In this document: piece after piece, positions 1-64,000 of the stretch
Layout of the letters: each line of letters begins with the position of its first letter
Position numbering within the stretch: the stretch's first letter is position 1
NCBI GenBank assembly: GCA_903918755.1
Contig: CAIXFN010000110.1
Coordinates: 62,001-126,000 of the forward strand
DNA length: 64,000 bases
Reading direction: 5' to 3'
DNA from: an uncultured Pedosphaera sp.
GTDB taxonomy: Bacteria > Verrucomicrobiota > Verrucomicrobiia > Limisphaerales > Pedosphaeraceae
The notes under the pieces: model-generated
The model's database searches: none
What the model saw: only the letters and a program-made list of their open reading frames with translations
What the model was told of the DNA's origin: nothing
Position numbers and translations under genes: made by a program

Positions 1-1460
1 CGGGCCGGGGAGATGATCAAGACCATGGCCGAAAGGGCGAAAACCCCATAGGCACTCCACCGCCACCAATTCCGTCGGACCACCGTGCCCTGAGCGCTCC
101 CTCCGAGGAGAATGGGCGCCAAGTACCCGTAGTAAGGATTGAACAGGCGTGCTGTGGTGGCAAAAGCACCTTTGATCAGGAACGGGAACACCGCAACGAG
201 GGTGCCAAGGTGGAGCAGGACGAACTGACGGGGTTTCCCCACCGCTGGGCTGCGGGCCCGCCGACCAGCCAACCAACTGGCTCCCAGCAACAACATCAAC
301 CCGCAACCAATCCCGGCATTTTCCTCGATTTGCATTTCCGGCAACCGCAATTCCGCTGCGCCCGTTTCAAAGGATTTTGCCATCGCCGCCGCCAGGCCGG
401 GCGGAATCAACCGAACCATCAAGTGGTTCCAGGTAGACGCCAGCGGAAAAACGGGAGGAACCAAATTCTCGGTGAAAAGAACGAAAATATTGTGCCCAAT
501 GTGCAACATTGCATCTCCGTTACCGATAACAAGATGCTCCGCCGCGTTCCCCGTCCAATCCCCGCAATTCTTGATGTTGAGGGCCGCCATGGGCAGGAAG
601 GAGGCCAGCAAGGCGGCGCCCCCGACCAGAAGAGTCATCGTCAACCGACGGAACAACAGCCCGATTACCGGCAGGACCACGACCAGCCAGGGCAACCCCA
701 GGGGAATGGTGCTGGATTTGGCCCCCGTCATCATGGCTGCAGCCAGAATGGAACACCACAAGTCCGGCAGGGAACGGTTCGCGCGCGCCCGGAGCCCGAA
801 GTCCAGCGCCATCAGGGCGAGCATGCCGCTGAACAGGTCGTTGGCAATGCTGGCAGCTTGCAGGGTGTAGCAATAGCCGCTGGGCAACAACCACATCCAA
901 TACCAGGCCGCCCGTCGCGACACCCCCAACCGCGTCAGCAGGCTGAAGAACAACCCCGGGAGCAGTAAGAACGAAAAACCGTTGATCAAAAACAACAGGC
1001 GGTCAGTCCGCGTGAACAAGAGCAACGGGGCCGCCACCCATTCCCAACCGCAGGAGCGCGTATTGAGACGGTGGAAATTGGTATGAATCCACTCCCAGTG
1101 CCCGGCTTGAAACCAATAAAGAATCCGCGGCACCCGATAAGCCAGACCATCATAATTGGTGGGCGGATGCAGCGCCCCCCCGAGCAACGCCAACCCGGCC
1201 AGCACCAGAAAAGCCGCCGCAAACGGACGACGAAACCGTTTCCCCCAATTTCGTTTCCTTGCCCCACCGGCAGGCCCCTCCGGGAATAACCGGCGCCGGA
1301 ATCCGTAGCTCAAGGCTGCGCCCAGTAGCAAGCCAGCGGCATACCCGGCGAAATTTAATTGGCTCACCGCCGAGAGCACCCATCCGAGGCAGTTCAGATA
1401 AACACACACCAGCAGCCAGACCGTGACCGCGCGCGGAAGTTTTGCCGTAGAGGGTGACAT
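1..1460 (-). CDS. GT-C/ArnT-like integral membrane glycosyltransferase, C-terminus cut by window edge
   Basis: Reading leftwards from an ATG at 1460 the frame stays open to the window edge (486 codons visible). The protein starts MSPSTAKLPR and then has many hydrophobic segments separated by short basic loops. After the third hydrophobic segment comes a loop with PTNYDGLAYR (D104), which fits the acidic residue in the first large external loop of GT-C lipid-linked sugar transferases (family 39/83). Later segments include TGAKSSTIPLGLPWLVVV. By family knowledge such proteins transfer a sugar from a polyprenyl phosphate to a protein or lipid across the membrane; the substrate cannot be told. 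It is divergent from yajQ. The assignment rests on topology and the single motif, so a generic polytopic membrane protein remains possible. Confidence 0.65.
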   Translation of the reverse strand, partial: MSPSTAKLPRAVTVWLLVCVYLNCLGWVLSAVSQLNFAGYAAGLLLGAALSYGFRRRLFPEGPAGGARKRNWGKRFRRPFAAAFLVLAGLALLGGALHPPTNYDGLAYRVPRILYWFQAGHWEWIHTNFHRLNTRSCGWEWVAAPLLLFTRTDRLLFLINGFSFLLLPGLFFSLLTRLGVSRRAAWYWMWLLPSGYCYTLQAASIANDLFSGMLALMALDFGLRARANRSLPDLWCSILAAAMMTGAKSSTIPLGLPWLVVVLPVIGLLFRRLTMTLLVGGAALLASFLPMAALNIKNCGDWTGNAAEHLVIGNGDAMLHIGHNIFVLFTENLVPPVFPLASTWNHLMVRLIPPGLAAAMAKSFETGAAELRLPEMQIEENAGIGCGLMLLLGASWLAGRRARSPAVGKPRQFVLLHLGTLVAVFPFLIKGAFATTARLFNPYYGYLAPILLGGSAQGTVVRRNWWRWSAYGVFALSAMVLIISPA

Positions 1461-1624
1461 GGATCGGGATGCCAGGTTTAAGCGCCGGTTTCGGAGCCGC
1501 TGCCGGGGGCGCACGAGGATTCTGTGAAGTTCCGGTTCCGCATTGAGCGGCGCATCGTAGGTCCCTCCCCGCCGCCAGGTCAATCCCGCCTTTTCTTTTG
1601 TCTGGCATTGGCTAGAATTCGCCC

Positions 1625-2110
1625 ATGCCTTCATTCGACATAGTTTCGAAAGTGGACTCGATGGAAATCGAGAACGCCGTCAACCAGGCGAACAAAGAAC
1701 TGGCCAATCGCTTTGACCTCAAGGGAAGCAAAGCCGAAATCTTGCTCGAGAAAAACGAGATCAAACTTAGCGCCGAAGATAATTTTCGGGTCAAAATCCT
1801 CGTGGAAATCGTCCTCGGCAAACTCTCCAAACGCCAGATCAGCATGAAATGCATCGACAAAGGCGAACCGGATATCTCCCCCCTCGGACATGCCCGCCAG
1901 GTGATTAAAATCAAACAGGGCCTGGAATCGGACGTTGCCAAACAGATCACCGGTTTCATCCGGGAATCCAAATTCAAGGTCACCACCCAGATTCAAGGCG
2001 ACGCGGTCCGCGTCACCGGCAAGAATCGAGACGATTTACAGGACGTCATCGCCGCCGTCCGCGCCAAAGATTTCCCTGCCGCGGTCCAGTTCAATAATTT
2101 CCGGGAATAA
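1625..2110 (+). CDS. yajQ: YajQ family nucleotide-binding protein (UPF0234)
   Basis: 161 aa, the normal length of the family. It begins MPSFDIVSKVDSMEIENAVN and has the typical RFDLKGSKAEI strand-turn and the closing FPAAVQFNNFRE, both hallmarks of YajQ. The family folds as two ferredoxin-like domains; the Xanthomonas and Pseudomonas members bind cyclic di-GMP and act with transcription factors, while the role in most other bacteria is unknown. It is a cytosolic protein without signal or membrane segment. The gene stands alone, divergent from the glycosyltransferase gene and convergent with the ankyrin gene. The start is clear because the family always begins at this MPSFD motif. Confidence 0.95.
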   Translation: MPSFDIVSKVDSMEIENAVNQANKELANRFDLKGSKAEILLEKNEIKLSAEDNFRVKILVEIVLGKLSKRQISMKCIDKGEPDISPLGHARQVIKIKQGLESDVAKQITGFIRESKFKVTTQIQGDAVRVTGKNRDDLQDVIAAVRAKDFPAAVQFNNFRE

Positions 2111-2159
2111 AGTCGCTCACCACCGAGGGGCTGACGAGCATAACCGGCTTCGGCCAGGC

Positions 2160-3524
2160 TCAACCCGCCTTCCGCTTCCGGGCTCGCGGCCGGGAGAGCA
2201 GCACCGCCCGCACTCCGACTGGCAACTCCGCCCCCACTTCGGCCGGCCGTTCCGCCCCAGCCGCGAGGAGGGCGGCCACCACTCCCGGGTAATCCGCAGC
2301 TTGATTCCGTGGTTTCCGGGTCCGGGCCAGGCAGTGGTTGGAACCATGCAAAGCCCATCCCAAAGGCCGGGCTTGATACGTCGGCTCCATTGCGTTGACG
2401 GGTGCACGCGCCGCCAGCAGCAGCTGCACCAGTGGCACATTTCCCATCCAGCAGGCGTTATGCAAAGCCGTCGCTCCCTCGATCCCCCGCGCCGCCGGAT
2501 CAAATCCCGCGGCCAGCATCACCCGGACCGCCCGGAATTTGCCGTTCCAGGCCAACCGCGCCAGTAGTCCGCGATCGGCGGCGTCCACTTCCCGCACGAT
2601 TCCCGGGAACTGTTTCTGCCACGCCGCCACCGCCCGCGCATCCCCCCGCGCGGCGGCGGCGATAAACTCCTCTTGAGGAGTCAATTTTTTCGCCACGCCC
2701 CGAGCGCGCAGCAAGGCTAGGGCCGGCCCATGCCCCAAGCGCGCGGCTTGTTGATAAGGGGTCCAGCCATCGCGGTTCCGCAGCCGCAAATCCGCCCCCC
2801 GATCCGCCAGCAACTCCAGGATGCGTCGCCCACGCCCCTGCTCGATGGCGTGGTGCAACAGTGCGTCCCCGGAGCTGGGAGACCGCAAATTCGGATCGGC
2901 GCCATGATCCAGGAACACTTGCAATCCCGCCCGATCCTCAAAATCCAGTTTGCGATGGACCGCGTTCGTCCCGGGGATTTTCGCCCCGTGTTCCAGTAAC
3001 AACCGGGTGCAGGCGGAGTTTTTGAATTCCGCCGAGTGGTAGAGCGACTCCCCATCGTCGGGATTGGCCCCGGCTGCCAGCAGGAGTTTTGTCACGCCCG
3101 CATGATTGGCGGCGCCGGCCGCGCCATACAGTGCTGACAACCTATATTCATCGGGCTGGCCTGGCTGGAAGGTATGCCCCGCATTGGGGTCCGCACCATG
3201 GCGCAACAATTCGCGCACCACCCGCATGAAGTCAACTTGACGGGTGCGGTCCGTGCGAAAAATGTCGGAAAAGCAGGCATACAACAGCGGCGGCCACTGC
3301 CGCGGTCCGCCCACCGTCACCGCGAGGAGTGGTTGCCGGCGAAGTTCCTCCGCCACAAATCCCGCCTCCCCCACGGCGCACGCCGCGTAAAAACCGGCCC
3401 GGCCCAGGCGCGGTTCCCGGCGCAGCATGGCCAGGGCGCGGGCGGGCTCATTGCGACAGGCGTAGTCAGTCATTTGATCCGCGCGAGCCAGCTGCTTCCG
3501 GTTTGCCGCAGTTGATTTTACCAT
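2160..3524 (-). CDS. Ankyrin-repeat protein
   Basis: 454 aa from the ATG at 3524. Ankyrin repeats fill most of the chain, with recurrent units such as LLRHGADPNAGH, LLLAAGANPDDG, LLEHGAKIPG, FLDHGADPNLRS and LLADRGADLRLRNRDGWTP. This is a protein-binding scaffold with no enzymatic motif and no signal peptide, so it is probably cytosolic. The frame stays open further upstream to 3722, but that stretch is Arg/Pro-rich and lies over the 5' end of the divergent cytochrome gene. ATG 3524 (MVKSTAANRK) or ATG 3473 (MTDYACRNEP) is the likelier start. The partner is unknown. Convergent with yajQ, with a short gap. Confidence 0.8.
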   Translation of the reverse strand: MVKSTAANRKQLARADQMTDYACRNEPARALAMLRREPRLGRAGFYAACAVGEAGFVAEELRRQPLLAVTVGGPRQWPPLLYACFSDIFRTDRTRQVDFMRVVRELLRHGADPNAGHTFQPGQPDEYRLSALYGAAGAANHAGVTKLLLAAGANPDDGESLYHSAEFKNSACTRLLLEHGAKIPGTNAVHRKLDFEDRAGLQVFLDHGADPNLRSPSSGDALLHHAIEQGRGRRILELLADRGADLRLRNRDGWTPYQQAARLGHGPALALLRARGVAKKLTPQEEFIAAAARGDARAVAAWQKQFPGIVREVDAADRGLLARLAWNGKFRAVRVMLAAGFDPAARGIEGATALHNACWMGNVPLVQLLLAARAPVNAMEPTYQARPLGWALHGSNHCLARTRKPRNQAADYPGVVAALLAAGAERPAEVGAELPVGVRAVLLSRPRARKRKAG

Positions 3525-3631
3525 CCCCTTTTTTAGAAAAACTACTGGCCCACGGCAAGCTCCCGGTGGGCGTAGAAGCGATCGCAAGAATTGATTGCCC
3601 GTTTCCACCTGCTCCGCGTAAACTGTCCTGC

Positions 3632-5533
3632 GTGACGCGCCGCCCCATGCTTCTGTCTTTGGTGCCCTGGCTCGCCGCCGCGGCTTGCGCGGCCGGTGCC
3701 GGGACGGAATCGGCGATGGCACTCTGGAGCGGCAAGGTCCAGCCCTTGCTGGATGTAAACTGCGTCAAATGCCATGGCCCGCTCCAGCAAAAGGGCGGTC
3801 TGGAACTCGATAATCTCGCGATGGTGCTGAAAGGCGGGGACGATGGCACCGTCGTGAAGCCGGGCCAACCGCAGGACAGCCGCCTCTTCAAGAATCTCGC
3901 CCCGGATACCGATCCGCACATGCCGCCCAAAAAGCAGCTGACGGACGGCGAACGCGATGTCATCCGCGATTGGATTGCCGCCCTGCCCGCCACCCCGGTC
4001 ACGACCATCACTGCGGCGGCGCCCGCCCAATCCGCGCGCCAATTCGATTCTCCTACCCTGGCCATTGACACCTTCCTCGCCGAGGGCTGGCAGCAACGCG
4101 GCGTCACTCCCGCCCCGCCCGTGGATGAGCGCACTTGGGCCCGGCGGATGTACCTGGATGTGGCCGGCCGCATCCCCACTCCGGCGGAGTTGGCCGAATT
4201 TCTGGCCGCCCCGACCGAGACCCGGCGCGGCGCCCTGGTGGACCGGTTGCTCGCGTCAGACGATTACCCGGTGCGGATGCGGGAGCTTTGGGATGTTTTT
4301 CTGATGGGCCGCCCAAGGCGGGAAAGCAACAGCGAACAGCGCAAGGAAAAGGGTTGGTGGCCGTTTCTCGAACACGCCTTCCACGCCAATCGACCCTGGA
4401 ACGAAATTGTCCGGGATTTCCTCATCGCCCGCCCGGATGCAAAAGAGGAGAAGGGTGCCGCCTGGTTCCTTTATGAGCGCCGCGATAACCACCAGGCCAT
4501 CGCCGAGGCGGTCGCGCCCGTGGTTTACGGCACGCGGATCGACTGCGCGCAATGCCACGATCACCCGCTCGCCCGCGAAATCAAACAGGCACACTACTGG
4601 GGACTCGTAGCTGCCTTCAATCGCGGCAAAAACGTCGAGGGCCAGACCGCGGTCAGCGAATCGGCGGTGGGCGGCTTCATCAATTTCACCAACCTCAAAA
4701 AGGAATCCCAACCGGCCATCGTCACCCTGCTCTCCGGCGGCACCATTCCGGAAGACCGCCCCGCCGCCGACCAGAAGGAAAAGGATGACGACGAGAAATA
4801 CGTGGACCCCCAGTCCAAGGTCCGCGTGCCCAAATTCTCCCGGCGCGCCGCCTTCGCCGAGGCGGCCACGCACGAAAACCCACTGCTGGCTCGCGCTTTC
4901 GTCAACCGCATGTGGGCCGCCCTGCTGGGTCGCGGCATTGTGCAACCCCCGGACCAAATGAACGCCCGCAATGCCCCCAGCCATCCCGAATTGCTGGACT
5001 GGCTGGCGCAGGATTTTGCGACGCATCATTGCGATATCCAGCGTGTGGTGCGCGGCATTATTTTGAGTCGCGCTTACGCGCTCGCGGGTGGCGACAGTCC
5101 GCCCGAAACCTTCGCGGCCGCGGCAGAACGCCCCCTGTCGGCGGAGCAACTCGCGCGGTCGTGGCGGATCGCCGCCGGTCTGCCGCCGACCGACGACGCC
5201 CTGCGCCGCGCGGCCGTCACCGCCCTGCCCGCCGTGCTCTCGCAGGATTATAACCCGACCTACCAACAGGCGCAGTTCCTGGCCAATTCACCATTGCTGG
5301 CCGGCCTGCTCAAAGCCGAACCCGGCGGCACGGTGGCCCGGATTGTCGCGCTGAAGGAACCCGCCGAACGCGTGCGGGAAGCCTTCCTCGCCGCCTATCA
5401 ACGTCCCCCCACTCCGGAGGAAATGGCGCCTGCCACCGCCCTGCTCGCGACCGAAACTGGCGATCCCGCCGCCGCCGTCCGCGAACTGCTGTGGGCCTTG
5501 CTGACGAGTGCGGAATTTTTGACCATGCCCTGA
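3632..5533 (+). CDS. PSD1-type cytochrome c protein (PSCyt1-DUF1549-DUF1553)
   Basis: 633 aa from GTG 3632; ATG 3647 is the alternative, but the GTG start gives a better signal peptide (TRRP before the hydrophobic core). Domains in order: a planctomycete cytochrome c domain with a CVKCH heme site near residue 43, DUF1549 (TWARRMYLDVAGRIPTPAEL) with a second CAQCHDHP site near residue 305, and DUF1553 (ENPLLARAFVNRMWAALLGR). This architecture is characteristic of Planctomycetes and Verrucomicrobia and is almost always followed by a DUF1501 gene, as here, 2 bp downstream. The protein is expected in the periplasm. Its biochemical role is not established; a link to polysaccharide breakdown or electron transfer is often suggested. 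Confidence 0.9.
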   Translation: MTRRPMLLSLVPWLAAAACAAGAGTESAMALWSGKVQPLLDVNCVKCHGPLQQKGGLELDNLAMVLKGGDDGTVVKPGQPQDSRLFKNLAPDTDPHMPPKKQLTDGERDVIRDWIAALPATPVTTITAAAPAQSARQFDSPTLAIDTFLAEGWQQRGVTPAPPVDERTWARRMYLDVAGRIPTPAELAEFLAAPTETRRGALVDRLLASDDYPVRMRELWDVFLMGRPRRESNSEQRKEKGWWPFLEHAFHANRPWNEIVRDFLIARPDAKEEKGAAWFLYERRDNHQAIAEAVAPVVYGTRIDCAQCHDHPLAREIKQAHYWGLVAAFNRGKNVEGQTAVSESAVGGFINFTNLKKESQPAIVTLLSGGTIPEDRPAADQKEKDDDEKYVDPQSKVRVPKFSRRAAFAEAATHENPLLARAFVNRMWAALLGRGIVQPPDQMNARNAPSHPELLDWLAQDFATHHCDIQRVVRGIILSRAYALAGGDSPPETFAAAAERPLSAEQLARSWRIAAGLPPTDDALRRAAVTALPAVLSQDYNPTYQQAQFLANSPLLAGLLKAEPGGTVARIVALKEPAERVREAFLAAYQRPPTPEEMAPATALLATETGDPAAAVRELLWALLTSAEFLTMP

Positions 5534-5535
5534 CC

Positions 5536-6870
5536 ATGAAAACCGAACCCGCCAATCCCGCGCCAGGCGCCTGTCCGGTGGACGAACATCGCCTGCACCG
5601 GCGACTGTTCATCAAGGGCCTGACGGGGGGCGCCGCCGCCACCGTCGCCAGTTTCACGGGTTTGTTCCAAAATCCCCTCTTCGCCGCGGCCACCAAGAAG
5701 GCGCAAAAGCATTGCATCCTCCTCTGGCTGTGCGGCGCGCCGAGTCAGTTTGAGACGTGGGATCCCAAACCCGGTCGTCCGAGTGGGGGACCCTTTGGCA
5801 GCATCCCGACAAAGATTCCCGGGGTCCATTTTTCCTCCCTGATGCCCCGCTGCGCCAGCATCGCGGACAAGCTGAACATTGTCCGCAGCATGAAGACCGC
5901 GCAGCCGGAACACCTGCAGGCCATCACTCTCTTGCAACGTGGCAATCCCGAGCGCGCCGGGTTCACCCGCCCCACCCTCGGCAGTGTGTGTTCGCAAGCC
6001 ATGGGGCAACTGGATTCGCCGCTTCCGAATTTCATCTTTCTGGATCCGATTCCGGGCGGTAATGAATTTGAAACTTTCAAGGCGGGCAATTGGGCCGGCT
6101 GGCTGGGCGCCGAACACGCCCCGGTGCGGCTCGGCGGCGATTACACGCAGTTACTCGGGACCGCCGCGGAAAGCATCCCCCAGCACGACCGGGAATCCCG
6201 CGAAACGCTGCGCCGTTTCCTCACCGCCAAATTCGAACGCGACCGCCGGAGCACTATCGCCCGGGGACAAAATGCCGCCTTTGATCGGCTCAAGGGCATG
6301 GCCGCGAGTGCTGATCTCTTTGATGTCAACAAACTCCCGCCCCAGGACCGGGAACGCTACGGCCCCGGTAGTTTTGCGCAGCACTCCCTGATGGCCCGTC
6401 ACCTCGTGGAAAAGGGCGCACCCTTTGTCATGGTGGCCAATGGCATGAATTGGGATAATCACGTCTTCCAGCACGAAATCCACCAGATGCTCGTGCCGGA
6501 ACTTGACCGCGTCCTGTTCCACCTCATCAACGACCTCGAAGAACGCGGGTTGCTGGACAGCACCCTCGTCGTCGCCATGGGTGAATTCGGCCGCACCCCC
6601 TGGCTGAATGCCGCGCGCGGACGCGACCATTATCCCCACGCCTGGAGCATGATGATGACCGGCTGCGGCCTCAAACGGGGCGTCGTCACCGGCGCCACGG
6701 ATATTGACGGCGTGGACGTGATTGAATCGCCGTTCAACGAACAAAATCTGTTCGCGACCATTTTCACGGCGCTCGGGCTGGACCCCTACGCCGAATTCGA
6801 CCTGCCGGGAATGCCCACGTTTCACCGCGTGGAAAACCAGGCTGAACCCATCCGCGCCATTCTGGCCTGA
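5536..6870 (+). CDS. DUF1501 family protein (Tat-exported sulfatase-like)
   Basis: 444 aa. The N-terminus holds a Tat-like signal, HRRLFIKGLTGGAAATVASF, around residues 21-40, so export as a folded protein is likely. DUF1501 features seen are WLCGAPSQFETWDPKPG, the NIVRSMKTAQPEHLQA segment, and the C-terminal MGEFGRTPWLNAARGRDHYP block. The family is related to the alkaline phosphatase/sulfatase superfamily but its activity is unproven. The start ATG 5536 follows the stop of the PSD1 gene by 2 bp, so the two are almost certainly co-transcribed and translationally linked. The WD40 gene follows after 8 bp, completing a typical three-gene cassette. Confidence 0.93.
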   Translation: MKTEPANPAPGACPVDEHRLHRRLFIKGLTGGAAATVASFTGLFQNPLFAAATKKAQKHCILLWLCGAPSQFETWDPKPGRPSGGPFGSIPTKIPGVHFSSLMPRCASIADKLNIVRSMKTAQPEHLQAITLLQRGNPERAGFTRPTLGSVCSQAMGQLDSPLPNFIFLDPIPGGNEFETFKAGNWAGWLGAEHAPVRLGGDYTQLLGTAAESIPQHDRESRETLRRFLTAKFERDRRSTIARGQNAAFDRLKGMAASADLFDVNKLPPQDRERYGPGSFAQHSLMARHLVEKGAPFVMVANGMNWDNHVFQHEIHQMLVPELDRVLFHLINDLEERGLLDSTLVVAMGEFGRTPWLNAARGRDHYPHAWSMMMTGCGLKRGVVTGATDIDGVDVIESPFNEQNLFATIFTALGLDPYAEFDLPGMPTFHRVENQAEPIRAILA

Positions 6871-6878
6871 ACGCCAAC

Positions 6879-7961
6879 ATGAAGCTCACCCACACTCACG
6901 ATCACAAGCTTCCGACCGGCGTCCTCGGCCTCGCCGTAACACCCGATGGCAGCACTGCCTTCGCCGCCTGCGCGGACGGTTTGATTCACCAGGTGGACAC
7001 CACCAGCGGTAAAGCTTTGGAATTCACGGAAAAGCACGCGACGTATGCCAGCGGCTGCGTTCTTTTGCCGGATGGACGCACCCTCATCTCTGGCGGCTAT
7101 GATGGCATCCTGCTTTGGCACGATGTCGCCACCCGCCAATGTGTTCGGCGGGTGGCCGCCCACCAATTCTGGAACTGGCAACTTGCCCTGTCCCCCGACG
7201 GACGCCACGTCGCCACCACCACTGGCCAGTATCTACCCGGCGGTTGGAAATACGAACCCGCGGCCGAGACCGAACCGTCCGTCAAAGTGTTTTCCACCGA
7301 ATCCGGGGAACTCATCGCCGCCTTGAGTCACGTGCCCCCCGTCACCAGTTGCGCATTCAGCCCGGACGGAAAGCATCTGGCCACCGGCAACCTGATGGGC
7401 GAGGTGCGGATCTGGGAACTCGCCACCGCCGGAAATTCCGCAACTCGCCACGGCGAGCCTGTGGCCCAATGGACCTCCCCGGACTTCACTTCCTGGGGCA
7501 CGGTGAAAACCCATCATTATTGCGGCGGCATTTACGCGCTTGCGTTTGCCCCCGATGGCACCACTCTGCTCGCCTGCGGCATGGGGCCCATGAGTGATCC
7601 CATGGCCGGCAACGGCAAGATGACCTGGCAGCGCTGGAACTGGCGGGAAGGAAAGAAAATTGATCAGATCAAGGACGGCCAACACGGCTCCGGCCTCATG
7701 GAAGCCCTGGTCTGGCACCCTAACGGCCAACACTTCCTGATGGCTGGCCGCCAGGCCCAGGGCACCTGGAACGCTGCTGTTTTCAACGCCCCCGATGGCA
7801 GCCTGGTTACTTCGCTCGACACCAAGAAGCGCATCACCCACGCCCGCTTCACCCCCGACGGCCAAACCCTCATCCTCGCGGGTGCCAACGGGCAACCGGA
7901 GCGCAAAGACGGAAAATGGCCCGCCTGGGGCCGAATCCAGGTTTTCCGGGTGGAGACGTAA
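6879..7961 (+). CDS. WD40 beta-propeller protein
   Basis: 360 aa made of WD40-type blades: repeated units with hydrophobic-SPDG or -TPDG turns (LAVTPDGSTAFAAC, LALSPDGRHVATTT, CAFSPDGKHLATGN, LAFAPDGTTLLACG, ARFTPDGQTLILAG), about seven in total. No signal peptide is evident, although its two upstream partners are exported. It is the third gene of the PSD1-DUF1501 cassette (8 bp gap). In many Planctomycetes the WD40 domain is fused to the cytochrome, so a shared complex or shared process is a reasonable inference. No catalytic residues are recognisable. Confidence 0.88.
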   Translation: MKLTHTHDHKLPTGVLGLAVTPDGSTAFAACADGLIHQVDTTSGKALEFTEKHATYASGCVLLPDGRTLISGGYDGILLWHDVATRQCVRRVAAHQFWNWQLALSPDGRHVATTTGQYLPGGWKYEPAAETEPSVKVFSTESGELIAALSHVPPVTSCAFSPDGKHLATGNLMGEVRIWELATAGNSATRHGEPVAQWTSPDFTSWGTVKTHHYCGGIYALAFAPDGTTLLACGMGPMSDPMAGNGKMTWQRWNWREGKKIDQIKDGQHGSGLMEALVWHPNGQHFLMAGRQAQGTWNAAVFNAPDGSLVTSLDTKKRITHARFTPDGQTLILAGANGQPERKDGKWPAWGRIQVFRVET

Positions 7962-8018
7962 ACAAGTCAACGCTCCATCAGTCGGCCGATCACCCGCCTT
8001 CGAAGAAATCCAAGAAGA

Positions 8019-8054
8019 ACGCCGCAGGAATTCTCCTTTTCGGCGTCTTTTCTT
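8019..8054 (+). terminator. Candidate terminator of the PSD1-DUF1501-WD40 cassette
   Basis: 58 bp after the WD40 stop, ACGCCG (8019-8024) pairs with CGGCGT (8041-8046), enclosing an inner AGGA/TCCT stem, and is followed by CTTTTCTTCG. The T-run is interrupted, so termination strength is uncertain. Confidence 0.5.
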
Positions 8055-8090
8055 CGTGTCCTCCGTGGCTTCGTGTGAAATCTCCCGGTC

Positions 8091-8966
8091 CTATTTCTCC
8101 GGCTTCGCTTTCCGTGCGCTCGGATCTCCCGTAGGTGGCGGCGCGTGATCTTCCTTCGCTGGGGGACCCAACCACTCGGTCAAAATCGGCTTCAGCCCGT
8201 CCGCCCAAACCTGATAACCCGGCAACGCGGGATGCAGCTTATCCCGTGCGTTCATCATCCCCGGAAACAACCGCCCTTCCCCATCCGCCAACTTGTCATT
8301 CACATTCAAGAAGCGCACCGTTGCTCCGTCCGCCCATTTCGCGAGGTTTTGATTAATGTGGTTGATGGTCGACATCATTTCCATGTGATCGTTCCGCGGA
8401 AAAATTCCGGTGAGAATGATCCGTGCCCCGGGTGCCTTGCTTCGACAAAGTTCCACAATGGTCTGGATTCCCCGCGTCACCGCCGCCACCGTCTCGTCCC
8501 CCGCCGGCAGGCTTCCCACGTTGTTCGCCCCCGCCAGCACCACGATCACCTTGGGATTCACCCCATCGAGTTCACCGTGACTGAGCCGCCACAGGATGTG
8601 CTGCGTTAGGTCCGCCCCCCAGCCAAAATTCCCGGCGTTCCAACCAAAGAAATTAGTCGTCCAATTGGCCAAAAAATCCCGGTATTGGACATCGCTGGTG
8701 CCCCAGCGGCGCGTGATGGAGTCGCCAACAAAATAAACGTCAATGCCACCTTTTTTGGCCTTCTCCAGCAGTTCCAAATGCGCCTGTTGGGAATTTGCGT
8801 CCGTGCGCGGCGCGGGCTGATCCGGTGCCGCCATGGTAAACCCGCCTCGGGCTGGGCGGTTCGTGGATATCCCTTCGGCGGGAGGCACGGTCTGGCCATT
8901 AAGGCTGACGACCGAAAACCAGCCCGCCAGCAACGCCACCCACTGGCCGCGGAAATAGTTTCGCAT
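8091..8966 (-). CDS. Secreted GDSL/SGNH-family hydrolase
   Basis: 291 aa with an N-terminal signal peptide (hydrophobic VALLAGWFSVVSLNG). The SGNH blocks are all visible: block I VYFVGDSITRRWG with the nucleophile Ser83, block II GNFGWGADLT (Gly), block III VLAGANNVG (Asn), and block V DKLHPALPGY with the catalytic Asp/His. The family comprises esterases and lipases; the closest look is to the platelet-activating-factor acetylhydrolase-like / carbohydrate esterase group. It lies 15 bp downstream of the CE15-like esterase gene on the same strand, suggesting a two-gene operon that removes ester groups from plant polysaccharide. The C-terminal tail is Lys/Pro-rich. Confidence 0.9.
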   Translation of the reverse strand: MRNYFRGQWVALLAGWFSVVSLNGQTVPPAEGISTNRPARGGFTMAAPDQPAPRTDANSQQAHLELLEKAKKGGIDVYFVGDSITRRWGTSDVQYRDFLANWTTNFFGWNAGNFGWGADLTQHILWRLSHGELDGVNPKVIVVLAGANNVGSLPAGDETVAAVTRGIQTIVELCRSKAPGARIILTGIFPRNDHMEMMSTINHINQNLAKWADGATVRFLNVNDKLADGEGRLFPGMMNARDKLHPALPGYQVWADGLKPILTEWLGPPAKEDHAPPPTGDPSARKAKPEK

Positions 8967-8981
8967 GACGGAATCCCGGGA

Positions 8982-10598
8982 TTACGGCGTTTTGCCAGCT
9001 TCCGCAGCCGCCGCCGCCGGAGCTGGCGGCGCGGTGTGATGCAACATCCGGTTGGCCCACTCGATGAAATATTTCATGTTCGACTGATCCTCGTGCCCGC
9101 CGTCATGCTGCCGCCAGCCAAGTTCCCCGTCCAACATGGACGTCTTCATCGGCGGCATTTTCGCCACGTGATAATCCGCCTTCTCGCCGATATCCCGCAC
9201 TCCCAGCAAGCGGAAAACCGGACCCGCCGCCACGGTGGCCATGTAACTGCCCTGTTGATCCAGCCAGTTCGCATCCCCCCGTTCCGGAATACCGTAACTG
9301 ATGAACGTATAGCGCGGGGCGCACAACGCAATGAGTTCGTGCGCATCCACCGGCATATCCGCGGCGGTCTTGCTGCCAAAACTGGATTCGGCCGCCCCAT
9401 ATTTCAGAAAATTTCCCGCCATCCAGTGATATTCGCCGGACCCGGTCAAATTCTCCACCGCCTCGCCAAAATTGCGCCGATGCAACTTGGCACCGCCCTC
9501 GCCCGACGAACCCACCAGGACGATCGCAAACCGCGGCTCAAACGCCATCGTCACCAGCGCGGCTTTCCCGTAACGCGAAACGCCCTCAATCCCCACCTTC
9601 TTCGCATCCACCGCCGGATCCGTCTCCAAATAATCCAAGCCCCGGGCCGCGCCCCAGGCCCAGGCCCGCAGCGAACCCCAATCGTCCGGTTTGCGGGGTT
9701 TCCCTTGGTTTACCAACCCGATAATCCCCTTCGTCAGGCCCGCGCCGTTGTCCGCCTGAATACTGCCGGGATTGATGACCGCGTAGCCCCACCCCGCCGC
9801 GATGAGTTGTTCCGTGGACGAGGGACCGGCATTGGTCAACATCCCAAAGCCGCCGCGACCAAACGGGCGGTTGGTAGTTACCGGGGCACTCGCCGATCGC
9901 GGCAATCCCGCGCCGCCAAAACCGCCGAACATCATCAACACCGGCACTGGGCCCGGGGCATTCGCCGGCGTCACCAAAGTCATCTGCATCTCCACCTTCA
10001 AGGCGGGGAACGACGAGTTGTCTACTTTCCCCAGCAATTGCTTGCCCACCACCGGAAGCTTGCCGACCACCCCATCCAACACCTGCGTCACCACCAGCCA
10101 ACTCACCTTGGGTACCTTGGCCGGCACCCGGCCCACGATCTCCCGCTCAAAATCCTCCACAATCTCGGGCCGCCGTTCCTTCCACCAACCTTCCGCGGAG
10201 GTCACCTTGCGCCCATTCTTCAAAGTAAGCACGTCCGGCAAATTGGGATACGGATTGGCCTTTTCCTGGTCATAATTGGCAGAATTGGTAGTCCCCGGTG
10301 TCCCGCTCGGCCCGCGCCGCAGCACCTTGATCCCCAACTGCTCCATCATGTTTTGATGATCCTGCGCCGCCGTCCAATTCAGCAACTCACCCGCGCCGGT
10401 CGCAATCGCCGGGGCAGGTGCCGGGGCAGGCACCGTCTGCGCGGCCACGCTCCCGGCCGCCAAAACCACCGCGATTCCCAATCCCAACGCTCCCGGCCGC
10501 CAATATTGGATGATTCGCTCGCCATGAGTGATGGACAAGCTGAACTTGAAAACAGTCCGCGCGATCAAGCGGGCTTGCAACAGCCAGGTGGAGTTCAT
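8982..10598 (-). CDS. Carbohydrate esterase family 15-like (glucuronoyl esterase-like) protein
   Basis: 538 aa with an N-terminal hydrophobic segment (GALGLGIAVVLAAGSVAAQ) that fits a signal peptide, although it starts about 35 residues after the ATG, so the true start may be a later non-ATG codon. The central GVSRYGKAALV matches the GCSRxGK nucleophile motif of CE15 with Cys replaced by Val, and is followed by VLVGSSGEGGAKLHRR, which corresponds to the conserved GAGGAACWR region. DAHELIALCAPR and a late GWRQHDGGHEDQ supply the remaining conserved part and the probable catalytic His. CE15 enzymes cleave ester links between lignin and glucuronoxylan. First gene of an operon with the GDSL hydrolase. 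Confidence 0.85.
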   Translation of the reverse strand: MNSTWLLQARLIARTVFKFSLSITHGERIIQYWRPGALGLGIAVVLAAGSVAAQTVPAPAPAPAIATGAGELLNWTAAQDHQNMMEQLGIKVLRRGPSGTPGTTNSANYDQEKANPYPNLPDVLTLKNGRKVTSAEGWWKERRPEIVEDFEREIVGRVPAKVPKVSWLVVTQVLDGVVGKLPVVGKQLLGKVDNSSFPALKVEMQMTLVTPANAPGPVPVLMMFGGFGGAGLPRSASAPVTTNRPFGRGGFGMLTNAGPSSTEQLIAAGWGYAVINPGSIQADNGAGLTKGIIGLVNQGKPRKPDDWGSLRAWAWGAARGLDYLETDPAVDAKKVGIEGVSRYGKAALVTMAFEPRFAIVLVGSSGEGGAKLHRRNFGEAVENLTGSGEYHWMAGNFLKYGAAESSFGSKTAADMPVDAHELIALCAPRYTFISYGIPERGDANWLDQQGSYMATVAAGPVFRLLGVRDIGEKADYHVAKMPPMKTSMLDGELGWRQHDGGHEDQSNMKYFIEWANRMLHHTAPPAPAAAAAEAGKTP

Positions 10599-10642
10599 GC
10601 TGGGAAAACTAGCACCGGTATCTCCGTGCTGCCAATAATCAA

Positions 10643-11256
10643 ATGAAGGCGAGTATCCCGTACCTTCACGACCTCTCTACCTGCCGGGAACTGATCTTAA
10701 TTAGCGGGCGGTTCCTGCCACCCGCCAACCCCAACGCAACTGGTTTCGGGTTCATCGGTCGAGTTCTCCCGGAGTTCAGTTCAGCAACTTTCCGTACCAT
10801 CGCTTTTCTCATCCGGAAGGCCCGTTCCCGCTGCTCTATGTGGGAGCCAGCCTCTCTGCCTGCCTCTGGGAATATTTTGGGGATGATGTCTTCCGCGGTC
10901 GGCGGGTGATTTCCGCCGCCAAGTGGAATGGTTGCCAACTGAGCCACATGGTGATTCCGCAACTGAAAGTTTGCGCGCTCAGCCAGGAACCCACCCGGGA
11001 TTTGCTGAAGGTTGATAAAGCCAGCTTGTTGGCGACTGACTTGAACATCCCCCAGGCCTGGGGCCTTGTGATACAAACCCACCCGGCCAAGTTTGACGCC
11101 ATCAAGTTTACGAGCCGGTTCATCGATTTGCCGTGCTTGGCCCGTTTTGATCGCGGCGGAATGGCGGCCAGACTCCGCGCTACGACTCTGGGAAACTTGA
11201 AGGACCTGGATGTGGCGGTGGACTGGATTGATGAACGCGAGGCGGCGCTGGTGTGA
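10643..11256 (+). pseudogene. RES-domain (NAD-degrading toxin family) gene with an apparent frameshift
   Basis: From 10741 to the stop at 11256 one frame encodes a good RES domain: WFRVHRS, then YHRFSHPEGPFPLLYVGAS, LSACLWEYFGDD and FIDLPCLARFDRGG, ending with AALV. That frame has a TAG at 10702-10704 and no start codon before GTG 10840, which lies inside the domain. The first part of the protein (MKASIPYLHDLSTCREL...SGRFLPPANPNAT) is instead encoded in the neighbouring frame from ATG 10643. Joining the two near 10735, in the repetitive CCAACCCCAACGCAAC, would restore one continuous protein of about 204 aa. RES toxins degrade or phosphorolyse NAD and normally pair with a Xre/MbcA-type antitoxin; none is seen here. 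A sequencing error would also explain the shift. Confidence 0.65.
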
Positions 11257-11339
11257 ATGGGTGGGCCTTTTCAACCGCGAGGCATTGCGCCTCGGCCCCG
11301 TGAATTCATGAACGTGGAGCGGAATCGCCGCACGCAGCA

Positions 11340-13943
11340 TCAACGCGCCTTATCGCCCACGCTCTTAGCTTCCGGCAGGGCTTGTTGGACCAGTTTTTCC
11401 AATGCGGCCAGGCGGGCTTGCAGGGCGGCGATTTCAGCATCCTTGGCGGCGAGCTTCTGATTCAGACCCTGGATGGCGGCAAAAGCAATGCCGTCGGCAT
11501 CCACCGTGGTGATGTGCCGGTCATCCGTGCCGAGCCCAAAAGCGGCGTGAAAATCCTGGGCCATGGGGCCGACATGCCGGGTGCCCTCCTCGCTTTTGAA
11601 ATTCCATTCCTGAACGGAAAGTCCACAGAGTTTTGTCAACACGGCTTGCAGATCGACCGGCGCGAAATGTTCCTTCAGATTGCGATCACTGCTGGGGGAA
11701 AAACTGGTGGCGCTCACCTGTCCACTGAAGCCATTCAAGGTGATGACCGCACTCCCATTGGTACCGCGCACATCCAGTCGGCCGGCCCGGACGCTGTCAT
11801 CACTGGGCCAGATTTGGAGTTCGTTCCGGAATCGCATGATCCCGGCGTTGCCACCGAGGGACCTGATTCTGATTCCGGGAACCGAGCCACCGTCCGACCG
11901 GAATTGAATGGTCTGGTTGACGGCGACCTGAACATCCAACGGATTCGCCGGAGTCGTGGTTCCAATGCCGACATTTCCGTTATTGGCGATGCTCAGGCGC
12001 GGGGAGTAATCGGTGTAAAAATCCAGCCCGAACTTGTTATTGCCCCCGTCCATTCGTTGGGAGGAAACCCCCTCTCCTCCGCCCCCGAAGTTGAGTCCGG
12101 GCGCGAAGGTGCCGGTGTTGGCGCCATTCTGATCAACAGTTAATGAATTCGCCACCTGCACATTCCCCAGGTAGTCCCAAGTGAGCGAACTGGTCTCGGG
12201 CCCGGAAGTACCGAGGGAGCCTCCCTGCCAGCCATAAATGAACGGCCCATCCTGGGCGGCGCGCCAACCCAAACCCGAGGTGCGGATTGTTCCCTCACGC
12301 AAATAGATGTCATATTTGTTGAGGCGGGTATTACCACCCAGGTTCAGCGTGACATCCGCCGCGGAATTCGTCCCGACCGCGACCCCGCCCGCCACCGGAT
12401 TCAAGGCCAAAGAACCCCCGTAACTTTGCACCCAGCTGTAGCTGTTGCCACCCACGGAACCAAGCACGAGTCCGTAATCCAACGGCAGCACATTTGCCGG
12501 CGCGGGCGGAACATTGGTGGGGCCGCTGAGGTGAAGCGCGCCCGCCGGATTCGTGGTGCCCACCCCCACGCCACCGCCGGCCCGGATTAGGAATTGATTG
12601 TTCGCGGAAGAGGTCAGGTCTGCCGATTGGGAATCCGCCCAGACAAATGCGCCCGGGTGAAAAGCCTTGGCCCGTTGACCGGCAGCGAATGAATAAGCGC
12701 CACCGGCGACGTTTTGGGAACCGCCTGCCACCGTAGCGTAAGAATTGCTCGCCACATTGCTGTCGCCGCCCACAATCGTGCTGAGCCGGCCATAGGCGCG
12801 GTTGTTGTAACCGCCCCCCACCGCGGCGCGATCGTTCGCGACCAGGTTGTTGTCCCCGCCGGCAATGGTGGCACTGCCGCCATACGTCACATTGGCATAG
12901 CCTCCCGCCACCACATTATAATTACCGCCCACACGATTGGTGAACCCGGTCGTTCCGCCTCCCCCGATCACACTCCCCACCACGATGTTGCTGGCAAGAT
13001 TGCCCACGAACCCACCGATCAAATTGGGGCTTATGGCATTCGGCTCCAGCCGGAGCGCCCGGCTGCCGTTGACCTTCATTTCCAAGGGCTGGTTGTCAGA
13101 TGTGCCCAGAAAACTAGTGCCCGGCGTCGTGCCCGGATTGCCCGTCAACCGCCAGGCATTGAGGTTTTGGAGGCCGGAACCGTCCCCGGCCAGGATGTTA
13201 TTGACGTTGGTGAGAAAGCTCGGCCCGGCAAAATAGTTACTGCTGCCAAAAGTCTGCCGGGAGTTGCTCGGCGGGGGCGCGATCACCAACCGGGCCCCGG
13301 TGGAATAGTTTGCCCCGGCCAGGGCCACGTTCAAGGCGGTCACCACCCCGTTGTTGACCGTCGCGTTGACCTGCGCGCCACTGCCAGTGATATCCGCCAC
13401 CGTCACCTGGGGCGCGATGGAATAACCGGAACCACCAAAAGTCACGTTCGCGGAAGTGATGAACCCGCTGGTTATCACCGGCGTCCCGGTGGCCTGTTGG
13501 GCGGTATTAGGCACCGTGAGCTGCGCCAGATTGGTGCCAGGAACCCCCGCGAGGTTGGCCGCCGTAATGGCATAGGGCGCCGGGGTCAGGCGGGAGCGCG
13601 GGGCCAGCGCGACGAAAGCAGTGGCGGCATTGTTGGTCCGCACGGCGACTTCCAGCCACCGGTCCGGCCCGTTGAAAACGGCGGAGCCGAAATCCAGATT
13701 CACGGTGAAAAGCCCGCCACTTATCGCCAGGCTCGCGTTAGTGATCGGTCCGGCCAACAAAAGGCCTCCGGTACTAGCATCATATAGGTTGAAGCGGAGA
13801 TCGTATGTCCCGGTCACGGGACTCCCGCTGGAATTTAAACGCCCCTGGTAAGTAAAGGCCGTGGTTTGGGCGGCGATCCGTACGGAGCCGCTGGCAATCA
13901 GGATTAAGGTGAGCCAAACCCGCACGCTAGGAATTCTTTTCAT
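11340..13943 (-). CDS. Secreted surface protein with YadA-like head repeats and C-terminal S74 chaperone domain
   Basis: 867 aa. A signal peptide (VWLTLILIASGSVRIAAQ) is followed by a beta-rich region, TFTYQGRLNSSGSPVTGTYD, common in Verrucomicrobia proteins. Around residues 310-430 come YadA-head-like units (TIAGGDNNLVANDRAAVGGG, STIVGGDSNVASNSYATVAG). The last 120 residues form a peptidase S74 intramolecular chaperone: SSDRNLKEHFAPVD, then HVGPMAQDFHAAFGLG and a coiled coil AAKDAEIAALQARLAALEKL. In phage tail spikes this domain trimerises the fibre and then cleaves itself off at the Ser before Asp; here the Ser-Asp and Lys are kept. The role is probably a trimeric surface fibre. Upstream is 436 bp without a gene. 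Confidence 0.85.
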   Translation of the reverse strand: MKRIPSVRVWLTLILIASGSVRIAAQTTAFTYQGRLNSSGSPVTGTYDLRFNLYDASTGGLLLAGPITNASLAISGGLFTVNLDFGSAVFNGPDRWLEVAVRTNNAATAFVALAPRSRLTPAPYAITAANLAGVPGTNLAQLTVPNTAQQATGTPVITSGFITSANVTFGGSGYSIAPQVTVADITGSGAQVNATVNNGVVTALNVALAGANYSTGARLVIAPPPSNSRQTFGSSNYFAGPSFLTNVNNILAGDGSGLQNLNAWRLTGNPGTTPGTSFLGTSDNQPLEMKVNGSRALRLEPNAISPNLIGGFVGNLASNIVVGSVIGGGGTTGFTNRVGGNYNVVAGGYANVTYGGSATIAGGDNNLVANDRAAVGGGYNNRAYGRLSTIVGGDSNVASNSYATVAGGSQNVAGGAYSFAAGQRAKAFHPGAFVWADSQSADLTSSANNQFLIRAGGGVGVGTTNPAGALHLSGPTNVPPAPANVLPLDYGLVLGSVGGNSYSWVQSYGGSLALNPVAGGVAVGTNSAADVTLNLGGNTRLNKYDIYLREGTIRTSGLGWRAAQDGPFIYGWQGGSLGTSGPETSSLTWDYLGNVQVANSLTVDQNGANTGTFAPGLNFGGGGEGVSSQRMDGGNNKFGLDFYTDYSPRLSIANNGNVGIGTTTPANPLDVQVAVNQTIQFRSDGGSVPGIRIRSLGGNAGIMRFRNELQIWPSDDSVRAGRLDVRGTNGSAVITLNGFSGQVSATSFSPSSDRNLKEHFAPVDLQAVLTKLCGLSVQEWNFKSEEGTRHVGPMAQDFHAAFGLGTDDRHITTVDADGIAFAAIQGLNQKLAAKDAEIAALQARLAALEKLVQQALPEAKSVGDKAR

Positions 13944-14379
13944 AGTCTTTCCCTAAATGATTGGCACCAGAAATTCGCAACCGGAAAGTGGTCCCCGCTG
14001 GGCGAGCGAAGAACGATCCACGGCGCGCGACCGCCTGGACTGGTTCCCTAGGCAGCAAGCAGACATTAAATCCGCTGCCCGTTGGCCGCCAACCCTTTTT
14101 CCTGAGCAGCTTCGCGAAAATCTACCGCAAAAAAAGGCTAGTGATTTCCCTTCGAGCTCCTTTTGTTCGCCAGGAATCTTCGCTTAACTAAAACAAAACC
14201 CGCGCACCGGGGCGAATCCGGGTTGCGCGGGTATTCTGGTAAAAAGCACTCCGTCTCTAACCAAGGATTTGGTGTGCTTAATAATTCACTGGAGACGGCC
14301 CACCCAGAGCGGAGCGAAAAGCTCCGCCCGGGGCTTTAAGGGCGCACTCCGTGGCTAATCGACACGAATCACTCCAAGA
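13944..14379. other. Intergenic stretch between two minus-strand genes
   Basis: No gene is supported. The stretch holds the promoter side of the S74-domain gene (right end of that gene at 13943) and, near its right side, the terminator of the small secreted protein at 14380-14730. A few short open frames show no family resemblance. Confidence 0.6.
14187..14232 (-). terminator. Rho-independent terminator of the 116-aa protein gene
   Basis: On the minus strand ACCCGCGCA pairs with TGCGCGGGT (9 bp, 14198-14206 with 14224-14232) and is followed by TTTTGTTTTAGTT. A second CCGG/CCGG pairing lies inside the loop. It sits about 150 bp after the stop codon at 14380. Confidence 0.75.
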
Positions 14380-14730
14380 TCATTTAGTGTCTTCCAACAG
14401 GCGGAAATAGAGCGCTTTCCGCAGCGAGATATAAGATTTTTCCAGGTCCTGAAGGGCTTCTTTTTTATGGCCGCCAAAATTGTCCGGGGCATCGTTCAGG
14501 GCTTTGATGGCAAATTTGATCTCCATCATGGCCTTGGCGAGGTTCGGGTGCTTTTGTTCCTCAACCCGCAAGATAGTGAATTCATTCGCGCTGGGCGGCT
14601 TGGCACCGACAATGACTTCCATGCTGATTTTTTGTTTGACCTCGACCTTTTCCTGCGGTCCCGCCAGCAGGAGGGAATTGGTCAGTAAGCCGATGGAAAG
14701 GGACAAAAGGACAAGTTTGGACTTTTTCAT
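14380..14730 (-). CDS. Small secreted protein of unknown function
   Basis: 116 aa. The N-terminus MKKSKLVLLSLSIGLLTNSL is a clear signal peptide with cleavage likely after LLAG. The mature part (about 90 aa) is charged and helical (HPNLAKAMMEIKFAIKALND, EALQDLEKSYISLRKAL) and has no cysteine, which suggests a periplasmic helical bundle. No family was recognised. It has its own terminator and is well separated from both neighbours, so it is probably monocistronic. Composition is slightly more AT-rich than the surroundings. Confidence 0.75.
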   Translation of the reverse strand: MKKSKLVLLSLSIGLLTNSLLLAGPQEKVEVKQKISMEVIVGAKPPSANEFTILRVEEQKHPNLAKAMMEIKFAIKALNDAPDNFGGHKKEALQDLEKSYISLRKALYFRLLEDTK

Positions 14731-14952
14731 AATATACGTGTTGTTTAATGTTGTTCTGCCGGTAAACGGCTAACAGAAAAACTCGAGGACTTCAAGTTTT
14801 AGAAATCCGTCATCCGGCGCGAGCAAGGCCGCAAAAGTCGTGGGGCCGCAACCACGGGCGCTGGATGGGCACCCGACGGTGGGTCACGGTGCGCCATTTT
14901 AACCTCCGCGGGAAACTGCTTTCCACGGGGAGCAACCGCATGGCTGAGTCAT

Positions 14953-15882
14953 TCAAACATTGGCGGCCAACTCCTTCAAACGGGCTCGAAAAGCCTGGAC
15001 GATCTCGCCCAACCAGGCGTTTTGGAACCGTTTCCGGATCGTGAGGGCATAATAGCGCTCCGTTAGTCCGGGCACCGGCAGCATGAACTTGATCTTGCTG
15101 GATTGCAGTTCCCGTTCCACCACGATTTTGGAGACCAATGCCAACCCTTCCCCCGATAAGGCCAGCAGCCGCAGCAAAGCCATATCGTCCACCTCGGCAT
15201 GAACGAAGGCCTCCACCCCGGCATCCGCCAACAGTAGTTCAAAATCCGCCCGGACATCGCTCTGGCGACTGGGAAGAAACAGGGGCACATCCTGCAGAAA
15301 CCTGGGAAATTCCGGCGGTGCTCCGGACCACTTTTTTCCGCCCACCAGGAATACCGGCACCTCACCGAGGAGATGATTGAAAACATTCTGTTCCTGGTCG
15401 CCCCGCAATGGAATGTTCGAAAGCACCAGATCGATTTTGTGCTCTTGCAACTGGCGCGTCAGGTCGTCCAGCGGTCCGGCCACCACCACCACTTTCGTCC
15501 GCGTATCTTTCAGAATGGGTTGGATGAAATCGAACTGGAGGTTTTTGGACAATGGGCCGACGGCTCCCAAACGCAGAACGCGCTGCCGCTTTTGATCGGA
15601 CTGCCGAAATCGTGTGATCAACTCGTGACCCGTGGCAAATATGGTCTCCGCATGCTCCAGCGCCACGCGTCCCGCCTCGGTGAGATGGAGTTGGCGACCC
15701 CGCCGGTCAAAAAGCGACTCCCCCAGCCACTCCTCCAATTCGGCGAGCTGCTCGCTCAAGGTGGATTGCGAGATTTTAAGTTTCTCGGCAGCGCGCGTGA
15801 CACTTTGCAGCCGCGCAATCATCCAGAAGTGTCGGAGGTGATGGTAGTTCAGCCATTCCGGGTTTTCAAACGCCGCATTCAT
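14953..15882 (-). CDS. LysR-family transcriptional regulator, NhaR-like
   Basis: 309 aa. The winged helix-turn-helix occupies residues 10-70 and is typical: LNYHHLRHFWMIARLQSVTR then AAEKLKISQSTLSEQLAELE. The LNYHHL.HFW opening is the signature of the NhaR branch. Residues 95-300 form the periplasmic-binding-like effector domain (VLRLGAVGPLSKNLQFDFI, VPVFLVGGKKWSG). It is divergent from the cysD-like/dabB/dabA operon with only 77 bp between, the usual arrangement for a LysR regulator and its target. Related LysR genes sit beside dab genes in other bacteria. The effector, perhaps CO2/bicarbonate or ion status, is unknown. Confidence 0.92.
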   Translation of the reverse strand: MNAAFENPEWLNYHHLRHFWMIARLQSVTRAAEKLKISQSTLSEQLAELEEWLGESLFDRRGRQLHLTEAGRVALEHAETIFATGHELITRFRQSDQKRQRVLRLGAVGPLSKNLQFDFIQPILKDTRTKVVVVAGPLDDLTRQLQEHKIDLVLSNIPLRGDQEQNVFNHLLGEVPVFLVGGKKWSGAPPEFPRFLQDVPLFLPSRQSDVRADFELLLADAGVEAFVHAEVDDMALLRLLALSGEGLALVSKIVVERELQSSKIKFMLPVPGLTERYYALTIRKRFQNAWLGEIVQAFRARLKELAANV

Positions 15883-15902
15883 TCCATCGGGATAACCGAA
15901 CG

Positions 15903-15922
15903 ATAGAATCGTAACAATCTAT
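15903..15922. promoter_or_regulatory. Candidate LysR operator between the regulator and the dab operon
   Basis: In the 77-bp divergent gap, ATAGA (15903-15907) and TCTAT (15918-15922) form an inverted repeat with a 10-bp spacer, ATCGTAACAA. It has the T-N11-A-like layout and location of LysR boxes. It is short, so chance cannot be excluded. Confidence 0.45.
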
Positions 15923-15959
15923 TTTTACGGAGGCTACTTCCACCGTAATTTCAAGGCAT

Positions 15960-16928
15960 ATGAGCTTGCAAACTCGTCGCGGTCGGGCGGACCTGAATCC
16001 CGCGGCAGCACCAGCTCCGCTTAACAAAATGAACTCAGACCAAGCCAGTAAAAGTGGGTCAACGAGCAGGGATCCGGGGAGCGGCAGCCGGGAATTACCA
16101 GATTGCCCGCTCCAGCTGGACACTCTGTCCAAATTGGAAAACCGGAGCATTTACATCCTGCGGGAAGCTTTTCAGCACTTCGAGAAGATCGCCCTGCTCT
16201 GGAGTGTCGGCAAGGACTCCAACGTCATCCTGTGGCTCGTGCGCAAAGCTTTCTTCGGGCATGTCCCTTTCCCGCTGGTGCACCTCGATACCGGATACGA
16301 ACTTCCGGAACTGATCGCCTTCCGCGACCGGTTGGTAGCGGATTGGCATCTCAACCTGGTCGTGGCCCGCAATGAAGCGGTGCTGGCCGCCGGGACAACT
16401 TTTCCCAACGGAATACTAACCCGCGTCCAATGTTGCTCCCTGCTCAAAAAGGATGCCCTCAAGCAAACCCTGGACCGGCAGGGCTTTCGTGCCGTGATTG
16501 TGGGCGTTCGCCGGGACGAGGAACCCACGCGAGCCAAGGAGCGGATTTTCAGCCCCCGAACCGCGGCCATGGAATGGAACGTGGAGGACCAACCCCCGGA
16601 ATTTTGGGACCAGTTCAACACCGGCTTCCCCCGGGACGCCCACTTGCGGGTCCATCCCCTACTTGACTGGACGGAGACCAACATTTGGGAGTACATCGAG
16701 CGGGAGGGTATTCCGGTACCGGATCTTTATTTCGAACAAGGCAGTGGCGAGCGCTACCGTTCCCTCGGTTGTTGGCCCTGCACGGGCAAATTTGCCTCCC
16801 GAGCCCGCTCAGTAAGCGAAATCATCGCCGAACTCCGGAAAACGCGGATCGCGGAGCGGGCGGGACGCGCGCACGATCATGAATCCGAGGACGCCTTCGA
16901 AAAACTGCGGCGCGATGGTTTCATGTGA
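15960..16928 (+). CDS. CysD-like ATP pyrophosphatase (sulfate adenylyltransferase subunit 2 family)
   Basis: 322 aa. After a low-complexity N-terminal stretch of about 50 residues comes the family core: ENRSIYILREAFQHFEKIAL, the PP-loop SVGKDS (Ser82-Ser87), FPLVHLDTGYELPEL, GVRRDEEPTRAKERIFSPR and LGCWPCTGKFASRA. These match CysD, the ATP sulfurylase small subunit, and argue against CysH. The CysD segment between the WTE.NIWEYI and LGCWP motifs is shorter than in E. coli. No cysN (the GTPase partner) is nearby. Instead dabB and dabA follow 54 bp downstream, so this paralogue may work with the inorganic-carbon system or may simply be co-regulated. A later ATG at 16029 could be the true start. 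Confidence 0.82.
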   Translation: MSLQTRRGRADLNPAAAPAPLNKMNSDQASKSGSTSRDPGSGSRELPDCPLQLDTLSKLENRSIYILREAFQHFEKIALLWSVGKDSNVILWLVRKAFFGHVPFPLVHLDTGYELPELIAFRDRLVADWHLNLVVARNEAVLAAGTTFPNGILTRVQCCSLLKKDALKQTLDRQGFRAVIVGVRRDEEPTRAKERIFSPRTAAMEWNVEDQPPEFWDQFNTGFPRDAHLRVHPLLDWTETNIWEYIEREGIPVPDLYFEQGSGERYRSLGCWPCTGKFASRARSVSEIIAELRKTRIAERAGRAHDHESEDAFEKLRRDGFM

Positions 16929-16982
16929 GCAGGTGCCCGCAGTAAACATCCCGACACTCTCCCAACGCGTTTTGACAACCCC

Positions 16983-18605
16983 ATGAGCAACGAACCACCG
17001 CAAATCCTGATCGCCGGGCTAACCGCCGCCGGACCACTGACCCTATTGGCCTTTGGACTCCTGCCCGCCAAATGGCTCAACCATCATTCCCGGATCGCCG
17101 CGCACACTGTCGCCCAAATCTCCCTCACGACGCTGACTTTGACGCTCGCTGCGCTGGTAGCAAGGGTTTACGTGGGCACGGTGGATGTCCACTACAACGT
17201 GGCGGGACCGCTTCACCTCGGCGTGTATTGTGACAATCTTTCCGCCGTCGTGCTGACCTTGGTGGCCTTTTTGCTGGCCGTGGTGACGCGTTATTCCGTC
17301 CATTACCTCTCCGGCGACCCGGGGCAAGGAAGGTTCTCCAAGTGGCTTGGCCTCACCGGTGGATCCGTGCTGGCCATCGTGATTTCCGGCAACCTTATCC
17401 AATTTGCCCTGGCCTGGAGCGCCACCAGCTTGAGCCTCCACCAATTGCTCCTGTTCTATCCGGAACGCCCGGGTGCGGTCCTCGCTGCGCGGAAAAAATT
17501 CATCATCAGCCGGATGGGTGACGCCAGCCTTCTGGCGGTCATCGTTTTGGTGTTTCACAAGTTCCAAACCTGGGATTTCACAGGCATTTTTGCGGCCGCA
17601 AGGCAGTTGCACGCCTCGGGCCTGCCTTCCGACGCCGGGGACATCAGCGTGATTTGCTTTTTGCTGGTGGCGGGGGCAATGCTGAAATCCGCGCAGTTCC
17701 CCTTTCATAGTTGGTTGCCGGACACCATGGAAACACCCACGCCGGTATCCGCGCTGATGCACGCGGGCATCATCAACGCCGGGGGGTTCCTGATCATCCG
17801 ACTGAGCCCGCTGGTCACGCTGTCACCGGGAGCCATGTCCACCCTGGCTTTATTTGGCGCTTTCACCGCCCTGTTTGCTTCGTTGGTGATGCTTACCCAT
17901 GCGAGTGTGAAGCGGTCACTGGCTTTCTCCACCGTCGCCCAGATGGGGTTCATGATGCTGGAATGCGGCCTCGGCGCATTCGGCCTTGCCGTGCTGCACC
18001 TGGTAGCGCATTCCCTCTACAAAGCCCATGCCTTCCTCGCCTCCGGCAGCATTATCAGCGCGGCCAAATCCGCCTGGGCGCCGCCAGAAAGAGCGACTTC
18101 GGGCAGGTTGCCCCTGGTCGGCGCGTTCGTCATGGCCGGCGGAATGGCGCTGGGCGGTGCGTGGGTTTTCGGCCGGGATTACCGGCAGGAACCGGCGTCG
18201 CTGCTGCTGGGCTGTGCGTTTGTCATGGCCCTGGCCTACGCGTTGTGGAATCTGTGGAGCCGGTCGCTGAATCGCAAGCTGGCCGTGTTCGGCACCGCTT
18301 TGACAGGTGCAATTGTGGTGGTCTATTTCTGGTTGCACAAAATCTTTGACAGTGTGCTCGGGGAAAAGCCCTGGGAGAATACACAATTGCATTCCTGGCC
18401 GGGCCTGGTCTTGATGGCCACCTTGCTGCTGCTGTTCCTCTTTGTGCTCATCATTCAGACGGAACTACCCAATTGGGCGCACCGGCCCTTCTTCCAGACG
18501 GTCTATGTCCACGCGCGCAACGGATTCTATTTTAATACTCTGGCCAACCGCACCGTGACCGCGCTGTGGCCGGTGAAACATACCAATCATGAACCCAACC
18601 CTTGA
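16983..18605 (+). CDS. dabB: DabB/MpsA-type NuoL-like proton-translocating subunit of the DAB inorganic-carbon pump
   Basis: 540 aa polytopic membrane protein of the NuoL/MrpA family with about 14 hydrophobic segments. The key channel residues are present: AGAMLKSAQFPFHSWLPD followed by TMETPTPVSALMHAG in the middle helices, and VKRSLAFSTVAQMGFM and HLVAHSLYKAHAFL further on, each with the conserved Lys or His. It is the standalone NuoL-like type found in DAB systems (Halothiobacillus DabB, Staphylococcus MpsA), where it couples the ion gradient to CO2 hydration by DabA. Its 3' end overlaps the dabA start by 17 bp, which implies translational coupling. No other complex I genes are near. Confidence 0.9.
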   Translation: MSNEPPQILIAGLTAAGPLTLLAFGLLPAKWLNHHSRIAAHTVAQISLTTLTLTLAALVARVYVGTVDVHYNVAGPLHLGVYCDNLSAVVLTLVAFLLAVVTRYSVHYLSGDPGQGRFSKWLGLTGGSVLAIVISGNLIQFALAWSATSLSLHQLLLFYPERPGAVLAARKKFIISRMGDASLLAVIVLVFHKFQTWDFTGIFAAARQLHASGLPSDAGDISVICFLLVAGAMLKSAQFPFHSWLPDTMETPTPVSALMHAGIINAGGFLIIRLSPLVTLSPGAMSTLALFGAFTALFASLVMLTHASVKRSLAFSTVAQMGFMMLECGLGAFGLAVLHLVAHSLYKAHAFLASGSIISAAKSAWAPPERATSGRLPLVGAFVMAGGMALGGAWVFGRDYRQEPASLLLGCAFVMALAYALWNLWSRSLNRKLAVFGTALTGAIVVVYFWLHKIFDSVLGEKPWENTQLHSWPGLVLMATLLLLFLFVLIIQTELPNWAHRPFFQTVYVHARNGFYFNTLANRTVTALWPVKHTNHEPNP

Positions 18606-21129
18606 AACCGCCATGGTGGAACTGAACCAGTCACTGCGTGACACCGTCCAGTCCGTCGGTCAGCGCATCCCGCCGCTGTGGTCGTTAAGAAACTTCGTCG
18701 CCGTAAATCCATTCCTCGGCTTGCGAGATCGGCATTTCCTGGACGCCGCGCGACTGATGCAGCGCGTAGGGCACGGCGACATCCTCATGCCGGCAGCATA
18801 TTATCAGGAACAAATCGCCTCCGGCCGGATTCAGGAACGGGATTTCGCGGCGGCCATGGAACTGGCCCCGCAAACTTTGCCGACCGAATGGGCACAGGCA
18901 GTTGATTTCCGGGGATTCCACGACTGGCAGCGCGCGCTGGCCAGGCCCCCGGCGGACCCGAGCGTGGCCCGGGTGCTGACCTTTGCGGATTTTTTGGACA
19001 CCCGGACGGGAAGCGCGTGGGCGGGATTGGTGGTCGAGGAAATATCCAAGTGGTGCTCGGCGTATTTCGATCAGGGGCAATCTTCCTGGCGGATGCCGTG
19101 GCGACACCTGAACTTGTTCGCCGCTTGGAAGGCCGCCGCCCAACTCGATGCCAATCCCGAATTGTTGGGTTTAAAGGATTTCCGGCGAATGGTGGCGGAA
19201 TTGCCCGCTGACCATTGGGAAGTAATCGACGGGGCATTGGACAAATTGGCCGTGCCGGAACGGCTGCTGCCGGACTTTCTCCATCGGCAATTCCTGAGCC
19301 TCCCGGGCTGGAGCAGCTACGTGCAAAATGTAGTGCGGGGTAAAGCCGGGGACGCTCCGGGCGACGATTCCCTGGCGCAATTACTCGCCATCCGACTGGG
19401 GTACGATCTCGCGCTGCGGCAACAGTTGGGGAGCGACAGCCACACCCACGCCGATTGGGAAAGCCATTTGGCAGGCCTCGCCAGTGCCGAGGCGGCGATC
19501 AACCCCGACCTGCTCGCCCGTTACATAGCCCAACAGGCTTTGGAATGCGGCTTTCAAAGGGAATTGCTGGCCAAGCTCAAAGGCCAGTCCGACCCGGCCA
19601 AAGTTGCCAACCGGAAATCCTTGCAGGCGATTTTTTGTATCGATGTGCGGTCGGAAGTGTTTCGGCGGGTCCTGGAAGCGCAGTCGGAGGAGATCGAGAC
19701 CCTCGGATTTGCCGGGTTCTTTGGCATGCCCATTGAGTATTTGAAATTCGGCCAGGCCAGTGGCGGCGCGCATTGCCCGGTCTTACTCTCACCGAAATAT
19801 AGGGTGCGCGAAGCGCTCCGACCGACCGTAGCCGGTGACGAAGGCCGGTGGTTGCGCCGGCTCGGTTTTTGGCGGACGGTGAGCGACGCTTGGAACTCAT
19901 TCAAGACCTCGGCGATCTCATGCTTCTCTTTCGTCGAAACGGCGGGACTTTGGTTTGGTGTCAAATTAGTCAAAGATTCCCTCGCCCTGGCCGCGCCGGA
20001 ATCCGATTTTATGCCGGGTAGGGTACCCTCGCGGTTTGGCCCGAAGATCGAGCGCGAGGTTTGCTGCGCCACCGAACACGGCCACGACTCCGCAACGGGG
20101 ATTCCGCTCCCTGACCAAATCAGCCTGGCCGCCGGCGCGCTCAAGAACATGGGACTCACCGCCAACTTCGCCAGCGTGGTTTTGATCTGCGGTCACGGCA
20201 GCACCACGACGAACAATCCCTATGGATCGGCCCTCGATTGCGGCGCATGCGGGGGGCATGCCGGTGACGCCAACGCGCGCGTGGCGGCGGCGATTCTAAA
20301 TCAGCCAGCCGTGCGCGCCGCCTTGCGACAGCAGGGAATTGAAATTCCCGCGGACACCTGGTTTGTCGCCGGATTGCATAATACCACCACCGATGAAATT
20401 CAGTGTTACGAGGGGGACAAGCTTACCGCGCCGCAGCGGACGGAGTTGGCCAAAATCAAAGCCTGGCTGGCGGCCGCTGGGATCCAGGCCCGCCAGGAGC
20501 GCGCGGCTTCCCTGGGTCTGGGGGGCGTGCCCCCGGCGCAATTGGCGGAGAAGGTATTCCAGCGCAGCCGCGATTGGGCGCAGGTGCGGCCGGAATGGGG
20601 CCTGGCGGGTAATGCCGCGTTCGTGGCCGCGCCGCGCCCACGAACCCAGGGCCGGAATCTCGGCGGCCGGGTCTTCCTGCACAATTACGAGGCCCGTTTG
20701 GACGTCGACCACACGGTCGCGGAACTCATCCTGTTGGCCCCGATGGTCGTGGCCAGTTGGATTAACCTGCAATACTATGGCTCCACCGTAAACAACCGGT
20801 TGTTCGGCAGCGGAAACAAGGTCCTTCACAACCTGGTCGGCACCTTCGGCGTCTGGCAGGGAAACGGCGGCGATTTGCAGTCCGGACTCCCGCTGCAATC
20901 CCTGCATGACGGTGCCCAATGGGTGCATGAGCCGTTGCGCCTGAGCGTTTTCATCGAGGCGAATCCGACCGTGCTCCGGGACCTCCTCGCGCGGCACCGG
21001 GACGTCCGGCAATTGGTGGCCAATGGCTGGGTGCATCTGTTTGCGATGGATCCCTCCGACCAGAGATTTTGGCGGTTTTGCGGCGATTCCTTTCGCGAGG
21101 AAACGTCCCCTTGCGACAATCCGGCCTAG
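18589..21129 (+). CDS. dabA: DabA (DUF2309/UPF0753) carbonic-anhydrase-like subunit of the DAB pump
   Basis: 846 aa, the usual size. The beta-carbonic-anhydrase-like zinc site is complete: FCIDVRSEVF contains C350 and D352, and ICGHGSTTTN ... LDCGACGG contains H536 and C551. The H-to-C spacing of 15 equals that of Halothiobacillus DabA (H524/C539). The N-terminus has the conserved PPLWSLRNFVAVNPFLGL. By family knowledge DabA hydrates CO2 to bicarbonate unidirectionally on the cytoplasmic side, energised by DabB. In heterotrophs such systems feed carboxylation reactions under low CO2. No Rubisco or carboxysome gene is seen here. ATG 18589 overlaps dabB. Confidence 0.96.
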   Translation: MNPTLETAMVELNQSLRDTVQSVGQRIPPLWSLRNFVAVNPFLGLRDRHFLDAARLMQRVGHGDILMPAAYYQEQIASGRIQERDFAAAMELAPQTLPTEWAQAVDFRGFHDWQRALARPPADPSVARVLTFADFLDTRTGSAWAGLVVEEISKWCSAYFDQGQSSWRMPWRHLNLFAAWKAAAQLDANPELLGLKDFRRMVAELPADHWEVIDGALDKLAVPERLLPDFLHRQFLSLPGWSSYVQNVVRGKAGDAPGDDSLAQLLAIRLGYDLALRQQLGSDSHTHADWESHLAGLASAEAAINPDLLARYIAQQALECGFQRELLAKLKGQSDPAKVANRKSLQAIFCIDVRSEVFRRVLEAQSEEIETLGFAGFFGMPIEYLKFGQASGGAHCPVLLSPKYRVREALRPTVAGDEGRWLRRLGFWRTVSDAWNSFKTSAISCFSFVETAGLWFGVKLVKDSLALAAPESDFMPGRVPSRFGPKIEREVCCATEHGHDSATGIPLPDQISLAAGALKNMGLTANFASVVLICGHGSTTTNNPYGSALDCGACGGHAGDANARVAAAILNQPAVRAALRQQGIEIPADTWFVAGLHNTTTDEIQCYEGDKLTAPQRTELAKIKAWLAAAGIQARQERAASLGLGGVPPAQLAEKVFQRSRDWAQVRPEWGLAGNAAFVAAPRPRTQGRNLGGRVFLHNYEARLDVDHTVAELILLAPMVVASWINLQYYGSTVNNRLFGSGNKVLHNLVGTFGVWQGNGGDLQSGLPLQSLHDGAQWVHEPLRLSVFIEANPTVLRDLLARHRDVRQLVANGWVHLFAMDPSDQRFWRFCGDSFREETSPCDNPA

Positions 21130-21172
21130 CCGGGCCAGGCCAGGCGGACATTTCCACCCGCCTGAATCCCGG

Positions 21173-21201
21173 TTGACAGCCCGGTCCCGAAGGCCGTTAA
21201 T
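21173..21201 (+). promoter_or_regulatory. Sigma-70-type promoter of the retron RNA
   Basis: A perfect -35 TTGACA (21173-21178), a 17-bp spacer and a -10 GTTAAT (21196-21201). Transcription would start around 21208-21212, exactly at the left arm of the a1/a2 repeat. It lies in the 82-bp gap after dabA. Confidence 0.7.
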
Positions 21202-21211
21202 TTGCGTGACC

Positions 21212-21367
21212 GCCGATGCTCCAAGCCGGGGAAGCTGACTCGTTCAGACTTCTTCTCTCCGGGGTTACCCCGGGGCAACTCGACAGTCACCCGTAACATC
21301 GCGCGAGCGACTCTGCGCTATCCTCGCAGGGACGCTCACGCACGACCAGACGCGTTGGAGCATCGGC
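21212..21367 (+). ncRNA. Candidate retron msr-msd noncoding RNA
   Basis: The RNA is bounded by a perfect 13-bp inverted repeat: a1 GCCGATGCTCCAA (21212-21224) and a2 TTGGAGCATCGGC (21355-21367), the hallmark pair of retrons. The base after a1 is G21225 in AAGC, where the branching guanosine is expected. The msr part has a hairpin CCGGGG-TTA-CCCCGG (21259-21273) enclosed by TGACT/AGTCA (21236-21240 with 21285-21289) and GTT/AAC. The msd part is a long hairpin at 21301-21341: GAGCG/CGCTC outside and CTGCG/CGCAG inside with a 7-nt loop. The a2 arm ends 14 nt before the RT start codon. Order and spacing match known retrons. The exact RNA ends and the msDNA length (perhaps 60-75 nt) are inferred. 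Confidence 0.82.
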
Positions 21368-21381
21368 CGGTCATTGGGGTA

Positions 21382-22731
21382 ATGAAACCGCGGCAACAAC
21401 TGGCGGGCCTGCTCGCCGAGACAATGCTGGCCGGCCACCTGGAAGAGGCCGGCCTGGTGGATCGCGCCGCTGCGATCCTTGAGCGCCGCCCCCGTTGGTT
21501 GCGCCCCATGGTCCGCCGCCTCCTCGCGCACTTTGGCCCCGGCCGTCGCCCGCGCCGATTCCGCCTGGAAAGGTTCATTGCCGCCGACCAGGGATTCGCC
21601 GGGGATGTCCTTAAGTTTAAATCATGTTGCCATCCCAACCGCGACGTCCGCCCCCAGATGGTTCCCGCCCTCGGCCCGCCGTGCTCCTGGCCGCTCCCGC
21701 CCCTCTGCACCCCGGGCGAACTGGCGCGCTGGCTGAACCTGGATCTGAATGAACTGTTCTGGTTTGCCGACCTTCGCACTCTGGAGGGCCAATTACCCCC
21801 CGGACCGCTGCGCCATTATCATTACCGTTGGCTGGCGAAACGCGACGGCAGCGCGCGTCTCATCGAATCCCCCAAGCAACGATTAAAGGCTATTCAGCGC
21901 CACCTGCTCACCCGGATTCTGGACCAGATCCCGCCCCATGAGGCGGCCCATGGATTCCGCGTGGGCCACTCCGTGGGCAGTTTCGTCGCCCCCCATGTCC
22001 ATCAGGCCATGGTGCTGCGATTGGATCTGCAGGATTTTTTTCCCACGATCACGCGAGCCCGCATCCTGGCTATTTTTCTGACCGCCGGCTACCCCGAGCC
22101 GGTCGCCGCCCTCCTTGCCGGGTTGTGCACCAACACGAGCCCGCGGACGGTGCTGGCCGGCTTTTCCAGTTCGCCTACCGCCGCCGTCGGCCGTTCGTTG
22201 GAACTTATCTATCGTCGCCCTCACCTTCCTCAAGGGGCGCCCACCTCCCCCGCGCTGGCTAACCTGGCCGCCTACCGGCTCGATTGCCGTCTGGCCGGGT
22301 ATGCCCGGGCGGCGGGAGCGTGCTACACGCGCTACGCCGACGATCTGGTCTTCTCCGGGGGACCGGAGTTCGCCCGCGGCGTCGAACGCTTTTACATTCG
22401 CGTCGCCGCGATCGTGCTCGAGGAGGGCTTTGCGGTCCACACCCGCAAAACCCGCATCATGCCGCCGTCGGTGTCCCAGCGCGCCGCGGGGATCGTGCTC
22501 AATGCGCATCCCAATCTCCCCCGTCCCGCTTTCGACGAACTCAAAGCCACGCTGCACAACTGCGTCCGTCATGGCCCGGCCGGTCAAAACCGGGCGGGAT
22601 TGCCCGATTTTCACGCGCACCTCGCAGGCCGGATCGCCCACTGGGAATCGATCAACCCCGCTCGCGGTCAAAAACTGCGCCGGGAATTTGACCGGATCGT
22701 CTGGCCGGCGGATCCCGCGGGCGGAAGTTGA
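21382..22731 (+). CDS. Retron-type reverse transcriptase (myxobacterial-like)
   Basis: 449 aa from ATG 21382, 14 nt after the a2 arm. Residues 1-150 are an extra N-terminal region, as in myxobacterial retron RTs. The RT core follows: LFWFADLRTLEG, HYRWLAKRDGSARLIESPKQ, AAHGFRVGHSVGSF, motif A RLDLQDFFPTIT (D215), LPQGAPTSPALANL (282-295), YADDLVFSG (Y318-D321) and the thumb-side FDELKATLHNCVRHGP. The conserved retron VTG triplet appears here as AAG (368-370) in QRAAGIVLNAHPN. It would reverse-transcribe the adjacent RNA into branched msDNA. No effector gene is recognisable on either side. Group II intron maturase domains are absent. The frame is open upstream through the RNA, but that part is not expected to be translated. 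Confidence 0.9.
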   Translation: MKPRQQLAGLLAETMLAGHLEEAGLVDRAAAILERRPRWLRPMVRRLLAHFGPGRRPRRFRLERFIAADQGFAGDVLKFKSCCHPNRDVRPQMVPALGPPCSWPLPPLCTPGELARWLNLDLNELFWFADLRTLEGQLPPGPLRHYHYRWLAKRDGSARLIESPKQRLKAIQRHLLTRILDQIPPHEAAHGFRVGHSVGSFVAPHVHQAMVLRLDLQDFFPTITRARILAIFLTAGYPEPVAALLAGLCTNTSPRTVLAGFSSSPTAAVGRSLELIYRRPHLPQGAPTSPALANLAAYRLDCRLAGYARAAGACYTRYADDLVFSGGPEFARGVERFYIRVAAIVLEEGFAVHTRKTRIMPPSVSQRAAGIVLNAHPNLPRPAFDELKATLHNCVRHGPAGQNRAGLPDFHAHLAGRIAHWESINPARGQKLRREFDRIVWPADPAGGS

Positions 22732-22844
22732 TGCCGAGCGTAAGAAATACTTTTAACCTGGCGGACTTTCGCTACCATACCCGAAATGCCCGTCGTCGTT
22801 TCCCGGACAACCAAACCGGACGGCCCTGGCCAGATACTGAATAT

Positions 22845-24794
22845 ATGAAATCAGCATTTTTGCGCGCGCCTGCCCTGACTTCCCTTTTCCTGGCCCTGGG
22901 CGGCCTCACCACTCTACACGCCACGGAAGAACCCCGGCCCAGCATTGACCCGCTCAAGCTCAATGTAAACACCATCCGCACGCTGGAAAAGAACAAGCTG
23001 CGGCAGTTGGAGGAGGCCAAGACCTGGCAGGCCTTCCATGATTTCCAGTTTGCGGATCAGCGGGAGCAGAGCGGTATCACCTTTGAACACCACGTCGTGG
23101 ACGATGCCGCCAAGAACTGGAAGCCCGCGCATTATGACCATGGCTCCGCCATTGCGGTTGCGGATGTGGATGGGGACGGCCTGCTCGACATCTATTTTGT
23201 GAACCAGATCGGCGGCAATCAACTCTGGCGCAACCTCGGCCACGGCAAGTTCGAAGACATTACGGCCGCGGCGGGCGTGGGCCTGGCGGACCGCGTTTGC
23301 GCGGGCGCCTCCTTCGCCGACATCGACAATGATGGACTCCCGGATCTGTTCGTCACGACGGTGAACATGGGCAATGTCCTTTTCAAAAACCTGGGCCACG
23401 GGCGCTTTCAGGACATCACTCAGTTCGCCGGGGTGGGCTATGTGGGGCATTCCTCCGGCGCCGTCTTCTTTGATTTTAATAATGATGGACTCCTGGACCT
23501 TTTCGTCGCCAACATCGGCGTCTTCACCAGCGGGGAAAAAGGGGCCGGCGGGTTCTACCTGGCTTACCAGGATGCCTTCGCCAGCCACCTCAAGCCGGAG
23601 CGCAGCGAACAGAGTCTGCTCTATTTAAATCTGGGCGGCGGCAAATTCAAGGAAGTCAGCGCGGACCTGAATTTGCAACACCGGGGTTGGAGCGGGGACG
23701 CTTCGTTCTGCGATCTGAATCAGGACGGCTACCCTGACCTGTATGTGCTGAATATGCAGGGCGACAACAAATTCTACCTGAACTCCGGGGGCCGCAAGTT
23801 CGCCGAACAAACCGCCGCCTACTTCCCCAAAACCCCGTGGGGCGCGATGGGAATCAAATTCTTCGATTGGAACAACGACGGACTGATCGACCTCTATGTT
23901 ACGGATATGCACTCGGACATGACCGATCTGCAGACCAAGTCCGGCAAGGCGGATTTCAGTCGGAGTTTTGAGAAACGGAAAAGCGAGTCCTGGTGCGGGG
24001 TCGAATGGTCGGATGCCTTCCTCCAAGGCGCTGCCAACAACATTTTTGGCAATGCCTTTTACCAGAACCCGGGCAGCGGCGGCGCCTTCAAGGAAATCTC
24101 CGACCAGAACGGTTCCGAAACTTACTGGCCCTGGGGCATCAGCGTCGCGGACCTGAACGCCGACGGCTTTGAGGATGTGTTTGTGACCGCCGGCATGGGT
24201 TATCCCTTCCGTTACGCCATCAATTCCGTGCTCTTGAACGAAGGTGGCAAACGTTTCCTGGACAGTGAATACGTGCTCGGCGTGGAACCCCGCAAGGATA
24301 ACCGGATCGAAAAGGTTTACTTCACGCTCGATTGCTCGGGCGCCGATAAGAAGCACCCCCTGGCCTACCACAAGAAGGGCCTCCTGGATGTCGTCGGGTC
24401 CATTAGCTCCCGCTCCTCGGTGGCTTTCGACCTGGATGATGACGGTGATCTCGATATCGTTACGAATGAAATGAATGACCGGCCCATGGTGCTCGTCAGC
24501 AATCTCGCCGAGCGGAAAAAAATCCACTTTCTCAAAGTCAAGCTGGTGGGCACGGTCTCCAATCGCGACGGATTGGGCGCCACGGTGAAAGTGCATTGCG
24601 GGAACGCCACCTATACCCGCTACCATGATGGCAAATCGGGTTACCTGGCCCAAAGCTCCCTGCCGCTCTATTTCGGCCTGGGGGAGGCAACCAAGATCGA
24701 CCGCATTGAAGTCACCTGGCCCTCCGGCAAAAAGCAGTCGCTTGCCGAGAGCCCGACCATGAATGGTCTGCTCACCATCACCGAACCGCGCTGA
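22845..24794 (+). CDS. Secreted FG-GAP/VCBS repeat protein with ASPIC/UnbV C-terminal domain (CRTAC1 family)
   Basis: 649 aa from ATG 22845, which begins a signal peptide (MKSAFLRAPALTSLFLALGG). Several calcium-binding FG-GAP repeats follow, for example VADVDGDGLLDIYFVNQIGG, FADIDNDGLPDLFVTTVNMG, FFDFNNDGLLDLFVAN and FDLDDDGDLDIVTNEMN; each Asp-rich loop would bind Ca2+. The last 80 residues are an ASPIC/UnbV domain (LGATVKVHCG, VTWPSGKKQSLAE). This architecture is a seven-bladed propeller common in Verrucomicrobia and of unknown function. It begins 113 bp after the RT and is probably a separate unit. Its last 17 bp overlap the convergent beta-helix gene. Confidence 0.92.
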   Translation: MKSAFLRAPALTSLFLALGGLTTLHATEEPRPSIDPLKLNVNTIRTLEKNKLRQLEEAKTWQAFHDFQFADQREQSGITFEHHVVDDAAKNWKPAHYDHGSAIAVADVDGDGLLDIYFVNQIGGNQLWRNLGHGKFEDITAAAGVGLADRVCAGASFADIDNDGLPDLFVTTVNMGNVLFKNLGHGRFQDITQFAGVGYVGHSSGAVFFDFNNDGLLDLFVANIGVFTSGEKGAGGFYLAYQDAFASHLKPERSEQSLLYLNLGGGKFKEVSADLNLQHRGWSGDASFCDLNQDGYPDLYVLNMQGDNKFYLNSGGRKFAEQTAAYFPKTPWGAMGIKFFDWNNDGLIDLYVTDMHSDMTDLQTKSGKADFSRSFEKRKSESWCGVEWSDAFLQGAANNIFGNAFYQNPGSGGAFKEISDQNGSETYWPWGISVADLNADGFEDVFVTAGMGYPFRYAINSVLLNEGGKRFLDSEYVLGVEPRKDNRIEKVYFTLDCSGADKKHPLAYHKKGLLDVVGSISSRSSVAFDLDDDGDLDIVTNEMNDRPMVLVSNLAERKKIHFLKVKLVGTVSNRDGLGATVKVHCGNATYTRYHDGKSGYLAQSSLPLYFGLGEATKIDRIEVTWPSGKKQSLAESPTMNGLLTITEPR

Positions 24795-25980
24795 CCGGGG
24801 CGGGTGACGGTCGGTATCCGGCGGCGCGGTACTCCGGCGCCGCCGGCACAAAGTCGCTGTCAAACTGCGGTCCCGGAGCCTGCAGGAGGTTTTCCGCCGA
24901 CCTCACCACGCCACGCGGATCCGGGAGCGGACTGTGAAATACGCAACCGGTCACCCTGGCCCCCGCCGGCAAGTCCATTTCATAGCGTTGGGTGCCCGCC
25001 AAGCCATTGGTCATCCCGTTGTCGACGAACACGCAGTTGCGATAAACGCTGGCTCCCCCCATGTCGTCCACGGCATTGCGATTTCCGGCAAAGGTACAAT
25101 TCTGCACCAACGCCACGGAATGTTGAAAAATCGTCAGCACCCCGGAATTGGTAAAATGTAATTCCCCGGAACGCTCCCCCACCACATCGATCCCCTGGTT
25201 GGAGGCATTACCGGTCAGGAGGCAATTCTGAATGCGGGCCGCACTGCCCGCCAGCAGGTCGATGGCCGAACCCGTCACCTGCGCCAGGTTATGGCGAAAA
25301 ATACAGTTTTCGATTACCACCGGCTCCTGGTTCAGTCCTTCCTGCTGCACCGAAATACCGCCGGCGCAGGGACTGGCGTAATTATCCACGATCTCCAAAT
25401 TGCGCAACGTTGGCGACGACCGCCCAAAGACTTTGATGGCCCCGCCATCGGTATAAAAGAACAGGTTCTTGGGCACGACGGTGTCCGGCTCCATTTGCCG
25501 GGTGAATTTGTCACTCACAAAATGGTTCGCCCCGGTCAGTCGGAAGCCCTGGATCACGGTGTTGGAGCCCACCCCGTGACCGAAATAAACCACATGATTC
25601 ACCACCGCCGGGTAGCCTTCGGCCCGCGGGCTGGTCAACGCGGGATTTGCCGCGGTCAAGGTCACCGCTCCCACCGCCTCGAGCCGCACCCCATTGTGGC
25701 TGGCATTAAACCAGACCAGCGCCTGGCGTTTGGCTGCCGGACGGTATTCGCCCGCATGCACTTTCACCATTTTGTTCGTGGGATTCCGCCCAGCCAGATC
25801 AACCGCTTCCTGGATGCTTTGCCCGGGATACACATGGTAACCATCGGCCAACAGGTCCGCCGCCGGGCTTTCGGGCGCAATCCCCAGGCCGAGCACCCAT
25901 CCGATCAGCCAAAGAATCAGGCTTAATCGGCCGTGCGCCGGTCGTCGGGTGGTTGACCCCGCTGGAAAGGTGAATGGCAT
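24778..25980 (-). CDS. Secreted right-handed parallel beta-helix protein
   Basis: 400 aa. A signal peptide occupies residues 18-41 (LSLILWLIGWVLGLGIAP). The entry motif GYHVYPGQSIQEAVDLAG is the usual start of a polysaccharide-lyase-like helix. Coil repeats follow: NTVIQGFRLTGANHF, PTLRNLEIVDNYASPCAGG, EPVVIENCIFRHNLAQVTG, ARIQNCLLTGNASNQG and VALVQNCTFAGNRNAVDD, with the Asn-ladder pattern. No catalytic residues of a known lyase could be assigned, so it may be a binding or adhesin-like protein. Divergent from the pseudopilin gene. Confidence 0.85.
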   Translation of the reverse strand: MPFTFPAGSTTRRPAHGRLSLILWLIGWVLGLGIAPESPAADLLADGYHVYPGQSIQEAVDLAGRNPTNKMVKVHAGEYRPAAKRQALVWFNASHNGVRLEAVGAVTLTAANPALTSPRAEGYPAVVNHVVYFGHGVGSNTVIQGFRLTGANHFVSDKFTRQMEPDTVVPKNLFFYTDGGAIKVFGRSSPTLRNLEIVDNYASPCAGGISVQQEGLNQEPVVIENCIFRHNLAQVTGSAIDLLAGSAARIQNCLLTGNASNQGIDVVGERSGELHFTNSGVLTIFQHSVALVQNCTFAGNRNAVDDMGGASVYRNCVFVDNGMTNGLAGTQRYEMDLPAGARVTGCVFHSPLPDPRGVVRSAENLLQAPGPQFDSDFVPAAPEYRAAGYRPSPAPVSAVR

Positions 25981-26207
25981 GGTTCTCGTGTTTCTTAGCT
26001 ACCGCCCGCCGGGCATCAGCGTCAACGCAAAAACCGCCCGGCGCGCGCGCCCAGCCGCCCGCCGCCGCCATTCTTTTGTTACCGGGGTTTTACCGCCCCG
26101 AAACTTGCATTCCATGGGACCGACGGTAAACTTTCTGAACTGATCATCACAATTATCCGATGTTCTAAACCTTTGCACCCGTGGGCGAAAAGAAAGTCGA
26201 GACATCC

Positions 26208-27065
26208 ATGAAGTTCTTGCGCGAAAAAACCGGAACCCAGTGCGCCCAACCCTCGGCCAAACCGAAACGATCGGCGGTCAGCGGGTTCACGCTGATCGAA
26301 TTGCTCGTGGTCATCGCGATCATTGCCATCCTCGCCGCCATGCTGCTGCCGGCCCTCGCCCGGGCCAAGGCGCGGGGACAACGCACCGCCTGTCTGAACA
26401 ACCTCCGCCAGATCGGGCTTTTCATGCAATTTTACACGGATGAAAATAACGAAACCTTTCCCGCGCACCGGAATCAGAATGTGAACTCGACGGACGGCGC
26501 CATTTCCCTGACCAACTGGTGGGGCGTCACCATCGCGACTTACGGCGGCGGCCGGAGCAACCTGTTCCACGACCCCGCCATCGCCGGCAAACGACTCGAT
26601 AATGGCACCGCCTGGCAATGGGCTTTTGACTGCAATCTGGTGGGGTATGGTTACAACGGTTACTTCCTTGGCCGTCATCCCTACGGGGCGGACAACATCA
26701 GTGTGGGAGGCATTGCCTTCCCGGTGACCGAAACCTTCAAACGTAACCGGATCGTCAATCCCTCGGACAACCTGGTAATCGGGGACAAGGAGCCTTATGG
26801 CAACCCGGCGAGTTGGAGCAGCAGCCTGTGGTGGGAATCCGCCTGCATGATTCCCTCGGTGGTGGCCGCCAGTTCCTTTCCCACCTATGAGGGGGTGGAA
26901 CCCAAGCGACACCTGGGTCTCGCCGTGGTTTCGTTCAACGATGGCCATTCTGCCGCCGAAAAGAGCGAGAACATCAACCCGCCTGCCAATCCCGCCGATG
27001 GCAGCACCCTGGCCCTCGTCAACTCCCGTCATTGGGACCCGCTGCAACGCGCCGGCGCGCGCTGA
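26208..27065 (+). CDS. Type IV pseudopilin-like protein with prepilin N-terminus
   Basis: 285 aa from ATG 26208 (a GTG at 26181 is also possible). The prepilin signal is [18 protein letters not shown], with cleavage between G26 and F27 and the conserved Glu at +5 (E31), followed by [20 protein letters not shown]. This long form with NNLRQIG is the class abundant in Planctomycetes and Verrucomicrobia (DUF1559-like); the terminal [12 protein letters not shown] corresponds to the DGH motif of that group. It would be processed by a prepilin peptidase and inserted in the inner membrane. The role of the many paralogues is unknown. It is convergent with the giant CotH/LTD gene, with an 18-bp gap. 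Confidence 0.88.
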
Positions 27066-27083
27066 GGTCCCGGCCTCCCGCGC

Positions 27084-30000
27084 TTAGTTACCGCCCGGCG
27101 GCAGCACGCGCAGGCGATAAAAGACCGACGCGGAAGCGTCGGGAACCGAGCTCTCCACCGCCACGGAATTCCCGGTTGCCACCACCACGCTACCGAGGGC
27201 AGCCCACTCATTGGCAGTCAGATCCGTGGTGTATTCCAATTGGAATCGCTGCCCCGCCGTTCCGCCCCAGGAATAGAGTAATTGCCCATCGGCTAACGCC
27301 TGCACCGTCAACTCCGGCACCGGCACCACTTGCACGAAAAACGTCTGGCTGGCGCTCAGGTTGGGCGTGCCATTGTCCGTCACCACCACCGTAAAACTGA
27401 CCGTATCCGGCCCGTTGGTGGCGGTCCAAACCAGCGCGCCCGTCACCGGATCGATCAGCGCCCCCGCGGGAGCCCCCGCTCCCAGAGAATAATTCAATTG
27501 CTGCGGCGGCTGGTCGAGATCCACGCCCCCCGCCAGCAAGGTAAGGGTCTGCCCCACCGTCATGACTTGGTCGGCCATCGGGGGTAGCACCGGCGGGGAA
27601 TTGGGAATGATGTTCGCCCTTCCCGGAGTCGGGCTGTTCATAAAATACCAGTTGGGCCCACCCTCTGGAAACCGGCCTTGACTGATGTCCGGCCCCTGCG
27701 CCGCAAAGGTCACATAATCCACCACCTGCCCGTCCCCGCGAAACAAACCAATGCTCGCTCCCACCTTGGACAATTTGAAATTAACATGCAGGTCGGCGCT
27801 GCCCGCGGTGTTCTTCTTGTCTGCCCAGACCAGGAGAAATCCTCCCGGGGGGATGACGTAGCCCGCCGGAATTTGAAACATAAACGGAGTGGTCAGCGCC
27901 GCGGTCAGATAATAGCCGGCCAGATTCGCCGGCGTGGGGCCATAATTGTAGAGTTCAAACCAATCGTCGGCTTTGTTGCCGTCCAATGGATCTCCCAGCG
28001 TATGCTGATTGCTCGCCATCCATTCATTGATGACCACCGTCAGCGGAGCGGGTGCCGGATTGTTCGCGGCGCCGGGAGTGGTGAGATAGAATTCCTGCCG
28101 GTTGAAAATCTGGCCATCGGGCACCGAACCAAAGGAGTGGTTCACCCCCAAATTCGTGTAGTTAAGATAATCAATGACCTGCGTCTGGCCCAGATAGGTG
28201 CGGCTCAACGCGACCGATCCGGAACCACCGGGCAGGAGGAAACTGGTATGCAATTCCGCCGGCGTGGAAAGATTGTCCTGTCCGTCGGCAAAGATCACCA
28301 AAAACTGGCCCGGATTGATCACGGCGCCGGGCGGAAAGGCCCACTGCGTGAGGTTGGAGTAATTATTGGCCAGAAAAAGCCCCGTCAACGGCACCGCGTT
28401 GGAACCGGGATTGTACAGTTCCAGCCAGGCGCTCCGCCCCCCGAGTCCGTTGGTGATGCCCGTCAGATTATCGGCCTGCACTTCGTTGATCCACAGCGAC
28501 GGAAAAGCCGGCAGATTTTCCAGGGCCTGGCTGATCTGGCCCGGGCTGGGGATCGCATTCGTCCAATTGCCCACCCGCCAATTGTCGCGTTGCGGATCAA
28601 TCAAGGCCAGGACTGGTCCCGGCACGCTGCCGGCTGCCGGCCACGGTGCGGCCGCTTCATATTGCACTTCGGCAATGACGGGAGCCGCGCTGCCATTCGT
28701 AGCTATCCCCAGCAGGACCAGATGCTCTCCCCCCGCGGATAGCGGCTGCGAAAAGGTGTCAAATACGCGCTGCGTCGCCCCATAAACATTGGCGAAGACC
28801 ACCACATCTAGCGCCAGAACCAGATAGCCGCGGGGACCGAGGAGGGAACCCGCCGGGAAGGTGTAGCCCAGCGCGGGCAGCGACCAGCCAGAAAGATCAA
28901 AGGTATTGGTCAATGAATTGTTGAACAATTCCACATATTGTGCCCCGGCCACGGGGGGGCGGGGCTGCAATTCGCTGATCACCACCTGCCCCCCCGGAGC
29001 GGGCGGCGTGCCCTTGTAAACCACCGTCGCGGAATTGCTCATCCCCGTGATGGGCTGGCCATGCATGTCCACCGCCAGAATGCTGAAATGGTTTGTGCCG
29101 GCAACCAGGGGTACGGCCACCACCCAGTTGGTCGTGGTGGTCCAGGTGAGCGGATATTGCGTCCCGTTGACCAGGACGGTTTTCACCATCACCGGCGCCT
29201 GCCCGGAAAGGTAGGTCACGTCGTTGCTCCGCGCAGCTGCGAAATTCACTGTGAATGCCGCCGCATCCTCCAATGCCAACTGCGCCGCGATGCTGTCATG
29301 CGCGGCCCCCATCCAGGGCAGGATATTGCCCTGGGGATTTTCCACGCTCAATCCGTTCGCCACAAACGCGTTGTATTTGGCCACCGCCAGCGGCGTGCTG
29401 TTGGCCGGCGTCAGGGGACCGTTCACCAACTCCTGCAGCGCCCGCCAATACATCCGGCGAAATTCCGGCTCCGCAAACAAATTGGCCGTGGCGGGATCCT
29501 GCGGATTGACGAAAAACAGGTTCTGGCCCGGCGCCCACGCGTAGGCACTCCCGAACACCATGTTAAAATCCCAGGTTATCAGGGAGAATTTTGTGCCCTG
29601 CGTGCCCACATAGGCATACACATTCTGGCCGTTTTGGGCCCCGTAGGAATCGCCATTTCCCGACGCATGATTAGCCGCGAAGAGCCGGAGCCAGTTCTCC
29701 ATGTTCGCGAGGCTTTCCAGATTGGCCACATAGTTGGCGCTCCCGTAGGAATTGGCCGCATCCACCAAAGAAAAGACATTGGTGAAATTATTCGCGGAAT
29801 CCGGCGTGCGGCGAATCAACCAATTATACCGGTAGCGCGCCGGCTTTTTCACATTCCCCGTGGTGGTGTACGGCACGATATCGCACCAGGATTGATTGGC
29901 AAACGGGATCCCGATCCCCTGGGCGACCGGCGCGAATTCGATCCACCCGGCCATCTTATAGAGAAAACCATCGGGATCGTTGGGAAACCGTTCCTTGACC

Positions 30001-33000
30001 ACATCGGCGTCCGGGCATTGGGTATCCTCCATGAGTACCCCGCGGCGGTTGCCGTTCACCAATACCACCACATACCGCCGATTCAACCAGGGCACCCCCA
30101 GCGCGCGCAGCAGCGTGTTCGCGATTTGTTCCCGTTGCAGGCTAAAATCATCCCCGGGAGAATTGCCGGGTTGGTGGATTTTGTTGAACGAGGTCGCCCC
30201 CAGGAATTTGTCGTCATCCGGGAAAATCCACTTGTAATGGCACAGTGTCCCGTTCGGCGCATCAAAGGTTTGATGATAAGGACTCCCGGCAAACCGCCCC
30301 TGCGCGTTGTAAATGATCCGGTTGCCATTCACCATGGTGGCGTCAATCGGCTCATTGCTCAAATCCGAGAGGCTGCTCCAACGCGTCACATTGGCCTGCG
30401 TGAGCCAAAGATGATACGCGCCAAAGGAACCCGTCGGATTGTTGTCGCCAAAAAGCACCACACACTCCCGCACCGGCGCATTGTCATCCACCAGGGCCGG
30501 GAAGCGGGTGCCGGCCCCTTGTCGGTCCGTCGCCGCCACATAAAAGGCCACGATTGTCCCCCCCGGTTGGGCCGGAATTGTTGCCGTATACAAACCGTCC
30601 CCGGCCACCGCGTCACCGCCGTTGCCGTCATCGGTCATCGGAACCACGACATAACTGGTGGCCGGATCCACCCGGTAATTCAGCACCAAACTGGCCACCC
30701 CGTCCGCATCCTGCGCCCGCGCGGTCACCAGGACGGGTTGCAGCGGCGGCGGCACTGGCGGCAGATGGGCCACCTCATAGATCGCCGGCCCCGCGTTGGC
30801 CGTGGCGATGCTGTTGGGCAATCCCGGGGTGCCCAGGTTTCGCGGCACCGGCAGGGTTCCCGTCGCTTCGAGCCAGTTGCCGTTGAGCCGCATCAGTACC
30901 TCTGGCCAACCCCGCAGCCAGCGGGCTTGAAACCGCAAGGTGGCGGTCTGGCCCACGATGAGGCTGTTGGGCCAGAGCGCGGCCTGGCAGGAATTGACCC
31001 CCGTCCACAACCGGTCACTGCAACGGACGCGCAGGCTGTGCCCGCTGGCGTAACCCTTGAGTTCCCAGTTCGAACGCGCGTGACAGCCCTGCATTGTCCA
31101 ATTGTTAGTCCCCCCACTTTCAAAATCGGAATTCATTACCAAATTCGTCCCCTCCGTCCCCAGGACGGTCACGTTATCGACCAGGCATTCCCCCACATCC
31201 AGCAAACCAAGCTGCGCGTAATCAATCGAGGGATCGTAATTCACCCCGTTATCCAGCACCCCGGTGGCCTCGATCGTCGTCCACTGCGACTTGTGCGTTT
31301 CATCACTGTCGCCCCAATTGGCGGCGAACCGGTGGTTGGCGCGGGGATCGATGAGTTCCAGACTGCTGCCCCCGCCTTTGGCCCACTGGCCCCAACGACC
31401 ACCCGTGCCCCAGGTGACCTCGTCTTCCACCACGTAGATTGTGCGGTTGGTCTGCCCGCCCCGGCCATCGGCCACGGAAAGCACTTGCGGCATGGCCAGG
31501 GCCAGTCGTTCCCCATTATGGGATAACCGGCCGGAAAAATTGCCCACCGTGTTGCCGCTATTCAGGTTGGGGTACTTGGCCCACAGATTCGTGAGATTGC
31601 GCGCCACCACCAAATAACCATGCGGAGCCAGCACGGAGTTCGAAGGAAAGCTGAAAGTCACCCCGGAATTAAACTGCCATGCGCCCAGCGGGATGGCATT
31701 CGTCCCCTTGTTATAAAGCTCGATATATTGGTCATCATCGTTGCCGCTGATCGGATCATACATCAGTTCGTTCAGCACCACGTCTCGCACCAGCACGTCA
31801 CTATTGTTGGTCCCGGGCGTTGGCGCCTGCAGAGGTTGGATATTCACCGCGCCATCCGGCCATCTTCCTTCCGCCACCCCGTCCGCCTGGGCTTCATACT
31901 GCACCACGTCGAGCACCCGGGAACGATCCGCCTGCCAGAGGTAAAGCACCCCGCCCGCCCCATTTAAGGCGAAGCCCAGTTGGTCCGAGCCGAATACGGC
32001 AAAGCCACCCGGTCCGATCAGGGTGCCGGCAGGAATGACAAATTTGTTTGCCGCCGCCTCATCCGTCAGAATGCAGCCCGAAAGGTCATTGGTCCGATTA
32101 CCGTGGTTGTAGAGCTCCACATACTGCCCCCCGGCGGGGCTTTCCACATGCGCCAGCCATTCGTTGATCACGACATCGCGCAACGGCACCGCCCGGAATG
32201 CCTCCATTTGCCCCGGGGAGCCTCCCACCAAATCACTGCTGTCCCAGGCGCGCGGGTCCCCCTCGCCATAGGTGGGATAGGCCAGCACCAGCGAATGACC
32301 GGCGCCATTGGCGGCGACCGGCCAGGGCGGGGTATTCGCGTAAGGCACGCTCAACAGCACCGCGTCTTGCTCGTCATGGAGTTCCACCAGGTCGCTGGAC
32401 TTCAGGCTGCCCGTGTACGGCCCCATCACATTGGTGATGCCATACGCCGTTTGTAAATCGGCCGGGGCGGATGCCACGACCAGATAACCCCCGCCGGGAA
32501 TAATCGTTCCCGCCGGAAAAGTGTAGCCCAGATTGGCCCCCACCAGCCGGTAGCCGCTCACATCGTGAAACCAGGGATTGGAATTGTAGAGCTCCAGATA
32601 TTGCAGATTCAATCCGTCCGGCCGGGGCGCGGGCCGATACATGATCTCCGATATCGCCAACGGACTTTTCCGGCTGGAAGGTCCGGGTTGGTCATGCGGA
32701 TTGGTGATGACATTGACCACCGCATTCGAGCCGACCGCGGTGATATCGACGAATTGCGCGACGGCGGCTTGATTCGCCGCCAGACTGCCGACGGCCAATC
32801 CGAAATAAACCTCGGAAGGCATGGTAATAGTGGCTTGGCCCAGCCGGGTCCAGTTCAGCCCATCGTAACTACCATAGCCGCTGAAAACATTCCCCGCCCG
32901 CCGGAGCCGCAGCCAGGTATTGGGATAATTCGCGGGAAAAGACCCGGCGCTCACGGCATTTCCCGCGGTCGGATCGCGGTATTCAAAAAAATCGCCATTC

Positions 33001-34613
33001 ATGCTCGGCGTCGCGAAGGTCGCTGCGAACCGACTGTTCGCGGCCAGCGATTCGCGCGCCATCAGTCCGGCCTTCGCCCAGGCGTCGGAATCCGTCATAC
33101 TCGCCAGTCGCGCCGCCACATCAAAATCGCCGGCCAGCCGCCGGCTACTCAATTGTAACTGGTCACTGTTGCCCCCGATGTCGCCACTGCCAGCCACCTG
33201 CCAGCCATTCGTCAACTCCACCGCGCCACCGGCCAGCGGCGGTCCCCCGACGTCCAAAGCCGCATAAGTATGGGCTATGAAGTTCGTGGCGGAGTTCGTG
33301 ATGATTAGGTTGCCCGTCGCTGTTTGATCCCGCAATCCGTTGATGGTGAGCTGATAAAGCGCGGCGTCATCCATCTGGCTGACGCCCAGGAGGACATTCG
33401 TCTGCGTGCTGTCCAAGGTCGCATCGCCCACCAACAGCTTTCCCGTGGGCCCGGTCAGGACGTAATTGGCCGGATTGGTCGCTGTGGCGGCGGTCAACCG
33501 CTTGGAAAACCACGCCAGCACATTACTCAATCCCAGCGATTGCGCCCCAACCAACCGGGGGGGCGTCGTGTCGGGGATGACCGTCAACGTCACCACGGCA
33601 CTGGTGACATTGTATGCCACCCCATTCGCCAGGTTGGTGGCGGTGACAAAAACCGGCGAGCCATTGTCGGCGAAAGCCGCGCTCGTGATCGTGAAAACAG
33701 CGTTGGTCGCCCGGGTTACCGGGCTGCCGTTCCGATACCACTGCAAGGCCGGCGCCGGCAACCCCGCGGCCCCCACACTAAAACTCGTGGTTCCCGCCTC
33801 CCCGACGGTTTGATTGACCGGTTGGGTGGTGATAATGGCCGGGGACTGGATGACCACCTCGCCGCTGACCGCATAGATGGCGGTCGCCCCTGCCCCGGTC
33901 GCCTTGGAAAAAGTCAGGCTCACAATCGGCTTGTTGTTCGGCAACAGGTTTCCCAGCGCCAAAGTGGTCTGATAGAACCGGGGATTGGTGGGAGCGCCCG
34001 CGACCGCCCCGCTGGACAAAGAGATCCTTTCACTGCCCTGCAAAGCAATGTTTCCGGCGGTGTTGAACCAATCCTGGGCCACGTAGGTGGTGGCATACGT
34101 GGTGCCGTCGCTGAAGCGGATCGTGAGCGTGGCCGACCCGGAGCCGCCACTGGCGGAGTTGGCGAGGATCGCGATCCGTTTGTAAACCAGCGGAGTCGTC
34201 AGGGTCAGGGTCCCGGAGGTCAATCCGGTTTCACTGCTGAGCACCAGCGCATTCGGCCCCGTGTAGGCCTGCAGTTGGAAGGTGGTGCCATCCGCCAGCG
34301 CACTGGCAAACAACCCCGAAGCCGGCAACCCATGATTTTTCCCGGCCAGTCCCGTTTGATAATAGGCCGTACCTTCGCCCGGATTGTATTCCAGCGCGGT
34401 CGAGTAAGGGGAGCTCCCGGAGGTCTTTTCCACCACCACGTCCCGGTTAAATCCCGTCACCACAATGGGCGTCATGTTGGCGGACCACGCACTTCGCGTG
34501 ACCAGCGCGCACACGAAAACCAGCCAGTACAGCCATCCCGGGCGCCAAACCCTCCCGGCGGTGGCGCGGCGAACACCCGGCGGCGTCATCCTGACGATCG
34601 TGCTCATGACCAT
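27084..34613 (-). CDS. Giant secreted protein with CotH kinase-like domain and six Lamin-tail domains
   Basis: 2509 aa from ATG 34613, with a signal peptide (WLYWLVFVCALVTRSAWS). Domains in order: an N-terminal beta region, an Ig-like domain near residue 258 (PVNQTVGEAGTTSF), a LamG/DUF1349-like region near 530-640 (AKAGLMARESLAANSRF), and Lamin-tail domains near 654, 808 and 944 (ISEIMYRP, INEWLAHV, LNELMYDP with YVELYN/YIELYN). Next is a CotH kinase domain near 1390-1790 (SFNKIHQPGNSPGDDF, RRYVVVLVNGNRRGVLMED), then three further LTDs near 1878, 2041 and 2191, a cadherin-like domain near 2340-2430, and a C-terminal module ending FYRLRVLPPGGN. CotH enzymes phosphorylate spore-coat proteins in Bacillus; activity here is unproven. 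Confidence 0.9.
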   Translation of the reverse strand: MVMSTIVRMTPPGVRRATAGRVWRPGWLYWLVFVCALVTRSAWSANMTPIVVTGFNRDVVVEKTSGSSPYSTALEYNPGEGTAYYQTGLAGKNHGLPASGLFASALADGTTFQLQAYTGPNALVLSSETGLTSGTLTLTTPLVYKRIAILANSASGGSGSATLTIRFSDGTTYATTYVAQDWFNTAGNIALQGSERISLSSGAVAGAPTNPRFYQTTLALGNLLPNNKPIVSLTFSKATGAGATAIYAVSGEVVIQSPAIITTQPVNQTVGEAGTTSFSVGAAGLPAPALQWYRNGSPVTRATNAVFTITSAAFADNGSPVFVTATNLANGVAYNVTSAVVTLTVIPDTTPPRLVGAQSLGLSNVLAWFSKRLTAATATNPANYVLTGPTGKLLVGDATLDSTQTNVLLGVSQMDDAALYQLTINGLRDQTATGNLIITNSATNFIAHTYAALDVGGPPLAGGAVELTNGWQVAGSGDIGGNSDQLQLSSRRLAGDFDVAARLASMTDSDAWAKAGLMARESLAANSRFAATFATPSMNGDFFEYRDPTAGNAVSAGSFPANYPNTWLRLRRAGNVFSGYGSYDGLNWTRLGQATITMPSEVYFGLAVGSLAANQAAVAQFVDITAVGSNAVVNVITNPHDQPGPSSRKSPLAISEIMYRPAPRPDGLNLQYLELYNSNPWFHDVSGYRLVGANLGYTFPAGTIIPGGGYLVVASAPADLQTAYGITNVMGPYTGSLKSSDLVELHDEQDAVLLSVPYANTPPWPVAANGAGHSLVLAYPTYGEGDPRAWDSSDLVGGSPGQMEAFRAVPLRDVVINEWLAHVESPAGGQYVELYNHGNRTNDLSGCILTDEAAANKFVIPAGTLIGPGGFAVFGSDQLGFALNGAGGVLYLWQADRSRVLDVVQYEAQADGVAEGRWPDGAVNIQPLQAPTPGTNNSDVLVRDVVLNELMYDPISGNDDDQYIELYNKGTNAIPLGAWQFNSGVTFSFPSNSVLAPHGYLVVARNLTNLWAKYPNLNSGNTVGNFSGRLSHNGERLALAMPQVLSVADGRGGQTNRTIYVVEDEVTWGTGGRWGQWAKGGGSSLELIDPRANHRFAANWGDSDETHKSQWTTIEATGVLDNGVNYDPSIDYAQLGLLDVGECLVDNVTVLGTEGTNLVMNSDFESGGTNNWTMQGCHARSNWELKGYASGHSLRVRCSDRLWTGVNSCQAALWPNSLIVGQTATLRFQARWLRGWPEVLMRLNGNWLEATGTLPVPRNLGTPGLPNSIATANAGPAIYEVAHLPPVPPPLQPVLVTARAQDADGVASLVLNYRVDPATSYVVVPMTDDGNGGDAVAGDGLYTATIPAQPGGTIVAFYVAATDRQGAGTRFPALVDDNAPVRECVVLFGDNNPTGSFGAYHLWLTQANVTRWSSLSDLSNEPIDATMVNGNRIIYNAQGRFAGSPYHQTFDAPNGTLCHYKWIFPDDDKFLGATSFNKIHQPGNSPGDDFSLQREQIANTLLRALGVPWLNRRYVVVLVNGNRRGVLMEDTQCPDADVVKERFPNDPDGFLYKMAGWIEFAPVAQGIGIPFANQSWCDIVPYTTTGNVKKPARYRYNWLIRRTPDSANNFTNVFSLVDAANSYGSANYVANLESLANMENWLRLFAANHASGNGDSYGAQNGQNVYAYVGTQGTKFSLITWDFNMVFGSAYAWAPGQNLFFVNPQDPATANLFAEPEFRRMYWRALQELVNGPLTPANSTPLAVAKYNAFVANGLSVENPQGNILPWMGAAHDSIAAQLALEDAAAFTVNFAAARSNDVTYLSGQAPVMVKTVLVNGTQYPLTWTTTTNWVVAVPLVAGTNHFSILAVDMHGQPITGMSNSATVVYKGTPPAPGGQVVISELQPRPPVAGAQYVELFNNSLTNTFDLSGWSLPALGYTFPAGSLLGPRGYLVLALDVVVFANVYGATQRVFDTFSQPLSAGGEHLVLLGIATNGSAAPVIAEVQYEAAAPWPAAGSVPGPVLALIDPQRDNWRVGNWTNAIPSPGQISQALENLPAFPSLWINEVQADNLTGITNGLGGRSAWLELYNPGSNAVPLTGLFLANNYSNLTQWAFPPGAVINPGQFLVIFADGQDNLSTPAELHTSFLLPGGSGSVALSRTYLGQTQVIDYLNYTNLGVNHSFGSVPDGQIFNRQEFYLTTPGAANNPAPAPLTVVINEWMASNQHTLGDPLDGNKADDWFELYNYGPTPANLAGYYLTAALTTPFMFQIPAGYVIPPGGFLLVWADKKNTAGSADLHVNFKLSKVGASIGLFRGDGQVVDYVTFAAQGPDISQGRFPEGGPNWYFMNSPTPGRANIIPNSPPVLPPMADQVMTVGQTLTLLAGGVDLDQPPQQLNYSLGAGAPAGALIDPVTGALVWTATNGPDTVSFTVVVTDNGTPNLSASQTFFVQVVPVPELTVQALADGQLLYSWGGTAGQRFQLEYTTDLTANEWAALGSVVVATGNSVAVESSVPDASASVFYRLRVLPPGGN

Positions 34614-34917
34614 GATTTCATCCGGCTGATCCTTTCCCGCGGGAATTCCTGCCCGGCATTTGGACTCAGCGATTCGCGGATGAAGGAGTTTGGCAGCGGC
34701 CACAATCAAGATCTGCCCGCGACCCCGGAATCCGGGGAAATTCGCGCTCCACATTCGAACTGTAAAAAAAGAGTATCTAATCTCACAATTATTGTCTTTC
34801 TGTTAATAAATGCTGATAATGGGTTACAATGCTCCCCATTTATCAGCTTGGCCACTCAAATAACGAGCTACCCCTCTCCGTCAGCAGCTTACGTACCACA
34901 ATGCCAACCGCCGCCCG
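34614..34917. other. Intergenic region upstream of the giant protein gene
   Basis: AT-rich for this window, no gene. It holds the promoter side of the giant gene. CTGATAATGGG (34813-34823) and CCCCATTTATCAG (34834-34846) form an imperfect inverted repeat, which could be an operator or a hairpin at the end of the methyltransferase transcript. There is no clear T-run. Confidence 0.5.
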
Positions 34918-35913
34918 TTATCGCCGGAGCCAGAAAACCCCTTCTTCCCCGGATTGGGCCAGCCATTGCCCCGCCAAACTCAACCCCTTTTTCCCCAGCA
35001 TCCCACTCAAAAGTTCCGGCGTATACCGGTAGGAAAAGAACAGCCGCAGGCGTTCCCCGGTCCGGTAGCGTCGGCTTTCGTCATAAATCCGGACCTCCAC
35101 CGGCTGGGAAAACCGAAAATAAACGGTAATCCGGCGCAGACCGCTGGCTTCGGGGCAGGGTTCCACAATGGTTTGCAACTGGCCGGCCGTCGCGGGAATT
35201 CCCAGATCGCTCAAGAATAATCCCAGCCATTCCCGGGTCAGGGGATTATCATATTGCTGTCGCAATCGTTCCCAATCCTGCCGGCTTCCCCGGCCCGGAA
35301 TGAGATTGGCGCTCAACAATAGCTGGTCGCCCGGGCGCAGGATGTCCGCCAGGCGCGTCGCCACCAATCGCGGCGAAAAATTCGGCACCGCGCCGAAAAA
35401 AGTGACCAATCGGCGAATCTGTCGGCCACCCGCCGCCGGAGCCAGAAAACTGGCCAAATCTTCCGCGTTTTGAAAATCACAAAGCTGGGGATGAATGGTC
35501 TCCCGGGGCTGGATCTGGGCGGCGGCCAGCGCCGCCGCCAGCACCAGGGGCAGGCTCCCGTCACAGGGGCGGTAAACCACCGCCTTCCCGGCCCGCCCCA
35601 AGCCCGCCAGCATTTCCGCTTCCTTGGAGCCGTCGCCGCAGCACAGCCCCACCAATTCCACCCGGCGCGCCCGGATGGTGCCCGTCACCACCCGGTACGC
35701 CTCCGTTAAGGCGGAACCGCAATCCGGATCCCGGGCGGAAGGAGCATAGGCTCGGTGGAGGTCGAGCCACTTTTGCGCCTGCCGCAGACTTTCATAGTGG
35801 CACCGGGAGGGAACCCGCCGGGCCTTCAGGGCCGCCAGCAAATCGTGACGGACGGCGGCGGGAAAGAGGCTCGGATGGATGTTAACGCTGAGGCCGGATG
35901 ACATGGGTGACAA
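34918..35913 (-). CDS. EgtD-like SAM-dependent methyltransferase
   Basis: 331 aa. The SAM-binding core is LVGLCCGDGSKEAEMLAGLG (about residue 88-108), followed by YRPCDGSLPLVLAAALAAAQ in place of the EgtD Y..VDvS.ALL segment, and LLLSANLIPG. This matches the histidine-specific methyltransferase family (Methyltransf_33) that makes hercynine in ergothioneine synthesis. No EgtB-like gene lies nearby, and the family also covers other substrates, so the substrate is uncertain. The protein is cytosolic. The gene is divergent from the UvrB/C-motif gene, 117 bp away. Confidence 0.7.
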   Translation of the reverse strand: MSPMSSGLSVNIHPSLFPAAVRHDLLAALKARRVPSRCHYESLRQAQKWLDLHRAYAPSARDPDCGSALTEAYRVVTGTIRARRVELVGLCCGDGSKEAEMLAGLGRAGKAVVYRPCDGSLPLVLAAALAAAQIQPRETIHPQLCDFQNAEDLASFLAPAAGGRQIRRLVTFFGAVPNFSPRLVATRLADILRPGDQLLLSANLIPGRGSRQDWERLRQQYDNPLTREWLGLFLSDLGIPATAGQLQTIVEPCPEASGLRRITVYFRFSQPVEVRIYDESRRYRTGERLRLFFSYRYTPELLSGMLGKKGLSLAGQWLAQSGEEGVFWLRR

Positions 35914-36030
35914 TTAGCGCGCGACGGGCAGAATGTCGATGCTGCAAGATCGCGGTCCCCCGTGCCAAAATAATCAAAATTTGCACGCTCGCCGCGTTGA
36001 CTTGACCCTGCCACTCATTATATTCGCCTT

Positions 36031-36792
36031 ATGAACTTTGACATTTCACACCTGTTGGAGCAATGGGATTACCAGCCCGGCCAGGTGGTGGTCAGGAAAT
36101 TCACCGGCAAAGACGGTCTGGAAAAGATCCAATTGCGGGTGGATCTGGGCTTGCTGCAGTTCAATGCCTCGGGCCGTCCCGATGGCAAACGTCCCCTCGG
36201 CCATTCGTCGCTTTTTGAGTTTTACCAGGCCCGGTTTTACAAACATCTCGCCGACCACGGCGGCAGCGACGAAGGCTTTGTGCTCAAGGCGGAAGATTGC
36301 TCAAAACTCCAGATGGAGGCGGTGCAATACCACCACCGTTATATCTGCCTATTGCAATTGGAGGATTACGCCGGTGTGATCCGCGACACCGAACGCAACC
36401 TGACGGTTTTTGATTTTGTCACCAAACATGCGGAAAACTCGGAATTGGCCTGGACTGTCCAGCAGTTCCGGCCGCAATTGTTGATGATTCACACCCGGGC
36501 GCGCGCCACCGAATCCCTCCGGGTCAACGACTTCAGCACCGCCCTGGAGCAAATCGACGAGGGCATCAATAAAATCCGGGATTTTTACCGGGAGCACGGT
36601 CGCGGCGATCTCGTGGAGCAAAGCGGTGAATTGAACTCCTTGAAAGCCTGGTATGATGAAGTGGCGGCCAAGCGGCCGCTCAGCCGCCGCGAAAAGCTGG
36701 AAAAGGCCTTGCACGAGGCGGTGACCAACGAAGAATACGAAAAGGCGGCCCAAGTCCGCGATGCCCTGAAAAATCTAAAACCTACTGAATGA
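36031..36792 (+). CDS. UvrB/UvrC-motif protein
   Basis: 253 aa, soluble. The last 40 residues are a UvrB/UvrC motif helix pair, REKLEKALHEAVTNEEYEKA followed by AQVRDALKNLK. The N-terminal 200 residues are helical (YHHRYICLLQLEDYAGVIRD) and lack nuclease or helicase motifs, so this is not UvrB or UvrC itself. Such motifs mediate protein pairing and occur in regulators such as McsA. It overlaps the yqeY-like gene by 4 bp (ATGA), so the two are co-translated; both may belong to a general proteostasis or tRNA-related unit, but that is an inference. Confidence 0.75.
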   Translation: MNFDISHLLEQWDYQPGQVVVRKFTGKDGLEKIQLRVDLGLLQFNASGRPDGKRPLGHSSLFEFYQARFYKHLADHGGSDEGFVLKAEDCSKLQMEAVQYHHRYICLLQLEDYAGVIRDTERNLTVFDFVTKHAENSELAWTVQQFRPQLLMIHTRARATESLRVNDFSTALEQIDEGINKIRDFYREHGRGDLVEQSGELNSLKAWYDEVAAKRPLSRREKLEKALHEAVTNEEYEKAAQVRDALKNLKPTE

Positions 36793-37241
36793 GCACCACT
36801 TTGCAGGAACGCCTCGGCCAGGAAATCAAAGCCGCCATGCTGGCCAAAAACGCGGACCGCCTCTCGGTCCTGCGGATGCTGAAATCCACCCTGGGGTACG
36901 TCCAAATCGAACGGAAAACAGAAAGCCTGCCCGATCCCGAAGTCGTCGCGGTGGTGCAAAAAGAGGTGAAAAAGCGGCGGGACTCGATGGCGCAGTTCGA
37001 ACAGGGGGGTCGCCCCGAACTGGCGGAAAAGGAACGGCAGGAGGTCACGATCCTCGAGTCTTTTTTGCCCGCCCCCTTCACGCCGGAGGAATTGGAAACT
37101 CTGGTCCGTGCGGCCATCCAGGAATTGGGAGCCACCAGCAAGAAAGACATGGGCCCCGTTATCAAGGCGGTCCAAACCAATGCCGCCGGTCGGGCGGATG
37201 GCAAGACCATCAGCAGCCTGGTCGGCCGGCTCCTGCCTTGA
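36789..37241 (+). CDS. GatB/YqeY domain protein
   Basis: 150 aa, the normal length. It matches YqeY throughout: LQERLGQEIKAAMLAKNADR, LSVLRMLKSTLGYVQIERKT, VVQKEVKKRRDSMAQFEQGG, ILESFLPAPFTPEELETLV and GRADGKTISSLVGRLLP. The domain is the C-terminal tRNA-binding part of GatB (Asp/Glu-tRNA amidotransferase subunit B); the free-standing version is soluble and its function is not settled. Start ATG 36789 overlaps the stop of the upstream gene. Confidence 0.93.
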   Translation: MSTTLQERLGQEIKAAMLAKNADRLSVLRMLKSTLGYVQIERKTESLPDPEVVAVVQKEVKKRRDSMAQFEQGGRPELAEKERQEVTILESFLPAPFTPEELETLVRAAIQELGATSKKDMGPVIKAVQTNAAGRADGKTISSLVGRLLP

Positions 37242-37271
37242 GTCATTGAGTTTTCCCGCCGCCGCCGTTGG

Positions 37272-37712
37272 TCAGAAGCCGCCGGTGAGCAGCGCCATGG
37301 CTACCCGGCCCTCGTGGATTTCCACCTCCAGGTAACCGGAATACTTGGACTCCCGACAAATCACATAGATGTAGTTGCCATCAATCTGCGCATCCGGTTT
37401 GCCCAGCAGCCTCACGACCTGTCCTTCCGTCAGCACATAGGAAGGGTGCTCGTAATCCAGCACCGTGATATGCCCCGTCCCCAAGGCGGCCTGTTGCCGC
37501 ACTGGACAATGCGGCAGCAGCCCTGCCATCCGCTCCCCCACTTCGCAACGGCAGGCCGGCGCCACCGCCCGGAAGACCTCCGCCGCCTGCGCCAATTCCA
37601 CCGGCACCCGATCCGCTCCGCCTCCCCTCGGGGCACAACCCCAGGCGCCGCAGGAGGCAAGCAGGGCCGCCCACCAGGTTCCGTTACAAAACAACCGGTT
37701 CCATTCTGTCAT
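37272..37712 (-). CDS. Small putative lipoprotein of unknown function
   Basis: 146 aa. ATG 37712 has a good ribosome binding site AAGGAG six bases upstream, which decides against the longer frame starting at 37790. The N-terminus WWAALLASCGAWGCAPRGGG looks like a signal peptide with a possible lipobox Cys. The rest is a compact domain with YIYVICRESKYSGYLEVEIH and two cysteines near the middle (PACRCEVG). No family was recognised. It is convergent with yqeY, with a gap of 30 bp. Confidence 0.7.
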   Translation of the reverse strand: MTEWNRLFCNGTWWAALLASCGAWGCAPRGGGADRVPVELAQAAEVFRAVAPACRCEVGERMAGLLPHCPVRQQAALGTGHITVLDYEHPSYVLTEGQVVRLLGKPDAQIDGNYIYVICRESKYSGYLEVEIHEGRVAMALLTGGF

Positions 37713-38030
37713 GATTTCTCCTTCGCTAACTTGCCGTTGGCGGCCGCGACTCCGCACCAACCGCCCATCTGGCTCCCGCGCTAAATTCACCCCAAGTTCA
37801 CGTCAACGTCATTCGTGCGTAACAGTTTCAGGAAAGACTGCCCCTGCCAATGCGGATTTCGGGCGGTGATTTGGGGGCTGCGGCGCCCCCTGTTTGGTAC
37901 AATGCGGTGCGGCCCGTTTAAACCTTGGACAGTTGCGCGGGCCGCACCAGCCCGCCAGCGGCCGGAGTCAACCCCGGCGCCGGCCCTTTCCAGGATTGAG
38001 TTTCCTGGGCTTACCCCTTAAAACGTCGGC
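37713..38030. other. Intergenic region between divergent genes
   Basis: No gene is seen. Promoters of the small lipoprotein (left) and the amidotransferase-like protein (right) should lie here. One strong GC hairpin, GGGGGC/GCCCCC with a 6-base loop (37873-37890), is present; its role is unclear. Confidence 0.5.
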
Positions 38031-38858
38031 ATGACTTGGCGAGGATTATTGGCGTCCATTGGGCTGGAAGCGTGCCTGCTACTCCCGGCCACCGCGGCCG
38101 AACCGCCTGCCGGCACCTCCCCCAACCAATCTAAACCGGTAATCCTGTACAGCCGTTACTTCAATGCCCTCGGCGAAAACCGCTATTTGCCGGACGGAAA
38201 TTACCATGACCTCCTGAACCGGCTGCGGACGGAATTTACGGTGCAAGTGCACGCCGAACCGCTGACCGATCTCACCCTGGCCGGCGTTAACGTGGTCCTG
38301 ATCGCCAATCCGAGCGACCTCGCCGTGCGCACCAACCCGCCCCCCCACCATGTGAGTTCCGCGGATATCGCCACGCTGGGCCGCTTTGTGGAACGGGGCG
38401 GCGGCCTGGTGGTCATGGGCAATCAGGAGAACCATAATCTTGAAATTACCGACCTGAATAGGTTGCTGGGCCGCTTTGGCCTGCAATTCACCAACCTCTA
38501 TACCGATGTCAAACAATTGGTATTGCCGGCGGAAACTCCCCTGATCGGCGGTTTGCGCTGGGGTTACTACACCGGCAATCTCGTCGTGATCACGCCGGGC
38601 CACCCCGCCAACCCCCGCCCACTGATTCTCAATGACCTGACCCAAAAACCCCTCGGCGGAACGCGGGACACTCCGGGGGCACTCCTCGCCATTGCCGAGC
38701 CCGGAGGCGGACACGTGGCCGTGGTCACGGATTCCGGGTGGCTCAGTGACGACGCCCTGAGTGGCAAGGGAATTGGCGGGGTGGCGGTTCGCGGCCAGGA
38801 TAATTTTGAAATTTTCCGTCGGCTCAGCCATTGGCTGGCGGCGGGCTCCCCCCCGTAA
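38031..38858 (+). CDS. Secreted protein with glutamine-amidotransferase-like (ThuA/DUF4350-like) fold
   Basis: 275 aa with a short signal (LLASIGLEACLLLPATAAEP). The chain follows the pattern of periplasmic class-I amidotransferase-like domains: VILYSRYFNALGENRYLPDG, a strand-turn VNVVLIANPSDLAV, and FVERGGGLVVMGNQENH, which is the common ThuA/DUF4350 G-G-G-L-V motif. The amidotransferase nucleophile Cys is not at the usual place, so it is likely a carbohydrate- or ligand-binding domain rather than an enzyme. It is followed after 41 bp by the rhomboid gene on the same strand. Confidence 0.6.
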   Translation: MTWRGLLASIGLEACLLLPATAAEPPAGTSPNQSKPVILYSRYFNALGENRYLPDGNYHDLLNRLRTEFTVQVHAEPLTDLTLAGVNVVLIANPSDLAVRTNPPPHHVSSADIATLGRFVERGGGLVVMGNQENHNLEITDLNRLLGRFGLQFTNLYTDVKQLVLPAETPLIGGLRWGYYTGNLVVITPGHPANPRPLILNDLTQKPLGGTRDTPGALLAIAEPGGGHVAVVTDSGWLSDDALSGKGIGGVAVRGQDNFEIFRRLSHWLAAGSPP

Positions 38859-38899
38859 ACCCGGGCGGCCGGCGGGGCGCCGGCCAGCCCCCATTCCTC

Positions 38900-39745
38900 A
38901 TGGACCAAACCGAACCATTGTTTACCTATGTAATCATTGGGCTGACCATCGTCAGCTCGGCGACCGGCTTCCGCGATCCGGTGTGGCGGGATCGTTTTAT
39001 TTTCGCCCCCGAGAGAATCCTGGCCCGCCAGGAAGGTTACCGGCTGGTTACTTCCGCCTTTCTTCATGCCGACTGGCAACACCTGGCCCTGAATCTTTTG
39101 AGTTTCTACTCCTTCGGGACCAGCCTGGAGTCTTTTTATGGCCCGGGATTACTCCTGCTCCTGTACTTGGCGAGCATCATCGGCGGCAGCCTGCTCTCCT
39201 TATTCCTGCACCGGCACCATGAATACCGGGCTTACGGGGCTTCCGGAGGGGTGTCCGGGATCATCTTTGCGCACATTTTTCTCCTGCCCGGCGGGGTCGG
39301 TTTTCCCTTTTTCCCCCTGATCGTGCCCGGCTGGCTTTACGCCATCGGCTTTCTCCTGATATCCGACTACGCACTGCGTCGTGGTCGTGACAATATTGGC
39401 CATGACGCGCATCTGGGCGGCGCGATGGCCGGGTTATGGGTCGCCGCAGCAGCCCACCCGGATGCAGTTGTCGCCCGCCCCTATTTCTTCGCCGGCGTGT
39501 CCGGATTGGCCCTCGCGCTCCTCTTCCTGCTGCTCCGGCAGCCGGTGATCCTCCCGGGCCATTGGTTCTCCCATTGGCTGCCGCGCCGGCGGCGTCCCCG
39601 CTCGGCCATCGAGGAAATGCGCCAAGTAAACACGATTCTGGAAAAGATCTCCCGTTCCGGCATCCACAGCCTCACCACGGCCGAAAAGCGCCTCCTCCGC
39701 GAGGCCTCGCAGAAGCATAACCGGCCTCCCCGCAACCCGGACTGA
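38900..39745 (+). CDS. Rhomboid-family intramembrane serine protease
   Basis: 281 aa with six or more membrane segments. The catalytic Ser lies in AYGASGGVSGII (S115) and the catalytic His in GHDAHLGGAMAGL (H171). The L1-loop-like and first-helix motif SAFLHADWQHLALNLLSFYS is typical of the family. After the last helix there is a basic cytoplasmic tail of about 60 residues (PRRRRPRSAIEEMRQVNTIL). Rhomboids cut membrane proteins within or near the membrane; the substrate is unknown. ATG 38900 is chosen because upstream residues are Gly/Pro-rich and lack family similarity. Confidence 0.93.
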   Translation: MDQTEPLFTYVIIGLTIVSSATGFRDPVWRDRFIFAPERILARQEGYRLVTSAFLHADWQHLALNLLSFYSFGTSLESFYGPGLLLLLYLASIIGGSLLSLFLHRHHEYRAYGASGGVSGIIFAHIFLLPGGVGFPFFPLIVPGWLYAIGFLLISDYALRRGRDNIGHDAHLGGAMAGLWVAAAAHPDAVVARPYFFAGVSGLALALLFLLLRQPVILPGHWFSHWLPRRRRPRSAIEEMRQVNTILEKISRSGIHSLTTAEKRLLREASQKHNRPPRNPD

Positions 39746-39856
39746 AGCACCCGAATCAACGCCCCCGTCGGCCCGCCGGCGGCTAAGCTGCGCAGTCTAG
39801 CCAAACGGCCGGGCTAAAACTTGACTATTCCAGCTTAGTGAATTACGAGTGACTAT

Positions 39857-40249
39857 ATGATAACCAATGATTTGTCTAACATTTCGGTAGTAACATTAAG
39901 AAGGGCCGTCGCGTTGCGTGAGCAAATCGACGCCTTGAACGGGGAATTGGCCGCCCTCCTCGGCGGCACTCCGGCGGCAACCGCGCCGGCCGCCCCGGAA
40001 GTTTCTGCCCCCGCTCCGGCGGCTTCCCCGGCTGGCAAGAAATCCCGCCATATGAGCCCCGAAGCCCGGGCGGCGATCGCGGCTGCGCAAAAGGCCCGCT
40101 GGGCGGCCTATCGGAAAAGCAAACCCGCCGACAAGACCACGAAACCCGAGCCCACCCGCAAGATCAGTGCGGCTGGCCGCGCGGCGATCGCCGCCGCGGT
40201 AAAAGCGCGCTGGGCCAAAGCCAAGGCGCAAAACCGCAATTCGCTTTAA
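39857..40249 (+). CDS. Small basic Ala/Arg/Lys-rich protein with AARWAK-type repeats
   Basis: 130 aa. A short helical N-terminus (LRRAVALREQIDALNGELAA) is followed by an Ala/Pro linker and two copies of a basic unit, ARAAIAAAQKARWAAYRKSK and GRAAIAAAVKARWAKAKAQ. The strongly basic C-terminal half recalls histone H1-like nucleoid proteins, but the repeat has a conserved Trp. No named family was assigned. A TTGACT (39821-39826) followed at 17 bp by TACGAG would start transcription near the ATG, suggesting a leaderless or very short 5' UTR. Confidence 0.75.
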   Translation: MITNDLSNISVVTLRRAVALREQIDALNGELAALLGGTPAATAPAAPEVSAPAPAASPAGKKSRHMSPEARAAIAAAQKARWAAYRKSKPADKTTKPEPTRKISAAGRAAIAAAVKARWAKAKAQNRNSL

Positions 40250-40361
40250 GTTCCCCCGTTCCTTCTTTTTCCGGCCGGGCACCCGCATTCAGGAATCCGG
40301 TTTGGTGCCTGCCCATCCCGGCCGCTGGTCACCTCGCGCGGCTGGGGTCGGTTCAGGTCGT

Positions 40362-40390
40362 GGGGCGGAATGCAACTTTGCGGCCGCCCC
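40362..40390. terminator. Candidate bidirectional hairpin between convergent genes
   Basis: GGGGCGG (40362-40368) pairs with CCGCCCC (40384-40390) around a 15-base loop, between the stop of the basic-repeat gene and that of the DUF1015 gene. No T-run, so only weak support. Confidence 0.35.
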
Positions 40391-40396
40391 ACGGAA

Positions 40397-41617
40397 TTAC
40401 TTGTCCAGTTGATGGCAAAACATTGCGTCCCGTAGCTTCGGCTCAAACCAGGTGCTCTTCGGCGGCATGATGCCCCCGGCATCGGCAATGGTCATCAAAT
40501 CCTCGATTCCGGTTGGAAACATCGCAAACGCGCAGGCATAGTCGCCCCGGTCCACCAACTTTTCCAATTCGGCCGTCCCGCGGATCCCCCCCACAAAATT
40601 GATCTGCCGACTCGTGCGCGGATCGTCGATCCCGAACAACGGTGCCAGCACGTATTTCTGCAGCAGCGTCACATCCAGCTTCTCGATCGGGTCGCTTGTG
40701 GCCGCAAATGTGGGCCGGAAATGCAGGTTGTGCCATTGGCCTGCGACATACAGGCCCAACTCGTGTTTGCGCGTCGTCACCCCGCCGCTGCCCGGCTTGC
40801 GAATGAAGATCGGCTCCAGTTTTTCCAACAACCCCGCCGCGCTGCCTCCCGGCAAGTCTTTTAGGACCCGGTAATACGGCAGGATTTGCATCTGGTTGTG
40901 CGGGAAGATGACACTCAGAAACCAGCCACTTTCCCCGGCTCCCTGCCGGCTCTGATAAACCCGGGCTGCCGCGGCGCTCCGGTGATGACCATCGGCAATA
41001 TAAAGGGCCGGCAGACTTTTGAACTCCGCCCGCAGCAAATCAATAGTCGGGGCGTCATCGATCACCCAGGCGCTGTGCCGCACCCCGTCCGCCGCAGTGA
41101 AATCCACCGCGGGCTCCCCCGCCGTCCGCCGGGCCACCAGTTCGTCCACGGTCGCACTGGCCCGGTAGGTAAGAAACACCGGACCGGTCTGGGAATTCAA
41201 CACCTCAATGTGCCGCACACGGTCATCTTCCTTGTCCGGGCGGGTAAATTCATGCTTCTTGATCCGGTTGTGCAGGTAGTCCTCGCAACTGGCGGTGGCC
41301 ACCAACCCCACTTGCGCGTGCTGTCCCATGATTTGCCGGTAAAGGTAGAAGGCCGGACGGGCATCCTGCGCCAGCGCGCCTTCCCGGATAAGGCGGTCTA
41401 AATTCTCCCGACCTCGGGCGTACACCGCCGGCGCGTACGGATCGGTGTCCGCGGGCAAATCGATCTCCGGCTTGCTGACGTGCAGAAAACTCAACGCATT
41501 GTCCCGCGCCAGTTCCCGCGCCTCCGCCGTGGACATCACGTCGTACGGTAATTCGCAAATCCGGGCCGCCAGTTCAGGTCGCGGTCGCAATGCCGCAAAC
41601 GGTTTTATCTCAGCCAT
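40397..41617 (-). CDS. DUF1015 family protein
   Basis: 406 aa from ATG 41617 (MAEIKPFAALRPRPELAARI), the typical start of the family. Other DUF1015 features are YDVMSTAEARELARDNALSF, FLHVSKPEIDLP, YIADGHHRSAAAARVYQSR, and the late DPRTSRQINFVGGIRG. The GHHR motif suggests a metal or nucleotide site, but no activity is known. It is cytosolic. A link to serine kinase SerK (SbnI-type) has been shown for some DUF1015-related proteins; whether this one is a kinase is open. The gene lies 60 bp upstream of the RDD gene's stop, on the same strand. Confidence 0.92.
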   Translation of the reverse strand: MAEIKPFAALRPRPELAARICELPYDVMSTAEARELARDNALSFLHVSKPEIDLPADTDPYAPAVYARGRENLDRLIREGALAQDARPAFYLYRQIMGQHAQVGLVATASCEDYLHNRIKKHEFTRPDKEDDRVRHIEVLNSQTGPVFLTYRASATVDELVARRTAGEPAVDFTAADGVRHSAWVIDDAPTIDLLRAEFKSLPALYIADGHHRSAAAARVYQSRQGAGESGWFLSVIFPHNQMQILPYYRVLKDLPGGSAAGLLEKLEPIFIRKPGSGGVTTRKHELGLYVAGQWHNLHFRPTFAATSDPIEKLDVTLLQKYVLAPLFGIDDPRTSRQINFVGGIRGTAELEKLVDRGDYACAFAMFPTGIEDLMTIADAGGIMPPKSTWFEPKLRDAMFCHQLDK

Positions 41618-41677
41618 AAGGCGGGCGAAGATAGTCGCGCCCGCCGGGGAACGCACGCCCAATTTTCCATCCAAACC

Positions 41678-43192
41678 TCAGATCAGCGATTGGCCGCGCG
41701 GCACTTTGACAATCACCGTGCCGGCGATCATGTCATGCCACGACTGTTTACTGCGGCTTAATCCCGCCCAGAAAAACCCCAGGCCAAGCACCGTAAAGGA
41801 AAGGGAACTGGCCAACCCGCGCACCAGCGCCACCGGAAAGTCCAACGGCCGGCCATCCAGTCGCACCACCCGCAAACCCATGACGATTCCTCCCACCGTG
41901 GTGCCTCTCCCGGTCCACAAGGCCACGTGATAGCCCAGCCAGAGCAGTGACGTCAATTGGAAGCCCGGCGGGGAACCACGGAAGATGAAGAGGATCGGAA
42001 TCATGAACACGATGCCATCCAGGAATAACGCGCCCAGGCGGATCCAGAATCCCGCGCGCGGCAGAAGCGTCAATTCCAACAGCGCAGGCACTGCCGCCGC
42101 CGGGGGTGCCTGCGTCGGAGGCACGCCCAGGGTTTCGCCCGCCGTTTCGCCCGCCACTCCGGACGCCGGATTGGCCGGTGGGACTGTCTGGTTGGCCGGG
42201 TTCACTGCCGGCGGCAGGGAGGGCGGCAGCTTCGGCCGTTCACGCCGGAACTGCTGCATGGCCGCCAGCACCACGGCCCCGAGCCCAAACAAACCGGTGC
42301 AACTCCACACAAAGATCCCGAGGAACGGGATGGCGTAAAGGAGGTAGAAAATCGCCGTTCCCATCACCAGAGCCACGGCCGGACGCGCCGTGGCCGACCA
42401 CCCTGTGTGCCGGCCCAATTGCTGCCCGGCGTATTGATACACGGTGATTTTGCCAAACAGAAAGGCAACGATCAGCGCGGCCGAAAGAAATGGGACCACG
42501 ATGAGTCCCACCACGGATACCACCAGCAGCAAGGTCACAAACCCGGTCAATATTTTGGTGAGAATCCCCACAAAAAGCGAACTAATGGGGCGTTTCTCCA
42601 TGGCATCCACCGAGGCCTGGATGGGCCGGGGGAAGAGCATTTGCAATACGAGATTGAACAGCAATAGAATCGCCGCCACACACCATGGCCAGCCGGTGTC
42701 AAAGGTCAGCAGCCGCCCCCAGAGCAAGCCGTGGGTGACCCACGGAATCACCCGGGCCAAACCGGGAATCTCGTCCGGGCTGATAATCGTCTGATCCCCA
42801 ACGATCTTGGCACTTTTCGCCCGCTTCGAGCGCCCGAGAATGTCCACCAGTTCACCCTCCACGACCGCTTCCGGTCCCAGTTCTGTCCCGCCCAGGATCA
42901 CCACGACTTCACCCGTCACTTTGCCGTTAATCGTGGCATCGCCGCCGATCACTACCAGGTCGCCATCCAAGGTGCCATCAATCCGGGCTGATCCGCCGAT
43001 CACGACCTTGCTATTATGGTAGGTTTCACCTTTTTCGAGCAGGTAGTTGGAACCGATGGTCGGCCGGTCACTGCTGTGATCGGACACTTCCTCCACGGTG
43101 TTGGTCTGGGCCGGCAGCAATCCCGGCCCGGCCAGCAACCACCCAAGCATCGTCACCAGCAGGAAAAATCGCGCTAAAAAACATTTCTTCAT
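41678..43192 (-). CDS. Bactofilin-like beta-helix and RDD membrane protein
   Basis: 504 aa. ATG 43192 begins a signal peptide (MKKCFLARFFLLVTMLGWLL). Residues 55-120 carry short beta-helix repeats resembling polymer-forming bactofilin (GSARIDGTLDGDLVVIGGDA, TINGKVTGEVVVILGGTEL). Four to five membrane segments follow (FVTLLLVVSVVGLIVVPFLS). After a Pro-rich linker there is an RDD domain (AGFWIRLGALFLDGIVFM, TVGGIVMGLRVVRLDG). RDD proteins are membrane proteins of unclear, possibly transport, function. The gene lies 4 bp downstream of the putative anti-sigma and sigma genes and is probably under the same promoter. Confidence 0.85.
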   Translation of the reverse strand: MKKCFLARFFLLVTMLGWLLAGPGLLPAQTNTVEEVSDHSSDRPTIGSNYLLEKGETYHNSKVVIGGSARIDGTLDGDLVVIGGDATINGKVTGEVVVILGGTELGPEAVVEGELVDILGRSKRAKSAKIVGDQTIISPDEIPGLARVIPWVTHGLLWGRLLTFDTGWPWCVAAILLLFNLVLQMLFPRPIQASVDAMEKRPISSLFVGILTKILTGFVTLLLVVSVVGLIVVPFLSAALIVAFLFGKITVYQYAGQQLGRHTGWSATARPAVALVMGTAIFYLLYAIPFLGIFVWSCTGLFGLGAVVLAAMQQFRRERPKLPPSLPPAVNPANQTVPPANPASGVAGETAGETLGVPPTQAPPAAAVPALLELTLLPRAGFWIRLGALFLDGIVFMIPILFIFRGSPPGFQLTSLLWLGYHVALWTGRGTTVGGIVMGLRVVRLDGRPLDFPVALVRGLASSLSFTVLGLGFFWAGLSRSKQSWHDMIAGTVIVKVPRGQSLI

Positions 43193-43196
43193 AAGG

Positions 43197-43679
43197 TCAA
43201 TCAATTGATTGGTTTCCGGCGGCCACACGGTAGAAAACGGCCCCGAGGCCGACCGTACTGAAATACACCAGGGCAATGAGAATACCCCCGGCGATGAGAT
43301 AAGGCGTTTTGATCATACCGAGCGCCGCCATGGCGGCGTCTCCCAAGGCTCCGGCCACGCTGCCGAAGACATGCAAGATCGGGGAATGCCCGATGGCTGG
43401 CCCGGTCCAATGGGACGCTATTTCGGTGAGGTTGGGTGCCCTGACCCCGACCACCGTCAACAGCCCCAACAACAGCAATCCCGAAAGCACCTGCATTCCC
43501 CGCGGCCATTGGAACCAGGGCTTGCGCCACCAGACGCGGGCCCGCGCCTGCGTGATTCGTTCCCAGACTTTGGGGACGAGATCGGCGGGGGCCTGGGGTT
43601 CCGGCAGCGCTCGCAAGCGCTCATGGAGCACCCGCTCCCACGGCCGGTTGGGTTCTTCATTGTTCATTTTCATACGCAT
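43197..43679 (-). CDS. Membrane protein, putative anti-sigma factor
   Basis: 160 aa. Its 5' end overlaps the 3' end of the ECF sigma gene by 10 bp. The N-terminal 55 residues are soluble and basic (RPWERVLHERLRALPEPQAP), followed by a membrane segment (MQVLSGLLLLGLLTVVGVRA) and a second one near the C-terminus (IAGGILIALVYFSTVGLGAV). Position and topology fit a membrane anti-sigma factor, but a zinc-binding HxxxCxxC motif is absent, so the assignment is based on context only. Confidence 0.6.
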   Translation of the reverse strand: MRMKMNNEEPNRPWERVLHERLRALPEPQAPADLVPKVWERITQARARVWWRKPWFQWPRGMQVLSGLLLLGLLTVVGVRAPNLTEIASHWTGPAIGHSPILHVFGSVAGALGDAAMAALGMIKTPYLIAGGILIALVYFSTVGLGAVFYRVAAGNQSID

Positions 43680-44266
43680 CCCAACAAGGTTCGGCGGGAG
43701 GACACCGGGGCCGCAAAGCTGGGCTTCAATTCGCCCTCCGCCGTGCGCTGCAATCGCTGCCGGAGGGCTTCCCGCCCGCGATGGATGTCCGTCTTCACCT
43801 TTCCGATCGACACATCCAACTGGCGCGCGATCTCCTCGTAACTCATCTCCTCAAAGTGATAAAGCACGAGCGGAACGCGTTGCGCCACCGGCAGCTTCTG
43901 CAGCGCCGCTTCCAGCACTTTTTGTTGTTCCACCGTTTCCGCCCCCAAGTCCTCCGCTTCCGGTGCCGCCAGCGTGGCGGAAAAATCCTCGTCCCCCTCG
44001 TCGGAGCTGAACATCTCCGAAAAAAACTTCCAGCGGGAACGGTAGCGCGAGAGATGGTTCAGGCAAAGATTGGTGGTCACCGTCTTCAGCCAGCCGCCCC
44101 GCCGGACGTTGCCCGACAATTCAGTAAATCGTTCATAAGCCCGCAGGAAGACTTCCTGGGAAATGTCCGCGGCGTCCGTCTCATTACCCAACAGGCGCAC
44201 GGCAGTACCATAAACCATGTTCTGGTAGCTTTGCATAAACTCGACAAATTCTTCGTCTCTCGTCAT
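43670..44266 (-). CDS. ECF-family RNA polymerase sigma factor (RpoE-like)
   Basis: 198 aa. Region 2 is present (AVRLLGNETDAADISQEVFL), with the core-binding YENMVYGTAV-like SYQNMVYGTAVRL before it; region 4 has LPVAQRVPLVLYHFEEMSYE and EIARQLDVSIGKVKTDIHRG. Extracytoplasmic-function sigma factors respond to envelope or stress signals and are held by a membrane anti-sigma, which here should be the overlapping downstream gene. It heads a unit that continues into the bactofilin-RDD gene. Confidence 0.94.
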   Translation of the reverse strand: MTRDEEFVEFMQSYQNMVYGTAVRLLGNETDAADISQEVFLRAYERFTELSGNVRRGGWLKTVTTNLCLNHLSRYRSRWKFFSEMFSSDEGDEDFSATLAAPEAEDLGAETVEQQKVLEAALQKLPVAQRVPLVLYHFEEMSYEEIARQLDVSIGKVKTDIHRGREALRQRLQRTAEGELKPSFAAPVSSRRTLLGCV

Positions 44267-44394
44267 CTTTCAGCCGGGACCACTCGCGGCCCAGCTTACT
44301 GAGAAAACCCGCCACCCGCACGAAAGTTTCAAATCTTTGCCGCCCGGTTTCGCCGTGCCTTTCCGGCGGCCGGACCGATCCCGCGCGCGCCAAC

Positions 44395-44430
44395 AAAAAA
44401 GCCCGCCGCCGGAGAACTCCGGCGGCAGGC
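44395..44430 (-). terminator. Rho-independent terminator of the DUF4623/Ig protein gene
   Basis: A perfect 10-bp stem GCCGCCGGAG/CTCCGGCGGC with an AA loop (44405-44426), extended by GCC/GGC, and followed on the minus strand by TTTTTT (44395-44400). It begins about 50 bp after the stop at 44482. Strong canonical form. Confidence 0.85.
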
Positions 44431-44481
44431 CTGATCGGGGATCGCGGCCAGCGGGCCAATCACGGCCCGCCGTTGCGTCAC

Positions 44482-46947
44482 TTAACGCGCGAGGCGATAA
44501 AAGAGGGTGGTGTGCGCGGCCGTCGCCGTGTAGGGGCTGGCGCTGGCCGCCGTGGTCCACGGCCCGGTCAGCGAAGCCGATGTTTGCAGCACGCTTGGGC
44601 CCGTCCAGGAGTAGGTGACCTGGTTGCCCACGGTGGTGGTGAACAAACGGGCCACGACCTTGAACGCCAGCAATCCGTTGTTCGTGTCCAGGGCGAACAA
44701 CCGGCCGCCCTGCACGTCAAAGGCCAGTGCGCCGGTGCCATTGCCGTTATCGTTGTCCGTTCTGAAGAAATCCTGGTCAATCAGGGTGGGTTCCGCCGCC
44801 GTGCCGTCGAGCACGCCCTGCACGTCGTAAAGCTCGACATCGTCCGGCGTGACGTAAGGCGCGGTTCCCGCCAGCAGACCATTGATCGGATCCACCACCA
44901 CCGTGGAACAGGTGGTCTGGCCGGACGCAAATGTTTGGAGCAACCCGTTGGTGCCGTTGGCGAGATCATAGGCGAGATGCCGGAATTGGTAGCCGGTGGA
45001 TTTCGTCCAGAAGGTGTTCCCCGCGCCAAAGGACACGCCCAAGCCCGCCAATCCCGCGGGTTCGGGCGCCGTGTCGATCACGTTCGGACTGAAACTCAAT
45101 CCATCCGCCGTGTTGAACAAAACCACCAGCGTGCCGTTCCGGGTCCCGGCCAGCAGCTCGGTGTTGACGCCGGCGCCGCGCACCGCAAAACTATCGCCGA
45201 TACGCTGCCCCACGCCGGGATCCCCCGGTCCCCACGCCAGATTGCAGGTGGTGGCCGGATTCTCGTCCGCCCAGCTGTAAATGGTGTACGCCGCGCCGCT
45301 GGTATCCAGATTGGCCACATAGATAGCCCCGTCGTCGCCCACTCCCACCAGGTTCACTTCAAAAGTGCCGGTTCCCGGCACGAACAAGCTGGTGTCGAGC
45401 GAGGAAATATAGGCCCCCGTCGTCGCGTCGAGCACGTGCACCCCGTTGGTGGGCGAGCGGCCGACCACGATCAAGTGTTTCGTCACCGGGTTGTACGCCA
45501 ACCCGCGTTGGGTGTTGTCGTTTGACAACAGGAACAGGTCGCCCACGCTCTTGCTCCACAGTTGCGTGTCGGCGGCGGAAAGCACGCTCGGGAGAACTCC
45601 CAGGGCGGCGTTGGAAGAAGTGATGGACCCGGCCACATTCGTGATGACGCAGCGATATTGTCCGGCGGCCGCGGCGGAAATATTCGTCAGCGTCAGGTTC
45701 GCATTGGTGGCATTGGGAATCAGCGTGGTGGTGTTGTAATACCATTGGTAACGCAACGGCGTGGTCCCGTTGGCGGCGACCGCCAGCATGGCGTATCCGC
45801 CTTGGAGCACGTTCGTGGTGTCGAGCGGCTGCGTCACAATCGAGGGCGGCAGGTTGGTGACGAAATTGATCGTCATCGCCAGCACCCCGTTATCCGTATC
45901 CAAGCCCACGACCATGTTGGCCCCGATATCGCTGGCCCCGGTGATGTTTCCGTTGTTGCCCGCCACGCCGCCGGGGGCCGGAAAGGTGACATCCGTCGAA
46001 ACCACCGGGGCGGCGGGATTGTTGATGGTGTAGGCCTTGAAATGATGCGTGCCGGCGGTTGTCGAGGTGGTGGTCACCTCCCCCACCACGAAGGACACCC
46101 CGTTCGTCACCCCGCTTTTCACCCCCACCAAATTGCTGTCCGGCGCCACATTGATCGTGCGCACCAGGGTGGAGGTAATGTTGACGGGATCGAAGGAAAT
46201 GTAACGCAGATTGGAACTGCCATTGTTCTTGCAGTAAAAGGCGTTGTTCGTCCCGTCGAAGGACAGGGCCTTGCCATAATCATTCGCCCCGATTCCTACC
46301 GTGGCGGGATATTCGGTCGCGGTGAAATTCGTCCCGTCCGTGGTCGTGAAGATCGCAAACTTGGTGGCGGAGGAGCCGGACGCGATGATCTGGGTGTTGG
46401 TGCCGGCCCCGCGCAAATCGAAGGAATCGCCATAGCGGAGTACGGTTGCGCCGACCGGTGATCCCGCGCTGTTATATGCCACATCCGGCGGATTGATCAG
46501 GCCTTCGGCTTCGCTATTCCAGCGGTAGATTTTGAACGAGGAGCCACTGCCACCATAGAGGTTGCACGCGTAGATCGCGCCGTCATCCGCCACCCGCACG
46601 TGCATCAACGCCAGCGTCCCGCCGGTAACCCCAAAGTTGTTCAGCGACCCCAGGTCACTGCCATCGGCGCCGTTGATCACCGCCACATGGTTCGATTGGG
46701 CGCGTGTGGCCACCAGGACGTTTCCCGTCAACTTGTTGATCGCCACCCCCCGCTCCGTGTTGCCCGTGCCGCTGAAATCGGCCCGCCCGTTGTAGGGGAT
46801 GGACCATTTGTTGCTCAATACGAGACTCGGAGTTTGCGCGTGGCTGGCGCCCACGCCCGACATGAGGGCGGCCAACGCGAGCCCGAATCCGGCCCGGCGC
46901 ATCCGCCACTGGGGAAACTTAAATTGCATTTGCTTGGTTTTTATCAT
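44482..46947 (-). CDS. Secreted DUF4623-like beta-propeller/Ig protein
   Basis: 821 aa from ATG 46947 (ATG 46929 is an alternative). A signal peptide (RRAGFGLALAALMSGVGASHA) precedes two similar halves of beta-propeller type, each with RGVAINKLTGNVLVATRAQ or RGLAYNPVTKHLIVVGRSP and VADDGAIYACNLYG or VGDDGAIYVANLDT; this resembles DUF4623. Between them sits an Ig-like domain (LQGGYAMLAVAANGTTPLRY ... GQYRCVITNVAGS). The C-terminus ends with the module TYSWTGPSVLQTSASLTGPW ... LFYRLAR. It is secreted and probably surface-associated; no catalytic residue is seen. It has its own terminator. Confidence 0.8.
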   Translation of the reverse strand: MIKTKQMQFKFPQWRMRRAGFGLALAALMSGVGASHAQTPSLVLSNKWSIPYNGRADFSGTGNTERGVAINKLTGNVLVATRAQSNHVAVINGADGSDLGSLNNFGVTGGTLALMHVRVADDGAIYACNLYGGSGSSFKIYRWNSEAEGLINPPDVAYNSAGSPVGATVLRYGDSFDLRGAGTNTQIIASGSSATKFAIFTTTDGTNFTATEYPATVGIGANDYGKALSFDGTNNAFYCKNNGSSNLRYISFDPVNITSTLVRTINVAPDSNLVGVKSGVTNGVSFVVGEVTTTSTTAGTHHFKAYTINNPAAPVVSTDVTFPAPGGVAGNNGNITGASDIGANMVVGLDTDNGVLAMTINFVTNLPPSIVTQPLDTTNVLQGGYAMLAVAANGTTPLRYQWYYNTTTLIPNATNANLTLTNISAAAAGQYRCVITNVAGSITSSNAALGVLPSVLSAADTQLWSKSVGDLFLLSNDNTQRGLAYNPVTKHLIVVGRSPTNGVHVLDATTGAYISSLDTSLFVPGTGTFEVNLVGVGDDGAIYVANLDTSGAAYTIYSWADENPATTCNLAWGPGDPGVGQRIGDSFAVRGAGVNTELLAGTRNGTLVVLFNTADGLSFSPNVIDTAPEPAGLAGLGVSFGAGNTFWTKSTGYQFRHLAYDLANGTNGLLQTFASGQTTCSTVVVDPINGLLAGTAPYVTPDDVELYDVQGVLDGTAAEPTLIDQDFFRTDNDNGNGTGALAFDVQGGRLFALDTNNGLLAFKVVARLFTTTVGNQVTYSWTGPSVLQTSASLTGPWTTAASASPYTATAAHTTLFYRLAR

Positions 46948-47101
46948 GGGTTTTGGATTGATTGAAACTCCCCGCTGGACTCCGGGAAGCAAGGTTCACT
47001 GCTCGGCTGGCGCGGATCTGACCGGTGGCTCGATTTGCCCCGTCCGGACGGCTCCGCGCCGGGCAATGACTGGTTGTTTCTCTGGCTTTCTCTTAATTCG
47101 C

Positions 47102-47923
47102 TCATGGCGAAATCGGGTCGGGCGGCACCGTGGTCATCAACCGCCGGATATCCGGATCGTCCGGATGGCTGTTCGAGTATTGATAAGCCTTGGCGACATA
47201 AGCCCCGTGCCAGCGCCAATACTCGGCGTGTCCATCGGCAAAGGCAAGGACGCAGCCGTTGTTATGCCGGCTGGCCGGCACGTTCCAATAACCGAAATCG
47301 CCGCTATTTTGCGCGTAGATCCCGATGGCATTATTATCAATGCTGTTTTCCTGTTCATCCAGAAATACCGACGCCTGACTCGGGGTCGGACTCACCACCC
47401 CCGCAATTCGCTTCACCATGTTCGTGGGCGCCGGATCCCCTTCGTTCATCCAATTCATCCCCACACTCATCGAAACGCTGCGCGAACGGAGCAGGCCCGG
47501 ATAACCGCTGACGGTCGATTTGTCCGCCGGGCAGTGGTAAATTGCCGCGCTGGCGTTGTATGGAAAGAGCACCCCGGTTGAAACTGCCAGATTCGTGGGA
47601 TCCGTCTGCGGATTCCCCGTCCACGCCACCCCTGGCGCCGCGCCGCTCTTGATCCACGCCTGGCTGCCGCACGCCGCGTTGTCCTTGGTGTAATTGTTTA
47701 CGAGTTTGTCTTGAAAATCCCCCGCATACATCACCCAGCACAAATCGAGTTGTTTGAAATTGCTCACGCAATTGGCCGTCAACGCCCGCTCTTTGGCCCG
47801 CGCCAGTGCCGGCAGCAAAAGGGCCGCCAAAATGGCAATAATCGCAATCACTACCAGCAATTCAATCAAGGTGAAACCGGCGTGGTGCTTGGCTGTTGGG
47901 ATGGAATATCCCCCAGAAATCAT
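47102..47923 (-). CDS. Type IV pseudopilin-like protein
   Basis: 273 aa from ATG 47923 (an upstream ATG at 48010 would add 29 residues to an already complete leader). Prepilin motif: [20 protein letters not shown], cleaved between G16 and F17, with E21 at position +5. It continues [20 protein letters not shown]. The C-terminal [18 protein letters not shown] has the H-X9-DG spacing diagnostic for the DUF1559/prepilin family of Planctomycetes and Verrucomicrobia. It lies about 150 bp upstream of the secreted DUF4623 protein on the same strand and divergent from the HtrA-like protease. Confidence 0.9.
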
Positions 47924-48045
47924 CCCGGGTTGGTAGCTCCGGGAGGGGCAAAAGTCAAACCAATTCCCCCCCTGCAGCCCGACTCGCCGCAAAGATTCCT
48001 GACGCATCACTTGTCAAAGCCCGTCCCCGGAGGTAAGGTGGCCGC

Positions 48046-49059
48046 ATGTCAAAATCGGTTGTCATGCTGTTGGCCCTGACCCTGGCTGGTGGCACCTATG
48101 CCGCCTCGGCGGATGTGATCCAGTTGAAGGAGCGTAGCGCCATCACCGGCAAAATCCTGGCGGAAAAGGCGGACCAGATCGTCGTGGACATCGGCTACAC
48201 CGTGCTGGTCATTCCGCGCGACCAGATCGCCCGGTATTCCAAGTCCGATGCGCCGGAAACGGTGATTGAACCTGCCGCGCCCGTGGTCCACGTCCCGGCG
48301 CCGGTCAACCCGGTGGCCCCCACTCCCGCTCCGGTGGCGGCGGAAAACCGGAATCCCAATTACCAAAGCGCCAACACTCCGCCCCCAATCCGCGATGTCC
48401 GCGAATTGGTGAATCTGCTGGGCGAATCCGTCGTCCAGGTGCGCACTCCCGGTGGCCTTGGCTCGGGCTTCATCATCAGCGAGGATGGTTACCTCATCAC
48501 GAATTTCCATGTGATCGAGGGCGAAACCCAGATTTCGGTCGAGGTTTACCATCAGCGAGCCGGCCAGTTGCAACGCACCAGCTACAAGGATGTCAAAATC
48601 GTGGCGATGAACAAGTTTGAGGACATCACCCTGCTCAAAATCGATGACAAGGATGCCCCCCGGTTCAAACGCGTCCTGCTCGGTGATTCCGATAATTTGT
48701 CGGTCGGTGAAAGCGTCTTCGCCATCGGCAGCCCATTGGGTCTGGAGCGCACCGTCACCGAGGGCATCGTCAGCACCAAAACCCGCCAGATGCAGGGGGC
48801 GCTCTATCTGCAAACCACCGCGCAAATCAATCCCGGCAACAGCGGCGGTCCCCTTTTCAATCTCCGCGGTGAGGTCGTGGGTATCACCAACATGAAAATC
48901 ACCGCCGGCGAAGGCTTGGGGTTCGCCATTCCCGCGGCTTACGTCAAATACTTTCTCGATCATCGGGACGCCTACGCCTACTCCACTGATAACCCGAGCA
49001 ACCCGTTCCGGTATTTGGAACCGCCGCATCGACTGAAGGCCTCGGTCGCCAAACCCTAA
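48046..49059 (+). CDS. Secreted HtrA/DegP-like trypsin-fold serine protease without a PDZ domain
   Basis: 337 aa with a signal peptide (VVMLLALTLAGGTYAASA). A Pro/Ala linker around residues 80-110 is followed by the protease domain: GSGFIISEDGYLITNFHVIE with catalytic H155, FEDITLLKI with D193, and QINPGNSGGPLF with S266. All three triad residues are present. The C-terminus stops soon after the domain (DHRDAYAYSTDN), so no PDZ domain follows, unlike DegP. A good Shine-Dalgarno, GGAGGT, lies 10 bases before the ATG. Confidence 0.92.
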   Translation: MSKSVVMLLALTLAGGTYAASADVIQLKERSAITGKILAEKADQIVVDIGYTVLVIPRDQIARYSKSDAPETVIEPAAPVVHVPAPVNPVAPTPAPVAAENRNPNYQSANTPPPIRDVRELVNLLGESVVQVRTPGGLGSGFIISEDGYLITNFHVIEGETQISVEVYHQRAGQLQRTSYKDVKIVAMNKFEDITLLKIDDKDAPRFKRVLLGDSDNLSVGESVFAIGSPLGLERTVTEGIVSTKTRQMQGALYLQTTAQINPGNSGGPLFNLRGEVVGITNMKITAGEGLGFAIPAAYVKYFLDHRDAYAYSTDNPSNPFRYLEPPHRLKASVAKP

Positions 49060-49168
49060 AGCAAAGGGGCCCCGGGGCGGGGTGGGGAAGAAATGGAACT
49101 TTTAGACTAAATCCGTGTTGTATTTGCGGCGGAACCTGTGTGCCGCCCTGCTCATCCCTTAAAATAAA

Positions 49169-51070
49169 ATGAAACGAATCCTGGTGCCGGCCCTTTGCTG
49201 CTGGCTGGCTCTCACCACTCGCGCCGCGGTCCCCCCTGCGGAAAAACTTCTGCCGGACACCACCCAGTTTGTTCTTACCATCCCGGATTTCACCAAAGCC
49301 CGGGATGTTTATATCCACTCCCCCCAGGTGCAACTCTGGCAGGATCCCGCCATGAAGCCCTTCAGGGAAAAGCTCTGGGGCAAGTTCTCCAGCGATATGC
49401 TGGCTCCCTTGGAGCGGCAATTGGGGGTGCATTTCGACGACTTCACCAACCTGCTGCAAGGCCAGATCACGCTCGCCCTCCTGCCCGGCAAACCCGCCGC
49501 CGGTGAGCACGCTGATATGTCGGTGGAATTGCTTCTGATACTCGACACCCGGGACAAGAGCGCCCAACTGAAATCCCAACTGGCCGAGCTCAAAAAGAAA
49601 TGGGTGGATGCCGGCAAGGCCCTGCGTACCGAGAAGATTCGCGACCTGGAATTCGCCGTCATTTCCCCGCCCACCGAAGGCGCCGCCAAGGACGCCAAGG
49701 AGGACAAGGACGCGGCGGACAAACTCCCGGCGAAGCCGGCTGAAAAAAACGAGTTTTACATCGGGCAGGCGGATTCGCTGTTGCTGGTCAGCACGGCGAC
49801 CCAACCGATCGAATCCGTTCTCGCGGCGCTGGCGGGATCCGGCGCCCGGCCCTTGGACGAGCTCCCTTCATTTGCCTCCCAGAAGGGCTCCTTGTTCCGG
49901 GGCGCCACCTTCTTCGGTTGGCTCAACACCAAACCCTTGGTGGACGCGCTGATCAAGCAGGATGAAGGCGTCAAGGAAATCGAGGCCGATACCAATCCCT
50001 TTTCCTTCAAATGGGCCAAGGTGGTGTCCGCCACCGGGTTGGGCGGATTGAAATCGGTCGCGTTCAGTTACAGCGACAGTCCCGAGGGCGGGCAGTTTAA
50101 TGGTGCCCTCGGCGTGCCCGAATCCGCCCGTACTGGTATTTTCAAAATTCTCGCCGGCGAGCCAAAGGAAACCAAGCCCCCCACTTTCGTTCCGGCGGAT
50201 GCGGTCAAGTTCACGCGCTGGCGGCTCGATGGCCAGAAATCCTGGGCCACCCTGCTGAAGGCGGTGGGGGAAATCTCCCCCCAGTGGCTCGGCAGCCTCA
50301 ATCTCGGCATCACCATGGCCGAGGCCTCCGCCAAGGAGAAAGATCCGGATTTTTCCATCAAGAAGAATTTCATCGGCAATCTGGGGGATGACATTATCAC
50401 CTACTCCAAAGCCCCCAAATCCAGTTCGGCTGCGGACATCGCCGCCGCCCCCAACCTGATGCTGATCGGTTCTCCCAATGGCGAGCAGATCGCGCTCTCC
50501 CTCAAGAGCATTTTTGCTTTGCTGGGATCCGCCAGCGGCACCACCGCCGAGCGGGAGTTCCGGGGTCACAAGATTTACTCGCTCCCCCTCCCCACGATGC
50601 CGGGAAGTGCCGGGGGCGCCCCGCTGTCCTTCAACTATTGCGCCAGCGGCGGCTACCTCGCCCTGAGCGCGGATACCGCCATGCTCGAGGAATACCTCCG
50701 CAGCAGCGAGAACCAGGAAAAATCTCTCCGCGACAACCCCAGCCTGGCTGAAGCCATGCAAAAGGTGTCCGGCGACGGCACCTGCCTTTTCGGTTACGCC
50801 GATCAAACGGCGGACATGCGCGCCCTGTTTGAACTCCTCCGCTCCAATGGCAATCCCGTGAATGCCCTGGGTTCCGCGTCCGCCGCCGCCATGTTGCTCG
50901 GGGGCCAAGGTCCTGCCAAGCTGAAGGAATGGTCGGACTTCTCCCAACTCCCGCCCTTCGACCAACTGGCCAAATATTTCTCCTATACGGTTTATGCCGC
51001 CGGCGCGAATCAGGACGGGCTGTTCTTGAAAGTGTTCATGCCCACGCCGCCTCAGTTGAAGGGCCATTGA
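49169..51070 (+). CDS. Secreted protein of unknown function (DUF3352-like)
   Basis: 633 aa with a signal peptide (MKRILVPALCCWLALTTRAA). The segment KLLPDTTQFVLTIPDFTKAR near the start and the repeated two-lobed beta pattern resemble DUF3352, a periplasmic protein family of unknown function. There is an Ala/Lys/Asp-rich loop near residue 170-195 (KDAKEDKDAADKLPAKPAEK). No enzymatic motif is visible. It is convergent with the PQQ dehydrogenase-cytochrome gene, and the two share the hairpin at 51083-51111. Confidence 0.65.
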   Translation: MKRILVPALCCWLALTTRAAVPPAEKLLPDTTQFVLTIPDFTKARDVYIHSPQVQLWQDPAMKPFREKLWGKFSSDMLAPLERQLGVHFDDFTNLLQGQITLALLPGKPAAGEHADMSVELLLILDTRDKSAQLKSQLAELKKKWVDAGKALRTEKIRDLEFAVISPPTEGAAKDAKEDKDAADKLPAKPAEKNEFYIGQADSLLLVSTATQPIESVLAALAGSGARPLDELPSFASQKGSLFRGATFFGWLNTKPLVDALIKQDEGVKEIEADTNPFSFKWAKVVSATGLGGLKSVAFSYSDSPEGGQFNGALGVPESARTGIFKILAGEPKETKPPTFVPADAVKFTRWRLDGQKSWATLLKAVGEISPQWLGSLNLGITMAEASAKEKDPDFSIKKNFIGNLGDDIITYSKAPKSSSAADIAAAPNLMLIGSPNGEQIALSLKSIFALLGSASGTTAEREFRGHKIYSLPLPTMPGSAGGAPLSFNYCASGGYLALSADTAMLEEYLRSSENQEKSLRDNPSLAEAMQKVSGDGTCLFGYADQTADMRALFELLRSNGNPVNALGSASAAAMLLGGQGPAKLKEWSDFSQLPPFDQLAKYFSYTVYAAGANQDGLFLKVFMPTPPQLKGH

Positions 51071-51082
51071 GTCATCATCAAC

Positions 51083-51111
51083 GGGACCGCGCCGCTCACG
51101 GGCGCGGTCCC
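51083..51111. terminator. Hairpin between convergent genes
   Basis: GGGACCGCGCC (51083-51093) pairs with GGCGCGGTCCC (51101-51111) around a 7-base loop. The right part covers the last codons of the minus-strand gene. No T-run, so a bidirectional terminator is only likely. Confidence 0.5.
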
Positions 51112-54035
51112 AATCCGCTCAGAAATTCCAGCAAATCCGCCGCTTCCTGCGCGGTCAGGTTTTGCAAAAGTCCCTCCGGCATGAGGGACAACTTCTGCGG
51201 TGTGATGCCCTCCACTTCCGCCGCGGGTATCCGCACTTCCCGCCCACTGGCATCTAAGAGCACGGTCTCCCCCCCAGTGGGCCCGCGCAAAAAGCCGGAC
51301 ACGCTTTCGCCATCCCGCAATTTGACCGTTTGCACCACATATTCCGGGGCGATGTTGCGCGAAGGTTCCAGAATGCTCTCCAGGAGTTGCGCCCGGCTCA
51401 ATTTCGGCACCTGCGTCGCCAGGTCGGGGCCGATCGGTTTTCCCCGGCCCGCGACTTGATGGCAGGCCGAGCACTGCGCGACGTCAAAAAACACTTTCCG
51501 CCCGGCCTCGGCGTTGCCCGGTAATTTCAGCAACTCCGCCGCGTGGATGTTGGCGCCCAGTTTCACCACCCGCTCCGCCTCGGGCACGAATCGCTCGAAC
51601 AAATCCCGCACCACCGGATCCGAAGCCTCGCGCGCTGCGCGCAACACCATGGCCCGCGTGATCGGGGGCACCGCCCCGGCCGGATCATCCAGGGCCAGGG
51701 CCGTCAGCAAGGCCAACGCCGGCGACGCCGTGAGGGGAACCAGCACCGCGGATTTCACGGTCCCCGCGCGCAGCGCCATCAGCGCCTCGTCGGCGCGGGG
51801 CGCGGAGGAATCCAGGCGGTAAATCCAATCCCGCAACTTCCGCACCATGACGATGTCCGGGTTGCCTGATCCGACCCGCGGCATGTGACCGCTGCCCAAC
51901 TTGGCCATGCGCAATAAAAGGATCGATCGCTCCGGATGGCCGGGGGCCACCAACCGCGCATCTCGCACTCCAAAATCACCCTGGCTCGGCCGGGCTCCCA
52001 CCAATCCCATCTTGTCGAGCGGCACATTCCACCGCGCGTTGATGGTTGCCGCCCCCCCCGCATTGGGCCGGTGACAGTGCGAGCAATTCACCTCCAGATA
52101 GGCCCGCACTTGTCCCTCCAATTCCGACTCCACCGGGACGTTGGTCCGGGTGGCCGGTTCGGCCAACAGCCCCAGCCGCCGCAATTGCTCCAATTGATCC
52201 CCCGCCGCGCTCGCGCCCGCCGCCGGACGGTCCAGTTGCCAGGGGGTAAAACCCAATTGTCCGCCCGCACTCATGCCATGGCACAAGCTGCACTCGGTGG
52301 GGCTGGCATAGTGCCAAGTCTGCTGGCGCCGCCCGCTTGACACCGTCGGATCCGCCAGGTTAAACGCGCGATCCGTCCCCTGGTCCTCCGCCAGCACCGC
52401 GTCGGTCTGCTCGTCGTTCCAACGGTACACATACGGATGCCAGAGATGCCCGTCGAAGAGCAGCACCTGCGTTTCCAACCGCCGCCGGCTCGCCGGGTTG
52501 CCGGGTTGCAGTTCCAGTGACAGGGTCTTCGCCAGGACCCCGTTCGTCGGAAACCGCCAACTGCCCGCTTCCTCGCCCGTCTCCCAATCGGTCGCCGCGA
52601 TCCGTTGCAACTGCGCCGTTCCCGGCACCCCCACCCAGCGTTCCGCCACCGCCCCATCGGACCACAGTTCCGACCGCACGGCGTAGGGCAGCACTCCGGG
52701 CGCGGGCGTCTGGTCCCGTATGCTGCTGAAGAGGCCCGTCCCGCTCAGTCGGCGGGGAAAGTCGGGATTGGCCCCCGTGGCCGGATTGCGCACCAACCGC
52801 TTCAACGGGCCACCCGCAAAATCGAGCAAATAAAGTTCCCCGGCCTGATCCTGCCCAAAAGCCACGACGCGCACCGGGGTTACCGCCAATTCCTGCCGGC
52901 TGGTCAGTTGCCCGCCCTCGGTGCGGAGCGCCCAAATCCGGCCGGTCATGTAGTCACCGTAAACATAGGCGCCGCGCAATTCGGGCAATTGCGCACCATG
53001 GTACACATACCCGCCGGTGATGGAGCGCGCCTCGGTGTGCGGGTGCACCGTCACGGGTGGCAGAATCGGCGTCGGCCCCCGCGGATTGTTGGGTTTCACC
53101 GGCTGGGGCCCTTCCATGATGCTCCAGCCGTAATTGCCACCCCGCTGCACCCGGTAAATCATTTCCCACAAATCCCAACCCACGTCTCCCACCCAGAGAT
53201 CGCCCGTGGCCGAGTCAAAACTCATCCGCCAGGGATTGCGAAAACCATACGCCCAAATTTCCGGCCGTGCGCCGGGGGTGGTGCGAAAGGGATTGTCCGT
53301 GGGAATCCGGTAAGCCCGTCCGGCTTCGGGGTGATCCACATCAATCCGCAGCACACTCGAAAGCAGATCACTCAAATCCTGTCCCGTGTTCAACGGGTCG
53401 GGCGGCGAAGGATCGGCGGAATCGCCCGCCGAAAGGTAAAGCAGGCCGTCCGGGCCGAAATGAATGGAGCCGCCGTTGTGCCCGCCCGAAGGCCAGCGAA
53501 TCACCACCTGCTCGGAAGCCACGTCCAGGATCGGTGGCTCCGTCCCGCTGACGGTGAATCGCGAAACAAAGGTTCCGTCTTTGGCCTGCCCTTCGCGGGT
53601 GTAACAAACAAATACCTGGCGGTTGGTCGCAAACCCGGGATGGAACGCCATTCCGAACGATTGCCCAAACTGGGGAATCCGCCCGCGAAAATCCACGCAG
53701 ACATCGGCATGCAAGACATCGGTGCGGTTGCTGAAGGAGAGCACCCGGCCCTGCACTTCCATCACAAACAGTCGCGGCACGCCCGGCGCCACCGCCATTT
53801 CCACCGGGCCTTCAAACCGCAATGCCGGAAACACCGCTTCCGCAATATAGGGCGGCGCCGGGTCGGGAGAACCTTGCAGCCGCGAGGTTGTCCAGGCCAC
53901 GCGCCCGGCGTTCGCTGCCACCGGTTGCGCCCCCAAGCCGTCACTCCCGGCCAGGGCGAGGCCGCCTGCCAGCCCAAGCCCGCGCCAAGCCATCGTGAAG
54001 CAACCACGGACCCGTTTCCCAAGCCAATGAGTCAT
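51096..54035 (-). CDS. PQQ-dependent sugar dehydrogenase (GSDH) fused to cytochrome c domains
   Basis: 979 aa with a signal peptide (AWRGLGLAGGLALAGSDG). The N-terminal half is a six-bladed glucose/sorbosone dehydrogenase propeller (FGMAFHPGFATNRQVFVCYT, GGHNGGSIHFGPDGLLYLSA, AYGFRNPWRMSFDSATGDLW). The middle has two CXXCH heme sites, CSLCH near residue 580 and CSHCH near 651 in a SO2930-like region, and the C-terminal planctomycete-type cytochrome has CSACH near 855. This gives three potential c-type hemes, allowing electrons from sugar oxidation to pass to the respiratory chain in the periplasm. The true substrate is unknown. Confidence 0.9.
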   Translation of the reverse strand: MTHWLGKRVRGCFTMAWRGLGLAGGLALAGSDGLGAQPVAANAGRVAWTTSRLQGSPDPAPPYIAEAVFPALRFEGPVEMAVAPGVPRLFVMEVQGRVLSFSNRTDVLHADVCVDFRGRIPQFGQSFGMAFHPGFATNRQVFVCYTREGQAKDGTFVSRFTVSGTEPPILDVASEQVVIRWPSGGHNGGSIHFGPDGLLYLSAGDSADPSPPDPLNTGQDLSDLLSSVLRIDVDHPEAGRAYRIPTDNPFRTTPGARPEIWAYGFRNPWRMSFDSATGDLWVGDVGWDLWEMIYRVQRGGNYGWSIMEGPQPVKPNNPRGPTPILPPVTVHPHTEARSITGGYVYHGAQLPELRGAYVYGDYMTGRIWALRTEGGQLTSRQELAVTPVRVVAFGQDQAGELYLLDFAGGPLKRLVRNPATGANPDFPRRLSGTGLFSSIRDQTPAPGVLPYAVRSELWSDGAVAERWVGVPGTAQLQRIAATDWETGEEAGSWRFPTNGVLAKTLSLELQPGNPASRRRLETQVLLFDGHLWHPYVYRWNDEQTDAVLAEDQGTDRAFNLADPTVSSGRRQQTWHYASPTECSLCHGMSAGGQLGFTPWQLDRPAAGASAAGDQLEQLRRLGLLAEPATRTNVPVESELEGQVRAYLEVNCSHCHRPNAGGAATINARWNVPLDKMGLVGARPSQGDFGVRDARLVAPGHPERSILLLRMAKLGSGHMPRVGSGNPDIVMVRKLRDWIYRLDSSAPRADEALMALRAGTVKSAVLVPLTASPALALLTALALDDPAGAVPPITRAMVLRAAREASDPVVRDLFERFVPEAERVVKLGANIHAAELLKLPGNAEAGRKVFFDVAQCSACHQVAGRGKPIGPDLATQVPKLSRAQLLESILEPSRNIAPEYVVQTVKLRDGESVSGFLRGPTGGETVLLDASGREVRIPAAEVEGITPQKLSLMPEGLLQNLTAQEAADLLEFLSGLGPRP

Positions 54036-54159
54036 GCCGCGAGACTAGAGCCACCGACTGAAATGGCAAGCGCGCATCCCGGCCGGAAAAGCCTTGTGCG
54101 CCCCTCGCCAAACCACGCCCCTTCGGCTATTTTGTTCCCGTCGGGACGCCCCAAATTCT

Positions 54160-54618
54160 ATGACCATTCGTGAATTCACCGCGGAACAATGGCTGCCTTT
54201 GCCGCCAGAGGAGATTTTCCCTTTCTTTGCGGATGCCGGCAACCTCAACCTCCTCACGCCCCCTTGGGTCCAATTTAAAATTCTCACTCCCCTGCCGATC
54301 ACCATGCGCCCCGGCACGTTGATCGACTATCGCTTGCGCATCCATGGCCTGCCCGTTCGCTGGCGCACCCGCATCAACGTCTGGGAACCGTCCCGCCGTT
54401 TTGTGGACGAACAACTTCGCGGTCCGTACCGATTGTGGGAACACGAGCACACCTTTGAACCCCGCAACGGCGGCACCCTGGCCCGGGACCACGTGCGCTA
54501 CGCCGCGCCCCTGGACTGGCTGTCCCATCGTTGGTTTGTGCGCCCCGACATCGAAAAAATCTTCCGCTACCGCACGGAAGCGCTCAACCGGCTTTTCCCC
54601 GCCCCGGCCACTGCCTGA
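54160..54618 (+). CDS. SRPBCC-family (START/Bet v1-like) ligand-binding protein
   Basis: 152 aa. ATG 54160 (MTIREFTAEQWLPLPPEEIF) is the start, because upstream residues are out of family. Typical SRPBCC features: PLPPEEIFPFFADAGNLNLL, TPPWVQFKILTPLPITMRPG, DEQLRGPYRLWEHEHTFEPR and DHVRYAAPLDWLS. These helix-grip proteins bind hydrophobic ligands; this subgroup (like cell division inhibitor-type SRPBCC) often sits near photolyase or NAD-epimerase genes, neither of which is seen here. It is soluble and cytosolic. Confidence 0.85.
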   Translation: MTIREFTAEQWLPLPPEEIFPFFADAGNLNLLTPPWVQFKILTPLPITMRPGTLIDYRLRIHGLPVRWRTRINVWEPSRRFVDEQLRGPYRLWEHEHTFEPRNGGTLARDHVRYAAPLDWLSHRWFVRPDIEKIFRYRTEALNRLFPAPATA

Positions 54619-54761
54619 TTTTTTGGATCCCCTCGCGGGCAAGTTGGTTGAGCTTGAGTTGGATGGGGCTATGCGCGGCATTTAATCCAATCACCAAAAG
54701 CCTTGCGAAATTAGCGCGCTGGAATTAAAAACGGGGGCAACTCAATTCCCACTTGCCCCGC

Positions 54762-56012
54762 ATGAACCAACTCTGCCCGCTCCCTGGAAATCGCCCTCAT
54801 CTTGCACTATCCGCGCTGACGGCCGCGTTGCTCACCGTCGGTGCCGCCCTCGCTCAGGACACGGCCACCACGGTAACGAATGTGCCCGCCCTCACCAACG
54901 CCGCACCGCACGCGCAACTGCCCCCCTTGCCCGCCCCGCTCGGCCTGCCCAAGCCCGGACCGACTAATGACGCCCCCTACGCCCCGCAGCCTATTCTGCC
55001 AGGTGGGGTGGTGGTGTCGCTTTATCCTCCGGGATCGCCATTCCTGAACCTGAATCGCGTCCGCGAGGCGGAGCAATACAGCGTCAGCCGCAGTTCTCCC
55101 GGTCGGATTAACAGCATCGTGAACATCCACAATCCTTCCATCGAGGTGCATACGGTGGAGGGCGGGCTGAACACCGGGGCCGTGGTGATCCTGGCGGCGG
55201 GCGGCGGCCACAACACTTTGAACGTGGGCACGGAGAGCGCCGATTTCGTCCCGTTCTTCTACAATTACGGGGTCAATACGGTCATCCTGCGGAACCGCCT
55301 CCGCCGGGACGGTTACAATCCGCAAACCGATGAGGTGTATGACGCCCTGCAAGCCATCCGCCTGGTCCGCGCTCATGCGAAGGATTGGGGCATTGATCCG
55401 AAGAAGATCGGCATCATGGGCTTCTCCGCCGGGGCGGAATTGTCCGCGCCCGCCGCGATCCAGTATGACGATTTTGATCACAAGAATAACGATCCCAGCG
55501 ATCCGCTGGCAGGCATCACTTCCCGCCCCGACTTTGTTGGCATCGTTTATCCCGGTCCTTCGCCCTTCACTCGCGATCCGAACACGGCCATCCCCCACAA
55601 CGTCCCGCCCTCGTTCATCATCTGCGCCGGTTCCGGCGACCAGGGCCACGCGGTGTGGGCGGACCAGTATTTCGCGGCCATGTTGGCGGTCAGCGCGCCC
55701 AACCTGGAAATGCACATTTACGGCAATGGCCATCACCCGGGCAGCGGCTCGACCGGGGGGCTGACCGACCGCAACGGCACTCCGTTCGGCACCTGGCAAT
55801 ACCGTTTCATCGACTGGTTCCGCGACCTCGGCTTCTTGCAGAAACCGGGCATCGAAACCCACGCCGCCCAGGATGTGGCCACCTACGAAAAGCAACCGCC
55901 CCGCGCTCGGGGCCGCGGCCAGCGCGGTCGCAACGGCGGCCCGGGGCCGGCCAACGGCTCCACCAATGCGCCCGCCAACTCCACCACCAACCAGGCCCCG
56001 CGGAATCCTTGA
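54762..56012 (+). CDS. Secreted alpha/beta hydrolase (esterase/lipase-like)
   Basis: 416 aa from ATG 54762, with a signal peptide (LALSALTAALLTVGAALAQ). The catalytic serine motif is GIMGFSAGAELSA (GXSXG). A preceding VVILAAGGGHNTLN takes the place of the usual HGGG oxyanion loop. The last part contains SFIICAGSGDQ, with the probable catalytic Asp, and HIYGNGHHPG, with the catalytic His. The fold matches feruloyl or acetyl-xylan esterases of the BD-FAE group, in line with other polysaccharide-directed esterases here. The C-terminal 40 residues are Gly/Asn/Ala-rich. It is followed after 15 bp by a sugar isomerase-like gene on the same strand. Confidence 0.85.
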   Translation: MNQLCPLPGNRPHLALSALTAALLTVGAALAQDTATTVTNVPALTNAAPHAQLPPLPAPLGLPKPGPTNDAPYAPQPILPGGVVVSLYPPGSPFLNLNRVREAEQYSVSRSSPGRINSIVNIHNPSIEVHTVEGGLNTGAVVILAAGGGHNTLNVGTESADFVPFFYNYGVNTVILRNRLRRDGYNPQTDEVYDALQAIRLVRAHAKDWGIDPKKIGIMGFSAGAELSAPAAIQYDDFDHKNNDPSDPLAGITSRPDFVGIVYPGPSPFTRDPNTAIPHNVPPSFIICAGSGDQGHAVWADQYFAAMLAVSAPNLEMHIYGNGHHPGSGSTGGLTDRNGTPFGTWQYRFIDWFRDLGFLQKPGIETHAAQDVATYEKQPPRARGRGQRGRNGGPGPANGSTNAPANSTTNQAPRNP

Positions 56013-56027
56013 ACCTCCCTCCTATTT

Positions 56028-56954
56028 ATGAAAACCAAACATCCCTCCCTGTCTCGTCGTAACTTCCTCGGCCTCTCTGCCGCCGCCTCCGCCGCGTTAC
56101 TGGCGCCCGGCGCGGCTCTCCGCGCCACGGCGCAACCGCTGGCCGAACCACCCGCCACCCCTGCCGCCAAAAAGAGGCCCATCGGCCTCGAACTGTACTC
56201 GGTACGCGGCGAACTCTCCCGCGACTTGCCCAACACTTTGCGCACGGTAGCCAAACAAGGCTATGAGGTCGTGGAGTTTTACTCCCCCTACTTCAACTGG
56301 TCGCTCCCCTACGCCAAGGACGTCCGCAGCCAGTTGGACGACCTGGGCCTGCGCTGCTATTCCACCCACAATGATTTCCGCTCACTCACTCCCGGTGAAA
56401 CCATGGCCAAGGCCATCGAACTGAACCAGATTCTCGGCGCGCGTTATATCGTCCTGGCTTCTGCGCCGAATCCCAAGGGAGCGGAAGGCTGGAAAAAGCT
56501 CAGCGGACAGCTCACCACCGCGGTGGAAACCCTCAAACCGCACGGTTTGTCTGCCGGCTATCACAATCATCAAAGCGAATGGGCCAAGGTAGATGGCGAT
56601 CAGCGCATCATGGACATCCTGGCCGCGAACACCCCGCCGGAATTCGTGCTTCAGTTCGACATCGGCACCTGCATGGAAGTGGGCGCGGATCCAGTGGCGT
56701 GGATCAAGGCCAACCCGGGCCGCCTCAAATGCGTCCACCTCAAGGATTGGGCGCCGGGCGAAGCTGCGAAAGAAAAAGGCTTTCGCGTGCTGTTCGGGGA
56801 GGGCGCCACTCCCTGGCGCGAGGTGGTCACCGCGCTGGAAGCCACCGGCGGGGTGGAATTTTATCTGCTGGAACAGGAAGGCAGCCGCTATTCCGAATTT
56901 GAAACCGCGCAGCACTGCCTCGAAAATTGGAAAAAATTCCGCGCGCAGGGTTGA
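56028..56954 (+). CDS. Tat-exported sugar phosphate isomerase/epimerase-like TIM-barrel protein
   Basis: 308 aa. The twin-arginine signal LSRRNFLGLSAAASAALLAP lies at residues 8-27. The mature domain has the AP-endonuclease-2/xylose-isomerase barrel pattern: IGLELYSVRGELSRDLPNTL, YEVVEFYSPYFNWSLPYAKD, SAGYHNHQSEWA, FVLQFDIGTCMEVGADPVAW and LKCVHLKDWAPGEAAKEKG. The HNH and QFD...D residues fit the usual metal-binding His/Asp/Glu set. This class commonly acts on sugars or inositols, and export indicates an envelope substrate. It is in an operon-like pair with the upstream alpha/beta hydrolase. Confidence 0.88.
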   Translation: MKTKHPSLSRRNFLGLSAAASAALLAPGAALRATAQPLAEPPATPAAKKRPIGLELYSVRGELSRDLPNTLRTVAKQGYEVVEFYSPYFNWSLPYAKDVRSQLDDLGLRCYSTHNDFRSLTPGETMAKAIELNQILGARYIVLASAPNPKGAEGWKKLSGQLTTAVETLKPHGLSAGYHNHQSEWAKVDGDQRIMDILAANTPPEFVLQFDIGTCMEVGADPVAWIKANPGRLKCVHLKDWAPGEAAKEKGFRVLFGEGATPWREVVTALEATGGVEFYLLEQEGSRYSEFETAQHCLENWKKFRAQG

Positions 56955-57002
56955 TTTTTTTGAACCTAACGGCCGGGGGCGGACACCAGCGTATAGAAAG
57001 CT

Positions 57003-57593
57003 ATGCCAGGTCCGCCCGAAAATCCGGCCAATGAAACGCTGCGGCGCAGCGAGGAAACCCTCCTGGTCCTCGCCGCGCGCGCGGGCGATCCCGCGGCGCT
57101 CGGTCAGTTGATTCTGCGGTTTGAACGGCCCCTGATCTACTACCTCCGCCGCCTCACCGCTTCGCCGGAGGCGGCTTTGGACGTCCACCAGGAAGTCTGG
57201 CTGGCCGTGCAAAGTTCCCTTCCCCGGTTGCAATCCCCGGAGGCCTTCCGCGGCTGGCTCTACCGCATCGCCCACGATAAAGCGGCCCGCTTCGTCCGTC
57301 GTGAGATTGCCCAAGAGGGTCGCCTGCTCTCCTGGCAAACCGGGCAGGCGGAACTCGCCGACAGCCCGGAAGACCCCGCCCTCGCCGATGCGGAAGCGGT
57401 GCATCGCGCCTTGGACGACCTTCCCCCGCATTTCCGCGAAGTCTTGACGCTTCATTACCTGCGGGATTTGACCCTCGAAGAAATCGCCACCGTGCTCGGC
57501 TGCCCGGTGGGCACCGTCAAATCCCGCCTGCACCACGCCCGCCACACCCTGCGGCAAATCCTGGAAAGCCCCGCCCATGAACCCCACGCCTAA
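57003..57593 (+). CDS. ECF-family RNA polymerase sigma factor
   Basis: 196 aa. Region 2: ALGQLILRFERPLIYYLRRL then AALDVHQEVWLAVQSSLPRL. Region 4: LPPHFREVLTLHYLRDLTLE followed by EIATVLGCPVGTVKSRLHHA. It is a typical SigW/RpoE-type ECF sigma. The gene overlaps the next gene by 17 bp. That product has a short cytosolic N-terminus and two membrane segments, like a membrane anti-sigma, but continues into a pseudopilin. This parallels the sigma and membrane-protein pair at 43197-44266. Confidence 0.93.
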   Translation: MPGPPENPANETLRRSEETLLVLAARAGDPAALGQLILRFERPLIYYLRRLTASPEAALDVHQEVWLAVQSSLPRLQSPEAFRGWLYRIAHDKAARFVRREIAQEGRLLSWQTGQAELADSPEDPALADAEAVHRALDDLPPHFREVLTLHYLRDLTLEEIATVLGCPVGTVKSRLHHARHTLRQILESPAHEPHA

Positions 57594-58788
57594 ACCTCCA
57601 ACCGAATTCCTCCAAGCCCTGTTGGAGCAGGAACCCACCTTTCGCACCCCGCAATTCACGGAGCATCGCCGCCAGCTTCTGGACCGGCTGAATCGCGCCC
57701 AAACGCGCGAGCGGATGTCCCGTTGGATCAGCCTCGCTTGCGTCGCCGTGGCCGGCCTCGGTTTCAGCGTCCTGTATTACCTGGATGCCCGGCAATTGGG
57801 CACGGGCAACGACCTGCCGGAGTGGCTGAAATATGCCCTGGTTCTGCTCGTGCTCCTTTTCCCCTTCGCCACCCTGCTCCTCATCGGCATCCACCTTTTC
57901 CGCCACCGCCGCGAATTGCTCCGCACCCGCGAACTGGTGCAACAGGCCGCGTTCACCGAAGTCGTCCGGCAAATCGCGGAACTCAGGCAATCCAATGGGG
58001 CACCCTTGCCACCCCCGCCCACCCCAACGCCCCATCCTACGCGCCCGCCGAAGGAAGGTGGCTTTACGCTCCTGGAACTGCTCATGGTCATCGCCCTGCT
58101 CGGCGTGCTCAGCGCCTTGCTGCTGCCCGCCCTGGCTCACGCCCAGGCCAAAGCGCGCACCACCGCTTGCGCCAACAACCTCGGCCAACTCGGCAAAGCG
58201 CTCGCCTTGTATGCGACTGATTACCAGCAATACCCCGGCTCCCGCGGCGGCCCGATCCGCCCGGACAATCCGGGCCTTTCTGCCCCCGGCAAAGCCAAAG
58301 GCCCGTGGATTCTCTGGAATGAGCGCCTGCTGCCCCTGGCCGCGCAAATCCCGGCAATCTTCCGTTGCCCGTCCCACCCTCCCTCCCTCCACCCCGCGCT
58401 GTTCTGGACCAACTACAGTTATGGCTACAATGCCTACGGGAGCGGCATCCGCGGCCCTTTCCAGAACCTGGGCTTGGGCCGCGTGCAACCGCCGGATGAT
58501 TTGAATACCGACTCCCCCATGCTCGAAGTGCGCGAATCGGACGTCCGCGCCCCGGCCGACATGCTGGCGATCCTCGACCTGGATGACCACGGTCCCGACC
58601 TGCTCACCGCCGTTTTGTTCGTCGGCGATCCCTACTTTGGTCCCGGTCGCTGGCATCGTGGTGGCGCCAACGCCGTCCTGTGCGATGGCCACACCGAATG
58701 GTCCACCGCGCCCCGTTGGAACGCCACCAACAACGCCGCCCGCCAACGCTGGAACAACGACCACGCCCCGCATACCGAAGTCTGGTAA
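57577..58788 (+). CDS. Fusion: two-helix membrane module followed by a pseudopilin
   Basis: 403 aa. Residues 1-45 are cytosolic (EFLQALLEQEPTFRTPQFTE). Membrane helices lie near 48-68 (ISLACVAVAGLGFSVLYYL) and 83-104 (LKYALVLLVLLFPFATLLLI). A Pro-rich linker (PPPPTPTPHPTRPPKEG) leads to an internal prepilin motif, GGFTLLELLMVIALLGVLSA, with potential cleavage G162/F163 and E167 at +5. The rest is a normal pseudopilin with FGPGRWHRGGANAVLCDGH (H-X9-DG type). One frame reads through without a stop. If the prepilin peptidase cuts at G162, the membrane module would be released from the pilin. A fusion of an anti-sigma-like gene with a pilin gene is inferred. Confidence 0.8.
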   Translation: MNPTPKPPTEFLQALLEQEPTFRTPQFTEHRRQLLDRLNRAQTRERMSRWISLACVAVAGLGFSVLYYLDARQLGTGNDLPEWLKYALVLLVLLFPFATLLLIGIHLFRHRRELLRTRELVQQAAFTEVVRQIAELRQSNGAPLPPPPTPTPHPTRPPKEGGFTLLELLMVIALLGVLSALLLPALAHAQAKARTTACANNLGQLGKALALYATDYQQYPGSRGGPIRPDNPGLSAPGKAKGPWILWNERLLPLAAQIPAIFRCPSHPPSLHPALFWTNYSYGYNAYGSGIRGPFQNLGLGRVQPPDDLNTDSPMLEVRESDVRAPADMLAILDLDDHGPDLLTAVLFVGDPYFGPGRWHRGGANAVLCDGHTEWSTAPRWNATNNAARQRWNNDHAPHTEVW

Positions 58789-58902
58789 TCCCGCGGCAAC
58801 TCTGGCGGCTCACCCACCAGCGGTTTCTCTGGACAAAAGAGTGCTGGATGTTTACACAAAATCCTCGCCAGCCCATTCGCCCGGTCTATTGTGATCCTGC
58901 TT

Positions 58903-59721
58903 ATGAACACGACACAAATTGAAAAAGCCGCCCGTTTCCGGGCACTGCACCAGCGGTACGGGGTCTTGCTAATTCCCAACCCCTGGGATGCCGGTTCCGC
59001 CCGCCTCCTGGCCCATCTGGGGTTTGAGGCACTCGCCACCTCCAGCGCCGCGAGCGCGGGAACGTTGGGGCGCACCGACGGGAAGATCAGCCGCGACGAG
59101 GCCTTGGCCCACGTCCGGCAAATCGTCCAGGCCACCGATCTCCCGGTGTCCGGCGATTTGGAAAACGGGTTTTCTCCGGAGCCAACCTGCGTCGCCGAAA
59201 CCATCCGACTCGCGGCGGAAACCGGACTGGTGGGTGGTTCAATCGAAGACTACACCGGCGACCCCCAGAAACCGCAATATGACCTCCATCACGCCATGGA
59301 ACGCATTGCCGCCGCGGTGTCCGTAGCTAAGGGATTGCCCTTTCCCTTCACCCTGACCGCCCGGGCGGAGAACTTCATTCGCGGCAACCCGAACCTGGAC
59401 GACGTCATCCAGCGCCTTGTCGCGTACGAACAGGCAGGCGCGGACGTGCTCTTCGCACCCGCCCTGCCGGATTTGCAAGCGATTCGGGAAGTGTGCGCCG
59501 CCGTGCGGAAACCGGTCAACTTCATGGTTGGCGTGAAAGGCAAATCCTTCACCGTGGCCGAACTAGCCGCCGCCGGCGTAAAACGAATCAGCTTCGCCGG
59601 TTCACTCTATCGCGCCGCCATGACCGGCTTACTCAACGCCGCCAGTGAAATCAAGGGTACAGGAACCTTCAATTACCTCCAAAGCACCCTGACAACGGCC
59701 GAACTCAATTTTCATTTTTAA
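58903..59721 (+). CDS. Isocitrate lyase/PEP mutase-family protein
   Basis: 272 aa from ATG 58903. The family motifs are clear: YGVLLIPNPWDAGSARLLAH, FEALATSSAASAGTLGR, LPVSGDLENGF (metal-binding Asp/Glu), LVGGSIEDYTGDP and LTARAENFIRGNPNLDDVIQ. It belongs to the oxaloacetate hydrolase / 2-methylisocitrate lyase / PEP mutase superfamily. The substrate cannot be decided; the subgroup is often annotated as carboxyvinyl-carboxyphosphonate phosphorylmutase-like. It is cytosolic and probably a stand-alone gene. Confidence 0.92.
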   Translation: MNTTQIEKAARFRALHQRYGVLLIPNPWDAGSARLLAHLGFEALATSSAASAGTLGRTDGKISRDEALAHVRQIVQATDLPVSGDLENGFSPEPTCVAETIRLAAETGLVGGSIEDYTGDPQKPQYDLHHAMERIAAAVSVAKGLPFPFTLTARAENFIRGNPNLDDVIQRLVAYEQAGADVLFAPALPDLQAIREVCAAVRKPVNFMVGVKGKSFTVAELAAAGVKRISFAGSLYRAAMTGLLNAASEIKGTGTFNYLQSTLTTAELNFHF

Positions 59722-59972
59722 GAGCTCGCGTCCAATATAGCCGTCGCCCCATGCAATGACCTTGTTAAAGGGCCATGAAGTATAAGTCGAATTTGGAGGT
59801 TCCAGCCAGGCGCTTTTCCTCACTAATCCCTACGCCCATTTGTATTGCTTTTCCACCCATCGAGATATCGACTTTCGCGTCGGGATGGCAGGTGGCAGGT
59901 GCTTCCGTCCAAAATGCCTTGTCGGCAATAAAGACTAGAACACCTACCCCACCCCTACCGTTACCTATCAAT
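59722..59972. other. Intergenic, AT-richer stretch
   Basis: No gene is secure. A minus-strand open frame at 59765-59971 (68 aa, with ATCHPDAKVDISMGGKAIQM) could be a remnant coding stretch, but it has no recognised family. The composition is less GC-rich than the neighbours. Confidence 0.35.
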
Positions 59973-62432
59973 TCACTGCATCACCGCCCGATAAAAGCGG
60001 GACGGTTTGGTAGTGCCAGCCGGGTCGAGGAACTGGTAAGGGCTGGCGCTTAAATTGGAAATGGTCAACACGTTTATCCAATTGGCTTCCGCCAGGTTGG
60101 TGCTGGCTTGCACAAAATAGTTGTAGCCCAGGAGACCGTTTAGATTCAGCACCGGGTAACCGGAGAGGACCTGAATTTTCAGGGTTGGCGGAACGAGAAC
60201 TGAGAGTGTGGCGTTGGAACTGGTAACACTTCCAGCGAAGTTGCCAACGGTTACCAAATAATTTCCGGCGTTGGTTCCGGTCGCCGCCGGAATCACGTAA
60301 ACGGAACTTGTTGCTCCGGGAAGGTTCACGCCGTTGAATTTCCATTGAAATTGGAAGGGATAAGTTCCGCTGCTCCCCACGTTGAAGGTAACTGTGGATC
60401 CCACACCGACGCGCTGACTGATGGGTTGGGACGTGATTAATGGAGGATCGATGATGCTCAAAAAGGCGTTGGAACTGATCGCGACACCGGCGAGATTGGA
60501 AATGGCAACGGAATAAGGACCGGCATTGCGGTCATTAAGGTTGGAGATGGTCAGACTGTTGCTCGTGGAGCCGGAAATCTGGCCTCCATCGGAAAGGTTG
60601 GTTCCATACCACTTCCACTGGTAGGCAAGCGGTGCAATTCCCGAAGCGACCACGGAGAAGGTGACCGATTTTCCGGCGGCGCCAAGTTGGCTGCTAGGGT
60701 GGACACTGATGACCGGGGTTTGCACCACCGTTAAGGTCGCCACAGCACTGGTGGCGGTTCCCTGGCTGTCGGTTACGGTCACAAAATAATCACCAGCCAA
60801 GTTGGAGGATGTGGAAACGATGGAGAACGACGTATCAGCGGTGCCAATGGCAGGTCCGCCGACAGGTGAGCCGTTGAAATACCACTGAAAGAGCAGGGGC
60901 GGGGGGCCAACTGCGTTGGCGGCGAAGCTCACATTTCCTCCAATGCCAATGGTCTGGCTGACGGGTTGCACAGAGAAATAAGGGGTTTGGTCGACGACCA
61001 GGGTGGCATTGGAGCTAATCGTCACGCCAAAAACATTGGTGATCATGACCGAGTAAACGGCGGCCTCTGCCAGGGAAACACTGGCGATTGCTAGCTGCAC
61101 GCTCGAAGCTCCCGAGATGTTGCCACCGTCCGCCAGGGGCGCTCCATTCTTAAGCCACTGATAAGAGATCGGAACGTTCGGCAGGCTGGTTGCGGGCGCA
61201 GAAAACGTCGCCAGCGTACCGAGGTGGTTGGTCCGGATCGCAGGTTGCGAGAGGATTTTGGGAGGATCCAGGGAAAATCGAAACGCGGAAGCGACACTTC
61301 CGCCCGGTCCCAGCAGAGTTGTGCCATACAGGTTGCCATCGGGGCCGAGTGCCAACCCGCTGGGGTAGCGCGAATTGGTAAATGATGCAACCGTGCTAAA
61401 AAGGCCCTGAGTGGTGAATTGGAAGACGGTGCCGAAACCGCTGGAGCCACCCCCCTGGGTGGTTCCATAGAAATTGCCGTCCCTGGCCAGAACCATCGGT
61501 CCAACGGGGCCTTGTCCGGCGCTCAGCGAAACAAGCGGGCGGATGCCGCTCTCCCGGCTAAAGCGAAAAATGACACCTCCGCCGCCAGCCGTGCCACCAC
61601 TGCCGGTCACGCCGTACATCTGACCATCCGCTCCATAGGCAAGTTCGGATTCGGGGTCGGCCCCGTTGGTAATGGTAAAGGTGTCCAGGAGGGTTAAGCC
61701 TCCGTTGGTCGAAACCGAGACAATTGTGCCAGCATCCAGCGTTCCTCCGGTTGCCATGGGCACGTAGAGGTAGCCATCCCTGGCCAGCAGCGGGGCGCCA
61801 ATGGGGTGGGACCCGTTCGTGTCGCTGAAACTGAAAGAGCTTGCCAAGGGGGTAATTGTTCCGTCCGGCGTGAGCCTGAAGACGCAGCCGAAACCTCCCG
61901 CCCCTCCGTAGTATGTGGAGCCGTAGAAATTACCATCGGAACCAAGCGCGAGCGGCCCATTTGGCGAAGATCCGCTCGCGTAATTAAAACTCACGAAATT
62001 GGAGATATTGCCGTTGGTGCTTGCCTTGTAAACATTCCCAACCCCGGTTCCGCCGTCATAGGTCATGCCATATAACAGGCCGTCCCTTCCCAACGTTGGA
62101 CTTGCTTCTGGATGAGCGCCATTTGAACCGGCAAAGGAAGAAAGAGTGGTCAAGGCACCATTCGGAGTAATGCGGAAAAAGGTTCCCACACCGGCGGAGC
62201 CACCTTCACGGGTCGTGCCGTAAAAGTTGCCATCATTCGCCAGGGTGAGGCCGGTGGGCATGGAACCGTTTGGATGCACCGAACCGCCGTAAGGGAACTC
62301 AAAAATGGTTTGCAGCGTTTGGGCCGACGAAGCCGGCGCGAGCATGAAAAGCAGCAAAATGAATGGTAACACCTCTAGCCTGCGCAAACATCCCATCCCG
62401 AGAAGTTTGGGCCTCGACGCCCTTGCGTTCAT
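59973..62432 (-). CDS. Secreted GloVer-repeat and Ig-like protein
   Basis: 819 aa from ATG 62432 (ATG 62471 or 62396 are alternatives). A signal peptide covers LEVLPFILLLFMLAPASSA. Residues 50-390 hold about seven GloVer-type repeats (TIGR03803) with the core NDGNFYGTTREGGSAGVG, then LGRDGLLYGMTYDGGTG, LGSDGNFYGSTYYGG and further copies. Four Ig-like domains follow, each with PxI..QP....GG..TF and a YQW or FQW strand (SYQWLKNG, FQWYFNG, YQWKWYG, FQWKFNG). The C-terminus has YFVQASTNLAEANWINVLTI ... SRFYRAVMQ. The function is not known; it is probably surface-bound or released. Confidence 0.85.
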   Translation of the reverse strand: MNARASRPKLLGMGCLRRLEVLPFILLLFMLAPASSAQTLQTIFEFPYGGSVHPNGSMPTGLTLANDGNFYGTTREGGSAGVGTFFRITPNGALTTLSSFAGSNGAHPEASPTLGRDGLLYGMTYDGGTGVGNVYKASTNGNISNFVSFNYASGSSPNGPLALGSDGNFYGSTYYGGAGGFGCVFRLTPDGTITPLASSFSFSDTNGSHPIGAPLLARDGYLYVPMATGGTLDAGTIVSVSTNGGLTLLDTFTITNGADPESELAYGADGQMYGVTGSGGTAGGGGVIFRFSRESGIRPLVSLSAGQGPVGPMVLARDGNFYGTTQGGGSSGFGTVFQFTTQGLFSTVASFTNSRYPSGLALGPDGNLYGTTLLGPGGSVASAFRFSLDPPKILSQPAIRTNHLGTLATFSAPATSLPNVPISYQWLKNGAPLADGGNISGASSVQLAIASVSLAEAAVYSVMITNVFGVTISSNATLVVDQTPYFSVQPVSQTIGIGGNVSFAANAVGPPPLLFQWYFNGSPVGGPAIGTADTSFSIVSTSSNLAGDYFVTVTDSQGTATSAVATLTVVQTPVISVHPSSQLGAAGKSVTFSVVASGIAPLAYQWKWYGTNLSDGGQISGSTSNSLTISNLNDRNAGPYSVAISNLAGVAISSNAFLSIIDPPLITSQPISQRVGVGSTVTFNVGSSGTYPFQFQWKFNGVNLPGATSSVYVIPAATGTNAGNYLVTVGNFAGSVTSSNATLSVLVPPTLKIQVLSGYPVLNLNGLLGYNYFVQASTNLAEANWINVLTISNLSASPYQFLDPAGTTKPSRFYRAVMQ

Positions 62433-62970
62433 CCGGCTCGACTGAGATTGGCGTTGAGCAAGTCCTTGCATATGTTGGGCGGAGCATGTTCCGGTTTAGC
62501 GCGATTTTTTATATATGACCTCAGAGTGAGGATTATTAAAGCTAAAAGGCCCGCGAGTGGCTTTTTTGCGATTTTATTTAATTGTCCCCTCCTTGTCGCA
62601 TCTGACCTTACGGCCGAAGCTGAAGGCATTGGGCTTCCTCTTTGGATTGGCGTTTATCGCCGATTTGCTGTCACAATACGAAACGGTCTGCCTTCGTATT
62701 TACATAAATAATGACAGTATCCTAGCACATGGTGCCGCACCATGTCAAGTACCGTTCAGACTGGCGGACGGACGCCGTCGTCTTACGGTGGCGGCCGGGG
62801 TATTACAAAAAGTATTTCCACAACTGACCATCATTCACCGGCTGGAGCAGACAAGGGTTAAGGTTGCCAGCATATTCTCTTGACTGTTTCTTGAGTCGAT
62901 GGAGCAGGAATTTCAAGTAGCCAGCGCCGCCCTTGCAGACTCGTTTCGCGATCCATGCCAAAGGCCTGGG
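62433..62970. other. Intergenic region, AT-richer, no intact gene
   Basis: About 540 bp without a convincing gene. It contains the promoter side of the GloVer/Ig protein. A perfect 17-base palindromic element, CATGGTG-CCG-CACCATG (62728-62744), could be a regulator site. Short open frames give no family resemblance. Confidence 0.55.
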
Positions 62971-63110
62971 CTATTCTCCCCGGAATGCGAGCGCCAGTTT
63001 CACCTTGCGTTCGTCGCCCTTGGGCAAGGTGACCAGGTCCCCCTGCTGCCATTGCGGCGCCTGCAGTCCGACGAGCACCAACCGTCCCGCCCCACTTCCC
63101 CGGCTTTCCG
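62971..63110 (-). pseudogene. C-terminal remnant of an unidentified protein
   Basis: A minus-strand frame ending with TAG at 62971-62973 encodes about 45 residues with a protein-like pattern, GRLVLVGLQAPQWQQGD then LVTLPKGDERKVKLALAFRG. No start codon or upstream domain is joined to it. It lies directly downstream of the broken hicA, so it is probably a leftover of a deletion. The family was not recognised. Confidence 0.4.
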
Positions 63111-63124
63111 AACAATCTTTGACT

Positions 63125-63220
63125 TCATGCCGACCACAAAGTCGCACCGGGGCGCTTCCAGCACCAGATCGACCCCAAAAGTTTTATTTCACTCCCACTC
63201 TGGTCGCGCGGCAGCTTCAT
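63125..63220 (-). pseudogene. hicA-like toxin gene remnant
   Basis: ATG at 63220 overlaps the hicB-like stop (ATGA), the usual hicBA coupling. The frame begins MKLPRDQSGSEIKLLG, the standard HicA N-terminus (MKLPRD.SG.EL...L), and then leaves the family (SIWCWKRPGATLWSA) and ends with TGA after 31 residues. The dsRNA-binding His-containing part is gone, so no active toxin is made. HicA toxins are small RNA-cleaving proteins. Confidence 0.6.
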
Positions 63221-63381
63221 GCAGTGACAAGGACTCCGTCACGCTCCAGGCGAAAAAGGACGGACGCGGGCTTGGTCTGGTCAAAGAAAAAGCCGGCCAC
63301 GGCCTCGCGGACGTTCTGGCACAACTCCACCACGTAACCGCCATCCCCCTCCTGCGTCACTTGGAATACGATCTTATTCAT
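63217..63381 (-). pseudogene. hicB-like antitoxin gene with internal deletion
   Basis: 54 aa from ATG 63381. It begins MNKIVFQVTQEGDGGYVVE, the start of the HicB/DUF1902 family, and ends with NVREAVAGFFFDQTKPASVL, RLERDGVLVTA, the usual C-terminus. The middle of about 20 residues (the strand and helix between GGY and LRxNVREA) is absent, while the frame is kept. The product is unlikely to fold as a complete antitoxin. With the adjacent hicA remnant it marks a decayed toxin-antitoxin module. Confidence 0.6.
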
Positions 63382-63513
63382 GCTGCGCATAGCCTGAACA
63401 ACCGTGGTCTGAATCGCATGTCTTCGGCGGTTTGACGATTGTCGGCATTCAACCGCGATCTCCCAAAGCGCCAGAGGGACCTTCCAAGCCATGGATCTCA
63501 ACCCACCAGCCTA

Positions 63514-64000
63514 CTACAACCCCGGCGTGGGCGGCCGCACTGGCGCGTGGGCACTCAGCACTCCCGTCGCCTTGGTCACGCGTTTGTAGATCTTGTCGCC
63601 GCAGGTGACATACAGCTCATTAAACTTGGGACCGCCGAGCGCCACGCCGGTCACCAGCGAGCGTTGTGGGGGCGGCAGGATCACGTTCACCCGACCGGGT
63701 TGATCGCAGATTTGGACGCCCATCTCCGTGGCCACATAGAGCCAGCCTTTGTTGTCCACGGCCATCCCGCCGCCATAGCTCTGCCCGCTGCCGGGCGCCA
63801 GGTGCAGGCAGAAATAGCGCTGCCGCGCCGTGAGCGTGCCGTCGGGTTGGATGTGGAAGGAATAGGCGAACTGCCCGCGCGCATCGGTCACGATCAGCAG
63901 GCTTTGATCCGGCGTAAACTGCACGCCGACCGGTTCCGCGATGCCTTCGTCCACCAGCAACTTTTGCCCGCGGCGATTGACGAACCAGATCTTGTGATGC
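63514..64000 (-). CDS. SMP-30/gluconolactonase-like beta-propeller protein, N-terminus cut by window edge
   Basis: The frame is open from the right edge to the stop at 63514 (about 161 aa visible). Typical segments: HKIWFVNRRGQKLLVDEG, EPVGVQFTPDQSLLIVTDAR, SYGGGMAVDNKGWLYVATEM, GVQICDQPGRVNVILPPP, FNELYVTCGDKIYKRVTKAT. The DNKG segment and the NELYVT strand hold the residues that bind the catalytic divalent metal in the SMP-30 family. Lactone hydrolysis of a sugar acid is expected. The missing N-terminus would show whether it is secreted or fused to another domain. Confidence 0.85.
   Translation of the reverse strand, partial: HHKIWFVNRRGQKLLVDEGIAEPVGVQFTPDQSLLIVTDARGQFAYSFHIQPDGTLTARQRYFCLHLAPGSGQSYGGGMAVDNKGWLYVATEMGVQICDQPGRVNVILPPPQRSLVTGVALGGPKFNELYVTCGDKIYKRVTKATGVLSAHAPVRPPTPGL

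Follow-up and report, generated by a model that had tools for sequence, protein, structure and literature searches.

The window analyzed here, a stretch of 64,000 nucleotides from a contig of an uncultured Pedosphaera sp., contains an operon whose first gene (15960–16928, forward strand) codes for an orphan CysD-like small subunit of sulfate adenylyltransferase of 322 aa. It is followed by dabB (16983–18605, forward strand), which codes for a proton channel subunit of the NuoL/Mrp type (Proton_antipo_M, 156.5 bits), and by dabA (18589–21129, forward strand), which codes for a zinc subunit resembling beta-carbonic anhydrases (PF10070, 869.6 bits); dabB and dabA overlap by 17 bp. A LysR-family regulator with Pfam HTH_1 and LysR_substrate domains is encoded divergently from the operon (14953–15882, reverse strand). 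A preliminary description had placed a CysD-like gene directly before dabB and dabA at a locus lacking cysN, and both points are borne out by the open reading frames and by the absence of any cysN near the dab operon.

The pairing of a PF10070 DabA with an adjoining Proton_antipo_M subunit identifies the two downstream genes as DabAB. Alignment to H. neapolitanus DabA2 (9rd0) shows that the window DabA keeps the zinc ligands C350, H536 and C551 together with the Asp-Arg dyad D352 and R354, in agreement with the earlier statement that the zinc site is complete. The zinc site of H. neapolitanus DAB2 is given in passages of PMC13144422 as Cys351, His524 and Cys539, with Asp353-Arg355, such that C350 corresponds to C351, D352 to D353, R354 to R355, H536 to H524, and C551 to C539. 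The window LysR is 81–85% identical to the LysR proteins in the same place at five related loci (L059, L063, L082, L083 and L119), and DabB is 64–70% identical to the DabB proteins of sister dab loci. A retron-like reverse transcriptase gene with a TTG start (21202–22731) begins 72 bp after dabA; PADLOC reports it as RT_other/RT_outgroup, and its NCBIfam retron St85 match is below cut-off.

A conserved element between lysR and the operon

Between lysR and the first operon gene lies a 21 bp element, ATCGGGATAACCGAACGATAG (15886–15906, forward strand), a candidate LysR site or promoter that is kept in six related LysR-dab intergenic regions and has the form ATCGG(A/G)ATAACCGAACGATAG across loci. 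It is present in the window and in L119, L059, L063, L082, L083 and L084 (L063 and L084 being the same contig), with a few mismatches in L119, L082 and L083, and has no second copy in the 64 kb window. These loci include operons with and without cysD, and the element precedes cysD where that gene is present and dabB where it is absent; in the window, cysD is thus flanked by a conserved control site on one side and dabB on the other. This arrangement supports the earlier proposal that cysD and the dab genes are co-regulated, and LysR presumably binds at the element. Scans for sigma-70 promoters and terminators gave signals no better than those of shuffled sequences.

The CysD-like protein

The window protein belongs to the CysD subfamily by its NCBIfam PRK05253 score (343.3 bits, cut-off 195), matches the Pfam PAPS_reduct domain, and scores below cut-off with TIGR02039 (259.7 against 396.6). 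The solved structure that matches it best is P. syringae CysD (1zun), which is also the nearest fold to its AlphaFold model, and residues 1–50 form an extension without conservation. The PP-loop S82-VGKD-S87 and the motif G270-CWPCT-G276, both pointed out previously, are present. Positions that are invariant in CysD (PP-loop, RRDEE, AKER, QxPE and others) are retained in the dab-linked proteins, with the exception of those of L109, L110 and L114, and the window CysD is catalytically intact as judged by its active-site residues. The three exceptions, all from MAGs, have catalytic-loop changes (R to C and K to E, for example) and are possibly drifting out of function.

A cysteine pair overlooked in the preliminary description, C158-C159, makes up with C271 and C274 the four-cysteine set of APS reductases, with the CC...CxxC pattern of the [4Fe-4S] cluster type, and all four align with cysteines of M. 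tuberculosis APS reductase (7lhr). An identity as a CysH-like APS reductase could be argued from these residues but is hardly credible, as the protein ends in KLRRDGFM and lacks the C-terminal catalytic cysteine of ECG(I/L)H, CysH models score far below cut-off (TIGR02055, 61.9 vs 235.3), the nearest fold is 1zun, and the CysN-linked CysDs of the order have the same four cysteines.

We had also considered the four cysteines as a dab-specific trait, and this is rejected on the latter grounds. Both CysDs encoded in this genome, that of the window and a CysN-linked one on contig C14, carry CC...GCxPCT, and the four cysteines are therefore typical of the CysDs of the order, whether cysN-linked or not. 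That the canonical CysN-linked CysD of the order (L004, G000:C14:10000-29000) has four cysteines of the APS reductase type suggests a CysD subfamily with a putative [4Fe-4S] cluster.

Other sulfur genes of the genome

Since a complete sir-cysH-cysD-cysNC operon is located on contig C14 of the same genome, the window CysD is an orphan paralogue; it is 67–68% identical to the C14 CysD. CysN is the usual partner of CysD, and none is encoded alongside the window CysD; genome-wide, the sole CysN match above cut-off is the CysNC of C14, whose gene is grouped with its own cysD, cysH and sir. The preliminary description had raised the prospect of a canonical cysDN elsewhere in the genome and of a distant cysN that requires the window cysD; the former exists, as cysD-cysNC on C14, and the latter objection fails, this cysNC adjoining a cysD of its own.

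Among the dab-cysD genomes checked, PP-loop genes (PF01507) are present in 19/19, numbering 2 to 5 in 18 of the 19, and CysN is present in 18/19, either elsewhere or beside the dab-linked CysD. A dab-linked cysD usually has no cysN near it; the exceptions are two kinds of dab loci (L098/L099 and L154), from Methylomonas and a Pirellulaceae genome, which include a cysN. A common loss of the CysN-binding surface in the orphan clades was considered and rejected, the lost conserved positions overlapping only weakly (p values of 0.007, 0.045 and 0.24).

Distribution of dab-linked cysD genes

The DabA group, used for a genome-wide scan, yielded 80 loci. When all neighboring ORFs were clustered, with no preselection of families, CysD emerged as the commonest family after dabA, dabB and LysR, in 16 of 74 non-redundant loci, which is no rate for dab operons generally because the 80 loci were selected for likeness to the window DabA; the runners-up are DUF6671 (13 loci) and PurK/PurE (5 loci). 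Of the 73 loci in which the DNA extends 1 kb or more beyond dabA, 20 have CysD close to dab. The dab-cysD loci are found in Verrucomicrobiota, Acidobacteriota, Pseudomonadota and Planctomycetota, and the survey of dab operons for CysD without cysN, suggested in the preliminary description, thus speaks against the linkage being unconserved. The linkage is a minority trait and concerns few dab operons in unbiased samples: among 30 dab loci each from Alphaproteobacteria and Gammaproteobacteria, cysD is present in 2 and 1, respectively, with the centre genome of each sample counted, and three intact dab-linked copies are present among 320 genomes of the order (in the window, in the genome of L119, and in G019).

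In the window and in L119, cysD precedes dabB; elsewhere, as in G019, it lies downstream of dabA, with bioD-ccr between the two in L145. A plasmid of Mesorhizobium sp. INR15 carries LysR, HAD, dabB, dabA, cysD and DUF6671 in its deposited annotation, an M. terrae plasmid is a further named example with deposited annotation, and plasmid pGW6_1 of Methylocystis rosea GW6 carries LysR, dabB, dabA, bioD, ccrA, cysD and bioA. On Mesorhizobium plasmids, including that of INR15, dabA and cysD overlap by 4 bp. Such overlaps, and the usual location of cysD directly after dabA, which is the place of a PII gene in another clade of ybcC (dabA) operons described in passages of PMC5700660, would suit a CysD that partners DabAB in a regulatory or structural capacity, for instance as a gating subunit of the pump that senses adenine nucleotides, a part that PII-type proteins may play in other dab operons. 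We consider this distinctly unlikely, given that the catalytic residues are conserved, that the position of cysD varies among loci, that most dab operons lack it, and that one locus (L250) has cysD without dab genes.

No DabA was found in the sampled relatives of the same family, and the window dab cassette, whose relatives occur on plasmids, may therefore have moved horizontally.

Genes accompanying dab and cysD

Other passengers of dab operons are PurK-PurE, BioD, Ccr and Sua5/TsaC. PurK-PurE, dethiobiotin synthase (BioD), crotonyl-CoA carboxylase/reductase (Ccr) and Sua5/TsaC use CO2 or bicarbonate, and the passengers besides CysD are thus mostly users of these substrates, ilvD and bioA falling outside the pattern. 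The earlier proposal of a new role for the CysD-like protein in carbon or sulfur supply consequently stands in part: context (purEK, bioD, ccr, Sua5) supports a tie to inorganic carbon; the protein keeps the sulfate adenylyltransferase catalytic residues intact, and a new biochemical function is at most a possibility. In M. rosea a LysR-ccr-cysD unit lacks dab genes and has the same kind of LysR (L250), and CysD therefore seems to be part of a CO2-related LysR module rather than of dab alone.

Several further associations were observed. DUF6671 is a second recurrent gene of dab operons, with or without cysD (L104, L109, L120, L121, L131, L293 and L295; also L296-L299), and in Arthrobacter sp. 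U41 it adjoins a sodium-dependent bicarbonate permease. The dihydroxy-acid dehydratase gene ilvD is located after DUF6671 in a dab operon of Fuscovulum and also at the Arthrobacter locus with the bicarbonate permease (L298, L296), and Sua5/TsaC (L-threonylcarbamoyladenylate synthase) is found in dab neighborhoods of Nocardia and a Lysobacterales MAG (L299; L129:7504-8658).

The company of carboxylation genes raises the main alternative, that the orphan CysD has a changed substrate and adenylylates bicarbonate or a carbamate with release of PPi, which would add it to the CO2-using enzymes that the operon encodes. The gene is accompanied by purE-purK in L058 and L108 and by bioD-ccr-bioA in L145 and L294, it follows ccr where dab is missing, and most such operons are without CysN. 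Moreover, residue 114, which adjoins the DT(G/T) motif, is acidic (E/D) in 18 of 18 K-type proteins linked to dab or ccr but K in 52 of 53 other, canonical K-type CysDs, this position having been chosen post hoc. On the tree the change from K114 to an acidic residue amounts to only two independent switches, for which a sign test is not significant, and in clade 2 the residue is N in dab-linked and non-linked members alike; we therefore take the switch as a lead and not as proof. Together with the retention of the conserved CysD catalytic residues and the presence of cysN in two kinds of dab loci, this leaves a change of substrate unlikely. As an exception to the pattern, an E114 CysD is encoded beside a transport operon with neither CysN nor Dab near (L292/L075, L292 being G467).

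Origins, selection and loss

Dab-linked CysDs occupy at least three places on a maximum-likelihood tree, namely within a verrucomicrobial four-cysteine type, within a type that Acidobacteria and Methylomonas have in common, and in a proteobacterial clade. The starred branches of the CysD tree force four label changes, and a single clade of all dab-linked CysDs is rejected (p-AU 2.8e-54). These placements argue that CysD has been recruited into dab operons at least three separate times. L154 and L249 had been considered as extra independent recruitments with convergent K114E/D, and these were dropped with a larger tree, in which L249 groups with the proteobacterial clade and the placement of L154 beside that clade is unsettled; what is left of the claim is a minimum of three lineages, with two K114 switches.

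Within the relatives of the window operon, L119 (Verrucomicrobiales UBA11320) has the same order of LysR, cysD, dabB and dabA, with 86% identity in the CysD core and 58% in DabA. The two cysD genes differ by a dN of 0.09 and a dS of 2.1, with dN/dS of about 0.04–0.07, and the window cysD is thus under strong purifying selection. In L059 (Verrucomicrobia RH-18aug17-364) the interval between LysR and dabB holds a cysD pseudogene without PP-loop or cysteines, and cysD is absent from L063; cysD is therefore probably ancestral to part of the group, and loss of it does occur. A duplicated cysD that came to lie beside dab genes by chance, with no functional link, would account for the rarity of the linkage in unbiased samples, the pseudogene of L059 and the relatives on plasmids. 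This explanation is improbable and already disfavored by the presence of the gene in 16 of the 74 non-redundant loci and in three or more lineages, by the selection acting on it, and by the tight operon overlaps.

A proposed role for the orphan CysD

Our preferred reading, to which we assign a probability of about 0.42, is that this is a low-CO2 Dab operon controlled by LysR, in which a second CysD provides an alternative sulfate adenylyltransferase subunit that uses CysN(C) in trans. LysR would induce the operon under CO2 scarcity, and DabAB would draw on the proton gradient to convert CO2 into bicarbonate trapped in the cytosol. The second CysD would then be available as an alternative to the regular catalytic subunit of sulfate adenylyltransferase, pairing with CysN(C) made elsewhere; the window protein is probably an isoenzyme that works in this way in a bicarbonate-rich cytosol. 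Bicarbonate might be a troublesome ligand of CysD, in which case the cell could profit from an isoenzyme able to tolerate, or discriminate against, the high bicarbonate levels that Dab produces. CysD would be recruited alone, with its active site intact, because CysD and not CysN holds the oxyanion site. In favor of this reading are the frequency of CysD among the loci, its repeated recruitment, the CysN of 18 of the 19 genomes, the retained catalytic residues, the purifying selection, the common upstream element, the plasmid overlaps and the CO2-using passengers, whereas the minority status of the linkage and its loss in L059 and L063 speak against it.

A more radical view is that dab-linked CysDs are independent of CysN and that low-CO2 regulons have drawn them several times from sulfate adenylyltransferase, either as CO2-responsive adenylyltransferases for the activation of bicarbonate or a carbamate or as ones driven by DabAB; we hold this to be unlikely. 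The repeated independent entry of CysD into dab operons points to a previously undescribed link between CO2 limitation and CysD. If bicarbonate-pumping cells need a sulfate-activating subunit of their own, or have turned CysD to the use of CO2, then CO2 supply and sulfur assimilation would be connected in a manner new to the literature searched. A low-CO2 phenotype is predicted for a gene annotated as a routine cysD, DUF6671 is flagged as a second, uncharacterized member of the same module, and the idea is open to testing in named strains whose plasmids are sequenced (Mesorhizobium sp. INR15, M. terrae and Methylocystis rosea GW6).

Comparison with known systems

Dab and CysD are each known, and an orphan CysD as a recurrent dab-operon member was not found in the full-text literature searched. 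This search, outside which most subscription papers lie, found no paper that connects DabA or DUF2309 to CysD or to sulfate adenylyltransferase, and a search of titles and abstracts for bicarbonate acting on ATP sulfurylase gave nothing usable. The window operon resembles the DabAB/MpsAB systems, energy-coupled accumulators of inorganic carbon (H. neapolitanus DAB2, S. aureus MpsAB), in its dabB-dabA pair and its zinc and Asp-Arg site, and its divergent LysR is as in 'clade A' in the passages of PMC5700660, but it begins with an orphan cysD, on which the dab/mps literature passages are silent. Like the CysD of P. syringae CysDN (1zun), the window protein has the CysD fold, PP-loop and conserved catalytic residues; it differs in lacking an adjacent cysN, with a separate cysDNC in the genome, in having an acidic residue rather than K at position 114, and in the four APS-reductase-type cysteines common to the canonical CysDs of its order. 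Related verrucomicrobial LysR-dabB-dabA-purK-purE operons (L079, L082) share the regulator and dab genes, and L082 also the upstream element, although their passenger is purK-purE where the window has cysD. Finally, the LysR-dabB-dabA-bioD-ccr-cysD-bioA operon of M. rosea GW6 pGW6_1 likewise unites LysR, dabBA and cysD, but its CysD is of the E. coli type and lies among carboxylase genes.
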